In this document: positions 1 through 64,000 of the stretch, piece by piece
Layout of the letters: every line of letters begins with the position of its first letter
How positions within the stretch are numbered: position 1 is the first letter of the stretch
Source: Kutzneria viridogrisea
GTDB lineage: Bacteria > Actinomycetota > Actinomycetes > Mycobacteriales > Pseudonocardiaceae
NCBI GenBank assembly: GCA_014138725.1
Contig: JACJID010000002.1
Location: 944,001-1,008,000, forward strand
Length of the DNA stretch: 64,000 nucleotides
Direction of reading: 5' to 3'
Translations under genes and position numbers: made by a program
The notes under the pieces: model-generated
Database searches by the model: none
What the model saw: only the letters and a program-made list of their open reading frames with translations
What the model was told of the DNA's origin: nothing

Positions 1-134
1 AGCGCGGGCGAGGGCGCCAGCACCGTGCCCGACTCCACCGGGACCAGCAGCGCCGGACCGTCCCCCTCCGCGTGCAGCCGCAGTTGCAGCTGAGCGGTGG
101 GCACGGGAGTCCAGATCAGGCTTCTCGCGGTCAC
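1..134 (-). CDS. hypothetical protein, C-terminus cut off by window edge
   Basis: A GTG start at 134 opens a frame that runs off the left edge without a stop; only the first 44 residues are visible. They read as an ordinary soluble protein with high third-position G+C and no signal peptide or recognisable motif. The gene starts 27 bp after the stop of the transketolase C-terminal subunit on the same strand, so it is probably the third gene of that operon. Function cannot be assigned from this fragment. Confidence 0.55.
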   Translation of the reverse strand, partial: MTARSLIWTPVPTAQLQLRLHAEGDGPALLVPVESGTVLAPSPA

Positions 135-161
135 GGTGGACCATCATGCCAAGATCACCGG

Positions 162-1049
162 CTAGCCCGTGAAGGTGTGCACCGCAGCGGCGATCCCGGT
201 GACGTCCAGCCCGTGTGCGGCGTCGTGGTCGGCGGGCTCGCCGTAGGCGCGCAACTCCACGTCGCGGCGCACGCCCAGGGCCAGCACCCGGTGCGGCACG
301 TGCAGCAGCGCCTCGGCCACGCAGTGCGTGGACGTGCCCGCGAGGTACGGCTCGACCAGCACGACGTCGGCACGGCCGGTGAACTCGACGGCGGCACGCA
401 GCCCCGCCCCGTCGAACGGGCGCACGGTGCTGGCGTAGAGCACGGTGACGTCCATCGACGCCGTGGCGGCCAGTACTCGGTCCAGGGTCGGACCGACTGC
501 CACCACCACCGCCTCGCGTCCTCGGCGGACCACCTGCAGGGTCGGGGTCACGGGCCGGGCCTGCGCATTGCTCTGCGCGGACAGCCGCAGGTACACCGAG
601 TCCTCGCCGGGCAGCGCCGCGCTGACCAGTTCGGCGGCTTCCCGCGGGTGGCCGGGGACCTGGATGCGCCAGCCGGGCAAGGTGTCCATCAGCGCGACGT
701 CGCCGGGGGCCATGTGCGTGCGGCCGTTGTCGGCGATGTCGTACGAGCCGCCCCAGCTGACCAGCACGGCACCGGCGTCCTGGTGGGACAGATCGAGTTT
801 GATCTGCTCGAAGGCCCGTTCCACCAGGAAGGGCGGGAAGGTGTGAGCCACCGGCCGCATCCCGGCCAGCGCGAGCCCGCCGGTGACGCCGATCAGCAAC
901 TGCTCCCGGATGCCGACGTTGATCACGCGGTCGGGGTGCCTGCGCGCGGCCTGCTGGATCCGGTCCGCGGAGATGTCGGCCAGCACCAGCGCCAGCCTCG
1001 GGTCGGTGTCCAGCGCGCGCGAGATCGTCTCGGCGAAGGCGTCCCTCAT
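162..1049 (-). CDS. transketolase, C-terminal subunit
   Basis: This 295-residue protein is the second half of a split transketolase, carrying the pyrimidine-binding domain and the C-terminal domain. The motif GIREQ (residues 46-50) contains the glutamate that in this family activates the thiamine diphosphate of the partner subunit. The ATG at 1049 has a purine-rich GGGGAG site upstream. It follows the N-terminal subunit by 13 bp, so the two are co-transcribed and should form the active heterodimer transferring two-carbon units between sugar phosphates. Split transketolases occur in archaea and in many actinobacterial accessory pathways; the true substrate here is not shown by the sequence. 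Confidence 0.85.
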   Translation of the reverse strand: MRDAFAETISRALDTDPRLALVLADISADRIQQAARRHPDRVINVGIREQLLIGVTGGLALAGMRPVAHTFPPFLVERAFEQIKLDLSHQDAGAVLVSWGGSYDIADNGRTHMAPGDVALMDTLPGWRIQVPGHPREAAELVSAALPGEDSVYLRLSAQSNAQARPVTPTLQVVRRGREAVVVAVGPTLDRVLAATASMDVTVLYASTVRPFDGAGLRAAVEFTGRADVVLVEPYLAGTSTHCVAEALLHVPHRVLALGVRRDVELRAYGEPADHDAAHGLDVTGIAAAVHTFTG

Positions 1050-1062
1050 CGTGTGTCTCCCC

Positions 1063-1740
1063 CTAGTTCTTCGGCTCGACCTGGGCCACGACCACCAGCG
1101 GCCGTCCCGGGTGCGGTTGGGTGAACGCCTCGTACAGCGCCGTGTGGTCGTGCCCGTCGACGACGCGCTCCGCCCACCCCTCGAGGGCGAAGCGCGCGCC
1201 GATCCCGCCCGGCCAGCCGTGACTGGCCGAGGTGTTGTCCACGACCACGGCGGTCAACTGCTCCAGCCCGAGCCGGCCGGCCAGCACGATCGCCTCGTGG
1301 TTGCTGCCCTCGTCCATCTCGGCGTCGCCCACCAGCACCACGACCTTCGGTGCGGTGCGGCCTTGCGCCCGCAGGCCGAGCACGGTGCCCACGCCGAGCC
1401 CGAGCCCGTGGCCCAGCGAGCCGCTGCCGATCTCCGCCCCGGGCAGCAGCACGCGGTCGGGGTGCTTGCCAAGGCGCGAGGCGAAGCTGCCCCACTTGTC
1501 CAGTTCGGCGGCCTCGATGAAGCCCTTGGCCGCCAGCACGGCGTAGAACGCGTTGGGGCAGTGCCCCTTGGACAGCAGGAAGCGGTCGCGGTCCGGGTCC
1601 TCGATCCGCTCCGGGGAGACGTCGAGCACGCGGTCGTAGAGCACCCACAGCACGTCCAGTGTGGAGTTGACGATGTTGGCGTACTTCGCCGGACTGGGCA
1701 TCCGGTCGATCAGGGCTGCGAGGTCTCGGTATCCGGTCAC
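1063..1740 (-). CDS. transketolase, N-terminal subunit
   Basis: This is the thiamine diphosphate-binding half of a split transketolase, 225 residues from a GTG at 1740. The cofactor and metal motif GDAEMDEGSNHE lies near residues 138-149 and is followed by the expected Asn in VVVDN; KGHC near residue 59 is also typical. The frame stays open upstream to 1824, but that would place the start inside the SoxR box and the divergent soxR gene, so the GTG just downstream of the box is preferred. Being divergent from soxR and next to its operator, the pair is a plausible redox-stress target (inference). Confidence 0.85.
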   Translation of the reverse strand: MTGYRDLAALIDRMPSPAKYANIVNSTLDVLWVLYDRVLDVSPERIEDPDRDRFLLSKGHCPNAFYAVLAAKGFIEAAELDKWGSFASRLGKHPDRVLLPGAEIGSGSLGHGLGLGVGTVLGLRAQGRTAPKVVVLVGDAEMDEGSNHEAIVLAGRLGLEQLTAVVVDNTSASHGWPGGIGARFALEGWAERVVDGHDHTALYEAFTQPHPGRPLVVVAQVEPKN

Positions 1741-1755
1741 GCGGCCAACCCTCCA

Positions 1756-1775
1756 ACCTCGACCTAACTGGAGGT
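1756..1775. promoter_or_regulatory. SoxR-type operator between soxR and transketolase
   Basis: The 20-bp sequence is an interrupted palindrome, ACCTC-GAC-CTAA-CTG-GAGGT, with perfect 5-bp outer arms and an A+T-rich centre. This matches the general form of SoxR boxes, in which ACCTC and GAGGT arms flank a TAA-containing core. A TCGACC/TAGGCT promoter for soxR with an 18-bp spacer (1759-1788) overlaps it, as expected for a MerR-family regulator that remodels an over-long spacer. Confidence 0.7.
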
Positions 1776-1795
1776 CAAGTACTAGGCTCGGCGAG

Positions 1796-2260
1796 GTGTC
1801 GAAGCTTCCCGACTGGCTGACCATCGGCCAGGTCTCCGAGCGCAGCGGTGTCGCGCAGACCGCGCTCCGGTTCTACGAGGACCGGGGATTGATCACCGCC
1901 GAGCGCAGCGCGGGCAACCAGCGCCGGTACAACCGGTCGGTGCTGCGCAGGCTGGCCTTCATCCGGACGGCCCAGCGGGTGGGCCTGAGCCTGGAGGAGA
2001 TCAGCTCGGCGCTGGCCACGCTGCCCGAGCGGCGCACCCCGACCAAGGCGGACTGGTCCCGGCTCTCCCGCAACTGGCAGGCCGAGCTGGACGCCAGGAT
2101 CGACGCGCTGCAACGGCTTCGAGACAAACTCACCTACTGCGTGGGATGCGGCTGCCTGTCGCTGCGGGTGTGCGGGCTGCACAACGCCGAGGACCGGATG
2201 GCCGACTACGGGCCGGGAGCGCCCCGGCTGTGGCCCGCCGCCGAGGGAGGGATCCCCTGA
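1796..2260 (+). CDS. soxR: redox-sensing MerR-family regulator SoxR
   Basis: The 154-residue protein has an N-terminal MerR winged helix (TIGQVSERSGVAQTALRFYE), a dimerisation helix, and the [2Fe-2S] signature C-x2-C-x-C-x5-C at residues 115-126 (CVGCGCLSLRVC), diagnostic for SoxR. Oxidation of the cluster by redox-cycling compounds activates transcription. The GTG at 1796 lies 7 bp after the -10 hexamer TAGGCT, so the mRNA is probably leaderless. The gene is divergent from the split transketolase across a SoxR box, and no soxS is present. Actinobacterial SoxR proteins respond to endogenous redox-active metabolites and regulate a few oxidoreductase genes. Confidence 0.93.
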   Translation: MSKLPDWLTIGQVSERSGVAQTALRFYEDRGLITAERSAGNQRRYNRSVLRRLAFIRTAQRVGLSLEEISSALATLPERRTPTKADWSRLSRNWQAELDARIDALQRLRDKLTYCVGCGCLSLRVCGLHNAEDRMADYGPGAPRLWPAAEGGIP

Positions 2261-2371
2261 GTCCCGGCAGGTCGTACCGGTCTGCGCTGCGTGATCGGGG
2301 TTGCTCCTTTTCGAGGGTGCTGACCTCGGCGTATTGACCGCCCCCGTGGTCGCGGTCGCAGACTTGTCGGT

Positions 2372-3280
2372 GTGAAAGTGATCTCGGACGCGCAGGTGCG
2401 CGCGGCCCTGCGGCCGGGTGCGGCGGTTCGGGTCTGCCGGGACGCGTTGGTCCAGGCACACCGCGGCACCCTCAAGGCCCCGCCCCGCACCGGAATCGAC
2501 GTGGGCTCAACGGAACTGGTGTTCACCGCGGGTGGGACCGAGGCGGGCACGGTCGGCTTCGGCTGCTACGGCCTCTGGCCGGGGCCCGAGCACGCGGACC
2601 AACTCGTCGCCGTCTGGGGTCCGGACGGCAAGGTGCGCGGGGTCGTGGTCGGCCACGCGCTCGGCGCCCTGCGCACCGGGGCCATCGGTGGCGCCTCGGT
2701 GGACGCGCTGGCCCGGCCGGACGCCTCGGTCTGCGCGGTGATCGGCTCGGGCACGCAGTCCTGGGCGCAGCTGTGGGCCGCCTCGGCGGTGCGCGGGTTC
2801 ACCGAGGTGCGGGTCAGCTCGCCGACACCGGCCAACCGGACCAGGTTCGCGGCGCGGGCCCGTGAGGTGCTCGGCCTGAACGCGGTGGCCATGGCCGACT
2901 CGGTGGAGGCGGTGCGCGGGGCCGACGTGGTGCTGGTGGCCACCAAGTCCACCCGGCCCGTGCTGCCCGCGACGGCCTTCTCCCCCGGCTGCCACGTGAA
3001 CACGATCGGGCCCAAGCTGCGCGGGGCCAGCGAGCTGCCCGCGGAACTGGCCAGCGTCTCGGCGATCGTGTGCAGTGACTCGCCCGCGCAGGCGGCGGCC
3101 TACGGCAACCCGTTCTTCACCGGGCGCCGGCTCAGCCACCTGGGCGGCATCATCGCCGGGGACCTGCCGGGGCGGATCAGCGAGGGTCAGACCACCCTGT
3201 TCTGCTCCACCGGGCTCGCGGGTACCGACGTGCTGCTGGCCGACCTGCTGTTCGCCGACCCCGAGGTGGCCGCCGCCTGA
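2372..3280 (+). CDS. ornithine cyclodeaminase / mu-crystallin family protein
   Basis: This 302-residue protein fits the ornithine cyclodeaminase/mu-crystallin family across its whole length. A Rossmann NAD(P)-binding motif, VIGSGTQSWAQLWA, lies near residues 123-136 and is followed by a typical STRPVLP segment. Family members include ornithine cyclodeaminase, alanine dehydrogenase, ketimine reductase and 2,3-diaminopropionate synthase partners; residues defining the substrate cannot be judged by eye. The GTG at 2372 has no good ribosome binding site, but a TTGACC (2334-2339) lies upstream, so a leaderless transcript is possible. It stands alone between soxR and kptA. Confidence 0.8.
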   Translation: MKVISDAQVRAALRPGAAVRVCRDALVQAHRGTLKAPPRTGIDVGSTELVFTAGGTEAGTVGFGCYGLWPGPEHADQLVAVWGPDGKVRGVVVGHALGALRTGAIGGASVDALARPDASVCAVIGSGTQSWAQLWAASAVRGFTEVRVSSPTPANRTRFAARAREVLGLNAVAMADSVEAVRGADVVLVATKSTRPVLPATAFSPGCHVNTIGPKLRGASELPAELASVSAIVCSDSPAQAAAYGNPFFTGRRLSHLGGIIAGDLPGRISEGQTTLFCSTGLAGTDVLLADLLFADPEVAAA

Positions 3281-3314
3281 AATGCGCTTGCACGGCCGGG
3301 TCACAGTGGAGGCC

Positions 3315-3845
3315 GTGGACAAAAGAATGATCACCCTGTCGAAGCGGCTGGCCAAGTGCCTGCGGCACGCGCCGGAGCAGTTCGGCGTGACGCTGGGGCC
3401 CGGCGGCTGGACCGAGGTCGAGCCGCTGCTCGACGCGCTGCGCATGACCCGCGCCGAACTGGAGCACGTGGTGGCGCACAACGACAAGAGCCGGTTCGCG
3501 CTGGACGGGACCGGCACGCTCATCCGGGCCAGCCAGGGCCACTCCGTGCAGGTCGACCTGGACCTGCCCGAGGCGCAGCCGCCCGCCGTGCTCTACCACG
3601 GCACCGCCGAGCGCACGGTGCCCGCGATCCTGGCCGAGGGCCTGCGCCCGATGCGGCGCCACGACGTGCACCTGTCCCGGGACGTGGCCACCGCGCGGCG
3701 GGTCGGCGCGCGACACGGACGTCCCGTGGTGTTCGAGGTCGACGCGACGGGCATGTCCGCCGCCGGGCACGTGTTCCGCGTGTCCGCCAACGGCGTGTGG
3801 CTCACCGAGTCGGTGCCCGCGACCGCCCTGCGGCTGATGCCATGA
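3315..3845 (+). CDS. kptA: RNA 2'-phosphotransferase KptA/Tpt1
   Basis: The 176-residue protein has the family's N-terminal winged-helix part (LSKRLAKCLRHAPE, then GW and LL) and the ADP-ribosyltransferase part with RASQGHS, LYHGT and HLS motifs. The conserved Arg-His-Arg-Arg set of the family appears to be present. The yeast homologue removes the splice-junction 2'-phosphate from tRNA using NAD; bacterial hosts lack that splicing pathway, so the physiological substrate is unknown. The GTG at 3315 was chosen because homology begins there; its upstream site GGAGGCC is acceptable. The stop codon lies inside a long hairpin. Confidence 0.88.
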   Translation: MDKRMITLSKRLAKCLRHAPEQFGVTLGPGGWTEVEPLLDALRMTRAELEHVVAHNDKSRFALDGTGTLIRASQGHSVQVDLDLPEAQPPAVLYHGTAERTVPAILAEGLRPMRRHDVHLSRDVATARRVGARHGRPVVFEVDATGMSAAGHVFRVSANGVWLTESVPATALRLMP

Positions 3846-3891
3846 AAGTGCCGTTCCTGGCGTCCAGTGCCAGGAACGGCACTTTCATGGC
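3839..3891. terminator. perfect 23-bp hairpin, bidirectional terminator (GCCGTTC family)
   Basis: The arms 3839-3861 and 3869-3891 are perfect inverted copies (core ATGAAAGTGCCGTTCCTGGC) around a 7-nt loop. The hairpin lies exactly between the convergent kptA and small membrane-protein genes, and the kptA stop codon is inside the left arm. There is no T-run. The outer 16 bases CATGAAAGTGCCGTTC are shared with the hairpin at 22214-22268, so this is a dispersed element and not just a local terminator. Confidence 0.75.
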
Positions 3892-3898
3892 GCTTGGC

Positions 3899-4063
3899 TC
3901 AGCCCGAGACGTACCAGGCGACGGCCCCGCCCACGGCGAGGGCGGCCAGCACGCCGAGGATCACGGCCATGACCTTGGCGGTCTTCCAGGTGGTGTAGAC
4001 CCCGCCGACGAGGAAACCGGCCACCGCGAGCAGCCCCACGGTGATCCACTGACTGGTGCTCAT
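3899..4063 (-). CDS. small two-helix membrane protein
   Basis: This 54-residue protein has two hydrophobic helices, about residues 8-23 (VGLLAVAGFLVGGVY) and 31-51 (VMAVILGVLAALAVGGAVAWYV), joined by a short TTWKTAK linker. The ATG at 4063 overlaps the stop of an upstream mini-ORF as ATGA and has an AGGTGGGGG site in front. It is the last gene of the hisD-hisC-hisB run. I do not recognise a family. Its place after hisB, where hisH would normally follow, suggests it is a resident of the operon with no proven role in histidine synthesis. Confidence 0.7.
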   Translation of the reverse strand: MSTSQWITVGLLAVAGFLVGGVYTTWKTAKVMAVILGVLAALAVGGAVAWYVSG

Positions 4064-4136
4064 GCCCCCACCTCGCTGGCGCTCGGCGCGTGCGTTCGCG
4101 CGGTCGCAGTGTTGAACGGTTCGCCCGCGAGCTCGC

Positions 4137-4140
<4 letters not shown>
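4060..4140 (-). CDS. 26-codon MSELA mini-ORF coupling hisB to the next gene
   Basis: A GTG at 4140 opens a 26-residue frame beginning [10 protein letters not shown]. Its start overlaps the hisB stop as GTGA, and its stop overlaps the start of the small membrane-protein gene as ATGA. Two more frames of exactly the same length and the same MSELA beginning lie at 43367-43447 and 54544-54624. The DNA ends with GAGCGCCAGCGAGGTGGGG, which supplies the ribosome binding site of the following gene. It could act as a translational coupler, with ribosomes terminating on the next start codon. Whether the peptide itself matters is unknown. Confidence 0.55.
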
Positions 4141-8353
<4,213 letters not shown>

Positions 8354-8357
<4 letters not shown>

Positions 8358-9928
8358 CGCGGTCCCCAGGTCTGGAGGTTCCACCACGGGCCCCAGCCCA
8401 GGGCCCCGTGCACGGCGGGTTCGGTCACGGGCTGGTAGCCGGTCCACTCGTCGTGCACCACGTAGGTGTGGTTCACGAAGGCCAGCACGACCAGGCCCGG
8501 GTCGGCGGTGTAGGCGCGCTGGGCCTGCCGGTACGCGGTGGCGCGGCGCGCCGGGTCGGTGGCCTTGCGCGCGTTGTCCAGTGCGGTGTCGACCTGCGCG
8601 TTGCTGTAGCCGCCGGGGTTGAGCGCGCCGCCCGTGTGCAGCACCGGGGCGAAGCCGGTGTCCGGGTTGAACGGGTCGCCGCCGCCCAGCACCTGGGCGT
8701 CCGCCCCGCCCCGCGCGGTGATCGCCTCCGGGGCGAGGGCCGTGGCCTCCACCTGCACCCCGATGGCCTTGACCTGCGTGGCAAACGCTTGCGCCACGGC
8801 CGCCCGCTCGGTGTCCCCCGTCGGGTAGAGCAGGGTGAACCGGGCCTGCACCCCGTCCTTGGCCCGCACCCCGTCGGCCCCGGGCACCCAGCCCGCCTGC
8901 TCCAGCACGCGCGCGGCCTCGGCCTTGTCGTAGCGGTAGGTCGCCTGGGTCTCGATGAACTCCGGCATGGAACCGGGCATCGGGGTGTAGGCCGGGGAGC
9001 CCTTGCCCGCCAGGGCCGAGCCGATCAGCGCCTTGCGGTCCACCGCGTAGTTCAGCGCCAGCCGCACCGCCTTGTCCCCGGTGACCCGGTTGGCCGTGGG
9101 CAGGGTGATCGCGCGGAAGTCGGCGCTGTCCTGGGTGATCACCCGGACCCCGTCCACCTTGGCGAAGGCCACCGCCTGCTGCGGGGAGACCTCGGCCCCG
9201 TCCAGCTGACCCGCCCGCGCCTGCTCGGCGCGCTTGGCGTCGTCGGGCTGGAACAGCACCGTCACCTTGCTCACCTTCGGGGCCCCGCCGAAGTAGGACT
9301 TGTTGGCCTGCAACACCATCCGGTCGCCCTTTGTCCAGCTCACCAGCTGGTACGGGCCGGTGCCCACCGGTTTGGCGTTGACCGGGGAGTTGGCCAGCGG
9401 CCCGGGCGGGGTCAGCGCCGTGTGCGGCAGGATGCCCAGGGTGAGCTTGGTCGGCAGGGCCGGGTACGGGTACGCCAGGTCGAAGCGCACCGTGCTCGCG
9501 TCCACCTTCACGACCGCGCTGAGCATGTCGTAGGAGGCGCGCAGCGGCGAGGCGTAGACCGGGTCCAGCAGCGCCTGGTAGGTCGCCACCACGTCGTCCA
9601 CCGTGAGCTTGCTGCCGTCGGAGAACCTCACCCCGTCCTGGCGGACCTTCACCGTCCACGACCGGCCGTCCGGCGCGGGCTGCGGCTGCTGGGCCGCCAG
9701 CACCGTCTGCGGCACCTTCGTCGGGCCGAACTCCATCAGCCCGTCGTAGAACCTCGCGGCGCCGTACGGGGCGTAGCCCAGCAGCGGGTTGAGCGAGCCC
9801 GGCTCCGAGGCGTCGGCCAGCACCATCGCGGTGTTGTCCACCGGCCCCGGCGCGCTCGGCACCGGATCGCCGCTGCACCCCGCCGCGAGCAGGACGGCCA
9901 CGACGGCGGGAACCAGGAGACGACGCAC
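8354..9928 (-). CDS. ABC transporter substrate-binding lipoprotein, peptide/nickel (SBP_bac_5) family
   Basis: The 524-residue protein starts with a lipoprotein signal (VRRLLVPAVVAVLLAAGCSG) whose cysteine near residue 18 is the likely lipidation site. The mature part has family-5 binding-protein features such as ASEPGSLNPLLGY, DGLMEFGP, VRFSDGSKLTVDDVV and GTGPYQLVSW. It would capture a peptide-like or amino-acid-derived solute outside the membrane. No permease or ATPase gene is nearby, so it is an orphan component. The GTG at 9928 begins the signal peptide, and the stop overlaps the downstream aminotransferase start by four bases. Confidence 0.88.
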
Positions 9929-9981
9929 GCCTTGGACCCTAGCTGTCCGAGCGGTGTGAGGTGCGGCGAGGGCGGGCCGCC

Positions 9982-10602
9982 TCACGCCCCCGCGAGCAGC
10001 ACTCGCAGGGTGCTGTCGAGGTGGGCGGTGATGGCGGCGCGGGCGGCGGCGGGGTCGTTGGCGGCGAGGGCGGTGAGGATGGCCTCGTGCTCGGTGAGCA
10101 CGGCCTCGCGGCGGTCGGCGGCGGCGTGCAGGGCGGTGAGCCCGGCACGGACCTGCCGGGCGCCGAGCCCGGTGTAGACCCTGGTCAGCATGGCGTTGCC
10201 GGTGGCGGCGACGAGCGCGGTGTGGAAGCGGCGGTCCCAGTCGATGAACTGCCGGACCTCGGGCTCGGCGCGCTGGCGGTCCAGGGCCTCCCGCAGCTCG
10301 GCGAGCGGCACGGCACCGCTGGCCAGGGCCTGCTCGGCGGCGTGCCGCTCCAGCAGCCCGCGCAGCTCCACCAGTTCGGTGATCTCGCGGGCGGTCATCG
10401 GGGCCACGTAGGCGCCGCGCTTGGGCACCAGGCGCACCAGTTCCTCGGCGGCCAGCAACAGCAGGGCCTCGCGGACGGGAGTGCGTGAGACGCCGACCCG
10501 GTCGGCGACCTCCTGCTCGCTGATGAACTGGCCCTGGCTGGCCGGGTCGGCGAGGATGGTGTCCCGCAGGTACTCGTACGCCTTGTCCCGCCCAGAGTTC
10601 AC
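9982..10602 (-). CDS. GntR-family transcriptional regulator with FCD domain
   Basis: This 206-residue regulator has a winged helix with the GntR signature ISEQEVADRVGVSRTPVREAL near residues 27-47 and a helical FCD ligand domain with RRFHTALVAATGN and EHEAILTAL containing likely metal-binding histidines. The GTG at 10602 is preceded by GGGAGGGG; an ATG at 10623 would add seven residues but overlaps the operator. The gene is divergent from the nitrilase-family gene and probably controls it. Effectors of FCD proteins are usually small organic acids; the ligand here is unknown. Confidence 0.88.
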   Translation of the reverse strand: MNSGRDKAYEYLRDTILADPASQGQFISEQEVADRVGVSRTPVREALLLLAAEELVRLVPKRGAYVAPMTAREITELVELRGLLERHAAEQALASGAVPLAELREALDRQRAEPEVRQFIDWDRRFHTALVAATGNAMLTRVYTGLGARQVRAGLTALHAAADRREAVLTEHEAILTALAANDPAAARAAITAHLDSTLRVLLAGA

Positions 10603-10621
10603 AACCCCTCCCGTGGCTTGC

Positions 10622-10634
10622 ATACTGGCGGTAT
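10622..10634. promoter_or_regulatory. probable GntR/FCD operator in the divergent promoter region
   Basis: ATAC-TGGCG-GTAT is a palindrome within the 72-bp gap between the divergent GntR and nitrilase genes, and the following bases extend it to a GTATAC. FCD-subfamily regulators usually bind short AT-rich palindromes of the type GTATAC. Its position just upstream of the regulator's start suits autoregulation and control of the nitrilase gene. Confidence 0.5.
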
Positions 10635-10674
10635 ACACGACGGTAACAGCGCACGCACAGCCAAGGAGCCAGCC

Positions 10675-11457
10675 GTGAGGATCGCCCTGTGCCAGATCAC
10701 CTCCACCCCGGACAAGTGGGCGAACCTGGAGCTGGTGGCCGAGGCGATGGCCAAGGCCGCCGCGCAGGGCGCCGAGGTGGTGGTGTTCCCGGAGGCGACC
10801 ATGGCCTGCTTCGGCGTGCCGCTGGGCCCGGTGGCCGAACCGCTGGACGGGCCGTGGGCCACGCAACTGCGTGAGCTGGCCGTGCGGCACGAGGTCGTGG
10901 CCATGGCGGGCATGTTCACCCCCGCCGACGACGACCGCGTGCGCAACACGATGCTCATCACCTGTGCCAGGGTGCACCTGGGGTACGACAAGATCCACTT
11001 GTTCGACGCGTTCGGCTTCACCGAGTCCCGCACGGTGGCCCCCGGCAAGCCCACCGTGGTGGTCGAGTTCAACGGGGTCGGCCTTGGCGCGGCCATCTGC
11101 TACGACCTGCGCTTCCCCGGCCTGTTCACCACCCTGGCCGACCAGGGCGCCAAGGTGATCGTGCTGGGCGCCTCCTGGGGTGACGGTCCCGGCAAGCGCG
11201 AGCAGTGGGAGCTGCTGGTGCGGGCCAGGGCCGTGGACAGCACCAGCTGGGTGGTGGCCTGCGGCCAGGCCCCGCCGGAGCAGCCGGGCGAGGGCAACGC
11301 GCCGACCGGGGTCGGGTACAGCATGGTGGCCGACCCGTTCGGCCGGGTGCACGGCCAGCTCGGCGCGGAGCCGGACCTGCTCGTGGTGGACATCGACCCG
11401 GCCATGGCCGACGAGGCCCGCAAGGCCATCCCGGTGCTGGCCAACCGCCGGTTCTGA
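10675..11457 (+). CDS. carbon-nitrogen hydrolase (nitrilase superfamily, Nit-like amidase)
   Basis: The 260-residue enzyme has the complete Glu-Lys-Cys triad of the nitrilase superfamily: E40 in VVFPEAT, K106 in GYDKIHLFD and C142 in AAICYDLRFP, plus the second structural Glu region. YDLRFP and the overall length favour the Nit1/Nit2 branch (deaminated glutathione or omega-amidase) over true nitrilases. The GTG at 10675 has AAGGAG upstream. The divergent GntR regulator suggests substrate-inducible expression. The natural substrate is not shown by sequence alone. Confidence 0.88.
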   Translation: MRIALCQITSTPDKWANLELVAEAMAKAAAQGAEVVVFPEATMACFGVPLGPVAEPLDGPWATQLRELAVRHEVVAMAGMFTPADDDRVRNTMLITCARVHLGYDKIHLFDAFGFTESRTVAPGKPTVVVEFNGVGLGAAICYDLRFPGLFTTLADQGAKVIVLGASWGDGPGKREQWELLVRARAVDSTSWVVACGQAPPEQPGEGNAPTGVGYSMVADPFGRVHGQLGAEPDLLVVDIDPAMADEARKAIPVLANRRF

Positions 11458-11470
11458 GTCCCCGGCAAGG

Positions 11471-13108
11471 TCACTTCAGGAACACGCAGCTCAGCGAGGT
11501 CTTCGCGGCCTCGCGCAGCTCCGGTGAGCTGTCGAGCACGGCACGGATCCTGGTCAGGCCCTGCTTCACGGTGTCGCGCACCTTGTCGTCCAGGGACTTC
11601 AGCAGCGGATACGGGTTGTCCGCGGTCGCGATCGGGTCCACCTCGCGCAGCAGCGCGGTCACGGCGGAGCGGTCCGCCACCAGTGCCTGCATGAGGGCGG
11701 CGTGCATGGCCGGGCCGTCCGCGGTCGGCGGCGGCTGGACCGTCTCGAACTGGGTGGTCGCCTTGTCCCGTTTGCTGACGAGCACGGCGATGAACTGGCG
11801 GTACAGCATGGCGATGTCCTCCGGCGGCGTGCCGTAGCGCGGCAGCGGCGGGAGCGTGGCGGTCGGGTCGGTGATCGGGTCCAGCCGCTTGCAGAACTGC
11901 TCGGTCCACGCCCCGGCGGCGGTGCCGGTGCCCATGCCGGGCGGCAGGCTCGGCACGGTGAAGGTGGGCATCGTGATCGTGGGCGGGGCGGCGGTGTGCT
12001 GGCTCGGCCAGTACGGGCGGACGACCAGCCACACGGCGAGCAAGAACACCACGAGTGCCGCCGCGCCACCGAGCTTGGGCTGGGTGCGGGCCACCAGCCC
12101 GAGCAGGAACAGCGCGAGCAGGAACCCGGTGAGGACCGCGGGCACCCGGGCGGCCTGGGTGGGCAGCACGGCGAGCCCGGCGATGTCCAGCAGCGCCAAG
12201 GCAACGGTGATCCAGCCGCCGGGCGGCACGCGTGCCGGCAGGGCGGCGAGGTGGTGCCGCAGCTGCGCGGGCGTGCTCAGCACGCAGCCGACCAGCAAAC
12301 CCGCCGTGAGCACCACGAAGGCGGCGCCGATCACCTCGCGGGCGATCAGGGTGTCGCCGAGGTGCGGCAGGAAGTCCGGGGCCAGCGCGAGGACCGACAG
12401 GGTTGCCGTGGTGCACAGCAGGAGCAGCAGCAGGCCCAGCACGAGGCGGCGGGCGTACCGGCCGCCGACCACGTCCAGCGCCGCCCCGGAGGCCAGCTGC
12501 CGGGGATCCATCCGCACGGCGCCCAGCAGGAGTTCGGTCGCGCTGCGCAGCTTGCCGGAGGACAGGTCGGTCGCGGCCAGCGCGCGCACGGCCTCGGCGT
12601 TGTCCGGTTCGAGCTGCACCGCGCGCTGCGCGGCGGCCCGTGCCGTTGCGAGGTCCTTCAGCGCCAGGGAGATCCGCGCGAGCTGCACGTGCCGGTCGGC
12701 CACGTTGGGCGCCAGGCCGATCGCCGTGTTGGCGGGCGCCAGTGCGTCCTGCGGGCGGCCGAGCGTGGTCAGCACGGTGGCGAGGTTGGCGTGGGTCAGC
12801 GACACGTGCGGCGCCAGCGACACCGCCAGCTCCGCCGCCGCCAACGCGTCCGGGCCCGCGCCCAGCGCCGCCAGCGCCACGCTGCGCAGCCGGTGCGGCC
12901 ACTCGTGGTCGGGCGTCAGCGCCGCACTGGAGTTCGCGGCCTCCAGCGCGGCGTGGTTGTTGCCGGACTTCAGGTGTGCCAGCGCGAGCAGGTTCAGTGC
13001 CTGCACGTCGTAGGGCTGGCCGCCCAGGTGCTCGATCAGCACCTGCACGGCCTGCTCGTGCCGGCCCAGGTCGATCAGGGCCTGCGCCCGCTCGTAGACC
13101 CCGCTCAC
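11471..13108 (-). CDS. TPR-repeat protein with membrane domain
   Basis: The 545-residue protein has about 200 N-terminal residues of tetratricopeptide repeats (for example AVQVLIEHLGGQPYDVQALN and ATARAAAQRAVQLEPDNAEA), then several transmembrane helices between about residues 220 and 355, and an exported or periplasmic-side C-terminal domain after a proline-rich linker (PPTITMPTFTVPSLPP). The GTG start overlaps the stop of the AAA+ gene as GTGA, so the two are one unit. It may be a membrane platform for the ATPase. No family name is offered. Confidence 0.75.
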   Translation of the reverse strand: MSGVYERAQALIDLGRHEQAVQVLIEHLGGQPYDVQALNLLALAHLKSGNNHAALEAANSSAALTPDHEWPHRLRSVALAALGAGPDALAAAELAVSLAPHVSLTHANLATVLTTLGRPQDALAPANTAIGLAPNVADRHVQLARISLALKDLATARAAAQRAVQLEPDNAEAVRALAATDLSSGKLRSATELLLGAVRMDPRQLASGAALDVVGGRYARRLVLGLLLLLLCTTATLSVLALAPDFLPHLGDTLIAREVIGAAFVVLTAGLLVGCVLSTPAQLRHHLAALPARVPPGGWITVALALLDIAGLAVLPTQAARVPAVLTGFLLALFLLGLVARTQPKLGGAAALVVFLLAVWLVVRPYWPSQHTAAPPTITMPTFTVPSLPPGMGTGTAAGAWTEQFCKRLDPITDPTATLPPLPRYGTPPEDIAMLYRQFIAVLVSKRDKATTQFETVQPPPTADGPAMHAALMQALVADRSAVTALLREVDPIATADNPYPLLKSLDDKVRDTVKQGLTRIRAVLDSSPELREAAKTSLSCVFLK

Positions 13109-14280
13109 AGCAGCCGGTGCTTCTTCATGTACGCCACCAGCTCGTCGTACTGACCGCCCTCGTTGGCGTACAGCGCCACGTTGCGCGCGGTGTCGAACCA
13201 GGGCCGCAGCGAGGGCCGCACCTGCCGCAGCGCCGCCTCCAGGTCCGGCATGTCGATCATGCGTGGCTGCCCGCTGCGCACCGAGTCCAGCAGCGCGCGC
13301 TCGGCCGCGGTCTCGCACAGGTGCGCGAGGTCCGCGCCGGAGTAGCCCTCCGTGCGCCGGGCGATGCCGGTGACGTCGATGCCCGCGATCGGCCGGTCGC
13401 GCAGGTGGTACCGCACGATCGCCACCCGGGCGGGCAGGTCGGGCGGCAGCACCAGCGCGGTGCGGTCCAGCCGCCCCGGCCTGCGCAGCGCGGGGTCCAC
13501 GTCCCACGGGTGGTTGGTCGCGGCCAGCACGAACACGCCCTCGTTCTCGGCGTCGGCGCCGTCCATCTCGGACAGCAGCTGGTTGACCGTGTTGCGCATG
13601 CCGGAGTTGGCCAGCTGGGTGCGCTTGCGGCCCAGCGCGTCGATCTCGTCCAGGAACAGCACGCAGGGCGCGCTGCGGCGGGCGAGCTGGAACACCTCGC
13701 GCAGGTTGCGCTCGCTGCGGCCGATCCACATGTCCAGCACATCGGCCAGGGACACGGTGAGGAACCCGGCGCCGAGCTCCCCGGCAACGGCCTTGGCCAG
13801 GAAGGTCTTGCCGCAGCCCGGCGGGCCGTACAGCAGCAGCCCGCCGCGCAGGCTCTTGCCGTACATCCTGCGCAGCTCCGGGTTGCGCATCGGCCCGAGG
13901 AAGGCCGCCTCCAGCCGCTGCTTGACCTGCTCCATGCCGCCGACATCGGCCAGCCGCACGGTGGAGCGGGCCACCTCGTGCGCCGGTGCCCCCTCGGCGA
14001 ACTCGGTGGGCACCGGCAGGTCCAGCTCCCGCTCGGCGCGCTGCCAGTCGAACTCGGGCGCGGGCGCGACCGGGGCGCCCATGGCCTGGACCATCAGCGC
14101 CCGCGCCGACTCCGAACCCGGTTCCTGTTGCAGGACAACGGCGATGTGGCTGATCGCCTCCTCGTTGCGCCCCTGGGTCACCAGCAGCTGCGCGAGGTGC
14201 GTGCGCAGCGTGGTGTCCGTCGGCGCGGCCCGCACCGCCGCCAGCAGGCTGTCGATGAGTCTGGCCTGGTCCTCGCCCAT
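13105..14280 (-). CDS. AAA+ ATPase with N-terminal TPR-like region
   Basis: A single AAA+ module occupies most of this 391-residue protein: Walker A GPPGCGKT at residues 152-159, Walker B VLFLDEIDALG near 207, sensor ATNHP, and arginine fingers in RRPGRLDR. These are typical of the classical (CDC48/FtsH-like) AAA clade. The first 65 residues look like TPR helices (LRTHLAQLLVTQGRNEEAI). No protease or membrane segment is fused. It overlaps the membrane TPR gene, suggesting an ATP-driven remodelling complex at the membrane; the target is unknown. Confidence 0.85.
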   Translation of the reverse strand: MGEDQARLIDSLLAAVRAAPTDTTLRTHLAQLLVTQGRNEEAISHIAVVLQQEPGSESARALMVQAMGAPVAPAPEFDWQRAERELDLPVPTEFAEGAPAHEVARSTVRLADVGGMEQVKQRLEAAFLGPMRNPELRRMYGKSLRGGLLLYGPPGCGKTFLAKAVAGELGAGFLTVSLADVLDMWIGRSERNLREVFQLARRSAPCVLFLDEIDALGRKRTQLANSGMRNTVNQLLSEMDGADAENEGVFVLAATNHPWDVDPALRRPGRLDRTALVLPPDLPARVAIVRYHLRDRPIAGIDVTGIARRTEGYSGADLAHLCETAAERALLDSVRSGQPRMIDMPDLEAALRQVRPSLRPWFDTARNVALYANEGGQYDELVAYMKKHRLL

Positions 14281-14302
14281 GTCCCCTCCCCTGGCGGTGA
14301 CC

Positions 14303-15145
14303 TTACATGTCCAGGCCGAGGTCCAGGGCGGGTGAGGAGTGGGTGAGCCCGCCCACTGAGAGGTAGTCCACCCCGGTCTCGGCGTAGGCCCTGGCCACGT
14401 CCAGGGTCAGCCCGCCGGAGGCCTCCAGCTCGGTTGGCGTGCCCGCGGCACGGGTCCGGCGCACGGCCTCGGCGCACTGCTCGGGCGTGAAGTTGTCCAG
14501 CAGCACCAGTTCCGCGCGCTCGGCCAGCACCTCGTCCAGCTGCTCCAGGCTGTCCACCTCCACCTCACAGACCAGCTGCGGGGCGTGCGCGCGGGCCGCC
14601 TTCAGCGCCGCGGTCACCGAACCGGCCGCCTGCACGTGGTTGTCCTTGATCAGGATCGCGTCGCCGAGCCCGAGCCGGTGGTTGACCCCGCCGCCGCAGC
14701 GCACCGCGTACTTCTGCAACAGTCGCAGTCCGGGCAGGGTCTTGCGGGAATCCCTGATGGCGCAACCGGTTCCGGCCACGGCGTCCACCCAGGCCGCGGT
14801 GGCCGTCGCCACGCCGGACAGGTGGCACAACAGGTTCAGCGCGGTGCGCTCGGCGGTCACCAGGCCGCGGACCTGCCCGCGCACCACCAGCGCCGGTTCG
14901 CCCGCGGCCAGCCGGGTTCCGTCCTCCACTGTGGACAGAACCTCGTAGTCGCCGAGCACCTTGTCCAGCACGGCCAGTGCCGCCGGTACGCCCACGATGG
15001 TGCCGGGCCTGCGCGGGGTGAAGCTGGCCACGGCCACGGCGTCCGCGGGCACGGTGGCCGCCGTGGTGGCGTCCGGCCCGTAGCGCAGGTCCTCGGCCAG
15101 CGCGGTGTCGATCACCCGCTGGAGATCGTCCAGATCGATGGTCAC
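14303..15145 (-). CDS. nadC: nicotinate-nucleotide pyrophosphorylase (carboxylating)
   Basis: NadC converts quinolinate and PRPP to nicotinate mononucleotide. The 280-residue protein has the QPRTase signature: ERTALNLLCHLSGVAT, the RDSRKTLPGLR segment with phosphate-binding Arg and Lys, GGGVNHRLGLGDAILIKDNH, and the C-terminal SGGLTL and SVGGLTHSSPALD loops. The GTG at 15145 overlaps the nadB stop as GTGA. Third gene of nadA-nadB-nadC. Confidence 0.97.
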   Translation of the reverse strand: MTIDLDDLQRVIDTALAEDLRYGPDATTAATVPADAVAVASFTPRRPGTIVGVPAALAVLDKVLGDYEVLSTVEDGTRLAAGEPALVVRGQVRGLVTAERTALNLLCHLSGVATATAAWVDAVAGTGCAIRDSRKTLPGLRLLQKYAVRCGGGVNHRLGLGDAILIKDNHVQAAGSVTAALKAARAHAPQLVCEVEVDSLEQLDEVLAERAELVLLDNFTPEQCAEAVRRTRAAGTPTELEASGGLTLDVARAYAETGVDYLSVGGLTHSSPALDLGLDM

Positions 15146-16764
15146 GCCACGCCTCCCAGTACCGGTGTGTCGAACAGGAACGGCTGTCCCGCCACGTCCA
15201 GCCGCACGGAAACGCTGCGGCCCCAGGCGATGTCGTTGCGCTCCGGGTAGTCGGTGCGCACGTGGCAGCCGCGCGACTCGGTGCGGTGCGCGGCGACGGT
15301 CAGCAGGATGCCCGCGGCCATCGTCAGCGCCGCGTCCTCCACGGCCTGACGTGTCCTCAGTGGACGGACGACCGTGGCGTGGTCGATCAGCTGGGCGGCG
15401 GCGCCCAGCCCGTCCAGGTTGCGGCCGATCGCGGCGTGGCGGCTCATGGTGCGCTGCAACACGTCCCGCTCGGCCACCGGGGCCGCCAGCGGGGGCAGCG
15501 ACTCGGCCAGCGCCGGATCCCCCAGCAGGCCCGAGGCCAGGTCGGCGGCGACCGCGCGGGCGGCCCGCGCCCCGACGACCAGGCCCTCCAGCAAACTGTT
15601 GGAGGCCAACCGGTTCGCCCCGTGCAGGCCGGTGCGGGCGACCTCACCGGCGGCGTACAGGCCCGTCACCTGGGTACGGCCGTCCACAGTGGACACTACG
15701 CCACCACAGGAGAAGTGGGCGGCCGGGGCCACCGGGATCGGGTCCACGGCGGGGTCGACGCCCACCGCGGCGCAGGCGGCGTGCACGGTCGGGAACCGCT
15801 TGCGGAACGCCTCGCCGTCCAGGTGCGTGGCGTCCAGGAACACGTGGTCGGTGCCGGTCTCGACCATGCGGCGGGTGATCGCCGCGGAGACCACGTCGCG
15901 CGGGGCGAGGTCGGCCAGCGGGTGCACGCCGAGCATGACCCGCTCACCGAAGGCGTCGACCAGGATCGCGCCCTCCCCGCGCACGGCCTCGGTCACCAGC
16001 GGGCAGCGGCCCCGCGCCTCGGCCCCGGTGTAGAGCACGGTCGGGTGGAACTGCACGAACTCCAGGTCGCTGACCACGGCACCGGCCCGCAGCGCGAGCG
16101 CCAGCCCGTCGGCCGTGGCCACCTCGGGGTTCGAGGTGGCCTGGTACATCTGGCCAAGGCCGCCGGTGGCCAGCAGCACCGCGGGCGCGCGCAGCACACC
16201 CGGCACGCCCCGGCCGTCCAGCACCAGCAGCCCGGACACCTCGCCGTGCGGAGTGCGCAGCGCCTCCACCGCGATGTGGTTGTCCAGCATGGTGATCCGG
16301 TTGTCCTTGGCGGCGGCGAGCAGGGCCCGCTCCACCTCGGCCCCGGTGGCGTCCCCGCCCGCGTGCACCACGCGGAACGCGCTGTGCCCGCCCTCGCGGG
16401 TGCGCGCGAGCCTGCCGTTCGAGTCCGCGTCGAACACCGCGCCGAAGCGCCGCAGCCTGGTCACCGCGGCCGGGCCGTCGGCCAGGATCGCGGCGACGGC
16501 CGCCTCCTCGCACAGGCCCGCACCGGCGGTCAGCGTGTCCTGCACGTGGTGGCGCACCGTGTCGCCCTCGTCGTGCTCCCCGGGCAGCACCACGGCCACC
16601 CCGCCCTGCGCCCAGCGGGTGTTGCCGTCCACGGCGGTGGCCTTGGTGACCACCAGCACGCGCAGGCCCAGCGCGTGCGCGTCGACGGCCGCGGTCAGCC
16701 CGGCCACCCCGGTGCCGACCACCACCAGGTCGGCCTCGGCCTCCCAGCGCGGTTCGATTCTCAT
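15142..16764 (-). CDS. nadB: L-aspartate oxidase
   Basis: NadB is the FAD enzyme that oxidises L-aspartate to iminoaspartate for NadA. The 540-residue protein starts with the dinucleotide fold [16 protein letters not shown], has the substrate region [27 protein letters not shown] and the second FAD motif [27 protein letters not shown]. The ATG at 16764 overlaps the nadA stop as ATGA. A CCACAGTGG palindrome sits within the VSTVDG codons (15684-15692). Confidence 0.97.
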
Positions 16765-17777
16765 TCGGCACCGCCTGGCTGGCCGATCTCGATCATCCGC
16801 TGCACCGACTTGCGGGCGCGGGCGGCCGTGTCGGCGTCCACGTGCACCTCGTCGGCGTTCTCCCGCAGCGAGCGCAGCAGGGCCGCGGGCGTGATCATCT
16901 TCATGTACCGGCACGAGGCCCGGTCGTTGACCGGCTGGAAGTCGATCTCCGGCGCGGCCCTGCGCAGCTGGTGCAGCATGCCGACCTCGGTGGCCACCAG
17001 CACCTGGCGCGCGTTGGTGTCCCGCGCCGCGGTGAGCATGTCCCCGGTGGACAGGATCTTGACCTTCTCCGCGGGCAGCGCGCCCTCACCGGCCAGGTAG
17101 AGCGCCGAGGTGGCGCAGCCGCACTCGGGGTGGATGAACAGGTCCGCGTCCGGGTTGGCCTTCGCCTTGCCCGCCAGTTCCGGCCCGTTGATGCCCGCGT
17201 GCACGTGGCACTCCCCGGCCCACACGTGCAGGTTGTCCCGGCCGGTCTTGCGGCGCACGTGCGCGCCGAGGAACTGGTCCGGGCAGAAGAGCACCTCGCG
17301 GTCGGCCGGGATCGAGGCCACCACGTCCACGGCGTTGGAGGAGGTGCAGCAGATGTCGGTCTCCGCCTTCACCTCGGCGGTGGTGTTGACGTAGGACACC
17401 ACGACGGCGCCCGGGTGCTCGGCCTTCCACTCGCGCAGCTGGGCGCCGGTGATCGAGTCGGCCAGCGAGCAGCCCGCGCGGGCGTCCGGGATGAGCACGG
17501 TCTTGTCCGGACTGAGGATCTTCGCCGTCTCGGCCATGAAGTGCACGCCGCAGAACACGATCGTCGAGGCCTGCGACTGCGCCGCGATCCGGCTCAGCGC
17601 GAGGGAGTCACCGGTGTGGTGGGCGATGTCCTGGATCTCCGGCAGCTGGTAGTTGTGCGCGAGGATCACCGCGTCGCGTTTGGCCGCGAGCGCGAGGACC
17701 TCCTCCCGCCAGTCCGCGTCGGGCTGCACGCCGGTGTAGCCGAACTCGGTCCGCTCCACAGTGGCAGTAGCGGCCAT
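16761..17777 (-). CDS. nadA: quinolinate synthase
   Basis: NadA condenses iminoaspartate with dihydroxyacetone phosphate using a [4Fe-4S] cluster. The 338-residue protein shows [22 protein letters not shown], the cysteine-containing segments [25 protein letters not shown] and [12 protein letters not shown], and the C-terminal [12 protein letters not shown]. The ATG at 17777 has a strong GGAGGAGG site. It heads the nad operon and faces a divergent NrtR-like gene; a perfect operator-like palindrome lies 29 bp upstream. Confidence 0.97.
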
Positions 17778-17805
17778 CTCGTCCTCCTCCGTTGCGGATC
17801 CCCAG

Positions 17806-17828
17806 GTTTTCGCCTTAGGATCGAAAAC
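17806..17828. promoter_or_regulatory. 23-bp palindromic operator between nadA and the NrtR-like gene
   Basis: GTTTTCG (17806-17812) and CGAAAAC (17822-17828) are perfect inverted arms around a 9-bp centre, and the right arm touches the ATG of the regulator gene. The centre contains the regulator's -10 hexamer TAGGAT (17816-17821), 7 bp from its ATG. On the other strand a TAGGAT at 17836-17841 could serve nadA, placing the palindrome just downstream of its start site. Binding would block both promoters. Confidence 0.7.
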
Positions 17829-18527
17829 ATGCAGGATCCTAGCAGCCGTCCGGGGTTAACAGGCAATGAAGTTCTGGCCGCGGTACTCCAGGTGAGAGAC
17901 GGATCACTGCAGGTCCTGCTGTGGCAGCGCGCTCAGGAGCCGCACGCTCACCGCTGGTCACTACCGGGTGGACGGCTGTGCGACACCGAGGACGTGGAGA
18001 CCTCAATCCGCCGTCAGCTGGCGGAGAAGGTGGACGTGCGCAAGCTGGCCCACGTGGAACAACTGGCGGTGTTCAGCGCGCCCGACCGGGTGCCCGGACC
18101 GCGGGTGGTGGCCAGCGCCTTCCTCGGGCTGATCCCCTGCGACGTGGACCCGGAGGTGCCCGCCGACACCGCCTGGTACCCGGTGGACGAGCTGCCCGCC
18201 ACGGCCTTCGACCACGAGGCGATCGTGCAGCGGGCACGCGGGCGGCTGCGCGCCAAGCTGTCCTACACGAACCTGGGCTTCGCGCTGGCCCCGCCGGAGT
18301 TCACGATCTCCGCGCTGCGCGAGCTGTACTCCGCAGCCCTGGGCTACGGGGTCGCGGCGACCAACCTGCAACGCGTGCTGTCCAGACGAGGATTGCTGGA
18401 ACCAACTGGGCACACTGCTCCACCTGGCCCAGCGGGCGGCCGCCCAGCTGCGCTGTTCCGGTTCACCGGGCACGGAATGCTGGTCACCGACCCCTTCGCG
18501 GTGCTGCGACCACCAAGCACGGCCTGA
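17829..18527 (+). CDS. NrtR-like transcriptional regulator of NAD synthesis
   Basis: The 232-residue protein joins an N-terminal Nudix-like domain to a C-terminal winged-helix region ([29 protein letters not shown], divided by the turn at GYG), the layout of NrtR repressors. The Nudix box is degenerate ([11 protein letters not shown] then RRQLAEK), as is usual for NrtR proteins that sense ADP-ribose and do not hydrolyse it. The gene is divergent from nadABC and abuts a perfect palindrome. The ATG at 17829 is 7 bp from a TAGGAT, so the mRNA is probably leaderless. It matches the Rv1593c position in the mycobacterial cluster. Confidence 0.82.
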
Positions 18528-18549
18528 GTTGGCCCCGTACCGTGAACGG

Positions 18550-19230
18550 GTGGCCGACACGCTGCCGATCTTCCCGCTGGGCACGGTGCTGTTGCCGGGT
18601 GCCTCGCTGCCCCTGCACATCTTCGAGCCGCGCTACCGCCAGCTGACCGTGGACCTGGTCACCGGCGCGATCAGCGGGCGGGCCTTCGGCGTGGTCGCCA
18701 TCCGGCAGGGCTGGATGACCGACGTGGAGGAGTTCGCCCAGGTGCAGCACATCGGCTGCTCGGCGAGCCTGCGCCAGGTCAAGCGGCTGTCCGACGGCCG
18801 GTTCGACATCGTCACCCGGGGTGAGCAGCGGTTCCGCCTGCTGGCGCTGGACTCCAGCAGCGCGCCGTACCTGATGGGCAAGGTCGAGTGGGTGCCCGAC
18901 AGCGAGCCGTCCGGGGCCAGCGTGCAGGCCGTGCCCGCGCTGACCGAGGCCGCGCGGGCCGCGCACCGCAGGTACTGCTCCGCGGCCTGGCGCCAGGAGG
19001 ACTGGACCGAGCCCGAGGCGGAGGCCGACGCCAAGTCGCTGGCGCACCTGATCGCAGCGGACTGCCTGCTCAGCATGGAGGACCGCCAGCAGTTGCTGGA
19101 GGAGGTCAACCCGCTGCGGCGGCTGCGCATGGTGCGCCGGGTGCTCAACCGCGAGACCGGCATCCTCAAGGCGCTGCGGGCCATCCCCGCCGCCCTGCCC
19201 GAGTTCACGACCAAGCCCAACTACAACTGA
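18550..19230 (+). CDS. LON substrate-binding domain protein
   Basis: This 226-residue protein consists of a LON N-terminal-type domain: LPIFPLGTVLLPGASLPLHIFEPRYRQL at the start, then the characteristic beta-rich segment and a helical tail. It lacks AAA+ and protease domains, so it is a stand-alone LON-domain protein, not Lon protease. The start chosen is the GTG at 18550 because homology begins two residues later; a TTG at 18529 is possible. It follows the nrtR-like gene by 22 bp, and a mirror-repeat array follows its stop. Confidence 0.82.
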   Translation: MADTLPIFPLGTVLLPGASLPLHIFEPRYRQLTVDLVTGAISGRAFGVVAIRQGWMTDVEEFAQVQHIGCSASLRQVKRLSDGRFDIVTRGEQRFRLLALDSSSAPYLMGKVEWVPDSEPSGASVQAVPALTEAARAAHRRYCSAAWRQEDWTEPEAEADAKSLAHLIAADCLLSMEDRQQLLEEVNPLRRLRMVRRVLNRETGILKALRAIPAALPEFTTKPNYN

Positions 19231-19241
19231 GCTCGAACCCG

Positions 19242-19429
19242 CGCGTGTCGGACACTCAGGCACCGCGTGTCGGCGCTTCCGGAACCGCGTGTCGGACGTT
19301 CCGGTACGGTGTGTTCGCGCTTCCGGTATGCAGTCCCACCTGCTGGGAAATCGCGCGCAAACCCCCAACACACCGCACGGCAAGCGCCGACACACCGCAC
19401 GCGAAGCGCCGACACGCGCGGGTTTCCGG
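19242..19429. repeat. mirror array A: 22-bp units, four forward and two to three inverted
   Basis: Four head-to-tail 22-bp units start at 19242, 19264, 19286 and 19308; each follows CGCGTGTCGG[AC]C or GGTGTGTTCGC plus TTCCGG. A 38-bp spacer with its own small hairpin (TCCCA/TGGGA) follows. Inverted units start at 19368 and 19390, with a partial third at 19412. The array fills the gap between two convergent genes. The outer flanks AACCCGCGCGTGTCGG and its complement form a perfect 16-bp inverted repeat. Confidence 0.85.
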
Positions 19430-19435
19430 ACCCGG

Positions 19436-20053
19436 TCAGCCGAGGCGGCGGCCCAGGTCGTCCATGCCGTTCCAGGCGGCCAGCGTGCCGTAGGCCAGGG
19501 CCACGGCCAGCGGCTGGGCCAGCACCACCCAGCCCGACTCGAGCACCGGCGCGAGGTCGATCACCGAGCCGTTCGCCGGGGCCCCGGTCAGCGCGAAGCG
19601 GGCGCCCGCCCAGGACACGCCCACGCGCATCGCCAGCCAGGCGGCCAGCGCCGAACCCAGCACCGCGGCGAACAGCACCACCGGCCCACGCCGCTCGCGC
19701 AACAGCCACACGGCGCCGCCGACGACCAAGCCGGCCCCGAGCCCGAGCAGCACGAAGATGACCAGGTCGTCGAACCGGTGGTAGCTCTCATCCAGCAGCG
19801 GGAGCTGATCGGTGCCGCTGACCAGCACGCGCTGGCCGGGCGCGAGCACCGACCACAGCCAGCCCACCGGCAACCCGACCAGCGCCACGAAGGACAGCAC
19901 GCTCAGCGCGGGCAGCAGGTCCCTGCGCACGACCACGCGGGGCCGGGGCGGGGTGAGCGGGGGCAGCAACGCCATGATCGCGGGCGGCACGTCCTGCTCG
20001 ACGGCAGGCGGGATCCGGACCGGTGTCGCGCGGTCCCCGCTGGGTTCAGCCAC
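19436..20053 (-). CDS. DUF2567-family membrane protein
   Basis: This 205-residue protein has about four hydrophobic helices after a proline-rich N-terminus: LLPALSVLSFVALVGLPVGW, DDLVIFVLLGLGAGLVVGG, PVVLFAAVLGSALAAWLAM and WVVLAQPLAVALAYGTLAAW. Layout and location (just downstream of bioB and the small BsaP gene) match the DUF2567 protein of the mycobacterial bioB region. The GTG at 20053 is 10 bp after the BsaP stop, so it is in the bioB operon. Function unknown. Confidence 0.75.
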   Translation of the reverse strand: MAEPSGDRATPVRIPPAVEQDVPPAIMALLPPLTPPRPRVVVRRDLLPALSVLSFVALVGLPVGWLWSVLAPGQRVLVSGTDQLPLLDESYHRFDDLVIFVLLGLGAGLVVGGAVWLLRERRGPVVLFAAVLGSALAAWLAMRVGVSWAGARFALTGAPANGSVIDLAPVLESGWVVLAQPLAVALAYGTLAAWNGMDDLGRRLG

Positions 20054-20063
20054 CTGCCAGACC

Positions 20064-20267
20064 CTAGCCCACGGCCGGTGCCGAGGTGTGCTCCCCGTGC
20101 CTGCTGCACCGCGCGGACCACCCGCTCGGAGTCACCTGCACGACCATGCGCCGCCCGCAGGCCCCGCAGTGCCGCGGCGGGTCGATCATCGCGAGCCGGC
20201 CCGCGCAGTACCCGTGATCGCCCTCGGCGCCCGGTTTGCCGCACCAGCAGCAGAATTCGGTGTCCAC
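20064..20267 (-). CDS. bsaP: biotin synthase auxiliary protein BsaP
   Basis: The frame encodes 67 residues from a GTG two bases after the bioB stop, so it is tightly coupled to bioB. It is cysteine-rich: FCCWCGKPG, a Cys near 21, HCGACGRRM near 34-37 and a Cys near 54, a pattern of small metal- or cluster-binding proteins. In Mycobacterium the equivalent small gene beside bioB (Rv1590) encodes an auxiliary protein needed by BioB to convert dethiobiotin to biotin. Identity here rests on position, size and cysteine pattern. Confidence 0.8.
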
Positions 20268-20269
20268 GG

Positions 20270-21295
20270 CTACAGGGTCTCGTTCAGCGCCTTGATCGGC
20301 ATCTGCAACTCGTCGAGCATCTCCAGGTCCTGCGCCGCGGGCCGGCCCAGGTTGGTCAGGTAGTTGCCGACGATGATCGCGTTGATGCCGCCCAGCATGC
20401 CCTGCTTGGCGCCCAGGTCGCCGAAGGTCAGCTCGCGGCCGCCCGCGAAGCGCAGGATCGTGCGCGGCAGGGCCAGCCGGAACGCGGCGACCGTGCGCAG
20501 GGCCTCGGTGCCCTCCACCACGGGGAAGTTCTCGTACGGGGTACCCGGGTTGGGGATCAGGAAGTTCAGCGGAACCTCGTCGGGCTCCAGCGCGGCCAGC
20601 TGCACGGCGAACTCCGCGCGCTGCTCCAGGGACTCGCCCATGCCGATGATGCCGCCGCAGCAGACCTCCATGCCCGCCTCGCGCACCATGCGCAGGGTGT
20701 CCCAGCGCTCCTCCCAGGAGTGCGTGGTGACCACGTTCGGGAAGTGCGAGCGGGCGGTCTCCAGGTTGTGGTTGTACCGGTGCACGCCCATCGCGGTCAG
20801 CTCGTCGACCTGCTCCTGCGTGAGCATGCCCAGCGAGCAGGCGATCTGGATGTCGTTGCCGTCCTCGCGGATGGCCTTGATGCCGTCGCGGACCTGGGAC
20901 AGCAGCCGGGCGTCCGGGCCGCGCACGGCGGCCACGATGCAGAACTCGGTGGCCCCGGTCTCGGCGGTCTGCCGCGCGGCGCGCACCAGGCCGGGGATGT
21001 CCAGCCAGGCCGAGCGCACCGGGGACGGGAAGCGGCCGGACTGCGAGCAGAAGTGGCAGTCTTCCGGGCAGCCGCCGGTCTTCAGGCTGACGATGCCCTC
21101 GACCTCGACCTCGGGCCCGCACCAGCGCATGCGCACCTGGTGAGCCAGCTCCAGCATCTCCGGGATCCGGTCGTCGGGCAACCGCAGCACCTGGAGCACC
21201 TGCTCCTCGGACAGCCCCTCACCACGCTCCAGGACCTGCTCGCGGGCAACGGCCAGTACGTCGGTGTCCACGGCCTGGTCGGGCACTGCGGTCAT
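20270..21295 (-). CDS. bioB: biotin synthase
   Basis: BioB is the radical SAM enzyme inserting sulfur into dethiobiotin. The 341-residue protein has the radical SAM cluster motif C76-x3-C80-x2-C83 ([13 protein letters not shown]) and the downstream [13 protein letters not shown] and GIIGMGES segments. The ATG at 21295 is preferred over a GTG at 21304 because GAGGAG lies at correct distance from the ATG only. It is followed at two bases by bsaP and then by the DUF2567 gene. Confidence 0.96.
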
Positions 21296-21375
21296 ACGAG
21301 CCACTCCTCACTCGGTGCTACGTGCGGGCAAGTCTGCCTCACCGCACCGCTGAGTGCTGCGTCACGAGGCCCAGG

Positions 21376-22092
21376 TCACGCCGTGTACTGCTCCGCGAAC
21401 AGGTCTGGATCGAAGGTGCCGCCCAGCCACGGGGACATCGCCGTGCGCGCGACCTCCAGGAACTCGCTGGGGTCCAGCAGGCCCGCCCCCTCGGGCAGGG
21501 CGCCCAGCAGTGGGCCGCCCGCGACCTCCGGCAGGTCGACCAGGTTGCAGCGGCACGCCAGGTCCGGCTCGCCCGGCCAGCTGCCGATCACCACGCCCGC
21601 GCACTCCACGCCGCGGCGCAGCAGCACCTCGGCGGTCAGCGCGGTCGTGTTCAGCGTGCCCAGGCCCGCGTCGGCCACGATCAGCACCAGCGCGTTGAGC
21701 GCCCAGGCCACGTCGGCCAGCGTGGCGCCCGCGTCGTCGAAGCGCACCAGCAGTCCGCCCGCGCCCTCGACCAGCACCAGGTCGTGGTCCTCGGCCAGCG
21801 CCGCCACCTCGGCCGCGATCTCCGCGGGGTGCAGCTGGGGCAGTCCCGCTCTGGTCGCGGCCGTGTCCGGGGCCAGCGGGTCCGGGTAGCGGCGCAGCTC
21901 ACGGGTGGTGATCTTGCCTGCCAGCCGGGCCACCTCGTCCAGGTCACCGGGCTCCTGCGGGCCGACCCCGGTCTGCGCGGGCTTGACCACGGCGACGCGC
22001 TGGCCGCTGTCCACCGCCAGTGCCGCCGCGGCAGCGGTGACCATGGTCTTGCCGACCCCGGTGCCCGTGCCGGTGATCACGAGGATGTTCAC
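21376..22092 (-). CDS. bioD: ATP-dependent dethiobiotin synthetase
   Basis: BioD closes the ureido ring of dethiobiotin from 7,8-diaminopelargonate, CO2 and ATP. The 238-residue protein has the P-loop GTGTGVGKT at residues 8-16, the substrate Lys/Thr region VVKPAQTGV and EGAGGLLV, and the nucleotide-base motif GSWPGEPD. The GTG at 22092 precedes VNILVITGTG. An 80-bp gap with an imperfect hairpin separates it from bioB. bioA lies upstream beyond one unrelated gene; bioF is not in the window. Confidence 0.94.
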   Translation of the reverse strand: MNILVITGTGTGVGKTMVTAAAAALAVDSGQRVAVVKPAQTGVGPQEPGDLDEVARLAGKITTRELRRYPDPLAPDTAATRAGLPQLHPAEIAAEVAALAEDHDLVLVEGAGGLLVRFDDAGATLADVAWALNALVLIVADAGLGTLNTTALTAEVLLRRGVECAGVVIGSWPGEPDLACRCNLVDLPEVAGGPLLGALPEGAGLLDPSEFLEVARTAMSPWLGGTFDPDLFAEQYTA

Positions 22093-22213
22093 GACCAGTC
22101 AGGTTACGACAGGCGCACCCGCCGGTGGCCCGCAACGATGCCCATGTGATGACAACGGGACCACCGGGTCATCCGTTCTGGTGGGCGGCCTCACCCACAC
22201 GGCCCAACGGTCG

Positions 22214-22268
22214 TGTCATGAAAGTGCCGTTCGAGACACTAGATGTCTCGAACGGCACTTTCATGACA
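22214..22268. terminator. perfect 25-bp hairpin (GCCGTTC family)
   Basis: The arms 22214-22238 and 22244-22268 pair perfectly around a 5-nt loop CTAGA. The outer arm contains CATGAAAGTGCCGTTC, identical to the hairpin at 3839-3891, while the inner part (GAGACA) differs. It lies directly after the stop of the secreted hydrolase gene (22275) and 120 bp upstream of bioD, so it should end the hydrolase transcript. Confidence 0.75.
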
Positions 22269-22274
22269 GTGGGG

Positions 22275-23828
22275 CTAGCTCGGTACCGCTGAGGTCTTGG
22301 CCGTCAGCGAGGCGGCGGGCGGGGTCGGGGCCGGGGGCACGGGCTGCGGCAGCGGCGCGCACTCCAGGTCGGCGGTCCGCCCGTGCTTGCGGGCGGGCAG
22401 CGCACCGGTGGCCAGGTAGTCGGCGATCCGGTTGTCCACGCAGGCGTTGCCGCGCGGGGTGATGGCGTGGCTGGTGCCACCCGGCTCGGCGATCAGCACG
22501 GCGCCGGGGAACCGGCTGCGCACCTCGAGGCTGCCCTCGTACGGGGTGGCGGCGTCCAGGGTCTCGTCGATCATCAGCACGTTGGCGACCTTGCCGCCGT
22601 CGACCTGGACCGGCTTGCCCGGCTTGGCGGGCCAGTACACGCAGGGCGCGTTGTACCAGGCGTTCTGCCAGGTGAAGTACGGGCCCTGTAGGAAGGTCCG
22701 CCAGTTGTCGAGCCGCCACTGGTTCCAGCTGGTGGGCCACTGCACGTCGGTGCACTGCACGGCCAGGTACACGGCGTAGCCGTTGTCGTCCCCGCGCCCG
22801 CCGAAGGCCTCGAACAGGGTCTTCAGCGTCTGCCAGTCCCCCTTGTTGACGAACTTCGAGAACGCGTCGCCCAGGGTCAGCCAGCGCAGCTGGTAGTAGG
22901 AGGCCTGCTGGAACACGTCGATGAACTCGTCCGGGCCGACGTAGCCGCCCGCGGGCTGGAAGGACAGCTTGAGCAGTTGCTCGTCGAAGACGTGCTTGAC
23001 CGCGGCCTGGGTCCTGCCCAGGTGGTACACGTCGTCGTGCTGCGCGACCCAGCCGAACCAGGTGTTGAGGTTCTTGTCGAAGGCGATGTCCTGGTTCAGG
23101 TTGGCCTGGTACCACACGTTGCGCGGGTCCACAGTGGAGTCGAGCACCATGCGCCGCACGTTCTGCGGGAACAGGGTGCCGTACACCTGGCCCAGGTAGG
23201 TGCCGTAGGAGTACCCGTAGAAGTTGAGCTGCTTGGCACCCAGCGCGCGCCGGATGCTGTCCATGTCCTTGACGGTGTCGGTGGTCTTCATGTTGTTCAG
23301 CAGGTCGGCCGGGTTCTTCGCGGCGCAGTCCTGCGCGTACTTCTTCGACCGGTCCAGCCAGGTCTGCTCGATCTGGTGGGTCAGCGGCAGGTAGTTGGGC
23401 CGGTTGTAGTCCATGTAGTTGGCGTCGCAGGTCAGCGCGGGCACGCTGGCGCCGACACCGCGCGGGTCGAAGCCGATCCAGTCGTAGGCGTCACCGGCGT
23501 GGTTGGGCACCCGGTTGCCGCGCGCGGCAAGCAGCAGACCGGAACCACCGGGACCGCCGGGGTTGGTCAGCATGACGCCCTGGTACTTGTCCTCGGTCGT
23601 CTTGTGCTTGACCCGGCTGACGGCCAGCTGGATCTGTTTGCCGTTCGGGTGCGAGTAGTCCACGGGAACGGACAACATGCCGCACTCCGCACCGGCCGCG
23701 GCCAGTGTCGGGTCGGTGCACGCGGCCCAGCTGATCGTGCTCGGCGCGGGCGCCGGTGCGGCCAGTGCGGACGGTGCCGCGACGACCACGGTCGCGGCGG
23801 ACACGGCCGCCACGACGAGGCTTCTCAC
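22275..23828 (-). CDS. secreted tripeptidyl-aminopeptidase-like alpha/beta hydrolase
   Basis: The 517-residue protein starts with an export signal (VRSLVVAAVSAATVVVAAP, cleavage near APSALA). The catalytic Ser is S207 in GYSYGTYLG, with an oxyanion loop GGPGGSG near 91-97, an Asp in LDAATPYEG and a His in GGTSHAI. This is the layout of Streptomyces tripeptidyl aminopeptidases with a TAP-like C-terminal domain. The GTG at 23828 is chosen because AAGGGGAG lies five bases before it; the upstream ATG at 23843 has no such site. It lies where mycobacteria have the lipase Rv1592c, but acts probably on peptides. Confidence 0.87.
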   Translation of the reverse strand: MRSLVVAAVSAATVVVAAPSALAAPAPAPSTISWAACTDPTLAAAGAECGMLSVPVDYSHPNGKQIQLAVSRVKHKTTEDKYQGVMLTNPGGPGGSGLLLAARGNRVPNHAGDAYDWIGFDPRGVGASVPALTCDANYMDYNRPNYLPLTHQIEQTWLDRSKKYAQDCAAKNPADLLNNMKTTDTVKDMDSIRRALGAKQLNFYGYSYGTYLGQVYGTLFPQNVRRMVLDSTVDPRNVWYQANLNQDIAFDKNLNTWFGWVAQHDDVYHLGRTQAAVKHVFDEQLLKLSFQPAGGYVGPDEFIDVFQQASYYQLRWLTLGDAFSKFVNKGDWQTLKTLFEAFGGRGDDNGYAVYLAVQCTDVQWPTSWNQWRLDNWRTFLQGPYFTWQNAWYNAPCVYWPAKPGKPVQVDGGKVANVLMIDETLDAATPYEGSLEVRSRFPGAVLIAEPGGTSHAITPRGNACVDNRIADYLATGALPARKHGRTADLECAPLPQPVPPAPTPPAASLTAKTSAVPS

Positions 23829-23849
23829 AGGTCTCCCCTTCATGCGGGG

Positions 23850-23878
23850 AACGTAAGCGAGCGAACTTCGCCTGACAA
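23850..23878 (-). promoter_or_regulatory. sigma-70-type promoter of the secreted hydrolase gene
   Basis: On the minus strand TTGTCA (23873-23878) and TACGTT (23850-23855) are separated by exactly 17 bp, close to the housekeeping consensus, and lie 22 bp before the GTG start. No other gene is transcribed from here. Confidence 0.55.
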
Positions 23879-23899
23879 CACGACTTTCGGACCGTTTGC

Positions 23900-25168
23900 C
23901 TAGGAATTTCGCGCTGCTGAAACGATTGCGGCGCACACGGTAGCCAGGTCGTCATCCCCGGTGACGTAGGCGGGCATGGTGTAGATCAGGTCGTTGAACG
24001 GCCGCAGCCACACGCCCTCGGCGACCGCGGCGCGGGTGGCGGCGGCCATGTCCACCGGATGGTCCAGTTGCACGACACCGATCGCGCCGAGCACCCGCAC
24101 ATCGGCCACACCGGACAGTTCGCGGGCCGGGGCCAGCCCCGCGGACAGACCGGCCTCGATCCGCTTGACCTCCGCACGCCAGTCCTGGCCCAGCAGCACG
24201 TCCAGCGAGGCGTTGGCCACCGCGGCGGCCAACGGGTTGCCCATGAACGTGGGGCCGTGCGCCAGCACCGGGACCTGCCCGCGCGAGATGCCCTCGGCGA
24301 CGCGTTCGGTACACAGGGCGGCGGCCATGGTCAGGTAGCCACCGGTGATCGCCTTGCCAACGCACATGACGTCGGGGCTGATGCCCGCGTGGTCGGCGGC
24401 GAACAGCTCGCCCGTGCGGCCGAACCCGGTGGCGATCTCGTCGAAGACCAGCAGCACGTCGTTGGCGAGCGTGACCTCGCGCAGCACGTGCAGGTAGCGC
24501 GGGTCGTGGAAGCGCATGCCGCCCGCGTTCTGCACCACCGGCTCGACGATCACCGCGGCGAGTTCCTCGGCGTGCTGCTCCACGGTGTCCACCAGGTGCT
24601 GCACGTAGCGCGCGTCCAGCTCCGCGGGCGGGGCGTCGGCGAAGACCTGCTCCGGCAGCACCCCGCGCCACAGCGAGTGCATGCCGCCGTCCGGGTCGCA
24701 CACGCTCATCGGGTGGAAGGTGTCCCCGTGGTAGCCGCCGCGCCAGGTCATCAGGCGGCGCTTGCCGGTGCGGCCGAGGGACTGCCAGTACTGCAGGCAC
24801 ATCTTGATCGCGACCTCGACCGAGACCGAGCCGGAGTCGGCCAGGAACACGTGCTTGAGCGGTTCCGGGGTGATCTCCACCAGGCGGGCCGCCAGCCGGA
24901 CCGCGGGCTCGTGGGTCAGCCCGCCGAACATCACGTGGCTCATCCGGTCCACCTGGGCGTGCGCGGCGGCGTCGAGCACCGGGTGCCGGTAGCCGTGGAT
25001 GGCCGACCACCACGAGGACATGCCGTCGACCAGTTCGCGGCCGTCGGCCAGCCGCAGCCGCACCCCCCGCGCCGACTCGACCACCAGCGGGTCGATCCGG
25101 CCGGGCATCGGGCCGTACGGGTGCCAGACGTGCGCGCGGTCCAGGGCGAGCAGTTCCTCCGGTGTCAC
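23900..25168 (-). CDS. bioA: adenosylmethionine-8-amino-7-oxononanoate aminotransferase
   Basis: BioA makes 7,8-diaminopelargonate using SAM as amino donor. The 422-residue protein has HVWHPYGPM at the N-terminus, [28 protein letters not shown], the PLP Asp in [13 protein letters not shown] and the PLP lysine in [12 protein letters not shown], all typical of BioA. Its GTG at 25168 overlaps the stop of the sedolisin gene as GTGA, an unusual pairing. bioD lies downstream after the secreted hydrolase gene. Confidence 0.96.
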
Positions 25169-26721
25169 GGCTGGGAGGCTAGCCGCTGGCGGATCACCTC
25201 CAGCAGGGCGGCGCCGTCCGGCGAGCCGAGCCCGGTACACGGGTCCCAGCCGGGCGCGGCCGGGAAGCCCTGGTTGTCCCCGCCGGTGACGTCGCGGAAC
25301 CCGGGCGCGGCCGAACCCGGTTTGGCGCCCGCGTACAGGATCGGCTGCACCAGGCCGAGCCCGCGGCCCAGCAGCTGCGCGATCCTGGCCACCAGCGCCG
25401 CCCAGAGCGGGGCCACCGCGCTCGTGCCGCCGGAGGCGTACCGCTTGCCGTTGACCAGGATCTGGTAGCCGGTGGCGGGATCGGCCACGGCGCACACGTC
25501 GGGCACCCCGCGCCCGGACAGCGCCACGCCCGCGGCCTTCTGGTAGTCCGGCAGGCCGAACGCGGTGCTGACCCCGCCGCCGGTGGCCGTCTTGCCGGTG
25601 CCGTTGTTCCAGGTCGTCTCGGAGCTGATCACCCCGCTGTCCGGGTCGGCGACCAGGGTCGTGCCGCCGCAGGCGAGCACGTGCGGGCTGGACGCCGGGA
25701 AGTCGCAGTGCCGCTTGCCATCCCGCTCACCGTCGCCCGCGCCGTAGTCCCCGCTGGCCGCGCAGACCGTCACGCCCAGCGCCGCGGCGTCGGCGAACAC
25801 CGCGTCCATGGCGGCACGGGACTGCTGGGTCCAGTTGTCCTCCGAGGAACCCCAGCTGATGCTCAGCGCGGCCGGGGTGGGCGTGGCGTGCACGGCGGCG
25901 CTGACCGCGTCCAGGAAGCCCTTGTCCGTGTTGGGCGCGAAGTAGACGACCACGGCCGCGCCGGGCGCGAGGCCGCCGATGACCTCGATGTCCAGCGCCA
26001 CCTCCATGTCCTCGCCGCTGGCGGTCGGGGACGGGGCGTTGCTCGCGCCGTCCACGCCGACGGCCGTGACCGAGGGCGCCCGCACGCCGAGCGAGCTGAA
26101 GTACTGGGTCAGGTCCTGGTCGGAGTAGCCGCCACCGAGTTCGAGGATCGCCACGATCTGGCCCGTGCCGTCGGAGCCCCCGGGAAAACCGTAGATCTTG
26201 CCCAGTTGCGGCACGGTGTACGCCTTGGGCTTCGTGGCGGTGGCGGTGTCCGCGGCGCGCGGCACGCTGGCCTGCGGGCGGTCGTCCAAGCCGATCACGG
26301 CCTGCACCACGCCGTCCAGCTCGGCGGGCACCCCGAGCTCGCCCTCGCGGTGCCGGTGCCGCACCCCGCCGCTGCTGACCAGGTCCAGCCGCACGCCGAA
26401 CACCGCCTGCACGGCCGACACCGGGCCGCGCACCTCGACCCGGCGGGATCCCAGGTGCACCTCGGTGACCTCGATCCCGTACCGGGACAGCACCCCGCGT
26501 ACCAGGTCCACATCGGACGGATCCGCGCCGTAGCGCTCGGTCAGCTCGGACTGGTCGATCACCCGCGGGCCCAGCACCAACTCGGTCGGCAACTGCGCCC
26601 TGCGCCGCAGCACGACGGTGGCCGCCACCTCGGTCGTCGGGTCCAGCTCGCCGGCCGGGGTCAGGTCGGTGACGGCCGCTCGCACACTGCCGGGCAGGGC
26701 CACCCTCGTTGGCTCGGTCAT
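25165..26721 (-). CDS. sedolisin (S53 serine-carboxyl peptidase, kumamolisin-like)
   Basis: The 518-residue protein has a pro-domain (about residues 1-165, with [22 protein letters not shown]) and a peptidase domain with the Glu-Asp pair in [10 protein letters not shown], the oxyanion Asp in [10 protein letters not shown], the nucleophile in GGTSAVAP and the C-terminal calcium site [10 protein letters not shown] and [14 protein letters not shown]53 peptidases act at acid pH and process their own pro-domain. No signal peptide precedes the pro-domain from the ATG at 26721, so export would need another route. Its stop overlaps the bioA start. Confidence 0.9.
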
Positions 26722-26800
26722 ACCTCGATGATCCCCCGCAAGACCGACCGGGTCACCCGACACCGCCCAGGTGGACGATGCCGGGTGTGGGCCATCCGGG

Positions 26801-28012
26801 TCAGAGCACGACGGGCAGCTCCTCCAGGCCGTGCATGAGGATGCTGTTGCGCCAGCGCAGTTCCGGCACGGGCACCGCGAGCTTCATGTCCGGGAAGCGG
26901 TCGAGCAGCCCGGTGAAGGCGATCTCGGCCTCCAGCCTGGCCAGCGGGGCGCCCAGGCAGTAGTGGATGCCGTGGCCGAAGCCGAGGTGCCCGCCGACGG
27001 GCCGGGTGATGTCCAGCTGGTCGGCATGCTCGAACCGGTCACCGTCGCGGTTGGCCGACCCCAGGCCGACCAGCACGACCTGTCCGGCGGGAATGGTCAC
27101 CCCGTCCAGCTCCACCGGCTCGGTGGTGAACCGGAAGGTGGACATGTTCACCGGGCTGTCGAAGCGCAGGAACTCGTCCACGGCGGTGGGCATCAGCGAG
27201 CGGTCGGCCCGCAGCGCGGCCAACTGCTCGGGGTTGTTCAGCAGGGCGAGGGTGCCGTTGCCGATCAGGTTCACGGTGGTCTCGTGCCCGGCCACCAGCA
27301 GCAGGAAGGCCATGGACACCAGCTCGACCGGGCTGAGCCGGTCGCTGTCGTCGGTGGCCTGCACCAGGGCGGTGAGCATGTCGTCGGCGGGGTTGGCCCG
27401 CTTGTCGGCGATGAGCCTGCCCAGGTAGGCGACCATGGCCTCACCGGCGTGCTGGACCTCCTCGGGCGTGCCGTTGCCGACCAGCGAGTTCGACCACTGG
27501 CGGAAGTCCTCGCGCTCGTCGTCGGGCACGCCAAGCAGCTCGCTGATCACGGTGATCGGCAGCGGGAAGGCGAAGGCGTCCAACAGGTCCACGCGCTGGC
27601 CCGGGGACACCGCGTCCAGCAGCTCGTTGGTGATGGTCTCCACCCGGGGCCGCATCTGCTCGATGCGCCGGGCGGTGAACGCCTTGGTCACCAGCCTGCG
27701 CAGCCGGGAGTGGTCGGCGCCGTCGCTGTTGAGCATGTGCTGGGAGAGCTCGACCGCGAACTCGCGGCGGTTCTCCTGGTCGACCAGGTTGGCCTCCATC
27801 ACCTCCCGCAGCTTGGCCGAGTCCTTGAGCACGGTCGGGTCGGCGAGCATCGCCCGCGCGTCCTCGTACCGGCTGACCACCCACATGCGCAGGTTGTTCG
27901 GCGAGATGACCTCGTGCGCGGGCGCGTCCTGGCGCAGCCGGGCCTGCAGGGTGTGCGGGTCCTGCATGAACTCGGGGGTGAAGAGCTCCTGGTGGGAGTC
28001 TGTGCTCTGCAT
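26801..28012 (-). CDS. cytochrome P450
   Basis: The 403-residue protein is a bacterial class I P450. The oxygen-activating I-helix motif AGHETT, the ExxR motif within VDEFLRF, and the haem-binding loop FGHGIHYCLGAPLAR with C352 as thiolate ligand are all present. The ATG at 28012 has GAGGAGGGG upstream. No ferredoxin gene is adjacent, so redox partners must come from elsewhere. It is divergent from a glycosyltransferase gene and has a perfect 19-bp palindrome in its promoter region. Substrate unknown; CYP family not assignable by eye. Confidence 0.95.
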   Translation of the reverse strand: MQSTDSHQELFTPEFMQDPHTLQARLRQDAPAHEVISPNNLRMWVVSRYEDARAMLADPTVLKDSAKLREVMEANLVDQENRREFAVELSQHMLNSDGADHSRLRRLVTKAFTARRIEQMRPRVETITNELLDAVSPGQRVDLLDAFAFPLPITVISELLGVPDDEREDFRQWSNSLVGNGTPEEVQHAGEAMVAYLGRLIADKRANPADDMLTALVQATDDSDRLSPVELVSMAFLLLVAGHETTVNLIGNGTLALLNNPEQLAALRADRSLMPTAVDEFLRFDSPVNMSTFRFTTEPVELDGVTIPAGQVVLVGLGSANRDGDRFEHADQLDITRPVGGHLGFGHGIHYCLGAPLARLEAEIAFTGLLDRFPDMKLAVPVPELRWRNSILMHGLEELPVVL

Positions 28013-28058
28013 GGTGGGTACCCCTCCTCGTCTGGCGTGAACGGGATCATCGCATCGT

Positions 28059-28077
28059 GGGTAAACCCCGTTTACCC
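28059..28077. promoter_or_regulatory. 19-bp perfect palindrome upstream of the P450 gene
   Basis: GGGTAAAC and GTTTACCC form perfect 8-bp arms around CCC, 47 bp before the P450 ATG. The symmetry, A+T-containing arms and location suggest a repressor site, but no regulator gene is adjacent. The rest of the 322-bp divergent gap (28013-28334) has no gene; it contains a TTATAG near 28244 and a small GGGGCTTG/CAAGGCCCC hairpin near 28260-28281, before the GGAGGAG site of the glycosyltransferase. Confidence 0.5.
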
Positions 28078-28334
28078 CGCCCTGTTCAGCCAACGCCGCT
28101 ACCCCGCCGAGCGTGCCGACTTGTGACGCAGCACACAAAACTGCTGCCCGAAGGGACCGGCACCGATCTTGTGGGCACGCGGTCCGGGAATCGACACCGC
28201 CGCGAACGACCAACCCGGAAGCACCGAGCCTTCCTCCCACTTCAACTTATAGCGGAGTGGGGGGCTTGCGGCAAGGCCCCGGTACTGGCCCAGAATTCCG
28301 GGCGTTACCGGGGCAATTGCGGAGGAGAATTTCG

Positions 28335-29549
28335 ATGCGTGCGTTGCTGTCGACAATCGGGTCGCGTGGCGATGTCCAGCCGGTGGTGGCGCTGGCGGTG
28401 CGGTTGACGGCCCTGGGACAGGAAGTCCGCGTGTGCGCGCCCCCTGACTTCCGCGACTGGGTCGAGGGCCTGGGCATCCCGTTCACGCCCGTCGGACCCG
28501 AGCTTTCCTCGACCGGGAAAACCAGCCCGTCAGCCGTCCCGCCCACGCCCGAACAGCGAGGTCAGCTGGTGGCGGCCTCGGTCGCCGCCCAGTTCGAGGC
28601 GGTCACCGAGGCAGCAGCGGGCTGTGACGTCATCGTGGCGGGCGGATACCTGGTGATCGCCGCTCGCACGGTGGCCGAGCAAATGGGAATCCGCTATGTC
28701 ATGGCCAGCTACTGCCCGATAGCGCTGCCTTCTCCGCACCACGCGCCACCCGTATATCCGATGCTGGGCGAAAAACCGGCGGACGGGTCGGTCGACAACA
28801 GCACGCTCTGGGCTCGGGACGCACAACGCTGGAACAACACCTGGGGCTCCCTGCTCAATTCGCACCGGGCCGCCGCGGGCCTGGCACCGGTCACCGACGT
28901 GCGGAGCTACCTGTTCACCGACAAGCCCTGGCTGGCCGCCGACCCCACGCTGGGGCCCTGGCCCGAGCCCGCGGCCCAGGACGTCGTCCAGACGGGCGCC
29001 TGGATCCTGCCGGACGAGCGTCCGCTGTCCCCGGAACTGGAGGCCTTCCTCGATGCGGGCGAACCACCCGTCTACTTCGGCTTCGGCAGCATCCGCGCGC
29101 CGCAGGACCTCAGCAGGAACATGATCCAGGCGGCCCGCGCGCTCGGCCGCCGCGCGATCGTGTTGCGCGGGTGGGCCGAACTGGCGCTGCTGGACGACCA
29201 GCCCGACTGCCTGTCCATCGGGGAGGTCAACCAGCAGGCGCTGTTCCAGCGGGTCGCGGCCGTCGTGCACCACGGCGGCGCGGGCACCACGACCGCGGCC
29301 GCGCGGGCCGGAGCGCCCCAGGTGGTCATCCCCCAGCACGTCGACCAGCCCTACTGGGCGCGACGAGTCCACGAACTCGGGATCGGTACCGCGCACGCGC
29401 CCGGCGCGCCGACCGCCGACTCACTGACCGAGGCGCTCAGCCACGCCCTGCGGCCGGACGTGGCGGCCAAGGCCGAACTCCTCGCCGGAGAAGTGCGCCC
29501 CGATGGCGCGGACCTCGCCGCTCAGTTGCTGATCGCCGCAGACTCGTAG
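28335..29549 (+). CDS. GT1-family glycosyltransferase (glycopeptide GtfA/GtfB-like)
   Basis: The 404-residue protein begins MRALLSTIGSRGDVQPVVAL, the N-terminal signature of the antibiotic-type GT1 enzymes that glycosylate vancomycin-group aglycones and related products. The nucleotide-sugar site is HHGGAGTTTAAARAGAPQVV followed by PQHVDQPYWARRV. The ATG at 28335 has GGAGGAG upstream. No aglycone biosynthesis genes or sugar genes are nearby, so it may act on a host, self or resistance substrate (some GT1 enzymes inactivate macrolides). The neighbouring P450 is divergent. Confidence 0.9.
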   Translation: MRALLSTIGSRGDVQPVVALAVRLTALGQEVRVCAPPDFRDWVEGLGIPFTPVGPELSSTGKTSPSAVPPTPEQRGQLVAASVAAQFEAVTEAAAGCDVIVAGGYLVIAARTVAEQMGIRYVMASYCPIALPSPHHAPPVYPMLGEKPADGSVDNSTLWARDAQRWNNTWGSLLNSHRAAAGLAPVTDVRSYLFTDKPWLAADPTLGPWPEPAAQDVVQTGAWILPDERPLSPELEAFLDAGEPPVYFGFGSIRAPQDLSRNMIQAARALGRRAIVLRGWAELALLDDQPDCLSIGEVNQQALFQRVAAVVHHGGAGTTTAAARAGAPQVVIPQHVDQPYWARRVHELGIGTAHAPGAPTADSLTEALSHALRPDVAAKAELLAGEVRPDGADLAAQLLIAADS

Positions 29550-29591
29550 ATCTCGCGTTTGCCCCTGGCAGCGGGCAGAAGTGCGCCACAC

Positions 29592-29747
29592 TCAGCACGT
29601 GGGCCGTATGGCACTCAACTCCGTGATGCCACCGTGCAGGCGCACTTCTTCCCGTGTGCCCAATGACTGTCCACAAAGGACAGCACATACCACTTCGGCT
29701 CCGCGCAACTGGAAGTCGTGCACAACCTGCTGACACTGCGCGCACCA
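29592..29747 (-). other. possible remnant of a small zinc-ribbon protein, no start codon
   Basis: On the minus strand, after the acetyltransferase stop, the frame reads WCAQCQQVVHDFQLRG and later VVCAVLCGQ, with CxxC and CxxxC pairs spaced like a zinc ribbon, then ends at a TGA. There is no ATG, GTG or TTG between the acetyltransferase stop and the first Cys pair. It may be a 5'-truncated gene or chance. The rest of 29550-29790 holds nothing recognisable. Confidence 0.25.
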
Positions 29748-29790
29748 CCTGCCCCGGCGTGGTCCAGCCCTGAACGCCGCGCGGGCAGGG

Positions 29791-30222
29791 TCAGTCCAGC
29801 ACCAGGGCCATGCCGATCGATCCGGGCGCGGTCTCGGTGAAGCCGTGCCTGCCGTACAGGCGCCTGCCCGGCGGGTCGGCGAGGAGGTTGACGTACGCCC
29901 CCGCGGGCGCCTTCTCGCGAATTGTCGCCAGCAGGAACTTGAGCACCGCATCGCCCAGTCCCCGACGCTGGTGGTCGGGCAGCACCGCCATGTCGACGAC
30001 GTGGAAGTACCAGCCGCCGTCGCCGAGCACCCGCCCCATCGCGACGGTCGCGCCGGTTTCCCCGTCCACCACGTGACACGCCGCCCAACTGCCCGGCAGC
30101 GCCGCGGTGGCCTGCTCCTCGGTACGGGGTGTCAGCCCGGAGCGTTCCCGCAGTGCGAGGTAGTCCCGCACACCGGGCGCCTCGGCCACCAACCGGTACC
30201 GCGATGCCAGTTCGCCAGTCAC
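29791..30222 (-). CDS. GNAT-family N-acetyltransferase
   Basis: The 143-residue protein has the GNAT fold order: an N-terminal strand-helix region, HVVDMAVLPDHQRRGLGDAVLKFLL containing the acetyl-CoA pyrophosphate loop (RRGLG), and the C-terminal YGRHGFTETAP. The GTG at 30222 is preferred because homology begins there and GAGGATGG lies upstream. The A+T-rich stretch 30240-30300 upstream likely contains its promoter. The substrate cannot be predicted. Confidence 0.85.
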   Translation of the reverse strand: MTGELASRYRLVAEAPGVRDYLALRERSGLTPRTEEQATAALPGSWAACHVVDGETGATVAMGRVLGDGGWYFHVVDMAVLPDHQRRGLGDAVLKFLLATIREKAPAGAYVNLLADPPGRRLYGRHGFTETAPGSIGMALVLD

Positions 30223-30347
30223 CCGGCCATCCTCGCACCCCGCACAAAATGGGCAGCGAAATCGCAGAATTCGACGGATTCGCGCCGACAAAAAAGATAT
30301 GAGGTGGACCAGATCCCGCATTGCCGCGGTTCAGCGGCGCCACCGGA

Positions 30348-30590
30348 TCAACAGGGCCAGCCGCCCTGGCCCCAGGTGACCTCGGTGACACCGAGGGGCT
30401 CGTGTCCGGGGCAGGCGTGCGGCTCGCCGGGCTCGTCAACGCCGCCACACCAGCGACGAACGGCAGCCCGGACCTCAGGTCGTGCGGCCACGGCGACGCG
30501 GCCCGACATGTCCGGACCCCAGCCGGGTCGGCGGTGCCCGTTCCAGCGGAGCCGGTCGCCTCGGTGAGCCTGCCAGTCGGGGGTTTCCAA
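30348..30590 (-). CDS. small hypothetical protein divergent from dnaE
   Basis: A frame of up to 80 residues runs from a TTG at 30590 to a stop at 30348; an internal ATG would give 53 residues. It is rich in Trp, Arg and Gly (for example DWQAHRGDRLRWNGH and TEVTWGQGGWPC) with good third-position G+C, but the frame is also open for a long way upstream antisense to dnaE, so the start and even the coding status are uncertain. No family recognised. Confidence 0.35.
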   Translation of the reverse strand: METPDWQAHRGDRLRWNGHRRPGWGPDMSGRVAVAARPEVRAAVRRWCGGVDEPGEPHACPGHEPLGVTEVTWGQGGWPC

Positions 30591-30668
30591 CAGGGCTAGG
30601 CTTGCCCCCAGCCCCGTCGCCCCAGCACGCACGAGCGGCTGCTCGCCGCACCCTTGGGAGGTCACTCC

Positions 30669-33600
30669 GTGTCCGATCCGTCCTTCGTCCACCTGCACGT
30701 GCACACCGAGTACTCGATGCTCGACGGTGCGGCGAAGATCGCCCCCCTGTTCAAGGAAGCGGACAGGCTCGGCATGACGGCTGTCGGCATGACCGACCAC
30801 GGCAACATGTACGGGGCCGACCAGTTCTACCAGGAAGCGAAGAAGGCCGGGATCAAGCCGATCATCGGCATCGAGGCGTATATCGCACCGGCCTCGCGCT
30901 ACGAAAAGAAGAAAATCTTCTGGGGCGAACCGCACCAGAAATCGGATGACGTGTCGGGTTCCGGCTCGTACACCCACATGACCATGCTCGCCGCCAGCGC
31001 GACGGGCCTGCGCAACCTTTTCGCGCTGTCCAGCCGCGCCTCCATCGAGGGCCAGTTGGGCAAGTGGCCGCGAATGGACCGGGAACTCATCGCCGAGCAC
31101 GCCGAGGGAATCATCGCCACCACCGGCTGCCCCTCCGGTGAGGTGCAGACCCGCCTCCGGCTGGGGCACGAGAAGGAGGCGCTGGAGGCCGCTGCCGCCT
31201 GGCAGGACATCTTCGGCAAGGAGAACTTCTTCCTCGAGTTGATGGACCACGGCCTGAGCATCGAGACCCGGGTGCGCGAGGGCTTGCTCGACATCAGCCG
31301 CAAGCTCGGCATTCCGCCGCTGGCGACCAACGACTCCCACTACGTCACCAAGGACCAGTCGCAGAACCACGAAGCCCTGCTGTGCATCCAGACCGGCAAG
31401 ACCCTCAGCGACCCGACGCGCTTCAAGTTCGACGGCGACGGCTACTACCTGAAGTCCGCCGCGGAGATGCGTGAGCTGTGGAAGGAAATCCCCGAGGCGT
31501 GCGACTCCTCGCTCCTGATCGCCGAACGGGTCGAGTCCTACGATGACGTGTGGGCGCACCACGACCGCATGCCGATCTTCCCCGTGCCCGAGGGCGAGAC
31601 GCAGGAGACCTGGTTCCGCAAGGAGGTCATGACCGGGCTGCACCGGCGGTTCCCCGACGGTATTCCGGACGGGTACGTCGAGCGGGCCGAGTTCGAGATG
31701 GACGTCATCCTCCAGAAGGGCTTTCCCGCCTACTTCCTCGTCGTCGGTGACCTGATCCGCTACGCCAAGGAGGTCGGCATCCGGGTGGGCCCCGGCCGTG
31801 GCTCCGCGGCAGGCGCGCTGGTCGCCTACTCCCTGGGGATCACCAACATCGACCCGATCCCGCACGGCCTGCTGTTCGAGCGGTTCCTCAACCCCGAGCG
31901 CACCGCCATGCCCGACATCGACATCGACTTCGACGACCGCAGGCGCGGCGAGATGATCCGCTACGCCACCGAGAAGTACGGTCACGACCGGGTCGCCCAG
32001 GTCATCACCTTCGGCACAATCAAGACCAAGGCCGCCATCAAGGACGCCGCGCGCGTGTTGTACGGGCAGCCGGGATTCGCCATCGCGGACCGGATCTCCA
32101 AGGCGCTGCCCCCGCCGATCATGGCCAAGGACATCCCGCTGTCGGGCATCAAGGACCCGCAGCACGAGCGTTACGGCGAAGCCGCCGAGGTCCGCGCCCT
32201 GATCGAGACCGACAACGAGGTCGGCACGATCTACGAGACCGCGCGTGGCCTGGAGGGCCTGATCCGCAACGCGGGCGTGCACGCCTGCGCGGTCATCATG
32301 TCCCGCGACCCGTTGCAGGAAGCGATCCCGCTGTGGAAGCGGCCCCAGGACGGCTCGATCATCACCGGCTGGGACTACCCGTCCTGTGAAGCGCTCGGCC
32401 TGCTGAAGATGGACTTCCTCGGGCTGCGCAACCTGACGGTCATGGGTGACGCCATCGACAACGTCAAGGCCAACCGCGACCGGGACATCGATCTGGACAA
32501 GCTCCAGCTCGACGACAAGGCCACCTACGAACTCCTCTCCCGCGGCGACACCCTCGGCGTGTTCCAGCTCGATGGTGGCCCGATGCGCGACCTGCTCCGC
32601 AGGATGCAGCCCACCAGCTTCGAGGACATCGTCGCCGTCGGCGCGCTGTACCGGCCCGGCCCGATGGGCATGAACGCCCACAACGACTACGCCGACCGCA
32701 AGAACGGGCGGCAGAAGATCAAGCCGATCCACCCCGAGCTCGAGGAACCGCTCAAGGAGATCCTGGCCGAGACCTACGGCCTGATCGTCTACCAAGAGCA
32801 GATCATGTTCATCGCCCGGAAGGTCGCCAGCTACTCCATGGGACGCGCGGACGTCCTGCGCAAGGCGATGGGCAAGAAGAAGCAGGAAGTCCTGGAGAAG
32901 GAGTTCGAGGGCTTCCACGCCGGGATGAAGGGCAACGGCTTCTCCGACGAGGCGATCCAGGCGCTCTGGGACACGATCCTGCCGTTCGCCGGCTACGCGT
33001 TCAACAAGTCGCACGCGGCGGCGTACGGGTTGATCTCGTACTGGACGGCCTACCTCAAGGCCAACTACCGCCCCGAGTACATGGCCGCACTGCTCACCTC
33101 GGTCGGTGACAACAAGGACAAGTCGGCCGTCTACCTGTCCGAGTGCCGACGGCTGGGTGTCAAGGTGCTGCCGCCGGACGTCAACGAGTCCGTGCAGCGT
33201 TTCAGCGCAGTCGGCGAGGACGTCCGCTTCGGTCTGGGCGCCATCCGCAACGTGGGCGCCAACGTGGTCGAGTCGATCATCAAGACCCGTCAGGACAAGG
33301 GGAACTACGCTTCCTTCAACGACTTCCTGGACAAGTCGGACCTGACGGCCTGCAACAAGCGAGTCATCGAGTCGCTGGTCAAGGCGGGGGCCTTCGACTC
33401 CCTCAACCACACGCGGCTCTCGCTGGTCCAGATCCACGAGGAAGCCGTGGACGCGGTGGTTCCGCTCAAGCGGCACGAGGCCATGGGGCAGTTCGACCTG
33501 TTCGGCAGTGATGACGAAGGCGCCGCCGACGACAGCACCTCGCCGCTGGCGCACCTGAAGCTCACCGAGGACGAGTGGCCCCGCAAGCAACTGCTCAGCT

Positions 33601-34223
33601 TCGAGCGGGAGATGCTCGGGCTGTACGTCTCCGCGCACCCGCTCGACGGCGCGGAACGCATCCTGCGCAAGAACGCGCCGCAGTCCATCGCCGAGCTGAT
33701 CGACTCGCCGCCGAAGGAGGGGGAGGTCATCCTCGCCGGGATGATCGCCTCGATGGAGCGGCGGGTGAACAAGAAGGGTGAGTCCTGGGCCATCGTCACC
33801 CTGGAGGACCTTGACGCCTCGGTCGAGGTCCTGTTCTTCCCGAAGTCCTACCAGGTGTTCTCGCACGAACTGATCGAGGACGCGGCCATCCTGGTCAAGG
33901 GCCGGATCAACTTCCGCGAGGACAAGATGGCCATCTTCGGCGGCGACGTCGCCCCGCTCGACCTCACCGACATCGAGCACGACACCGGTGCCCCGCTTCC
34001 GCTGGTCCTGGTTCTCAACGCGGAACGGGTCACCTCGGACGTGGTGGACGACCTCAAGGCCGCGCTGAAGGGGCACACCGGCAACACCCCGGTGCACCTC
34101 AAGGTCGTCATGGGCCGACGCCAGACGATCATGGAAGTGCCGTCCACCATCCAGGTCTCCCCGTCCCCCGCCTTCTTCGGGGAGATCAAGGCGCTCAACG
34201 GAATCGCCGTGGACGCGTCGTGA
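30669..34223 (+). CDS. dnaE: DNA polymerase III alpha subunit (DnaE1)
   Basis: The replicative polymerase is 1184 residues. The N-terminal PHP domain begins [15 protein letters not shown] with an intact metal-site set (TDHGNM, HEALL), consistent with the proofreading activity known for mycobacterial DnaE1. The catalytic palm has [14 protein letters not shown] and [12 protein letters not shown] with the three Asp; ALYRPGPMG and [11 protein letters not shown] follow, then an OB-fold near [19 protein letters not shown]. The GTG at 30669 has GGGAGG upstream. A TAGGCT (30597-30602) may be the -10 element. Confidence 0.97.
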
Positions 34224-34282
34224 TCGGCCCACGGGAAGCCGACCTCGCCAGGTCGCCGGAACTCCTGCGTCATCGCTGACTT

Positions 34283-34331
34283 GGTGTGGGAGGGCGGGAG
34301 AGCTCCGCGCTCGCCCTCCCCCTCCCACACC
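34283..34331 (+). terminator. dnaE terminator hairpin
   Basis: GGTGTGGGAGGG (34283-34294) pairs perfectly with CCCTCCCACACC (34320-34331) around a G+C-rich inner region. It lies 60 bp after the dnaE stop. No T-run follows, as is common for actinobacterial terminators. Confidence 0.65.
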
Positions 34332-34335
34332 GGAT

Positions 34336-34593
34336 GACGAGCAGCCGCTGCCGTACGTGAGCCTCGGGTCTCAGAAGAACCACGTCTCGCTCTACCTGAT
34401 GGGCGGCTACGCGGGCCGGGAGGAGCAGTTCCGGCAGCGCTGGGCGGCCACCGGCACGAAGCTGGACATGGGTCGCAGCCGCGTGCGCTTGGCGAGGACT
34501 GGAAGACCTCGCGCTGGACGTGCTCGCGGAGGAGATCGCCGGCTGGCCGGTGGCCGCGTTCCTCACGGCCTGTCACGCCGCGCGCGGGAAGTA
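34336..34593 (+). pseudogene. DUF1801-family gene, 5' truncated and frameshifted
   Basis: From 34351 the frame reads PYVSLGSQKNHVSLYLMGGY, then KLDMGRSRVRLAR, which matches the middle of DUF1801 proteins. At about 34495-34500 the frame shifts, and the next frame continues LEDLALDVLAEEIAGWPVAA to a stop at 34591-34593, giving the family's normal C-terminus. The N-terminal part that should carry the iron-chaperone-like region is missing, and no start codon or ribosome binding site is in place. This is a decayed gene lying directly after the dnaE terminator. Confidence 0.75.
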
Positions 34594-34604
34594 GCGCGAA
34601 CCGC

Positions 34605-34877
34605 TCAGAAATCGAGCATTCTGCCCGAACACAAACCGTCAACAAAGGCTTTCCAGGCACGGGGCTCGAACGCCAGCAGGCCGCCTTCGCGGTGTTTGGA
34701 ATCGCGCACGTGCACGCAGGAGTCACGCCGGGCGACTTCCACACAGGAGTTGGGGTTCGTGCTGCTCAGCGAACTCTTGCGCCAGGCGGGTCCGGCCGCG
34801 TCGAGTTCAGCGCTCGCGGCAGAACAGGCCTGGACAACGTTTTCGGGGACATCAACCACGGAAACCACACTATCCAC
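34605..34877 (-). CDS. DUF397-domain protein
   Basis: The C-terminal half is a complete DUF397 domain: AWRKSSLSSTNPNSCVEVA, then CVHVRDSKHREGGLLAF and AWKAFVDGL. From the GTG at 34877 the protein is about 90 residues, some 30 longer than the usual 60-70; a shorter start is possible. DUF397 proteins in Streptomyces and relatives are encoded beside XRE regulators with a DUF5753/Scr1 domain and influence development. Here the partner is divergent, 248 bp away, not in tandem. Confidence 0.8.
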   Translation of the reverse strand: MDSVVSVVDVPENVVQACSAASAELDAAGPAWRKSSLSSTNPNSCVEVARRDSCVHVRDSKHREGGLLAFEPRAWKAFVDGLCSGRMLDF

Positions 34878-35080
34878 GGTTCCCCGCGATGTTCTACCGC
34901 CGAGTGAGGGAGCACATCTGCACCCGACCGTAGTCAAAAACCGTCAACGTCAATAACAGAAGGCCCGAACGGGTTCGCCCCGGAATACCTGGCCTCGAAC
35001 AGAGCAGCACCCCGTGCCCGTTCGCTTGGCCCGAACCGCCACGAGCACCCCCGTGCGCCAGGTAGCATGGTGACACTGTT

Positions 35081-35102
35081 CGATCTGCCATGTAGCAGAT
35101 CG
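35081..35102. promoter_or_regulatory. palindrome in the divergent DUF397/XRE region
   Basis: CGATCTGC and GCAGATCG form perfect 8-bp arms around CATGTA, 23 bp before the XRE gene's ATG. The related 12-mers CCAGGTAGCATG (35058) and CCATGTAGCAGA (35088) are spaced by 30 bp, about three helix turns. This suits binding by the XRE protein or its partner. The remainder of 34878-35125 has no gene. Confidence 0.5.
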
Positions 35103-35125
35103 CCGTCGCAGGGGGGAGGTGCGCG

Positions 35126-35995
35126 ATGACCAAGGACGTGTCCCCGGTCGTCCTGCAACGCAGGCTGCGCACCGAGCTGCGGCGGTCCCGCCAGCAGGCC
35201 GGGCAGACCCTCAAGGAGGTCGCCGAGGCGCTGGACTGGTCGCTGTCCAAGGTCATCCGCATCGAGACCGGGGCCGTGGGCATCTCCACCACCGACCTGA
35301 AGGCCCTGCTGGGCCAGCTGGGCGTCACCGACGCCGAGCGGGTGCGGGAACTGGTCGGCGCCGCCAAGGCCAGCCAGCGCCAGGAGTGGTGGAGCGCCTA
35401 CCGGGGCGTGCTGGACCAGCAGTTCCTGACCTACCTCGGCTACGAGGACGCCGCCTCGCGCATCCGGGTCTGCCAGGGTCTGCAACTGCCCGGGCTGCTC
35501 CAGACCGAGGACTACGCGCGGGCCGTCATCCGGCTGTACACCTCGGACCCCGAACTGGTGGAGCTGGGCGTCCAGGTGCGGATGCGCCGCCAGCAACTGT
35601 GGGAGCGGGCCACGCCACCCGAGACGGTGTTCGCCCTGGACGAGGCGGTGCTGCGGCGCTGGGTCGGCGGCCCCGAGGTGACCAGGGCCCAGTTGTACCG
35701 GCTGCTGGAGCTGGACGCGCGGGACAACGTCAGCCTGCGGGTGTTGCCGTTCAGCCTCGGCGCGCACCCCGGGCTGCGCGGCTCCTTCACGATCATGGAG
35801 TTCCCCGACGAGGAGCAGGACTTCGCGGTGCTGCTCGAACAGCCCGGCGGGGACGTGCTGATCCGGGAGAACCCCGAGGAGACCAGCACGTACGTGGAGA
35901 CCTTCGCGGAACTGGAGGCGCTGGCCCACCCGCCGGGCAGCGGCCTGACCGAGGTGATCGAGCGGGTGCTCGCGGAGTTGCCGAGCACCGGATGA
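35126..35995 (+). CDS. XRE-family regulator with DUF5753 (Scr1-like) domain
   Basis: The 289-residue protein has an N-terminal XRE helix-turn-helix (RRSRQQAGQTLKEVAEALDWSLSKVIRIETG, read in two parts around residue 35) and a DUF5753 domain with QLPGLLQTEDYARAV, RQQLWER, ALDEAVLRRWVGG and LRVLPFSLGAHPG. Such proteins pair with DUF397 proteins in actinobacteria and act in development and antibiotic control, with toxin-antitoxin-like logic proposed. The ATG at 35126 has a strong GGGGGGAGG site. It is followed by a perfect terminator hairpin. Confidence 0.92.
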   Translation: MTKDVSPVVLQRRLRTELRRSRQQAGQTLKEVAEALDWSLSKVIRIETGAVGISTTDLKALLGQLGVTDAERVRELVGAAKASQRQEWWSAYRGVLDQQFLTYLGYEDAASRIRVCQGLQLPGLLQTEDYARAVIRLYTSDPELVELGVQVRMRRQQLWERATPPETVFALDEAVLRRWVGGPEVTRAQLYRLLELDARDNVSLRVLPFSLGAHPGLRGSFTIMEFPDEEQDFAVLLEQPGGDVLIRENPEETSTYVETFAELEALAHPPGSGLTEVIERVLAELPSTG

Positions 35996-36015
35996 GACCA
36001 GCTGGCGGGGGTGAT

Positions 36016-36056
36016 GCGGGCCGTTCGAGGACTGGCGAGGTCCTCGAACGGCCCGC
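36016..36056. terminator. perfect 17-bp bidirectional terminator hairpin
   Basis: GCGGGCCGTTCGAGGAC (36016-36032) and its exact complement (36040-36056) flank a 7-nt loop between the convergent XRE and permease genes. The inner arm shares GCCGTTCGAG with the hairpin at 22214, which places it in the same dispersed family. GTAAAAC follows on the plus strand. Confidence 0.85.
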
Positions 36057-36066
36057 GTAAAACGAC

Positions 36067-37740
36067 TCACTCCGGTCGGGGGCGCAGGGTCAGCGACACG
36101 GGCCCGGCGCCCGGCCGCTGGCAGGCCTGCCCGCAGGCGGTTTCCAAGGTGCAGCACAGGGAACAGGCCGCGCCGCCGTGGTGTGCGCAGTCCACGAGGT
36201 CGGGCAGTTCGTAGTCCACCTCGCACACGGTGCAGGTGTGCGTGGCGGTCAGGTCGGTGGCCCCGGAGTCCGGCCCGGACACCAGGTTGGGGCGCGCCAG
36301 GTAGTAGCGCCCGCCGGTGAGCTTGGCGGTCAGCGGCACCAGGACCACCGCCAGCAACAGCGCGAGGAACGGGCTCCACGCGGCCAGGACCGGCCCGAAC
36401 GCGCCGAAGTAGGCCACCACCGACACCACCGAGGCCACCACCATGGAGCCGAAGCCGACCGGGTTGACCGCGTACAGGTAGGCGCGCTTGAACTCCACGT
36501 ACGGCGGGCTCAGGCCCAGCGGCTTGCAGATCACCAGGTCCGCGACGACCGCGCCGATCCAGGCGATGGCCACGTTGGAGTAGAAGCCCAGGATGTCGTT
36601 GAGGAAGGTGAAGGCGCCCAACTCCATCAGCACCAACGCGATGCCGCAGTTGACCAGCACGTACCAGGCCCGGCCCGGGTGGCGGTGCAGCACGCGGGAA
36701 AAGAAGTTGGCGAAGGACAGCGACCCGGAGTAGGCATTCGTCGTGTTGATCTTGATCTGGGAGATCACGACGAACAGCGCCGCGATCGGCAGGGCAAGGC
36801 CGCCGAACACCGGGCGCACCGCCGCCACGTAGGGCGCGATCGGTTCCAGTGCGGCGGCGTGTCCGATCACGCCCAGCGCGCAGAAGGCCAGGAACGCGCC
36901 GCCGATCTGCTTGAGCGCCCCCAGCACCACCCAGCCGGGACCGGCCGCGATCACCGCGGCCCACCAGGATCTGCGGTTGGCAGCGGTCTTCTCCGGCATG
37001 AAGCGCAGGTAGTCCGCCTGCTCGCCGATCTGCCCGATCAGCGACAGGGCCACGCCCGCACCCAGGCCCACCCCGGTCAGCGACAGGCCGGAGCCCGCGC
37101 CCTGCGTACCGCCGAAGGAGGCGAACTCCGCGAAGCGCTCCGGGTGCGTGGCCAGCACGACCACGAAGGGCAGCACCAGGCCCACCAGCCACACCGGCTG
37201 GGTCCACAGCTGCACCTTGGCCAGCGCCCGCATCCCGTACAGCACGAACGGCAACACGATCAGGGTCGTCAGCAGGTAGCCCAGCGCCAGCGGCAGCCCG
37301 AACGCCAACTGGAACGCCTGGGCCATGATCGAGCCCTCCAGGGCGAAGAAGATCACCGTGAAGCTGGCGTAGATCAGCGAGGTGAGCGTCGACCCGAAGT
37401 AGCCGAAACCGGCGCCCCGGGTGAGCAGGTCCATGTCCACCCCGTAGCGCGCGCAGGCCGCCGCGATCGGGATGCCGGTCAGGAAGATCACCAGCGCGGC
37501 GATGCCGATGGCCAGCACCGCCGAGGAGAAGCCGTGCACCAGCACGATGCTGGCGCCGATCGCGAAGTCCGCGAGGTAGGCGATGCCGCCCAGCGCCGTC
37601 GTGGCCACCGCGAACGGGGACCACCTGCGGAACGAGGATGCCGCGTAGCGCAGGGAGTAGTCCTCGCTGTCCTCGTCCGCGGCGAGCTTTGCGTAGCGGC
37701 GCTTGGGGCCGGTGCTGGTTCTCTCGGCGAGTTCGGTCAC
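36067..37740 (-). CDS. NCS1-family purine/cytosine permease with cysteine-rich C-terminal tail
   Basis: The 557-residue protein has about twelve transmembrane helices from residue 40 to 500, with the NCS1 features SPFAVATTALGGIAY, GAGFGYFGSTLTSLIY and NTTNAYSGSLSFANFFSRV. The last 60 residues are soluble and cysteine-rich: CTVCEVDYELPDLVDCAHH, then CSLCC and CGQAC, resembling a zinc- or cluster-binding module, which is unusual for NCS1 carriers. The GTG at 37740 has GGGAGG upstream. The substrate is probably a nucleobase or related ring compound. A TetR gene is upstream on the same strand. Confidence 0.85.
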   Translation of the reverse strand: MTELAERTSTGPKRRYAKLAADEDSEDYSLRYAASSFRRWSPFAVATTALGGIAYLADFAIGASIVLVHGFSSAVLAIGIAALVIFLTGIPIAAACARYGVDMDLLTRGAGFGYFGSTLTSLIYASFTVIFFALEGSIMAQAFQLAFGLPLALGYLLTTLIVLPFVLYGMRALAKVQLWTQPVWLVGLVLPFVVVLATHPERFAEFASFGGTQGAGSGLSLTGVGLGAGVALSLIGQIGEQADYLRFMPEKTAANRRSWWAAVIAAGPGWVVLGALKQIGGAFLAFCALGVIGHAAALEPIAPYVAAVRPVFGGLALPIAALFVVISQIKINTTNAYSGSLSFANFFSRVLHRHPGRAWYVLVNCGIALVLMELGAFTFLNDILGFYSNVAIAWIGAVVADLVICKPLGLSPPYVEFKRAYLYAVNPVGFGSMVVASVVSVVAYFGAFGPVLAAWSPFLALLLAVVLVPLTAKLTGGRYYLARPNLVSGPDSGATDLTATHTCTVCEVDYELPDLVDCAHHGGAACSLCCTLETACGQACQRPGAGPVSLTLRPRPE

Positions 37741-37825
37741 GGTTGCCTCCCGGTGGCACGGCCGGATCGCGGGCAACCGTAGGCAGCGGTTTTTGCCGTT
37801 GGTGGCTGGCGGTGTTGCGATGGGG

Positions 37826-38440
37826 TTACCGGGGTCCGGGCGCGAACGTGGTGAGGTAGGCGATCGCGCCCTCGAGCGCCTCGCGCAGGGGTGCCAGGTC
37901 GCGTGCGGCCTGGGCCAGCAGCATGCCGCCCTGGAGCGCGGCCATCAGCACGCGGGTGAGGTGGCCGGGGTCGGCGTCCGGCCGGAGGTCGCCGCGATCG
38001 CGCATCGCGCGCAGGCCATCCCGGAACAGTTCCTGCCAGCGTGCGAACCCGGCCGCCAACTCCTCGTGCAGGTCCAGATCCTTCTTGATGATCTCGGCGG
38101 CGAGCGAGCCGTAGCCGCACCCGCGCTCGGCGGCGAGTTCGTCGGCGCCGTACCAGTCCGCCCAGCGCCGCAGCGAGTCGATGCTGTCCAGCGCGCCGAA
38201 GTTCGCGCGGTGGGCGGCGATGACCTCCTCGGCCCGCCACTGGATCACCGCCCGGACCAGTCCCTCCTTGTCCGGGAAGTAGTGGTTGAGCTGTGATCCG
38301 CTCACGCCGGTCGTCCTGCGGATCAGTTCGTTGTTCGTGCCGTGCACGCCGTGCTCGTAGATGAGCCGCGCGGTCGCCTCGACGATGCGCGCGCGAGTGG
38401 CCAGCCCCTTCGGCGTGAGCTTGGGCGCCGGCTTCGTCAT
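37826..38440 (-). CDS. TetR-family transcriptional regulator
   Basis: The 204-residue protein has the TetR helix-turn-helix (RARIVEATARLIYEHGVHGT, then ELIRRTTGVSGSQLNHYFPDKEGLV) and a long helical ligand domain. It is divergent from the ogt gene across a 77-bp gap holding two matching 16-bp palindromes, so it probably represses ogt and itself. The downstream permease gene is 85 bp away and could be co-transcribed. The ligand is unknown. Confidence 0.9.
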   Translation of the reverse strand: MTKPAPKLTPKGLATRARIVEATARLIYEHGVHGTNNELIRRTTGVSGSQLNHYFPDKEGLVRAVIQWRAEEVIAAHRANFGALDSIDSLRRWADWYGADELAAERGCGYGSLAAEIIKKDLDLHEELAAGFARWQELFRDGLRAMRDRGDLRPDADPGHLTRVLMAALQGGMLLAQAARDLAPLREALEGAIAYLTTFAPGPR

Positions 38441-38460
38441 GACCGCACCCTAGCGCAGAA

Positions 38461-38499
38461 TGGGCTTGACAACCCATTAATAGTGGGCTGCGCAGCCCA
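38461..38499. promoter_or_regulatory. two tandem TetR operators over the ogt promoter
   Basis: Two 16-bp sites share the form TGGGCTNNNNANCCCA: TGGGCTTGACAACCCA at 38461-38476 and the perfect palindrome TGGGCTGCGCAGCCCA at 38484-38499, with centres 23 bp apart. The first contains the -35 element TTGACA (38466-38471). Between them CCCA/TGGG flanks TTAATAG. Binding would directly cover the ogt promoter and lie 21 bp from the TetR start. Confidence 0.7.
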
Positions 38500-38517
38500 G
38501 AAATGAAGGGGGCGACC

Positions 38518-39030
38518 ATGGGCGTTCGACACGCGGTCGTGGACTCACCGGTGGGCGAGCTGACGCTCGTCGCCGACGGCCAGGCGCTGATCGGCCTCTA
38601 CTTCGCGGGCCACGGGAGGACACCGCGGCTGACCGACCTGGGGCCACGGGTCCCCGGCGGGGCCGACCCGGTCCTCGCCGAGGCGGCACGGCAGCTCCGC
38701 GAGTACTTCGCCGGCGAGCGCACCACGTTCGAACTGGAGCTCGCGCCCCGAGGTTCGGAGTTCGAGCAGAAGGTGTGGCAGCTGCTCACCACGATCCCGT
38801 ACGGACAGACGCGCACGTACGGACAACTCGCGGCCGAGCTGGGCGATCCCCGCGCCGCGCAGGCGGTCGGCAACGCCAACGGCTGGAACCCGATCAGCAT
38901 CCTCGTGCCGTGCCACCGCGTGGTCGGCGCGCGCGGGGCGCTGACCGGCTACGCGGGCGGGGTCGACCGGAAGCGGTTCCTGCTGGAGCTGGAGGAGCCG
39001 TCCGCCGAGGCGGGCAACAGGTTGTTCTGA
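38518..39030 (+). CDS. ogt: methylated-DNA-protein cysteine methyltransferase
   Basis: Ogt repairs O6-alkylguanine by irreversible transfer to its own cysteine. The 170-residue protein has the acceptor motif PCHRV (C132), the preceding NANGWNPISIL, the DNA-binding TRTYGQLAAEL and the GYAGGVDRKRFLLELE tail. The ATG at 38518 is preferred over 38503 because AGGGGG lies at the right distance. Control by a divergent TetR regulator is unusual for this repair enzyme and suggests a chemical inducer. Confidence 0.95.
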   Translation: MGVRHAVVDSPVGELTLVADGQALIGLYFAGHGRTPRLTDLGPRVPGGADPVLAEAARQLREYFAGERTTFELELAPRGSEFEQKVWQLLTTIPYGQTRTYGQLAAELGDPRAAQAVGNANGWNPISILVPCHRVVGARGALTGYAGGVDRKRFLLELEEPSAEAGNRLF

Positions 39031-39142
39031 CAACGCCCGCCCCGCCGCCAACGGGCACCCCACCCGCCGACCGGGGGAACGGCCGAACCTCTTACCGGGC
39101 GCCGCGAACACGCGCGGGACGCGAACCGGTAGCGTGCGATCC

Positions 39143-40075
39143 GTGGCAGCGCCCGATCCAGTCGACCTGCGCCTACTCGCGATGATCGCCGAGCTGGGAC
39201 GCGCCGCCGTGCACGACGTGGCCGCCAGGCTGGGCATGGATCCCCGGGAGGCGGCGGCCCGGCTGGTGGCGCTGTCGGCCACCGGCATGCCGCTGGTGGT
39301 GGGCGTGGAGTGCGACCCGAACGGCATCCGCGCCGCCCTCGCCGCCGCGCGGGCCTGGGGCGGCCAGCAGCCGCAGACCGGCGGATACCCGATGCAGCAA
39401 CCGGTTCCGCCGCAGTACGCCCAGCCACAGCCCCAGTACGTCCAGCCGGTGCAGCACGCCCAACCGCAGTACGTGCAGCCCCAGCCCCAGTACGCACCGC
39501 CGCCCCCGCAGTACGCCCCGCCACCGGCGAGCGTCCCGTTCCCCACCCAGCAACCGGTCCAGGCGCCCGCCGAGGCGGGAACCTGGGGGCCGCCGCAGAG
39601 CGCGGCCTGGGCACGCGGCGACCAGCCCCCGCCCTCGGCGGCACCGGCGCAGCCGGTGAACCACACGGTCGGCACCTCGCAGACGGCCGAGGGCCTGGAG
39701 GGCGAACTGCTGTCGATCCAGCTCGTGGAAGTGGTGGACCCGGCGGACTTCCTGTTCACCGCGGCGGGCTACCGCTTGCAGGCCGGGGAACGCGCGGTGG
39801 TGGTGCACACCGAGCTGACCAACCGTGGCGGGGTGCCGTTCTCCTCGCTGCCCGATCTCTACCTGGTGCTGCTCGCCGAGGACGGCACCGCCGTGTCCAA
39901 GGCGCCGGTCTCGCTGTCCTCACGGCCGCCGCACCGGATCGGCGTGCAGCCGGGCGAGACCGCGGGCGGGCACACCGTGTACGTGCTGCCGGAGGACACG
40001 CGGATCACCGCCGTGCGCTGGAGCCCGCGCCCCGACGACCCGCAGCGCAGCCTGACCTGGACCGTGGACGCCTGA
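39143..40075 (+). CDS. AsnC-like winged-helix protein with Pro/Gln-rich linker
   Basis: The 310-residue protein has an N-terminal AsnC-type helix-turn-helix (LAMIAELGRAAVHDVAARLG), a Pro-Gln-Tyr-rich linker with imperfect QYAQPQP/QYVQP repeats (about residues 80-130), and a beta-rich C-terminal domain resembling extracellular DUF4352-like folds. The GTG at 39143 lies 7 bp after TAGCGT (39130-39135), a leaderless-type promoter. It precedes the YbaB-like gene by 84 bp. No precise function assigned; the combination with WXG100-like neighbours suggests a secretion-related regulator or adaptor. Confidence 0.7.
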   Translation: MAAPDPVDLRLLAMIAELGRAAVHDVAARLGMDPREAAARLVALSATGMPLVVGVECDPNGIRAALAAARAWGGQQPQTGGYPMQQPVPPQYAQPQPQYVQPVQHAQPQYVQPQPQYAPPPPQYAPPPASVPFPTQQPVQAPAEAGTWGPPQSAAWARGDQPPPSAAPAQPVNHTVGTSQTAEGLEGELLSIQLVEVVDPADFLFTAAGYRLQAGERAVVVHTELTNRGGVPFSSLPDLYLVLLAEDGTAVSKAPVSLSSRPPHRIGVQPGETAGGHTVYVLPEDTRITAVRWSPRPDDPQRSLTWTVDA

Positions 40076-40159
40076 GGCTTCAGCCGGTCGTGCGATGTCG
40101 CCCGGCGGTCCGCCCCGCGTAGGTTCGGCACCGGGGGTAGCACCTGGGGTGGTGAGCCG

Positions 40160-40831
40160 ATGAGCGACGACCGTCGTTGGGGGTTCGAGGATGCCGAGGA
40201 CTGGGAGTACGACAGCGGTCGTGCCGCCGAGCCTTCCGCCGAACAGCCCCTGACCGGTGCCGACCCGGCGGGGGTCGTGACCGTCACCGTCTCCCCCACG
40301 GCCGAGGTCCGCTCCGTCCGGCTCACCCCGGGCTGGCGCGGCACCGTGGACCCGCGATCCCTGCACTCCGCCGTGCTCGCGGCGGCCAACACCGCGAGCA
40401 TCCGCGCCCTGGCCGCCCAGGCCGAGCAGGAACCGCCGCCACCCCAGCACACCCCGGCACCGCCACCGCCGCTCACCTCCCCCGAGGACCTGGCGCGGTT
40501 GATCGACGCGGCCGCCGCGGACCTGGACGGGTTCACCCGCCAACTGTCGGCCGTCGTGGACCACCCCGTGCCCGCGCACAGCGGCGGCGGGCACGTGCGG
40601 GGCAGCGCTCAGCGTGGCCGGGTGCTCAGCCTGGAGCTGGACGCCGACTGGGCCGCGGTGGCCCGCGACTCGGAGATCGAGAGCGAACTGGTCGAGGTGC
40701 TGCGGCTGCTGCGCGGGCTGAGCGTGCCTGGCGAGTCCGCGCAGACCCCGACCAGCCCGGCGATCACCGAACTCACCGCGCTGGTGAGCGATCCGCAGCG
40801 GCTGCTGCGCGGACTCGGCCTGGTGCCGTGA
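40160..40831 (+). CDS. YbaB/EbfC-like protein
   Basis: This 223-residue protein has two YbaB-like halves: the N-terminal part with GVVTVTVSPTAEVRSVRLTP followed by SLHSAVLAAANTA, and the C-terminal part ahead of a helical tail. YbaB/EbfC proteins bind nucleoid DNA, but in actinobacteria similar proteins are encoded in ESX-like gene clusters. A proline-rich segment (PPPPQHTPAPPPPL) separates the parts. The ATG at 40160 has GGTGGTG nearby. It is followed after 19 bp by a WXG100-size gene. Confidence 0.65.
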   Translation: MSDDRRWGFEDAEDWEYDSGRAAEPSAEQPLTGADPAGVVTVTVSPTAEVRSVRLTPGWRGTVDPRSLHSAVLAAANTASIRALAAQAEQEPPPPQHTPAPPPPLTSPEDLARLIDAAAADLDGFTRQLSAVVDHPVPAHSGGGHVRGSAQRGRVLSLELDADWAAVARDSEIESELVEVLRLLRGLSVPGESAQTPTSPAITELTALVSDPQRLLRGLGLVP

Positions 40832-40850
40832 ACACGGAGGGGGCACTCGC

Positions 40851-41177
40851 ATGAGCGGCACGCCGACCGCCGACCAGGTCTCGGTCGCGCTGGACGCCCT
40901 GCGTTCGGACGCGAGCACCTGGGATGCTGCGGGTGACGGCCTGGACGGTCCCACCTCGACGCTGGGTGGGCTGGCGCTGGGCCCGGAACAGGTCTCGATG
41001 TGGGCTGCCGACGCCGGGCTGGACCGCACCTACAACGAGGCCCGTGAACAGCTCGCCTCGGTGATCGCGCAGGCGGCGGAGAACTTCCACGCCGTGGCCG
41101 CCGCCCTGCGCACCGCCGCCACGATCTACGAGCAGGAGGAGCAGCAGAACCTGCACCGCCTCAAGGGGGTCTACTGA
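40851..41177 (+). CDS. ESX-1 EspC/WXG100-like small helical protein
   Basis: The 108-residue protein is almost wholly helical and is the size of WXG100 family proteins, with conserved-looking ALRSDASTWDAAGDGL and a C-terminal coiled helix ending in EEQQNLHRLKGVY. The ATG at 40851 has GGAGGGGG upstream. Its stop overlaps the next start as TGATG. EspC-like and WXG100 proteins are exported as helical hairpin pairs by type VII systems, but no EccC ATPase is in the window. Confidence 0.65.
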   Translation: MSGTPTADQVSVALDALRSDASTWDAAGDGLDGPTSTLGGLALGPEQVSMWAADAGLDRTYNEAREQLASVIAQAAENFHAVAAALRTAATIYEQEEQQNLHRLKGVY

Positions 41178-41944
41178 TGTCGAACGCGATCATCGCCGAG
41201 GTCGACGAGAAGCTGCGCGAGATCGAGCGGGACGTGCAGCGCTTCTTCGACGCGGTCAACGAGGTGCTCAGCTGGGTGCCGGACTTCCTGTCCGACCTGA
41301 TCGAGCCGATCCGCCGCGGCATCGAGGGGCTCAACCAGAAGCTGCGCGAGTTCTGGGACCGGATCAACCAGATGCTCACCCAGCGCGGGGACTCCGACCG
41401 GCTCAAGCAGGCCGGGGACGCGTGGGTCGACCAGGTGGGCAACCCGGCCGGGGACCTCGCGGGCAGCCTGTCCCTGGACAAGCTCAGGACCACTGTGGAC
41501 TGGAGCGGCCGGGCCGCCGAGGCGTACAAGGCGAGCGTGCCCGCGCAGGTGTCCGGTCTGGGCGGCATCAAGGACCTGGCCAACCAGATGAAGTCCTCGC
41601 TGGTGAACCTGGCCAACGCCATCGACAACTTCTGGCTGGCGATCAAGGCCGCGCTGGTGGTGTTCGCGGTCGGCGCCGTCGCCGCCATCGCCACGGCCTG
41701 CACGGTGGTGGGACTGCCCGCCGCCATCGCCGCCATCGCCACCGCCGTGGGCGTCTCGGTCGGGCTGGTGGTCACCGCGGTCACCTCGATGCAGTCGCTC
41801 ACCCAGACGATCGCCGTGGAGCAGGGCAACCTCAAGCAGAAGATCCACGACGACCTGGGCAGCTGGGCCAGGACGAACACCGAGGTGCTCGGCCACGCCA
41901 GCGTCAACGACCCCAGCGGCATGAACTGGCACGTCACCGCATGA
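41177..41944 (+). CDS. WXG-type protein with membrane hairpin
   Basis: The 255-residue protein has long amphipathic helices, a WSG turn (TVDWSGRAAEAYKAS, about residue 110) like the WXG motif, and then two hydrophobic helices (ALVVFAVGAVAAIATACTVV and LPAAIAAIATAVGVSVGLVV) followed by a soluble tail. The layout resembles long WXG100-superfamily proteins that lack a toxin domain. It overlaps the previous and next genes by one and four bases. A CCACTGTGG palindrome is at 41490-41498. Confidence 0.65.
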   Translation: MSNAIIAEVDEKLREIERDVQRFFDAVNEVLSWVPDFLSDLIEPIRRGIEGLNQKLREFWDRINQMLTQRGDSDRLKQAGDAWVDQVGNPAGDLAGSLSLDKLRTTVDWSGRAAEAYKASVPAQVSGLGGIKDLANQMKSSLVNLANAIDNFWLAIKAALVVFAVGAVAAIATACTVVGLPAAIAAIATAVGVSVGLVVTAVTSMQSLTQTIAVEQGNLKQKIHDDLGSWARTNTEVLGHASVNDPSGMNWHVTA

Positions 41945-42440
41945 CCTACATCCCGCAGGAGCCGGTCCCGGAGTACCACTGGGTGTCCGCCCACCGAGCC
42001 CGGCGCATCGCCTCCGGCACCACGGTGACCGGCGTGCTGTTGCTGCTGTCCTCGCTCGTGCTGGGCGGGGCGCAGGCCGCGGTCGGCTTCGGCCTGCCCG
42101 CCGCGCACGACGTGTTCGGCAACTTCGCCGTGGTGCTGGTGCTGTGCGCCTCGCTAATGCTGCTGATCATGGGCGGCGGCCTGCTCGCGGCCCGCAACTA
42201 CGCGCGGGGCGAGTACCTGAACCTCGCCGGGGCCACGGTCGGCCTGCGCGCTCTGCTCGTGGTGTGGCTGGGCACGATCCCGGTCACGGCGCTGGGGCTG
42301 TTCCTGCTCCGGACCGTGTTCGCCACCCGCCCCCAGTACGAATTCACCGCCAGCGCAGGGGTTTTCGTCGCGCTGGCGGTGCTTCCGTTCGTACTGGGCG
42401 GGATCGGCTACTTCGTCTCGCGGAACCTGTTGCGGCTGCG

Positions 42441-42444
<4 letters not shown>
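41941..42444 (+). CDS. membrane protein of the WXG-like operon
   Basis: The 167-residue protein has four hydrophobic helices (for example [57 protein letters not shown] and [20 protein letters not shown]). The ATG at 41941 overlaps the previous stop as ATGA. Its TAG stop overlaps the convergent pseudouridine synthase stop through the shared CTAG. It closes the five-gene operon; no family recognised. Confidence 0.75.
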
Positions 42445-43366
<922 letters not shown>

Positions 43367-43370
<4 letters not shown>

Positions 43371-43447
43371 GGGACACTCCTCGCTGACGCTCGTCGGCCC
43401 GCGAGCGGGCTCCCAGTGCTCAATGGTGAGCTCGCGAGCTCGCTCAC
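43367..43447 (-). CDS. 26-codon MSELA mini-ORF coupling lspA to the pseudouridine synthase gene
   Basis: A GTG at 43447 overlaps the lspA stop as GTGA and opens exactly 26 codons beginning [10 protein letters not shown]; the TGA overlaps the next gene's GTG as GTGA. The DNA ends with GAGCGTCAGCGAGGAGTG, which carries the next gene's ribosome binding site. It is the second member of the family (see 4060-4140 and 54544-54624). The start region GCGAGCTCGC is also self-complementary. Confidence 0.55.
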
Positions 43448-44007
43448 TTGTCCCCTGCCTTCTCCTTGGTCGAACGACCGTCGTAGTCGCGGCCGAGCAG
43501 CGCCATCAGCACGATCAGCGCGCCGCCGACGCAGATGGCGGAGTCAGCCAGGTTGAAGATCGGGAACACCTGGGCGTTGGGCGCGAACACGGAGATGAAG
43601 TCCACCACGTGGCCCTGCAACGCCCCCGGCGCGCGGAACAGCCGGTCAAGCAGGTTACCCAGCGCACCGCCGAACACCAGGCCCAGGCCCAGTGCCCAGC
43701 CGCGCGAGCGCAGCTTGGGCGCCACCCAGATGATCGCGGCCAGCACGCCGACGCAGACCAGGCTGAACACCCAGGTCATGCCGGTGACACCGAGCGAGAA
43801 CGCGGCGTAGGGGTTTCGGATCACCTGGAAGTAGACCAGCCCGCCCAGTGCCTCGATCGGCGGCTTGCCCTCCAGGTTGGACACCACGACCGTCTTGGTC
43901 ACGACGTCGAGCAGCAGTGCGACGACCGCGGCGGCGGCCAGCAGCCCGATCCGGCGCGGCAGGATGGCCTGCCCGGCAGCCGGTTCGGTGTTGGGCTCGG
44001 TACTCAC
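43444..44007 (-). CDS. lspA: lipoprotein signal peptidase (signal peptidase II)
   Basis: LspA cleaves lipoprotein signal peptides after lipidation. The 187-residue protein has four transmembrane helices and the two catalytic Asp motifs: [11 protein letters not shown] and [22 protein letters not shown] and the conserved NPYAAFSLG are present. The GTG at 44007 has GGGGGA upstream. It follows the SAM-IV-controlled aminotransferase by 25 bp, so it may share that transcript. Confidence 0.96.
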
Positions 44008-44032
44008 CCGGCCATTGTCCCCCGAGCCCCGC

Positions 44033-45376
44033 TCAGCCCGCGACGAAGGGCGGCAACGGGCGCTGGTCGTCCACCGGCACCCACCGGCCGTCCACCTGGT
44101 GGTAGGCGGCGCGCGGCCCCTCGGCGACCAGCCTGCGCAGCGCGCCGACCAGCCGGTCCACGTGCTCGGCGGTGCTGCCCAGGCCCAGGCTGGCGCGCAG
44201 CGCGCGCTGCTCGGTGGACCCGGCTCGGCCCAGCAGCCTGCGGGTCGCGATGTGCGCGCAGAACGCGCCGTCGCGGACGCCGATGCCGTACTCGGCGGAC
44301 AGCGCCGCGGCGACCAGACCCGCGTCCAGGCCGTCGATGGTGAAGCTGACCACGCCAACCCGGTCGTGCTCGGCGTCGAACAGGCTCAGCTCGTGCAGCC
44401 CCGGCACGGTGGCCAGCCCCTCGCGCAGCCGCGCCAGCAGCGTGCGCTCGTGCGCCTCGACCTGGTCCCAGCCGTGCTGGATGAACGTGTCGCAGGCGGC
44501 GGCCAGCGCGTGCACGCCGGCCACGTTGGGCGAACCGGCCTCGTGCCGCTCCGGCACCGCGGACCAGGCCACACCCAGGTGGTCGCCCCAGTCCACGACG
44601 TTCTTCGTGGCACCTCCGCCGACCAGGTACGGGTCCGCGGCCTGCAACCAGTCGGCCCGCCCGATCAGCGCGCCCGCGCCGAACGGGGCGTAGAGCTTGT
44701 GCCCGGACAGCACCACGTAGTCCACGTCCAGGGCCTTGATGTCCACCGGGCGGTGCGGGGCCAGCTGCGCGGCGTCCAGCACGATGCGCGCGCCGTGACG
44801 GCGTGCCACCTGGGCCAGCTCGGCCACCGGCCACAGCTCGCCGGTGACGTTGGACGCGCCGGTGACGACCACCAGCCGTGGGCCCTGCGGGCACTCGCGC
44901 AGCGCGGCCTCCAGCGCGGGCACGGCGGCACCGGCCGAGTCGGGGGTGCGCACCCGGCGGACGTTCGGCCCGCGCCAGGGCAGCAGCGCCGCGTGGTGCT
45001 CGGTGTCGAACAGCACCACGGCGGTGCGCCTGGGCAGGCTGCGCGCCAACAGGTTGAGCGAGTCGGTGGTGTTGCGGGTGAACACGACGGTGTCGGAGGA
45101 CCGGGCGCCCACGAAGCGGCGCAGCGTGTCGCGGGCCTGCTCGTACACGCGGGTGCTGACCTGGGAGGCCAGGCCCGCGCCGCGGTGCACGCTCGCGTAC
45201 CAGGGCAGCAGTTCGTTGACGGCGTCGCGGACCCGCTCCAGACAGGGCGCGCTCGCCGCGTGGTCGAGGTTGGCGTAACCGATGCGGTCGCCGGTCACCA
45301 GCGGCACGCAGAGCTGGGCGCCGACCACGGCGGGAACGGTGTAGCCGGTGCGGGCCTGCGGGATCGTGGACGTCAT
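44033..45376 (-). CDS. class V aminotransferase / cysteine desulfurase-like, under a SAM-IV riboswitch
   Basis: The 447-residue PLP enzyme has NLDHAASAPCLERV at the N-terminus, FTRNTTDSLNLLA, VVTGASNVTGELWP, VLDAAQLAPHRPVD and the PLP lysine in VLSGHKLYAPFGAGAL, as in the cysteine desulfurase-like clade; GVRDGAFCAHI has the C-terminal cysteine-containing segment typical of SufS-like proteins. It may mobilise sulfur or make a related lyase product. The SAM-IV leader implies repression when SAM is abundant and a role in methionine or sulfur metabolism. The ATG at 45376 has GGAGG upstream, next to a GGGTC/GACCC hairpin. Confidence 0.88.
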   Translation of the reverse strand: MTSTIPQARTGYTVPAVVGAQLCVPLVTGDRIGYANLDHAASAPCLERVRDAVNELLPWYASVHRGAGLASQVSTRVYEQARDTLRRFVGARSSDTVVFTRNTTDSLNLLARSLPRRTAVVLFDTEHHAALLPWRGPNVRRVRTPDSAGAAVPALEAALRECPQGPRLVVVTGASNVTGELWPVAELAQVARRHGARIVLDAAQLAPHRPVDIKALDVDYVVLSGHKLYAPFGAGALIGRADWLQAADPYLVGGGATKNVVDWGDHLGVAWSAVPERHEAGSPNVAGVHALAAACDTFIQHGWDQVEAHERTLLARLREGLATVPGLHELSLFDAEHDRVGVVSFTIDGLDAGLVAAALSAEYGIGVRDGAFCAHIATRRLLGRAGSTEQRALRASLGLGSTAEHVDRLVGALRRLVAEGPRAAYHQVDGRWVPVDDQRPLPPFVAG

Positions 45377-45406
45377 GTCAGCCTCCGGGTCATGGACCCG
45401 ACGAGG

Positions 45407-45522
45407 GGCCCGCGCTTGCCCGTCGCGTTCTCGCCACGGACCTGGTCCTCACCCGGGGCACCCCACCGCGGTAGGAGGGTTGCCGGCCAGCTAGCCGGGG
45501 CTTGTCGCTGGCACTCATGACC
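45407..45522 (-). ncRNA. SAM-IV riboswitch
   Basis: On the minus strand the core reads GGTCATGAGTGCCAGCG, then AAGCCCCGGC, GCCGGCAACCCTCC, CCGCGGTGGGGTGCCCCGGG and GTGAGGACC, followed by the 3' element GGCAAGCGCGGG. Order and conserved bases match the SAM-IV class, with the basal stem GGTC/GACC (45519-45522 with 45444-45447) and the terminal pseudoknot region. Control is likely translational, because a GGGTC/GACCC hairpin lies beside the ribosome binding site of the gene 30 bp downstream. Confidence 0.9.
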
Positions 45523-45532
45523 TTCGTGTTCG

Positions 45533-45562
45533 AAGCTAGCCGATGCCTCGGGCCCGGGTCGA
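45533..45562 (-). promoter_or_regulatory. promoter of the SAM-IV-controlled gene
   Basis: On the minus strand TCGACC (45557-45562) and TAGCTT (45533-45538) are spaced by 18 bp, and the -10 lies 11 bp before the riboswitch core. This suits a transcript that begins almost directly with the aptamer. Confidence 0.5.
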
Positions 45563-45697
45563 GCCCCCGCCCACATGCTGAGAGCCAGCTCACCGACCGG
45601 CCCGAATGAGTGATTTCCGGTCCAGACGGGTGATGGACGGGTCTGTCGGCCACCTCGACAGCGCAGACTGCTGCCTTCGAGAGCGGGAGGCGGCACG

Positions 45698-45973
45698 ATG
45701 TTCCGGGAGCTCGACGACGAGCTGAACAGGCACCTGGCGAAGCTGGCCAGACTCAGCACCGAGGCCGATCCCGCGCGGGCGGCCCGGGTCGCCCGCGCGG
45801 AACTGCCCGGCGTGGCCAAGGCCGTGTCCACGCTGCTGGGCGAGCACTCCCCCGACTCACGTGGCCGCTGCGCCACCTGCCGCCCCGACCACTGGTGGCA
45901 GCCCCGCCCGACCTTCCCGTGCGCGGCCTACCTCGCCGTACACCGCGCCCTGTTCGCCGGCACCCTGGGCTAA
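45698..45973 (+). CDS. small hypothetical actinobacterial protein
   Basis: The 91-residue protein starts with a helical region (FRELDDELNRHLAKLARLST) and ends with a Cys/Trp motif, CATCRPDHWW then PCAAYLAVHRALF, a pattern conserved in small actinobacterial proteins of unknown role. The ATG at 45698 has GGGAGG upstream. It is divergent from the SAM-IV-controlled gene and followed by a mirror array. Confidence 0.7.
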   Translation: MFRELDDELNRHLAKLARLSTEADPARAARVARAELPGVAKAVSTLLGEHSPDSRGRCATCRPDHWWQPRPTFPCAAYLAVHRALFAGTLG

Positions 45974-45977
45974 CCCC

Positions 45978-46198
45978 CGCGTGTCGCACGTTCCGGCACC
46001 GCGTGTCGGCGCTTCCCACACCGCGTGTCGGACGCCCCAGCACCGCGTGTCGGACGTCCCGGTACGGCGTGTCGGCGCTTCCCGTACAGGATCCGCAAGA
46101 CATGAGCGACTCTCGCCTTCCCGCAGCGCGCAACACACCGTACGGGAACGTCCGACACGCGATACCGGAAGCGCCGACACGCGGCGGGGGCGTACGGG
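45978..46198. repeat. mirror array B: 22-bp units, five forward and two to three inverted
   Basis: Five 22-bp units start at 45978, 46000, 46022, 46044 and 46066, each beginning CGCGTGTCG or GGCGTGTCG. A 45-bp spacer follows (46088-46132), then inverted units at 46133 and 46155 and a partial third at 46177. Unit sequences are of the same family as arrays A and C, with two alternating types (CGGCGCTTCC and CGGACGTTCC). It fills the gap between two convergent genes. Confidence 0.85.
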
Positions 46199-46199
46199 G

Positions 46200-47678
46200 T
46201 CAGTCGCCGGGGTCGCCTTTCCAGCGGGCGTAGCGGCCCGCGCGGTCCACGGCGCGGATCCGCCGTTCGGCCCCTTCGCGGGCGGTCTCGGTCGCGATGA
46301 CCAGGAGCTGGTCCTCCTCCTGCAACCGGGTCGTGGACTTGGGGGTGAACCCGGCGTCCTCGCGCACGATCAGGCTCACCGTGGCGCCGACCGGCAGGCG
46401 CAGCTCGGACAGGTACACGCCGTGCAGGCGCGATCCGCGCTGGATGCGCACCTGCAACAGCTCGGCGCCGAGCTGGTCCAGCGGTGCGGCGTCCACCTCG
46501 ATCTCACGGGGTTGACCGGAACGGACGAGCCCGAGCCAGCGCGCGACCACCGGCAGGGTGGCGCCCTGCACCAGGGTCAGCACCACGACGAGCACGAACA
46601 CGGCGTCGACGAGCTGTTCCGCCCCGGGCACGCCCTGGGTGAGCGGGATCAGCGCGAGCACGATGGGCACGGCCCCGCGCAGGCCCGACCAGGACAGGAA
46701 CACCTGCTCGCGCCACTTCACCCGGAACGGCGTGGCGGCGAGCAGCACCGACAGCGGGCGGGCCAGCAGCACGAGCACGGCGCCGGCGACCAGTGCGGGC
46801 ACCAGCGCGCTGAGCAGCCGCGCCGGGGAGGCGAACAGGCCGAGCAGCACGAACAGTCCGATCTGCGCGAGCCAACCCAGGCCCTCGGCGAAGGACAGGG
46901 TGTCCGAGCGGTGCGGGAGCCGGGAGTTGCCCATGACGAGCCCGGCCACGTAGGTGGCGAGCAGCCCCGAGGCGTGCGACAGGTCCCCGGCCGCGTAGGC
47001 GAGCACGCACATGGCCACGGCGGCGATCGGGTACAGGCCGGTGGCGGGCAGGGCGGCGCGGCGCAGGGCGAAGGCGCCCAGCCAGCCGACGGCGGCACCG
47101 ATCAGCGCGCCCGCGCCGAGTTCGTAGACGACCAGCAGCGGGGTGGTCCACCGCACCGGGTCCCCGGAGACGAGCAGCACCACGGCGATGAACACCGGCG
47201 CGTCGTTGAGGCCGGACTCCAGCTCCAGCGCGCCCGCCAGGCGCTTGCCAACGCCCACCCCGCGCAGCACGCTGAACACGGCCGCGGCGTCGGTGGAGGA
47301 CAGCACGGCGCCCCACAGCAGGGCCATCCGCCAGTCCAGGCCGAGTATCAGGTGCAGGCAGGCCCCGGTGACCGCGACGCTCACGGCAACGGCCACTGTG
47401 GACAGTGAGATTCCCAGTCCCAGCGCGGACTTCACCCCGGACCATCGGGTGGTGAGGCCACCTTCGGCGAGGATGAGGACCAGAGCGGCGATGCCCAGCG
47501 CCTGGGTGAGACCGGCATTGTCGAACTTGATGCCGAGCCCGGCCTCACCGATCAGCAGGCCGAACCCGAGGTAGAGCAACAGTGAGGGCAGACCGACCCG
47601 CACTGACACCCGTACGGCGAACACGGAGAGCAAGAGAACCACTGCTCCGATACCCAACGCGATGGAAAGGTCGGCCAC
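46200..47678 (-). CDS. potassium/sodium-proton antiporter, NhaP2-like (CPA1)
   Basis: The 492-residue protein has about twelve transmembrane helices with CPA1 motifs ALLWGAVLSSTDAAAVFSVL, ALELESGLNDAPVFIAVV and a SGLRGAVPIVLALIP segment, then a cytosolic tail (about residues 390-492) with a TrkA-C-like domain (IQRGSRLHGVYLSELRLPVG and QEEDQLLVIATE). The tail is typical of NhaP2/CvrA potassium-proton antiporters. The GTG at 47678 starts the first helix. It is probably monocistronic, ending at mirror array B. Confidence 0.9.
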   Translation of the reverse strand: MADLSIALGIGAVVLLLSVFAVRVSVRVGLPSLLLYLGFGLLIGEAGLGIKFDNAGLTQALGIAALVLILAEGGLTTRWSGVKSALGLGISLSTVAVAVSVAVTGACLHLILGLDWRMALLWGAVLSSTDAAAVFSVLRGVGVGKRLAGALELESGLNDAPVFIAVVLLVSGDPVRWTTPLLVVYELGAGALIGAAVGWLGAFALRRAALPATGLYPIAAVAMCVLAYAAGDLSHASGLLATYVAGLVMGNSRLPHRSDTLSFAEGLGWLAQIGLFVLLGLFASPARLLSALVPALVAGAVLVLLARPLSVLLAATPFRVKWREQVFLSWSGLRGAVPIVLALIPLTQGVPGAEQLVDAVFVLVVVLTLVQGATLPVVARWLGLVRSGQPREIEVDAAPLDQLGAELLQVRIQRGSRLHGVYLSELRLPVGATVSLIVREDAGFTPKSTTRLQEEDQLLVIATETAREGAERRIRAVDRAGRYARWKGDPGD

Positions 47679-47746
47679 CCCACCTCCCGGTTGTCACCCG
47701 TTCCGGTGTCTATTGTGCGTTAAGTTGCCAGAAAAGTACTAATCGA

Positions 47747-47768
47747 CCACAGTGGATGTCCACTGTGG
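47747..47768. terminator. near-perfect 22-bp palindrome of paired CCACWGTGG sites
   Basis: Two copies of the over-represented palindrome, CCACAGTGG (47747-47755) and CCACTGTGG (47760-47768), are joined by ATGT to form a larger near-perfect palindrome. It lies after the DUF167 stop on the minus strand and is followed there by a T-rich TTAGTACTTTTC, so it can act as a terminator before the antiporter gene. Confidence 0.45.
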
Positions 47769-47786
47769 ACAAACAAGTGTGCCGCT

Positions 47787-48062
47787 TCAGCCCAACAGGC
47801 GGGCAAGCAGGTCCGCCGTGCCCTCGGGGGCCGAGCAGAGCTCGACGACCTTGTCCCTGCCGCGCTCACCAGCGATGATCAACACGTCCTGGCGGCGGAC
47901 ACCGAAGGCCGCGGCCAGCGCGCGGCGCACGGCCTCGTTGGCCTTGCCCTCCACCGCGGGCGCCGACACGGCGACGACCAGGGCGGGACCGCCGGGACCG
48001 GCCCAGGTGCCGCCCACGGAGTCGCGCTTCGCCCCGGGTTTCACCCGAACGGGGAATCTCAC
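47787..48062 (-). CDS. DUF167 (YggU-like) protein
   Basis: The 91-residue protein is a complete DUF167 domain: VRVKPGAKRDSVGG, ALVVAVSAPAVEGKANEAV and a GERGRDKVVEL tail. The family is small, basic and widely distributed, with no established biochemical role. The GTG at 48062 overlaps the TetR stop as GTGA. Confidence 0.92.
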   Translation of the reverse strand: MRFPVRVKPGAKRDSVGGTWAGPGGPALVVAVSAPAVEGKANEAVRRALAAAFGVRRQDVLIIAGERGRDKVVELCSAPEGTADLLARLLG

Positions 48063-48619
48063 CGGGCGGTCATCATGCGGTAGGCGGCTTCGACGTACTC
48101 GCGCCGCCGGTCCCCGGAGGGCACCGCGCTGGGGTCGTTGCTGACGAGCTGGATGTGCCCGAGGAAGAAGCCGTACAGGTGGCGCCCGCGCCAGCGGGCC
48201 GCCTCCGGCTCGAAGCCGATGCCCTCGAACAGGCCCGACAGGTAGTCCACCCGCTGCCGGGTCGCCTCGTGGAACATCGGGGCGACCACCGGATCGCCCG
48301 CGGCGGACATGATGGCGTACTCGATGGCCGTGGACGGCTCGTTGATCATGACCCGCTCGAACATCAGCCAGAGCTGCTCGGCGGGGTCGCCCTTCTGCGA
48401 GGTGGCCTCGATGACCCAGGCCGTGCCCTGCTCGGACCAGCGCCGCAACGCCGCCGTCAGCAGGGCCTCCCGGCTGGGGAAGTGCCAGTACGCGCTGCCC
48501 TTGGTCGCGCCGACCCGTTGGGCCAGCGGCTCCACGGCCAGCGCGGCCACTCCCCGCTCCGCGATCATCGCCAACGCCGCGACTATCCAGTCCTCGCGCG
48601 TGCGACGCTTCCCCACCAC
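48059..48619 (-). CDS. TetR-family transcriptional regulator
   Basis: The 186-residue protein has a TetR helix-turn-helix (ALAMIAERGVAALAVEPLAQ, then VGATKGSAYWHFPSREALL) and a helical ligand domain. The GTG at 48619 lacks a good ribosome binding site; TAGCGT (48628-48633) lies 8 bp before it, so the mRNA is probably leaderless. Two palindromes upstream look like its own operators, making autoregulation likely. DUF167 is co-transcribed. Ligand and other targets unknown. Confidence 0.9.
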   Translation of the reverse strand: MVGKRRTREDWIVAALAMIAERGVAALAVEPLAQRVGATKGSAYWHFPSREALLTAALRRWSEQGTAWVIEATSQKGDPAEQLWLMFERVMINEPSTAIEYAIMSAAGDPVVAPMFHEATRQRVDYLSGLFEGIGFEPEAARWRGRHLYGFFLGHIQLVSNDPSAVPSGDRRREYVEAAYRMMTAR

Positions 48620-48624
48620 GAATC

Positions 48625-48666
48625 CATACGCTACCGTATGGTCAGGTTCCGTACGGCAGCGTATGG
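48625..48666. promoter_or_regulatory. two TetR operators upstream of the TetR gene
   Basis: CATACGCTACCGTATG (48625-48640) has perfect 6-bp arms and contains the -10 element; CCGTACGGCAGCGTATGG (48649-48666) has the same arm type. Aligned as 16-mers they match at 12 positions, and the centres are 25 bp apart. This is a typical arrangement for cooperative autorepression by a TetR dimer pair. Confidence 0.7.
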
Positions 48667-48699
48667 TCTGCCGCTCAGAGGGGAGAGTACGGAGACCTC

Positions 48700-48743
48700 G
48701 GCGGCGACCCCGGTGTGCTGTGGGGGTGACCGGGGCCGCCGCC
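48700..48743 (-). terminator. ileS terminator hairpin
   Basis: GGCGGCGACCCCGGT (48700-48714) pairs with ACCGGGGCCGCCGCC (48729-48743) with a single mismatch around a 14-nt loop. It lies 12 bp after the ileS stop on the minus strand, ahead of the TetR gene. Confidence 0.7.
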
Positions 48744-48755
48744 GCTGTATCTCCC

Positions 48756-51700
48756 TCAGCTGACTCGCGTCACCGCCACGGTGACCTGCTCGCCGTCACC
48801 GACCGCGCCGCTGAAGCCCTCGACCGCTCCGTAGCCCACCGACTCGGCCAGCGTCTCCGCGGCGAGGAACTCCTGGTGCGCCCGCACCGAGGACAGCACC
48901 TCCTCGGCCGCCGACACGGTCAGCGCGATCCGGTCGGACACGTCCAGCCCCGCCTCGCGCCGGGCCTGCTGCACCACCCGCACCACGTCGCGGGCCACGC
49001 CCTCGGCGGCCAGCTCGGCGGTCACCTTCGTGTCCAGCACCACCAGACCGGCCCCACCGGGCAGGGCCGCGGTGGCCGCCGGGTCGGTGGCCACCAGCTT
49101 CTGCTCGTACTCACCCGCCAGCAGGGCGATGCCCGCCGCGCTGACCACGCCGTTCTCGTCGGCGGTCCACTCCCCCGCCTTCACGGCCTTGATCACCTTC
49201 TGCACGTCCTTGCCGAGCCTGGGTCCGCAGGCCCGCGCGTTCACGGTCAGCTCGAAGTGGCCGTGCGCGGCGAGGTCGGTGGTCAGCTCGACCTCCTTGA
49301 CGTTCACCTCGTCCCGGATCAGGTCCGCGAACGGCGCCAGAGCCGCGGCCTCGGCGGTGGCCACGGTCAACCTGGCCAGCGGCAGCCGCACGCGCAGCTT
49401 GTTCGCCTTGCGCAGCGACAGCGCCGCCGAGCAGACCCGCCGCACCTCGTCCATGGCGGTGACCAGCGCGCTGTCAGCGGGCAGGTCGGCGGCGGCCGGG
49501 TAGTCGGCCAGGTGCACCGAGCGCTCACCGGTCAGCCCGCGCCACACCACCTCGGTGGTCAGCGGCAACAGCGGGGCGGCGACCCGGCTGACCACCTCCA
49601 GCACGGTGTGCAGGGTGTCCACGGCGTCCTGCTCGCCCGCCCAGAACCGGTCCCTGGAACGGCGCACGTACCAGTTGGTCAGCACCTCCAGGAAGTCGCG
49701 CACCGCGAAGCACGCCCCGGACAGGTCGTAGGTGTCCAGCGCGCCGGACACCTCGGCGACCAGGTCGTGCGTCTTGGCCAGCACGTAGCGGTCGAGCACG
49801 TGCTGGCTGTCGGTGCGCCAGGTTCCCTGGGTACCGGCCGCGTTGGCGTACAGGGCCAGGAAGTACCAGGAGTTCCACAGCGGCAGCAGGGCCTGACGCA
49901 CCGACTCGCGGATGCCGCGCTCGGTGACGATCAGGTTGCCCCCGCGCAGGATCGGGCTGGACATCAGGAACCACCGCATGGCGTCGGAGCCGTCGCGGTC
50001 GAACACCTCGTTGACGTCCGGGTAGTTGTTCAGCGTCTTGGACATCTTCTGCCCGTCGTCGCCGAGCACGATGCCGTGCGCGATGCAGTTCTTGAACGCG
50101 GGCCGGTCGAACAGCGCCGTGGCCAGCACGTGCATGTTGTAGAACCAGCCGCGGGTCTGCGCGCTGTACTCGACGATGAAGTCGCCGGGGTAGTGGTGCT
50201 CGAACCAGTCGGAGTTCTCAAACGGGTAGTGCACCTGGGCGAAGGGCATCGAGCCGGACTCGAACCAGCAGTCCAGCACCTCGGGCACCCGGCGCATGGT
50301 CGACTTGCCGGTCGGGTCGTCCGGGTTCGGCCTGGTCAGCTCGTCGATGACCGGGCGGTGCAGGTCGGTCGGGCGCACGCCGAAGTCCCGCTCCAGCTCG
50401 TCCAGCGAGCCGTAGACGTCCACCCGGGGGTAGGCCGGGTCGTCGGAGGTCCACACCGGGATCGGGGAGCCCCAGAACCGGTTGCGCGAGATGTTCCAGT
50501 CGCGGGCGTTCTCCAGCCACTTGCCCATCTGGCCGTCCCGCACGTGGTCGGGCACCCAGTTGATCTCCTGGTTGAGCTCCACCATGCGGTCGCGGAACTT
50601 GGTGACGGCCACGAACCAGGAGGACACCGCGCGCTGGATCAGCGGGCTGTCGCAGCGCCAGCAGTGCGGGTACGGGTGGTCGTAGGTCTCGTGGCGCAGC
50701 AGCGCGCCCGCGGCCCGCAGGTCACGGATGATCGTCTTGTTCGCCTCGAACACGTGCACGCCCTCGTAGGGCGCGACCTCGGCGGTGAACCGCCCGCGCG
50801 AGTCCACCGGCACGACGACCGCGATGTCGGCGGCGTCGGTGACGGCCTTGTCCTCCTCACCGAAGGCGGGCGCGATGTGCACGAGCCCGGTGCCGTCCTC
50901 GGTGGTGACGTAGTCGGCGGCCAGCACCTGGTGGGCGTTGGGGCGGCCCGCGAAGAAGTCGAACGGCGGGGTGTAGCGGCGGCCGAGCAGGTCGGCGCCC
51001 TTGCAGCGCGCGACAACGCGGTCCGCGGCGTCCTCGCCCAGCTCACGGGCGTAGGCGGCCAGCCGGGCCTCGGCCAGCAGGTAGCGCTCGCCCTCGTGCT
51101 CGACGGTGACGTAGTCCACCTCGGGGTGCACGGCCACGGCCAGGTTGGACGGCAGGGTCCACGGGGTGGTGGTCCAGATCAGGGCCCGCTCACCGGTCTC
51201 CAACTGGAAGCCCACGGTCACCGCCGGGTCCTGGCGGTCCCGGTAGGTGTCGTCCATCTTCGTCTCGGAGTTGGACAGCGGGGTCTCGCAGCGCCAGCAG
51301 TACCAGAGCACCCGGAAGCCCTCGTAGACCAGACCCTTGTCCCACAGGGTCTTGAAGGCCCACATGACCGATTCCATGTAGTCCAGGTCGAGGGTCTTGT
51401 AGTCGTTGTCGAAGTCCACCCAGCGGGCCTGCCGGGTCACGTACTCGCGCCACTCGCTGGTGTAGCGCAGCACCGAGGTGCGGCAGACCTCGTTGAACTT
51501 CTCCACGCCGAGCTGCTCGATCTCGGCCTTGGAGGAGATGCCCAGCTCCTTCTCGGCGCGCACCTCGGCGGGCAGGCCGTGGCAGTCCCAGCCGAACCGG
51601 CGCTCCACCCGCTTGCCGCGCATCGTCTGGTAGCGCGGCACCACGTCCTTGGCGTACCCGGTCAGCAGGTGACCGTAGTGCGGCAGGCCGTTGGCGAAGG

Positions 51701-51878
51701 GCGGGCCGTCGTAGAAGACGAACTCGTTGGCCCCGTTCTCGCCCGCGTCCCGGTTGGTGACGCTGGCCTCGAAGGTGCCGTCGGCCGACCAGTAGTCCAG
51801 GGCCTCGCGCTCCAGCGCCGGGAAGGAGGGCTGGGCGGGCACGTCTTCGCTGCTGAAATGAGCCTTGGGGTAGGCCAT
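48756..51878 (-). CDS. ileS: isoleucyl-tRNA synthetase
   Basis: IleRS charges tRNA-Ile. The 1040-residue protein has the class I signature HYGH (residues 67-70, the HIGH motif), GWDCHGLP, an editing domain with [15 protein letters not shown]-type sequence ([12 protein letters not shown]), and KMSKT near residue 610. The large size and HYGH form are like the eukaryotic-type IleRS of mycobacteria, a type associated with low mupirocin sensitivity (known for the family, not shown here). The ATG at 51878 has GAGGAG upstream within a T-box leader. Confidence 0.97.
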
Positions 51879-51879
51879 G

Positions 51880-52097
51880 GGTACTGCTCCTCGCGGCGCC
51901 GTCTCGTCTGTCCAGACGGGGACGACGAACCCGTTGCCGGGCACACCGCGGTACCACCCCGCTTGCCCCCCAGGAGAGGGAGGCCGCTCGTTCTCGGCTG
52001 TGACGGGCCGACCCGTCCGGTTCTACTGAGGCCTGCTCGGCCCGTTCTTCCGGAGGCTCCCCGGTGATGGCCGGATCAACACCTGTGCACCGACCAG
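51880..52097 (-). ncRNA. T-box riboswitch (translational type) for ileS
   Basis: The minus-strand leader contains the T-box core TGGTACCGCGG (51946-51956), which pairs with the tRNA acceptor end. A short Stem I, GGTG...CACC (52063-52083), carries an ATC isoleucine specifier (52074-52076), as in the ultrashort-Stem-I T-boxes of actinobacterial ileS genes. A CGTCTG/CAGACG hairpin (GA loop) precedes the GAGGAG site (51887-51892), suiting sequestration of the ribosome binding site when tRNA-Ile is charged. Confidence 0.88.
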
Positions 52098-52116
52098 CGT
52101 AGCCGGTGACGGCAAG

Positions 52117-52704
52117 TCAGTTGCCGCGGGTCCGGGCCGCCAGGGTGGCGTCCGGCGTGCACACCGCGCAGGGCGTGAACCCGAGCTGGCGGGCCTCGTT
52201 GATCGGCAGCACGAGGGTCGGGCGCTCGGCGAGCCACCCGCAGGAGGCGAGGTGGTAGCGCGGCCGCTCGTCGACCACGCGCACCTCGTCGGTGAGGTCG
52301 GAGACCACCAACGCGTCGGCTGCGTCGGTGTCCTCCTCCTCGGGCTCCGCCTGCGTATCACTCGCGGTGACCTCTTGGGTACCCCCGGTGGGAGCCTCAT
52401 CAAGATCACCTGTAGCCTGCTGTCCACCCGGTCCGCCCGTCGAGCCGCCCTGGGGGTCCGCATCCGCGCCACCGCCCTCCCGCACCGCCTCAGCGGTCGA
52501 GGACGCGCGTGTGCCCGACGCGGTCACGAGCTGGGCTCGCCTGCGCTGCCGGTCCACGAGCAGCACGGCGGCCGCCGCGACGCTGAGCAGCACCGAACCC
52601 CAGGCCCACAGGGTCTGGGTCGTGGTCAGCGCGACCACGAGCAGCCCGAAGGCAGCCACGACCAGCAGCAGGACGACGTAGAGCAGCCCAGAACTCCTCA
52701 GCAC
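52117..52704 (-). CDS. membrane protein with C-terminal Cys motif
   Basis: The 195-residue protein has two N-terminal transmembrane helices (LLYVVLLLVVAAFGLLVVAL and LWAWGSVLLSVAAAAVLLV), a low-complexity acidic linker, and a C-terminal motif YHLASCGWLAERP with TPCAVCTPD, like the small zinc-binding Ada-type His/Cys knot. The GTG at 52704 follows TAGGGT (52711-52716) by 6 bp, so it is probably leaderless. It matches the position of the Rv2144c membrane protein beside wag31. Confidence 0.75.
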   Translation of the reverse strand: MLRSSGLLYVVLLLVVAAFGLLVVALTTTQTLWAWGSVLLSVAAAAVLLVDRQRRRAQLVTASGTRASSTAEAVREGGGADADPQGGSTGGPGGQQATGDLDEAPTGGTQEVTASDTQAEPEEEDTDAADALVVSDLTDEVRVVDERPRYHLASCGWLAERPTLVLPINEARQLGFTPCAVCTPDATLAARTRGN

Positions 52705-52752
52705 AGGCCGACCCTACGTCACCCGGCTAACGGCCGGGCCGGACGCGCCGGA

Positions 52753-53559
52753 TCAGGCGGTCTCGGCGCGCGGTCCGAAGGAGTAGCCACCGCTCTGCTG
52801 ACCGACCCTGCCGTCCGAGGGCGCTGCCGAGGTCCGGTCGTTCAGCTCGGCCAGCTGCGACTCCAGCAGGCTCTTCAACCGGGTCCGGTACTCGCGCTCC
52901 ATCGTGCGGAGCATGTCGATCTTCTTCTCCAGCGCGTTCTTCTCCTGGGTGATGTTGCCCATCACCTCGGCGTGCTTGCGCTGCGCGTCGCGGTCCAGCG
53001 CCGCGGCCTTCTCCCTGGCGTTGCGCTCCAGGGTCTCCGACCGGGTCCTGGCGTCGTTGAGCATGGTCTCCGCACGGGTACGCGCCTCGTTGACCATGGT
53101 GTCGGCCTTGGCACGTGCCTCGGAGAGCAGCTGCTCGGACTTGGTCCGGGCCTCCGCGAGCATGCCGTCCGCCTCGGCCTTGGCCTCGCCGGTCAGCCGG
53201 TCGGCCATCTCCTGGGCGAGGCCCAGGACCTTGGCCGCCTGCACGTGGTGGTCACCACCCGGCGTGGTCTGCTCCATGACGGAGGGCGGCGGCACCGAGG
53301 CGAGGCGACGGGGCTCCTCGCGCACCGGGCCAGAGCCCACCTTGCTCCTGGCGTCGTCCAGGTCGGCACGCGTGGCCTCCAACTGGGAGTCCAGCTGCTC
53401 GACCTGCGCGCGCAGATCGTTGTTCTCCTCGATCAGGCGGGCAAGCTCGCCCTCAACCAGGTCGAGGAACGCGTCCACCTCGTCCTCGTTGTAGCCCCGC
53501 TTCCCGATAGGAGGCTTGCTGAACGCGACGTTGTGCACGTCAGCGGGGGTCAACGGCAT
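52753..53559 (-). CDS. divIVA: polar growth protein DivIVA/Wag31
   Basis: DivIVA marks the cell pole and directs wall growth in actinobacteria. The 268-residue protein has the conserved N-terminal membrane-binding part ([20 protein letters not shown] and [17 protein letters not shown]), a variable linker, and long coiled coils ([18 protein letters not shown] and [19 protein letters not shown]). The ATG at 53559 fits the family start. It is downstream of yggT and sepF in the same operon. Confidence 0.96.
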
Positions 53560-53604
53560 CAGATCACCTCACGCACTCACGGCTGTCTGGAGTCAGGTTC
53601 CCCG

Positions 53605-53889
53605 TCACCCGACATCCGCCAGACGCATCAGTATGAACACGACCAGCAGCAGCACCATAATCGATAGGTCCAGCCCTACGCCCCCGATTCGTACCATCGG
53701 TATCACGCGACGGGCCAAGCGGACCGGGGGGTCTGTCACTGTGTAGATGGTCTCCAGCGTGACCGCAACCCCGCCGGCCGGCCGCCAGTCCCTGGCGAAC
53801 GCCCGGACGTACTCGACGACCAGGCGCGCAGAGAGCAGCAGCCAGAAGAAGAACAGCACGTAGTAGACCACGACCAGGACCGGTTGCAC
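53605..53889 (-). CDS. yggT: YggT-family membrane protein
   Basis: The 94-residue protein has two transmembrane helices (VVYYVLFFFWLLLSARLVVE and LDLSIMVLLLVVFILMRL) and the conserved TDPPVRLARRVIPMVRIGGVGLD, as in YggT proteins encoded between sepF and divIVA. The GTG at 53889 is chosen because it opens the first helix. Role in division is known only from context. Confidence 0.9.
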   Translation of the reverse strand: MQPVLVVVYYVLFFFWLLLSARLVVEYVRAFARDWRPAGGVAVTLETIYTVTDPPVRLARRVIPMVRIGGVGLDLSIMVLLLVVFILMRLADVG

Positions 53890-53908
53890 CCCACCACTGT
53901 GCCACCTG

Positions 53909-54547
53909 TCAGGACTGGGTGAAGAACCCACCCTCGGCCAGCCGCCTGCGGTCCTCGGCGGTCACGTCGATATTGGGGGGTGAGAGAAGGAACACCTTGT
54001 TGGTGACCTTGTCCATCGAGCCGCGCAGCGCGAAGGCGAGCCCGGCCGCGAAGTCCACGAGCCGCTTGGCGTCCGCGTTGTCCATCTCGGTCAGGTTGAT
54101 GATCACCGGCGTGCCGTCGCGGTAGTGCTCACCGATCGTGCGCGCCTCGGTGTAGCTTCGCGGGTGCAGCGTAATGATCTTGGCGAGCGGGTGGGAGCTG
54201 GTCTCCTGGGCGGGCCGGATCCGGGCGACCGGCTCGGGCTTGGGCTCCACGGCCAGCGCCCCGTGCGTTGGCGCCTCGGTCGCCCAGCTGCGACGGCTGC
54301 GCGGGCGCTCCTCGGGCACCTCGTAGCCGTCCTCGTCGTAGTCCCGGTACGAGGACCGGGAGGACAGCGAGGTGGGTGCCGAGCCGCGGCGACGGGTCGA
54401 GGACGGGTAGCGGTCGTAGTCCTCGGAGGTGCCGGCGTACTCGTCGCGGTAGTCCGCGGCGTACCGGCCGCGGTCCTCCTCGTAGCCGTCCATGTCCTCG
54501 GCGGGGACCATCCCGAAGTAGGCCTTCAGCTTCTGCAGTGCGCTCAT
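53909..54547 (-). CDS. sepF: cell division protein SepF
   Basis: SepF anchors FtsZ to the membrane. The 212-residue protein has an N-terminal amphipathic segment (MSALQKLKAYFGMVP), an acidic and serine-rich linker, and a C-terminal SepF core (PVIINLTEMDNADAKRLVDF, then AGLAFALRGSMDKVTNKVF). Its ATG at 54547 overlaps the stop of a 26-codon mini-ORF as ATGA. Operon with yggT and divIVA downstream. Confidence 0.95.
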   Translation of the reverse strand: MSALQKLKAYFGMVPAEDMDGYEEDRGRYAADYRDEYAGTSEDYDRYPSSTRRRGSAPTSLSSRSSYRDYDEDGYEVPEERPRSRRSWATEAPTHGALAVEPKPEPVARIRPAQETSSHPLAKIITLHPRSYTEARTIGEHYRDGTPVIINLTEMDNADAKRLVDFAAGLAFALRGSMDKVTNKVFLLSPPNIDVTAEDRRRLAEGGFFTQS

Positions 54548-54624
54548 CGCCGCACCTCACTGACGCTCGGTGCGGCGCTGCGCGCAGGCACCGGGCTTGA
54601 TGATCCGCTCGCAAGCTCGCTCAT
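54544..54624 (-). CDS. 26-codon MSELA mini-ORF coupled to sepF
   Basis: The ATG at 54624 has its own GGAGGAAGGG site and opens exactly 26 codons beginning MSELASGSSS; its TGA overlaps the sepF ATG as ATGA. Unlike the other two members it does not touch the upstream gene (yggS ends 81 bp away), so it could be the place where ribosomes load for sepF. The DNA ends GAGCGTCAGTGAGGTGCGG, again carrying the downstream ribosome binding site. Confidence 0.55.
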   Translation of the reverse strand: MSELASGSSSPVPARSAAPSVSEVRR

Positions 54625-54704
54625 CCGCCTGCCCTTCCTCCGAGACTCCCCGACCGGTGAAGGGCGCGATGTTCCTCTCTCACCAGTCACACCAGCCCCA
54701 CGCC

Positions 54705-55433
54705 TCACGGCGAGGCTAGCCCCCTGTACCCCAACAGCGCAGTTCCGACACGCACGCAGGTCGAGCCGTGCGCGATCGCGGCCTCGAGGTCCCCGCTCAT
54801 CCCGGCGGAGACCTCGATTGCCTCCGGATGGTCCTTGCGCAGGCGATCCACGGCCGTCGCGAGGAGTTCGAAGGCTGCCGGGGGAAGCATGGCGCGTGGA
54901 GCCACCGTCATCACCCCCCGCAAGATCAGTTCACCCGATTGGACTACTGCGTCGGCGAGCTCGGGCAGATCCGACAACACAGCGCCACCACGCTCCGGAT
55001 CCCCGTCCAGACTGGCCTGCAGCAGCACGCTGAGCGGCTCGGTGCGCTCCCCCCTGGTGCGGGCGGCCGCCACGGCCTTCGCGAGCGCCACGGCGAGCCT
55101 GGGCGAGTCCACGGACTGCACCTCGTCCGCCCATCCCACGATCGAGCGAGCCTTGTTCCGCTGCACGTGGCCCACCATGTGCCAGCGCACCGCCGCACCC
55201 GGCCGGGCCGCGGCCAGCTCGACGGCCTTCGGCGCGGCCTCCTGGTCCCGGTTCTCGGCGAACTCGGTCAGCCCCAGGTCGACCAGGTGGGCGACATCGG
55301 CGGCGGGCCAGGTCTTGGTCACCGCGAGCAGCCGGACCTCGCCCGGGTCCCGCCCGGCGTAGGCGCAGGCGGACTGGATGCGCGCCTGGATCTCGGCCAG
55401 CCCGGCGGCAAGCTCCGCACGGCGATCGGTCAT
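54705..55433 (-). CDS. yggS: YggS-family PLP homeostasis protein
   Basis: The 242-residue protein has the PLP lysine in LLAVTKTWPAADV and the YggS/PROSC features FAENRDQEAAPK, WHMVGHVQRNKA and a C-terminal SAGMSGDLEAAIAHGSTCVRVGTALLG. Members bind PLP without catalysis and keep vitamin B6 and amino-acid pools in balance. The ATG at 55433 overlaps the pgeF stop as ATGA. Conserved neighbour of ftsZ and sepF. Confidence 0.95.
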   Translation of the reverse strand: MTDRRAELAAGLAEIQARIQSACAYAGRDPGEVRLLAVTKTWPAADVAHLVDLGLTEFAENRDQEAAPKAVELAAARPGAAVRWHMVGHVQRNKARSIVGWADEVQSVDSPRLAVALAKAVAAARTRGERTEPLSVLLQASLDGDPERGGAVLSDLPELADAVVQSGELILRGVMTVAPRAMLPPAAFELLATAVDRLRKDHPEAIEVSAGMSGDLEAAIAHGSTCVRVGTALLGYRGLASP

Positions 55434-56134
55434 GGCTCGATCCAGGTGACCGCGGCCAGCCGACCGGTGCGCCCCTCACGGCGGTGGCTGAACAGGGTGC
55501 GGTCCTCCACGGTGCACCGCGGGTCCACGCCCACCTTCGCGACTCCGGCGGCGGCGAGCTGGTTCCACAGGCCCGCGCGCAGGTCCAGCGAGGGCTTGCC
55601 GCCCCGGGTCTTCGCGGCGCTGCCCGGCAGGTGCGCTTCCACGTCCTCGCGCATCGCGGCGGGCACCTCGTAGCAGTCCCCGCAGACCGAGGGCCCGAGC
55701 AGCACCTCGACCCGGTCCACGGCGGCACCGGCCTGCTCCATGGCGGCCAGCGCCGCGGGCACCACGCCGACCCGGGCGCCGACCCGGCCCGCGTGCACCG
55801 CGGCCACGACCCCGGCCTGCGGGTCGGCCAGCAGCACCGGCACGCAGTCGGCCACCAGCGCGACCAGGGCCAGCCCCGGCTCGGCGGTGACCAGCGCGTC
55901 GGTGGCCTCCACCGGCCCGGCGACCGGTCCGCTCACGACGGTGGCGGTGCGGCCGTGCACCTGCTCCATCCAGACCAGGCGGTCCTCGGGCAGGCCGACG
56001 CCCTCGGCGAGCCGCAGCCGGTTCGCGGCCACCGCCCCGGGGTCGTCGCCCACGTGGTCGCCCAGGTTGAACGACTCGTAGGGCGGTTGGGACCGGCCAC
56101 CGGCACGGGTGGTCACGACTCGACGAACGCGCAC
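55430..56134 (-). CDS. pgeF: PgeF/YfiH laccase-domain protein (peptidoglycan editing)
   Basis: The 234-residue protein has the laccase-like (multicopper-type fold) zinc site residues: DGVRVRRVVTT at the start, MEQVHGR, VADCVPVLLADP, VHAGRVGARVGVV and GPSVCGDCYEV. Family members act as purine nucleoside phosphorylases or remove wrong amino acids from UDP-MurNAc peptides. The GTG at 56134 is the family start. It sits between ftsZ and yggS, as in other actinobacteria. Confidence 0.93.
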   Translation of the reverse strand: MRVRRVVTTRAGGRSQPPYESFNLGDHVGDDPGAVAANRLRLAEGVGLPEDRLVWMEQVHGRTATVVSGPVAGPVEATDALVTAEPGLALVALVADCVPVLLADPQAGVVAAVHAGRVGARVGVVPAALAAMEQAGAAVDRVEVLLGPSVCGDCYEVPAAMREDVEAHLPGSAAKTRGGKPSLDLRAGLWNQLAAAGVAKVGVDPRCTVEDRTLFSHRREGRTGRLAAVTWIEP

Positions 56135-56213
56135 CCCGTCATTGTTCCAGCTCCCGGACAGCACTGTGGGCGGCACCCGCACGGGTACCGCCCACAGTCC
56201 AGGAGTAGTGCGC

Positions 56214-57569
56214 TCAGCGCCGCATGAAGGGCGGCACGTCCACGTCGTCGTCGGGGTCCTCGCTCAGCGGCACGGCCCTGCTGGGCAGCGAGCCCGCCGC
56301 GGCCGAACCGCCATAGGAGCTGCCCGGCTGGGTGCCGGGCTGCGGCAGCGAGCCGCCCGGCCTGCTCACCGGGGGCAGGCCACCGGTGCTCGGCGCGGTG
56401 GGAGCGGCCGGGTAACCGCTCGCCGGGTTGGCGGTGTAGCCGTTCGGGTTCGGGTTCACCGGCTGCGCGGGCACCTCGGACTGGGTCTGCTGCACCTGCT
56501 GGACGGGCTGCGGCTGCGGGCTGGGCGGCGCGCTGACCTGGCCAGCCTGGGCCGGTGCGACCGTGCCGGTGCCGCGCGCGGGCGAGGTCAGCGCGGTGGG
56601 CTCCAGCTTCTTGTGCGTGGGACCGCCGCTGTCGAAGCCCGCCGCGATCACGGTGACCCGCACCTCGTCGCCGAGCGAGTCGTCGATGACCGTACCGAAG
56701 ATGATGTTGGCGTCCGGGTGGGCCGCCTCCTGCACCAGCGAGGCCGACTCGTTGATCTCGAACAGCCCCAGGTCGGAGCCGCCCGCGATGGCCAGCAGCA
56801 CGCCGTGCGCACCGTCCATGGACGCCTCCAGCAGCGGCGAGTTGATCGCCTTCTGGGCGGCCTGCACCGCGCGGCCCTCGCCGCGGGCGGAGCCGATGCC
56901 CATCAGTGCGCTGCCCGCGCCGGACATGACGCTCTTCACGTCGGCGAAGTCCAGGTTGATCAGACCCGGGGTGGTGATCAGGTCGGTGATGCCCTGCACA
57001 CCGGAAAGCAGCACCTCGTCGGCCGAGCGGAACGCGTCCATCAGGCTCACCCCGATGTCGCCGAGCTGTAGCAGCCGGTCGTTGGGGATCACGATGAGCG
57101 TGTCGCACTCGTTGCGCAGTGCGGTGATGCCGTCCTCGGCCTGCTTCGCGCGGCGCTTGCCCTCGAAGCTGAACGGGCGGGTCACCACACCGATGGTCAG
57201 CGCGCCCAGCTTGCGCGCGATGGAGGCCACCACGGGTGCGCCGCCGGTACCGGTACCGCCGCCCTCACCCGCGGTGACGAAGACCATGTCGGCCCCCTTG
57301 AGGACCTCCTCGATCTCCTCCCGGTGGTCCTCGGCGGCCTTGTGGCCGACCTCGGGGTTGGCGCCTGCGCCCAGTCCCCTTGTCAGCTCCCGGCCGATGT
57401 CCAGCTTGACGTCGGCGTCCGACATCAGCAGCGCCTGTGCGTCGGTGTTCACCGCGATGAACTCGACGCCCTTGAGCCCGACCTCGATCATGCGGTTGAC
57501 GGCGTTGACACCGCCGCCGCCGATGCCGACGACCTTGATCACCGCGAGGTAGTTGTGCGGGGGCGTCAT
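56214..57569 (-). CDS. ftsZ: cell division protein FtsZ
   Basis: FtsZ forms the division ring. The 451-residue protein begins at an ATG with [20 protein letters not shown], has the tubulin signature GGGTGTG near residue 107, [25 protein letters not shown] and a long C-terminal linker rich in Pro, Gln and Gly, ending VDVPPFMRR, the SepF-binding peptide. The gene is followed by pgeF after 79 bp. Confidence 0.97.
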
Positions 57570-57983
57570 CGGATCCGCCTTCCTGGTCGTGGCCCGTGCT
57601 CTTTCGTCCCTGCGGTGGTCACCTTCCCGTTCTGACCGCCCCCGGCCAGACTTCGGTCAAACCCTCAACCTCAACCAGAGGCTTTGAGTTATGTCAACCC
57701 CGACATTGGGGTGGACGGTAGGCACCGCAGCCGCGTCGGTCCAGTAGCCACGCCGTAGGCACCCGGCAGGACTTGCTCACTCCACACCTGCCGTGGCACC
57801 CGGGGCGGACCCGAGGACCGCGCACTGCAGAGCGTAGTCGCCCAAGATCTGCATCGGCCGGGCGATGCCGGAACTCACCCGACTTGACTCGAAGTCCAGG
57901 ACGTGCGGGCAAGGCCGGGGCCACCCCGACGCGCCGCGTAACGTGCACGGCTCGGGAGGTGACCGACGAGGGGGCGGCACGGA
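57570..57983. promoter_or_regulatory. ftsZ upstream region, no gene
   Basis: This 414-bp gap between ftsZ and the threonine synthase-like pseudogene has no convincing frame. On the minus strand a TTGACA (57692-57697) and nearby TTGAGG direct repeats could be ftsZ promoter elements. No operator or repeat array is evident. Confidence 0.4.
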
Positions 57984-58771
57984 GTGATCGGGTCGCGGCG
58001 GCGTTGTCCGCAGTGCGAGCGGACGTTCGAGTTCGGCGATCCCGCGTGGCGGTGCTGCGGGGTGCCGATGGAACTCGCCGGACCGCCCGCCGCGCCGGTG
58101 CCGCTGGCCGAACTGGCCGGGCGCCCGCTGAGCACGTGGCGTTACGCGGAAGCCCTTGGTGTGCCCGAGAAGCTGTGGCGTTCGGCGACACTGGGCGAGG
58201 GCCTCACCCCGCTGCTGCCCGCCGCGGAACAGGTCTCGGTCAAGGTGGAGTACGCCAGCCCGACCCTGTCGTTCAAGGACCGCGGCGCCGTGGTGCTGCT
58301 GTGCGCCGCGCTGGCCGCCGGTGCCCGCCGGGTGATCGCCGACTCCAGCGGTAACGCCGGGACCGCCGTCACCGCCTAACGCCGCCCGCGCGGGACTGCC
58401 CGCGGAGATATTCGTACCCGAGAGCACCTCGCCGAAGAAGCTGGCGCAGATCCGCGCCCACGGCGCGAAGCTGAACCTGGTGCCCGGCAACCGGGAGGCC
58501 ACCGCCGCGGCGGCCGTCGAGGAGGTCACCAGGACAGGTGACTTCTACGCCACGCACGTGTACAACCCGCTCTTCCACATCGGCACCGCCACGTTCGCGT
58601 TCGAGGTGTGGGAGCAACTCGGCGGACGGCTGCCCGACACGTTCGTGCTGCCCGTTGGCAACGGCACACTCGTGCTGGGCCGCCACAAAACAGTCCACTG
58701 TGGACGGCTCAGTGGTGCTGCCCCTGTCCGGCGCCGGCCTGAAAACCGGCTGGACCCCCACCGAGCCCTGA
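57984..58771 (+). pseudogene. threonine synthase-like gene, frameshifted and internally deleted
   Basis: The frame starts well: a GTG with GAGGGGG, a zinc ribbon (CPQCERTFEFGDPAWRCCGV), TLGEGLTPLLPA, the PLP lysine in PTLSFKDRGAVVLL and DSSGNAGTAVTA. At 58376 one extra A (TAC changed to TAAC) creates a stop; removing it restores TAYAARAGLPAEIFVPE and VEEVTRTGDFYATHVYNPLF. Around 58682 about 80 residues are missing and the frame changes again before the family's C-terminal VVLPLSGAGLKTG. It cannot make a working enzyme. It lies antisense within the ftsQ-ftsZ gap, where related genomes usually have no gene. Confidence 0.85.
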
Positions 58772-58773
58772 CC

Positions 58774-58981
58774 GCGAGTCCCGCTCTGGGGCACGCGAAT
58801 CCCGCTCTGGCGCGGGCGAGTCCCGCCTAGCGGCGCCACGAACGACGAGATCGCGGTGCGATCCGCGCGCGGGCAGGACTCGCGGGACGCCCACAGTGAG
58901 CGGGACAGCGGGACTCGCGTTTGCCTGAGCGGGACTCAGCCGCCCCAGAGCGGGACTCGCGGGCCGGTGGGCGGGACTCGC
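58774..58981. repeat. mirror array D: 21-bp units, three forward and five inverted
   Basis: Forward 21-bp units start at 58774, 58795 and 58816 (core GCGAGTCCCGCTCTGGG). After a spacer (58837-58862), inverted units start at 58863, 58898, 58919, 58940 and 58961 (core CAGAGCGGGACTCGC); a 14-bp partial unit lies at 58884. The unit length and sequence differ from arrays A-C but the architecture is the same. It lies immediately after the threonine synthase-like pseudogene. Confidence 0.85.
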
Positions 58982-58995
58982 GCGTCTCAGGACGG

Positions 58996-59113
58996 CGCGT
59001 GTCGGCGCTTCGCGCAGTGCGTGTTCGCTGTCGGCGGGCGGTTTCCCAGCTCGTGGGAGCACACGCCGCTAGCGCCGACACACCGCACCGGAAGCGCCGA
59101 CACGCGCTGCTCC
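58996..59113. repeat. mirror array C: 22-bp units, two forward and two to three inverted
   Basis: A CGCGTGTCGGCGCTTCGC unit at 58996 and a weaker one at 59018 are followed by a spacer with the TTTCCCAGCTCGTGGGA hairpin, then inverted units at 59061 (17 bp) and 59078 (22 bp), and a partial at 59100. The spacer hairpin is homologous to the spacer of array A in the opposite orientation. It lies directly after array D and before the ftsQ stop. Confidence 0.8.
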
Positions 59114-59131
59114 GTGCGCCAGCGGGATGGG

Positions 59132-59917
59132 TCAGGGGTTGGAGATGGTCGGCAGCTGGGGGCTGGACACGTCGTAGACCTTGCCGGGCTGGGTGATCAG
59201 CGCGGTCAGCACCGCGGCCTTGCGCGGGGAGTTCTCGGCGCTGCCCCAGCGGATCTGCCGCCCGGCGGACAGCGCGAGGACCACGGCGTTCGGGGTCTTC
59301 GCGGAGACCGACAGCACCTCGGCGCGGATCTTCTCGGGCACGGCGGCCAGCACCTGGACCACCGCCTTGGTCAGCGGGTCGTCCGGGGAGGGCTTGGTCA
59401 GCTGGAGGTCGGGCACGCCGGGCGGCGCCGCGGGCAGCACGGCGTAGTCGCGGCCGGTGCCGTCGACCAGGTGCACCGCGCCGGGCGCCTTGACCACACC
59501 GACCGGCGTGCGCTCGGTGACGGCGATGCGCAGCGTGGCCGGCCAGGCCCGGGACACCCCGACGGCCGCGACCCTGGGCAGCGCGGCCACCCGGTCGCGG
59601 ATCGCGGCGAGGTCCACGGTCAGCATGGGGCTGCCGGTGGACACCGCCGCGACCTCGAGCACCTGCTGCTTGCTGAGGTCCTTGGTGCCCTCGACCTCCA
59701 CGGAGCGCACGCCGAGTAGGCCGGTGAAGAACAGCCCGTACGCCAACCCGACCAGCCCGAGCACCACACCGAGCGCGACGATCCGGCGGCGGATGGTCTG
59801 CGCGCGGGTGGGGCGGCGCACCGCGGTGGACCGGGCACGCCGCTGGCGCAGGCGCTCGCGGGTCGCCGCCCGGTCGACCGGCCGGCGGCTGCGGGTCGGC
59901 GGCGGGGCCGCGCTCAC
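59132..59917 (-). CDS. ftsQ: cell division protein FtsQ
   Basis: FtsQ is a bitopic divisome protein. The 261-residue protein has a basic cytosolic N-terminus, one transmembrane helix (IVALGVVLGLVGLAYGLFFT), the POTRA domain (VRSVEVEGTKDLSKQQVLE) and the beta domain. The GTG at 59917 has GGAGGG upstream. It is downstream of murC by 19 bp. The usual neighbour ftsZ is 1.5 kb further on, beyond the pseudogene and arrays C and D. Confidence 0.94.
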   Translation of the reverse strand: MSAAPPPTRSRRPVDRAATRERLRQRRARSTAVRRPTRAQTIRRRIVALGVVLGLVGLAYGLFFTGLLGVRSVEVEGTKDLSKQQVLEVAAVSTGSPMLTVDLAAIRDRVAALPRVAAVGVSRAWPATLRIAVTERTPVGVVKAPGAVHLVDGTGRDYAVLPAAPPGVPDLQLTKPSPDDPLTKAVVQVLAAVPEKIRAEVLSVSAKTPNAVVLALSAGRQIRWGSAENSPRKAAVLTALITQPGKVYDVSSPQLPTISNP

Positions 59918-59936
59918 GGTCCCTCCTGTGCGGGGC

Positions 59937-61313
59937 TCATAGCGCGGCCAGGATCTCCGGACCGAGCATGGTGACGTCACCGGCGCCCATGGTCATGACC
60001 AGGTCACCGGGCTTGGCCAGTCCGGAGACCAGCGCGGGCACCCGGTCGAAGGAGGGCTCGTGGTGCACCTGCTCGCGCGGCAGGGACACCGCCTCGGCGA
60101 CCAATGCGCCGGTCACCCCGGGCACCGGGTCCTCGCGGGCACCGTAGACGTCGAGCACGACCACCTCGTCGGCCAGGGCGAGGGCCTTGCCGAACTGGGT
60201 GGCGAACTCCTGGGTGCGCGAGTACAGGTGCGGCTGGAACACCACGATGAGCCGACCGCCACCGGCCACCGGCCGGGCGCCACCGAGCGCGGCGGCCACC
60301 TCGGTCGGGTGGTGCGCGTAGTCGTCGTAGACGCGGATCCCGTTGCTGGTGCCCTTGAACTCGAACCGCCTGCGCACCCCGCCGAACGCGGCCAGCCCGG
60401 CGAGCATGCCCTCCAGCGGGGCGCCCAGCTGGAGACCGGCCAGCAGTGCGGCCACGGCGTTGGCCGCCATGTGCTCACCGGGCACGGCCACCCGCACCTG
60501 GACGGTCTGGCCGGCTACCTCCACAGTGGACAGTCCACCGGTGTCGACCGGCTGGTACGACAGCAGTTTCGCGTCCTCGGCGCCGGTGACCTCGTGCCCG
60601 TAGCGCAGCACGCGCACGCCCAGCGCCTGCGCGCGGTCGGCCAGCGCGGCGGCGCCCGGGTCGTCGGCACAGGCGATCAGCAACCCGCCCGGCTCGATGC
60701 GCTCCACGAAGGAGTCGAACACCTTCACGTACGCCTCGACGGTGCCGTGGTGGTCCAGGTGGTCGGCCTCCACGTTGGTCACCACGGCGACCGAGGGCGT
60801 GAACACCAGGAACGAGCCGTCGCTCTCGTCGGCCTCGGCCACGAAGACCGAACCGCTGCCGTGGTGCGCGTTGGCCCCGGACTCGTTGAGGTCCCCGCCG
60901 ATCGCGAAGGACGGGTCCAGGTTGCAGTGCTGGAGCGCCACCGTGAGCATCGAGGTGGTCGAGGTCTTGCCGTGCGTGCCCGCGATGCAGGCGGCCCGCC
61001 TGTTCACCATCAGCTCGGCCAGCGCCTGCGAGCGGTGCAGCACGGTGATGCCGCGCCGCCGCGCCTCGACCAGCTCCGGGTTGGTCTCCTTGATGGCGCT
61101 GGAGACCACGAGGGTCTGCGCCCCGCCGTCGAGCAGGTCCAGGTTCTCCGCGGCGTGGCCGAGCGCGATCCGCGCGCCCTGTGCCTTGAGCGCGAGCACG
61201 CCGCGGGAGTCCTTGGCGTCCGAGCCGGAGACCTGCTCCCCGCGCGCGAGCAGGATGCGGGCGATCCCGCTCATGCCGGCACCACCGATGCCGACCAGGT
61301 GCGTGGCTTTCAC
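59937..61313 (-). CDS. murC: UDP-N-acetylmuramate-L-alanine ligase
   Basis: MurC adds the first L-Ala of the peptide stem. The 458-residue protein has the N-terminal [16 protein letters not shown], the ATP loop [12 protein letters not shown] near residue 112, [20 protein letters not shown] and PHLYSRT. The GTG at 61313 overlaps the murG stop as GTGA. A CCACAGTGG palindrome is at 60521-60529. Confidence 0.97.
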
Positions 61314-62410
61314 TTCTTGACCACCTCGAGGACCATGCGCGCCAACACGTCTGCGGCGACCCGGTGACCGCTGTTGCGGGTCGCGTTGCTCATCACGGCC
61401 AGCCGCGAGCGGTCCTGCACCAGCGGCAGCACCTCGTCGACCACCCGCTGCGAGGTGAGCTCCTCGTCGCTGATCATCAGCCCGCCACCCGCCTCGACCA
61501 CCGGCTTGGCGTTGAGGGACTGCTCGCCGTTGCCGTGCGGCAGCGGCACGAACACCGCGGGCAGGCCCACCGCGGACACCTCGGCCACGGTCATCGCCCC
61601 GGACCGGCACAGGAACAGGTCGGCCGCGGCGTAGGCCAGGTCCATGCGCTCCACGTACGGCAGCGCCACGTACGGCGGGGCCCCGTTGATCTCCTGTACG
61701 ACCAGGCTGTTGCGCGGGCCGTGCGCGTGCAGCACACCGATCCCGGCGTCGGCAAGCGCGCGGGCGGCACCGGACACGGCGGTGTTCAGGGTGCGGGCGC
61801 CCTGCGAGCCGCCGGAGACGAACAGGGTGGGGGCGGTGGGGTGCAGGCCGAAGAACTGGCGTGCCTGCGCGCGCAGCGCGGCCCGGTCCATGCTGGTGAT
61901 CGACTCGCGCAGCGGGATGCCGATGACCTGGGCGTCGGGCAGACCCGAGTCGGGCACGGCGGCGGCCACCTTGGTGGCGAACTTGGCACCGACCTTGTTG
62001 GCCAGCCCGGCGCGGGCGTTGGCCTCGTGCACCACGATCGGCAGCCGCCCGCGCGCGGCGAGGTAGGCGGGCAGCGAGACGTAGCCGCCGAAGCCGACCA
62101 CCACGTCGGCGCCGACCCGGTCGAACACCGCGCGGGTCTGGCGGATCGCGTCGCGCACCTTCAGCGGCAGCCTGAGCAGGTCCGGACTCGGCTTGCGGGG
62201 CATCGGCACCGGCGGGATCATCTCCAGCGGGTAGCCCCTGGCGGGCACCAGCTTGGACTCCAGGCCGCGCTCGGTGCCCAGCGCCACCACGCGCGCGTCC
62301 GGCCGCAACCGCATGACGGCATCGGCCAGCGCGAGCGCGGGCTCGATGTGCCCCGCGGTTCCACCTCCCGCGACAACCACGCAGGGCCCTGACGAAACGG
62401 GGGCGTTCAA
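61310..62410 (-). CDS. murG: UDP-GlcNAc transferase for lipid II
   Basis: MurG converts lipid I to lipid II. The 366-residue GT28 enzyme has [59 protein letters not shown] and the donor site [20 protein letters not shown]. The start is a TTG at 62410, which overlaps the ftsW stop as TTGA and has AAGGAGG upstream; no better start is in frame. Conserved in the murD-ftsW-murG-murC-ftsQ order. Confidence 0.95.
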
Positions 62411-63894
62411 CGCCGTCCTCCTTCTGCGGTGCGTCCGTGCCCCCCTGGGCCCCGGACGGTGCGGTCCTGGCCGGAGCGCCACGCGCTGCGGCGGCGGTAC
62501 TCCGTGGGTGGTGCCGAGCGGTGCGCCCTGCGCCGCTCCTCCGGTGCCGGTGCCGTGGCGCCACCGCCGCCGCGACCCGCGCCACCGCGACCCGCCCCCC
62601 TCGGCGGGGTGGACGGGCGGCCCGGCCTGCGCTTGACGGCGGGCCGGTACGGCTCGGGCGCGGGCAGCCGCAGCAGGCCACCGACCCGGCCCGGGCCCAG
62701 CGAACGCAGCGCGGCCACCGAGTCGGGCTCGTTGCGGGCGCAGTTGGCCAGCACACCGAACACCAACATGGTTACCACGGTCGAGGTGCCGCCCGCCGAG
62801 ATCAGCGGCAGGGTGATGCCGGTGACCGGCAGCAGGCCGATCACGTAGCCCACGTTGATCGCGGCCTGACCGACCAGCCAGACCGTCAGCGTGGCGGCGA
62901 CCAGCCGGATCCACGGGTCGGTGTTGCGCGCGGCGATGCGCAGGCCCACCACGGCGAGCATGGCGTACAGGCCCAGCACCACCATGGCGCCGACGAAGCC
63001 CAGTTCCTCGCCGATCAGCGCGAAGATGAAGTCGTTCTGCACGTTGGGCAGGTAGTTGAACTTCGAGGGCCCCTGGCCCAGGCCCTTGCCGAACAGGCCG
63101 CCGTCGGCCAGCGCGTACAGGGCCTGGTTGAGCTGGTGGTTGGCGCCGGTCGGGTCGGCGCTGGGGTTGATGAAGGCCAGCACCCGCTTGAGCCGGTAGT
63201 CGGCGCTGATGGACAGCATGGCCACGGCGGCCAGCGCGGCGGTCATGAAGGCCGCGAACAGCCGCATCGGGGCGCCGACGAACCACAGCAGTGCCACCAG
63301 CACCAGGCCCATGCTGACCGTGCTGCCGAGGTCGGGCTGCAACATGACCAGCGCGAACAGCACCAGCGACACGGGCACCACGGGCACGAGCAGGTGCCGG
63401 TACTGGCTGACCAGCGCCCGCTTGGTGACCAGCACGTGCGCGCCCCACAGGGCCAGCGCGACCTTGGCCACCTCGACGGGTTGGAAGGACATCGGGCCGA
63501 TGATGAACCAACTGTGCTCGCGGCCGGGCACACCGCGGCCCAGCGGGGTGAGCACCAGGGCCAGCAGGGCGATGGAGATCAGCAGGAAGGCCGGGCTGAG
63601 CTGGCGCAACTGGCGCAGGGGCAGCCGCAGGCCCAGGTAGAAGGCGCCGATGCCGATCGCGGCGAACAGCAGTGGCTTGCCCACCGCGCTGAACGAGCCC
63701 TTCTCGATGTCCACCACCGCGGAGGCGGACAGCACCATCACCAGGCCGATGACGGTGAGCAGGCCGAACACGGCCAGCAGCAGGTGGAAGGAGGCCAGCG
63801 GGCGGCTCAGCCAGGCGGTCAGCGCGCTGCGCACGGCGGCGCCCCGGCCGGTCTGCCTGGTGCGGGTGCGCGCGGGGCGCTGGGTGACCGTCAT
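62407..63894 (-). CDS. ftsW: lipid II polymerase / cell division protein FtsW
   Basis: FtsW is a SEDS-family peptidoglycan polymerase. The 495-residue protein has about ten transmembrane helices between residues 35 and 395, the SEDS motifs [40 protein letters not shown] and [12 protein letters not shown], and a long C-terminal tail rich in Arg, Gly and Pro, as in other actinobacterial FtsW proteins. The ATG at 63894 overlaps the murD stop as ATGA. Confidence 0.96.
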
Positions 63895-64000
63895 GGTGTC
63901 AGCCCCAGGTGAGCGTGCACCGCCTCGGCGAAGGCACGTCCTCGGTGCCCGTAGTCGGTGAACATGTCCATGGAGGCCGCCGCGGGCGCCAGCAGCACGA
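63891..64000 (-). CDS. murD: MurD (UDP-MurNAc-L-Ala-D-Glu ligase), C-terminal fragment
   Basis: Only the last 36 codons are inside the window. They read [20 protein letters not shown] and [12 protein letters not shown], the conserved C-terminus of MurD with the SPAAASFDMF-type motif. The stop overlaps the ftsW start as ATGA. The rest of the gene lies beyond the right edge. Confidence 0.93.

Follow-up and report, generated by a model that had tools for sequence, protein, structure and literature searches.

The three minus-strand reading frames of 81 bases in the window, that is the whole 64,000-nucleotide stretch that was analysed (C2:944001-1008000 of the 10.25-Mb Kutzneria genome), are very probably copies of a MIRU-like mobile element that is non-autonomous, inserts at start codons and carries a mini-frame acting as a translational coupler, the coupling and the opening of a hairpin by the ribosome being the inferred part. 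Comparison of sequences establishes the dispersal of the element, its insertion at start codons, the empty places in relatives, the keeping of the frame, the covariation in the hairpin and the lack of conservation of the peptide.

In the proposed mechanism a unit of about 77 bases would insert at a DTGA overlapping the start of a gene, and often the stop of the upstream gene as well, leaving DTGA at both ends. The mini-frame would be driven by the host's own ribosome site or by the upstream cistron, and its TGA stop would overlap the new start of the host gene. The element would bring a ribosome site (GAGG) inside a hairpin. Ribosomes moving along the mini-frame would melt this hairpin and then start again at the host gene, which would make insertion nearly harmless.

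Copy 1 (4060..4140, minus strand; genome match C2:948058-948140) measures 81 bases including both DTGA and belongs to the exact-overlap class. It lies between hisB (4137..4736, minus strand; NF002110, 353 bits) and a gene for a 54-aa membrane-like protein (3899..4063, minus strand), which is called membrane-like by eye from its hydrophobicity and found no match in Pfam and NCBIfam. The TGA stop of hisB overlaps the GTG start of the mini-frame in a GTGA at 4137..4140 (minus strand), and an ATGA at 4060..4063 (minus strand) combines the stop of the mini-frame with the start codon of the membrane-like protein. The conserved GAGCGCCAGCGAGG at 4071..4084 (minus strand) makes up the loop of the family hairpin and likely the ribosome binding site of the downstream gene. 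Small frames similar to the 54-aa protein sit after hisB in Kutzneria relatives, and five of six of these relatives have GTGATG at this point without the element.

Copy 2 (43367..43447, minus strand), a mini-frame of 26 codons, starts with a GTG overlapped by the stop of an lspA open frame (43444..44358, minus strand; TIGR00077 and NF011354) whose signal peptidase II homology lies in residues 120-302. Downstream of it is an RluA-family pseudouridine synthase (42441..43370, minus strand; TIGR00005, 278 bits). Its conserved GAGCGTCAGCGAGG occupies 43379..43392 (minus strand), and its bases 19-22 are TCAC, complementary to its own left GTGA. Copy 3 (54544..54624, minus strand) has the mini-frame MSELASGSSSPVPARSAAPSVSEVRR, followed by the stop, and precedes sepF (53909..54547, minus strand; PF04472); its conserved GAGCGTCAGTGAGG at 54555..54568 (minus strand) lies within a predicted 8- to 9-pair hairpin. 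The next gene upstream of copy 3, which is yggS-like (54705..55433, minus strand; TIGR00044), does not overlap it.

Reading and translating the three frames bore out the layout given by the original prediction. All are exactly 81 bases long and start RTGAGCGAGCT, all finish with an (A/G)TGA overlapping the next start (that of the 54-aa protein, the RluA-family synthase and SepF, respectively), all share the conserved end GAGCGYCAGYGAGG with zero mismatches, and copy 1 overlaps both neighbours, by GTGA on the left and ATGA on the right. The description of all three as filling gaps inside operons holds for copies 1 and 2, which overlap the stops of hisB and lspA. Copy 3 cannot be called an operon gap in that way, because it has no upstream overlap and stands about 80 bases past the yggS-like gene, after a stretch resembling a ribosome site.

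The sole Rfam match in the window is a SAM-IV riboswitch (45407-45522, minus strand, 119.8 bits), elsewhere than the elements. It lies about 30 bases upstream of the gene for a 447-aa protein that is cysteine-desulfurase-like (SufS-like), with a score below the cut-off of that family.

A covariance model built from 28 selected 81-base copies gave 89 matches in the genome at E ≤1, the best E-values reaching 1e-29. The 84 matches used comprise 82 with E ≤1e-3 and two short ones (0.003 and 0.027), the other five being dropped. They make up 74 insertions in this one genome, of which 66 are single, six double and two triple, so that tandem arrays of two or three matches account for 8/74; the unit is about 77 bases. 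Tandem units of 74-78 bases are seen at L013, L016, L038, L053, L061 and L070. Units of 78 bases form one continuous frame, and at the junction of a 77-base unit in L016 the frame ends and begins anew. The earlier reading as a dispersed element between genes is well supported by the 74 insertions, their lineage-specific placing at start codons and the tandem arrays, whereas its fixed length of 26 codons had to be given up. That length is true of the three window copies and of most others, but mini-frames of 10, 12, 16, 17, 19, 27 and 28 codons also occur, those of tandem arrays have 50, 52 and 78 codons, and the family spans 10 to 78.

The places occupied by the element were compared in 16 genomes, namely six Kutzneria, nine from other genera of the family and one of another family. 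The hisB, sepF and rluD places each gave no model match in 16/16 relatives, and the pgl place gave none in 10/10; the junctions are directly comparable mainly in Kutzneria, and in several other genera the next gene is different or more distant. Matches in the relatives were inspected; those of L204 (24 bits) and L206 (17.9 bits) are on the other strand and off the rluD start, and that of L190 has 14.9 bits. At the sepF place six Kutzneria have a ribosome site followed by ATGAGT or ATGAGC; with the element the order is ribosome site, ATGAGCGAGC ... GCG, ATGAGCGCA. At the pgl place six Kutzneria have GTGA and the copy has GTGA on the left and ATGA on the right, which indicates that the host supplied the left D and the element brought the right one. 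Base 1 equals the host base at all four places of the own genome with comparable relatives (hisB, sepF, rluD and pgl). The left and right D are often unlike in the 40 own copies (G left and A right in 18) and are the same in 43 of 51 copies from named genomes.

In two relatives, Kutzneria sp. 744 and K. buriramensis, the hisC-hisB junction contains a copy where hisB starts (L160:1427-1506 and L163:2092-2171), and the window genome and three other Kutzneria have none there. These copies and the window copy at the other end of hisB are independent insertions in the same operon. The left base of the two copies is A, and that of the empty junction is G in the three relatives and A in the window genome, which leaves the ancestral base uncertain. 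The family is real, mobile and MIRU-like, and coupling by its mini-frame is likely.

The 3' end of the element appears to fold. RNAalifold on 28 copies gave a 3' hairpin pairing bases 48-56 with 69-77, with double changes in 6/9 pairs. One left-side pair also had double changes; the left-side pairs were set aside once covariation pointed to bases 1 and 22. The stem was examined in distinct 83-base copies, 40 from the own genome and 49 from others. In the register i+j=125, 93% of cells are paired in the own copies and 70% in those of other genomes; registers slid by 1-6 reach no more than 67% and 47%. Double-changed cells number 31 and 70 in this register and at most 13 and 39 in the slid ones, and the arm-swap control gave 5.08 versus 4.22 (sd 0.12, maximum 4.59 of 200). 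In 15 Nocardia copies the stem reaches over the downstream start codon, with bases 47/78 C-G in 12 and T-A in three. In 13 copies of mycobacterial type the downstream start codon begins with a base that varies in step with its partner (U-A in 11, C-G in two). The GAGG ribosome site is at the edge of the hairpin loop. Four right hairpins folded in isolation had z of -2.5 to -5.2, two isolated left hairpins (z -0.11 and -0.87) were no better than shuffles, and whole-element folds of the window copies (z 1.11, -1.93 and -1.71) do not stand out.

A second covariation links the copy to its target. Among 237 copies collected with an anchor that leaves bases 1, 19, 20 and 22 free, bases 1 and 22 are G-C in 115, A-T in 101, G-T in 13 and A-C in eight, giving 216/237 Watson-Crick pairs; counting identical first 60 bases once leaves 109, 96, 13 and 7 of 225. 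This is the strongest covarying pair of columns in 167 distinct copies (APC-MI 0.600). A Fisher value would not be a fair probability here because the copies are related, and a kinship-controlled test was made on disjoint closest pairs, 55 of them separated by at most 10 differences. In 17 of these pairs base 22 had changed, and in 13 of the 17 base 1 had changed as well, all toward pairing, while base 1 changed in seven of the 38 pairs with base 22 unchanged (p 6e-5). Bases 19-20 are GA in 190/237 and TC in 35/237. In the TC copies the entire DTGA has its Watson-Crick complement, and 33/35 of them still pair at 1/22. The link between copy and target may reflect a guided choice of target, selection at a later stage or mutation by templating.

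Guided choice is the basis of the strongest alternative to a hairpin that serves translation, an alternative which we consider a serious contender though the less probable reading. The terminal hairpins would then serve transposition as single-strand DNA ends for an HUH-type enzyme, bases 19-22 and 44-47 would guide the cuts at DTGA as in IS200/IS605, and coupling would merely let the copies survive. In IS200/IS605 elements, internal guide bases pair with the bases of the cleavage or target site. The present element may resemble them in having hairpins near its ends, the right one covarying strongly and the left one being suggested by bases 1/22 and 19-20 but folding no better than shuffles, and it has internal bases that covary with a target base. 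The rank of pair 1/22 above all other column pairs, the TC at bases 19-20 as partner of the GA in DTGA, the identity of base 1 with the host base at four of four places and the close-pair result (13/17 versus 7/38) all favour guiding, as does the rarity of an unpaired A-C at 1/22 both with upstream overlap (1/30) and without it (4/34). However, the left partner bases come after, not before, the left hairpin, and DTGA stands at both ends, unlike what is known of IS200/IS605. At the right end bases 47/78 are mostly G-A in the own genome (23/36) and their pairing is not significant in the close pairs (p 0.16). Five of 15 copies of a GNA-loop variant are unpaired at 1/22, and the left A of the two hisC-hisB copies differs from the G of three empty relatives, with the reservation about the ancestral base given above.

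A wider proposal, tentative and with marginally less weight than the guide reading itself, joins guiding with coupling. The element would be a start-codon-guided single-strand transposon with its own translational coupler, would have spread through the order to which Mycobacterium belongs, and would have MIRU as its best-known branch. Bases 19-22 (GAAY or TCAY) would read the target DTGA, a T at base 22 directing the element to ATGA genes and a C to GTGA genes, and bases near 44-47 may serve the right end. PMC3116915, as far as its accessible text goes, cites work on transposon-directed target site selection, known here by its title.

Covariation could also arise from mutation. In quasipalindrome mutation, imperfect palindromes are corrected during replication by a templated process. 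The compensatory changes would then need neither selection nor a guide, and near-identical copies that differ at bases 1 and 22 together (L114 and L248, with one other difference) are what a single templated event would give. Yet the non-complementary GA at bases 19-20, which such correction should remove, persists in 190/237 copies, and we regard this explanation as unlikely.

The preferred reading, a mobile element with a mini-frame as coupler, draws on the way the mini-frame ends. In 47/74 insertions the mini-frame closes exactly on the DTGA with which a downstream ORF begins; of these 47 ORFs, 46 reach 60 codons or more and a GC3 of 0.8 or more, and the remaining one is the 54-aa gene of the window. 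A further 14/74 fuse in frame with a long ORF, with GC3 of 0.81-0.99 past the element. The left end is lost in 6/74, no class fits 2/74, and 2/74 stop one codon early, at GGTGATGA. Three of the 74 were scored as frame lost, one of them really being an array that restarts at the first junction. The copy at C1:236780 has lost its frame although an ORF of 501 codons or more follows it, without evident loss of that gene. The predicted tie between copies genome-wide and start overlaps is thus found in 47/74 insertions of the own genome, with varying lengths and a frame that is mostly kept, and the stop/start overlap is exact in 53/58 pattern matches in the named genomes. The exact overlaps (47/74), the fusions (14/74) and the hairpin at the downstream ribosome site suggest that translation of the mini-frame passes ribosomes to the next cistron.

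Changes in length largely respect the frame. Of 13 single copies with indels and, by eye, both ends kept, 10 have indels in multiples of three, two are in-frame fusions and one has lost the frame; at least 10/13 would arise by chance with P 0.0016. Counting as failures C2:1441815, C5:228701, C6:290428 and C3:832248, which have DTGA at the model end and no recognisable right end, gives 10/17 and P 0.027. Arrays with 75+74-base units are in frame in total (3/3).

The frame might be kept for its product, the mini-frames being a functional family of small proteins (MSELA peptides) with a common N-terminus. In codons 2-26 synonymous and non-synonymous changes number 96/208, with 88/212 expected from the same spectrum (80/162 versus 73/166 without two copies that need gaps). 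Since synonymous changes are not in excess there is no constraint on the peptide, and an MSELA peptide gene was rejected on these counts; the stop count is uninformative in the 28 sequences, which were picked for an open 81-base frame. The middle is variable, copies shortened to as few as 10 codons survive, and the genes downstream of the element are unrelated to each other. By these comparisons the mini-frame is mostly kept while its peptide is not conserved, and a peptide function is very improbable.

Several elements of the own genome (L022, L062, L063, L065, L068, L080 and L150) have lost the right end and read in frame into host proteins, and mobile DNA therefore forms the N-terminus of these proteins. 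By eye the L022 fusion looks like an FAD oxidoreductase and that of L063 like a lipoprotein.

Chance similarity of short GC-rich intergenic sequence can be dismissed, since the 13-base left end matches exactly at 53 places genome-wide and at 181 with at most one mismatch, versus 40 for a reversed-pattern control, and the model reaches 1e-29, while the room left for chance lies in two three-mismatch window scans, not used as evidence, with 105 versus a shuffle mean of 76 (0/100 shuffles reach 105) and 85 versus 68 (5/100 reach 85). Fifty of the 53 exact left-end matches fall within the 84 model matches used; of the other three, C3:597215 is a further short copy missed by the model and C3:276375 and C6:677461 are not elements. 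An adenosine-deaminase-like gene (by eye) with an MSELA start of its own, on the minus strand of L066 near 1527, is a false positive of the left-end pattern.

MIRU were reportedly first described by Supply in 1997 in a work whose title points to the senX3-regX3 operon. As far as the accessible text of PMC12548453 goes, MIRU are apparently mobile, insert at start codons, carry an ORF whose coupling has a -4 spacing and are named as a case of translational coupling by short ORFs; the kind of element is thus already described in mycobacteria as MIRU. The accessible portions of PMC4213456 give units of 77 and 53 bases in senX3-regX3 and confine MIRU to M. leprae and the M. tuberculosis complex, and those of PMC2734929 give 40-100 bases and 41 places. 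Likened by architecture to these descriptions, the element appears to work like MIRU. Its 77-base unit and 74 insertions agree with a size of 40-100 bases and tens of places. It ends exactly at the downstream start (47/74 own, 53/58 in named genomes), inserts at start codons that are empty in relatives (0/16 filled at hisB, sepF and rluD each, 0/10 at pgl) and forms tandem arrays (8/74). One Kutzneria copy, C9:340211-340293 (L142:1512-1594), lies exactly between a senX3-like histidine kinase gene and a regX3 orthologue, which is the classical location of MIRU; the response regulator encoded by this orthologue has RegX3 2oqr as best PDB match (E 4e-118). It differs from MIRU in having a covarying 3' hairpin and a target-linked base, and in its occurrence in Kutzneria, Nocardia, Blastococcus, Amycolatopsis, Pseudonocardia and others, against the two mycobacterial groups named in the accessible text of PMC4213456.

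Other known systems fit less closely. REPIN/REP sequences, as described in the accessible part of PMC3116915, are likewise small non-autonomous repeats with compensatory hairpins, but REPINs are inverted REP doublets in extragenic space and the element occurs as directional single units, in frame, at gene starts; reading the sequences and positions of the 84 element sequences revealed no inverted REP pairs. In short-ORF coupling as PMC12548453 treats it in its accessible text, a stop/start overlap also passes ribosomes on, the difference being that here the short ORF rides on a mobile repeat. Among the matches listed in the open-access literature there was no description of the element outside mycobacteria, and a literature text search with 16 letters of the element retrieved no paper. 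New are the wide range, a 3' hairpin that covaries and lies at the ribosome site and start of the downstream gene, and the covariation of the first base of the target start with an internal base.

MIRU are a standard typing marker. An order-wide family that has inserted more than 70 times in a single soil bacterium, leaves clean empty places in relatives and shows a target-linked covariation makes their movement and their role testable outside a pathogen. Mobile DNA also repeatedly gives small reading frames and N-termini to conserved operons, and gene finders may misannotate them.

The range across the order was taken from the covariance model at a cut of 1e-6, some single weak matches (E ~1e-4) being possibly due to chance. 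At E ≤1e-6, 176/397 genomes match, in 36/86 genera. The exact pattern occurs in 56 stretches of the named genomes, from Kutzneria, Amycolatopsis, Pseudonocardia, Sciscionella, Saccharothrix, Solihabitans, Nocardia, Blastococcus, Actinospica and one Streptosporangiaceae MAG. The last two, which we take to be outside the order of the window, contain the element at L240 and L259, for which horizontal spread and binning error are both conceivable.

A 71-base version (MSDACERII...) occurs in a Mycobacterium-like genus belonging to the family of Nocardia, some of its copies being in tandem with a 65-base period. PE proteins were tried as a marker of the genus and are not decisive, as they occur in Nocardia too. 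In one genome PknA matches PDB 4x3f (E 1e-189) and EccC matches the ESX-3 EccC3 6lar (E 4e-215); from these matches, and the species presumed to be behind the two chains, the genus is very probably Mycobacterium. A model of the 71-base version matches 36/148 genomes of the genus at 1e-4, leaving 112 without it, and none of the 36 was identified as M. tuberculosis. In one Mycobacterium-like genome, G188, this version stands directly before pknA and before the ESX-3 gene eccC (L293:1501-1571 and L300:1501-1571).
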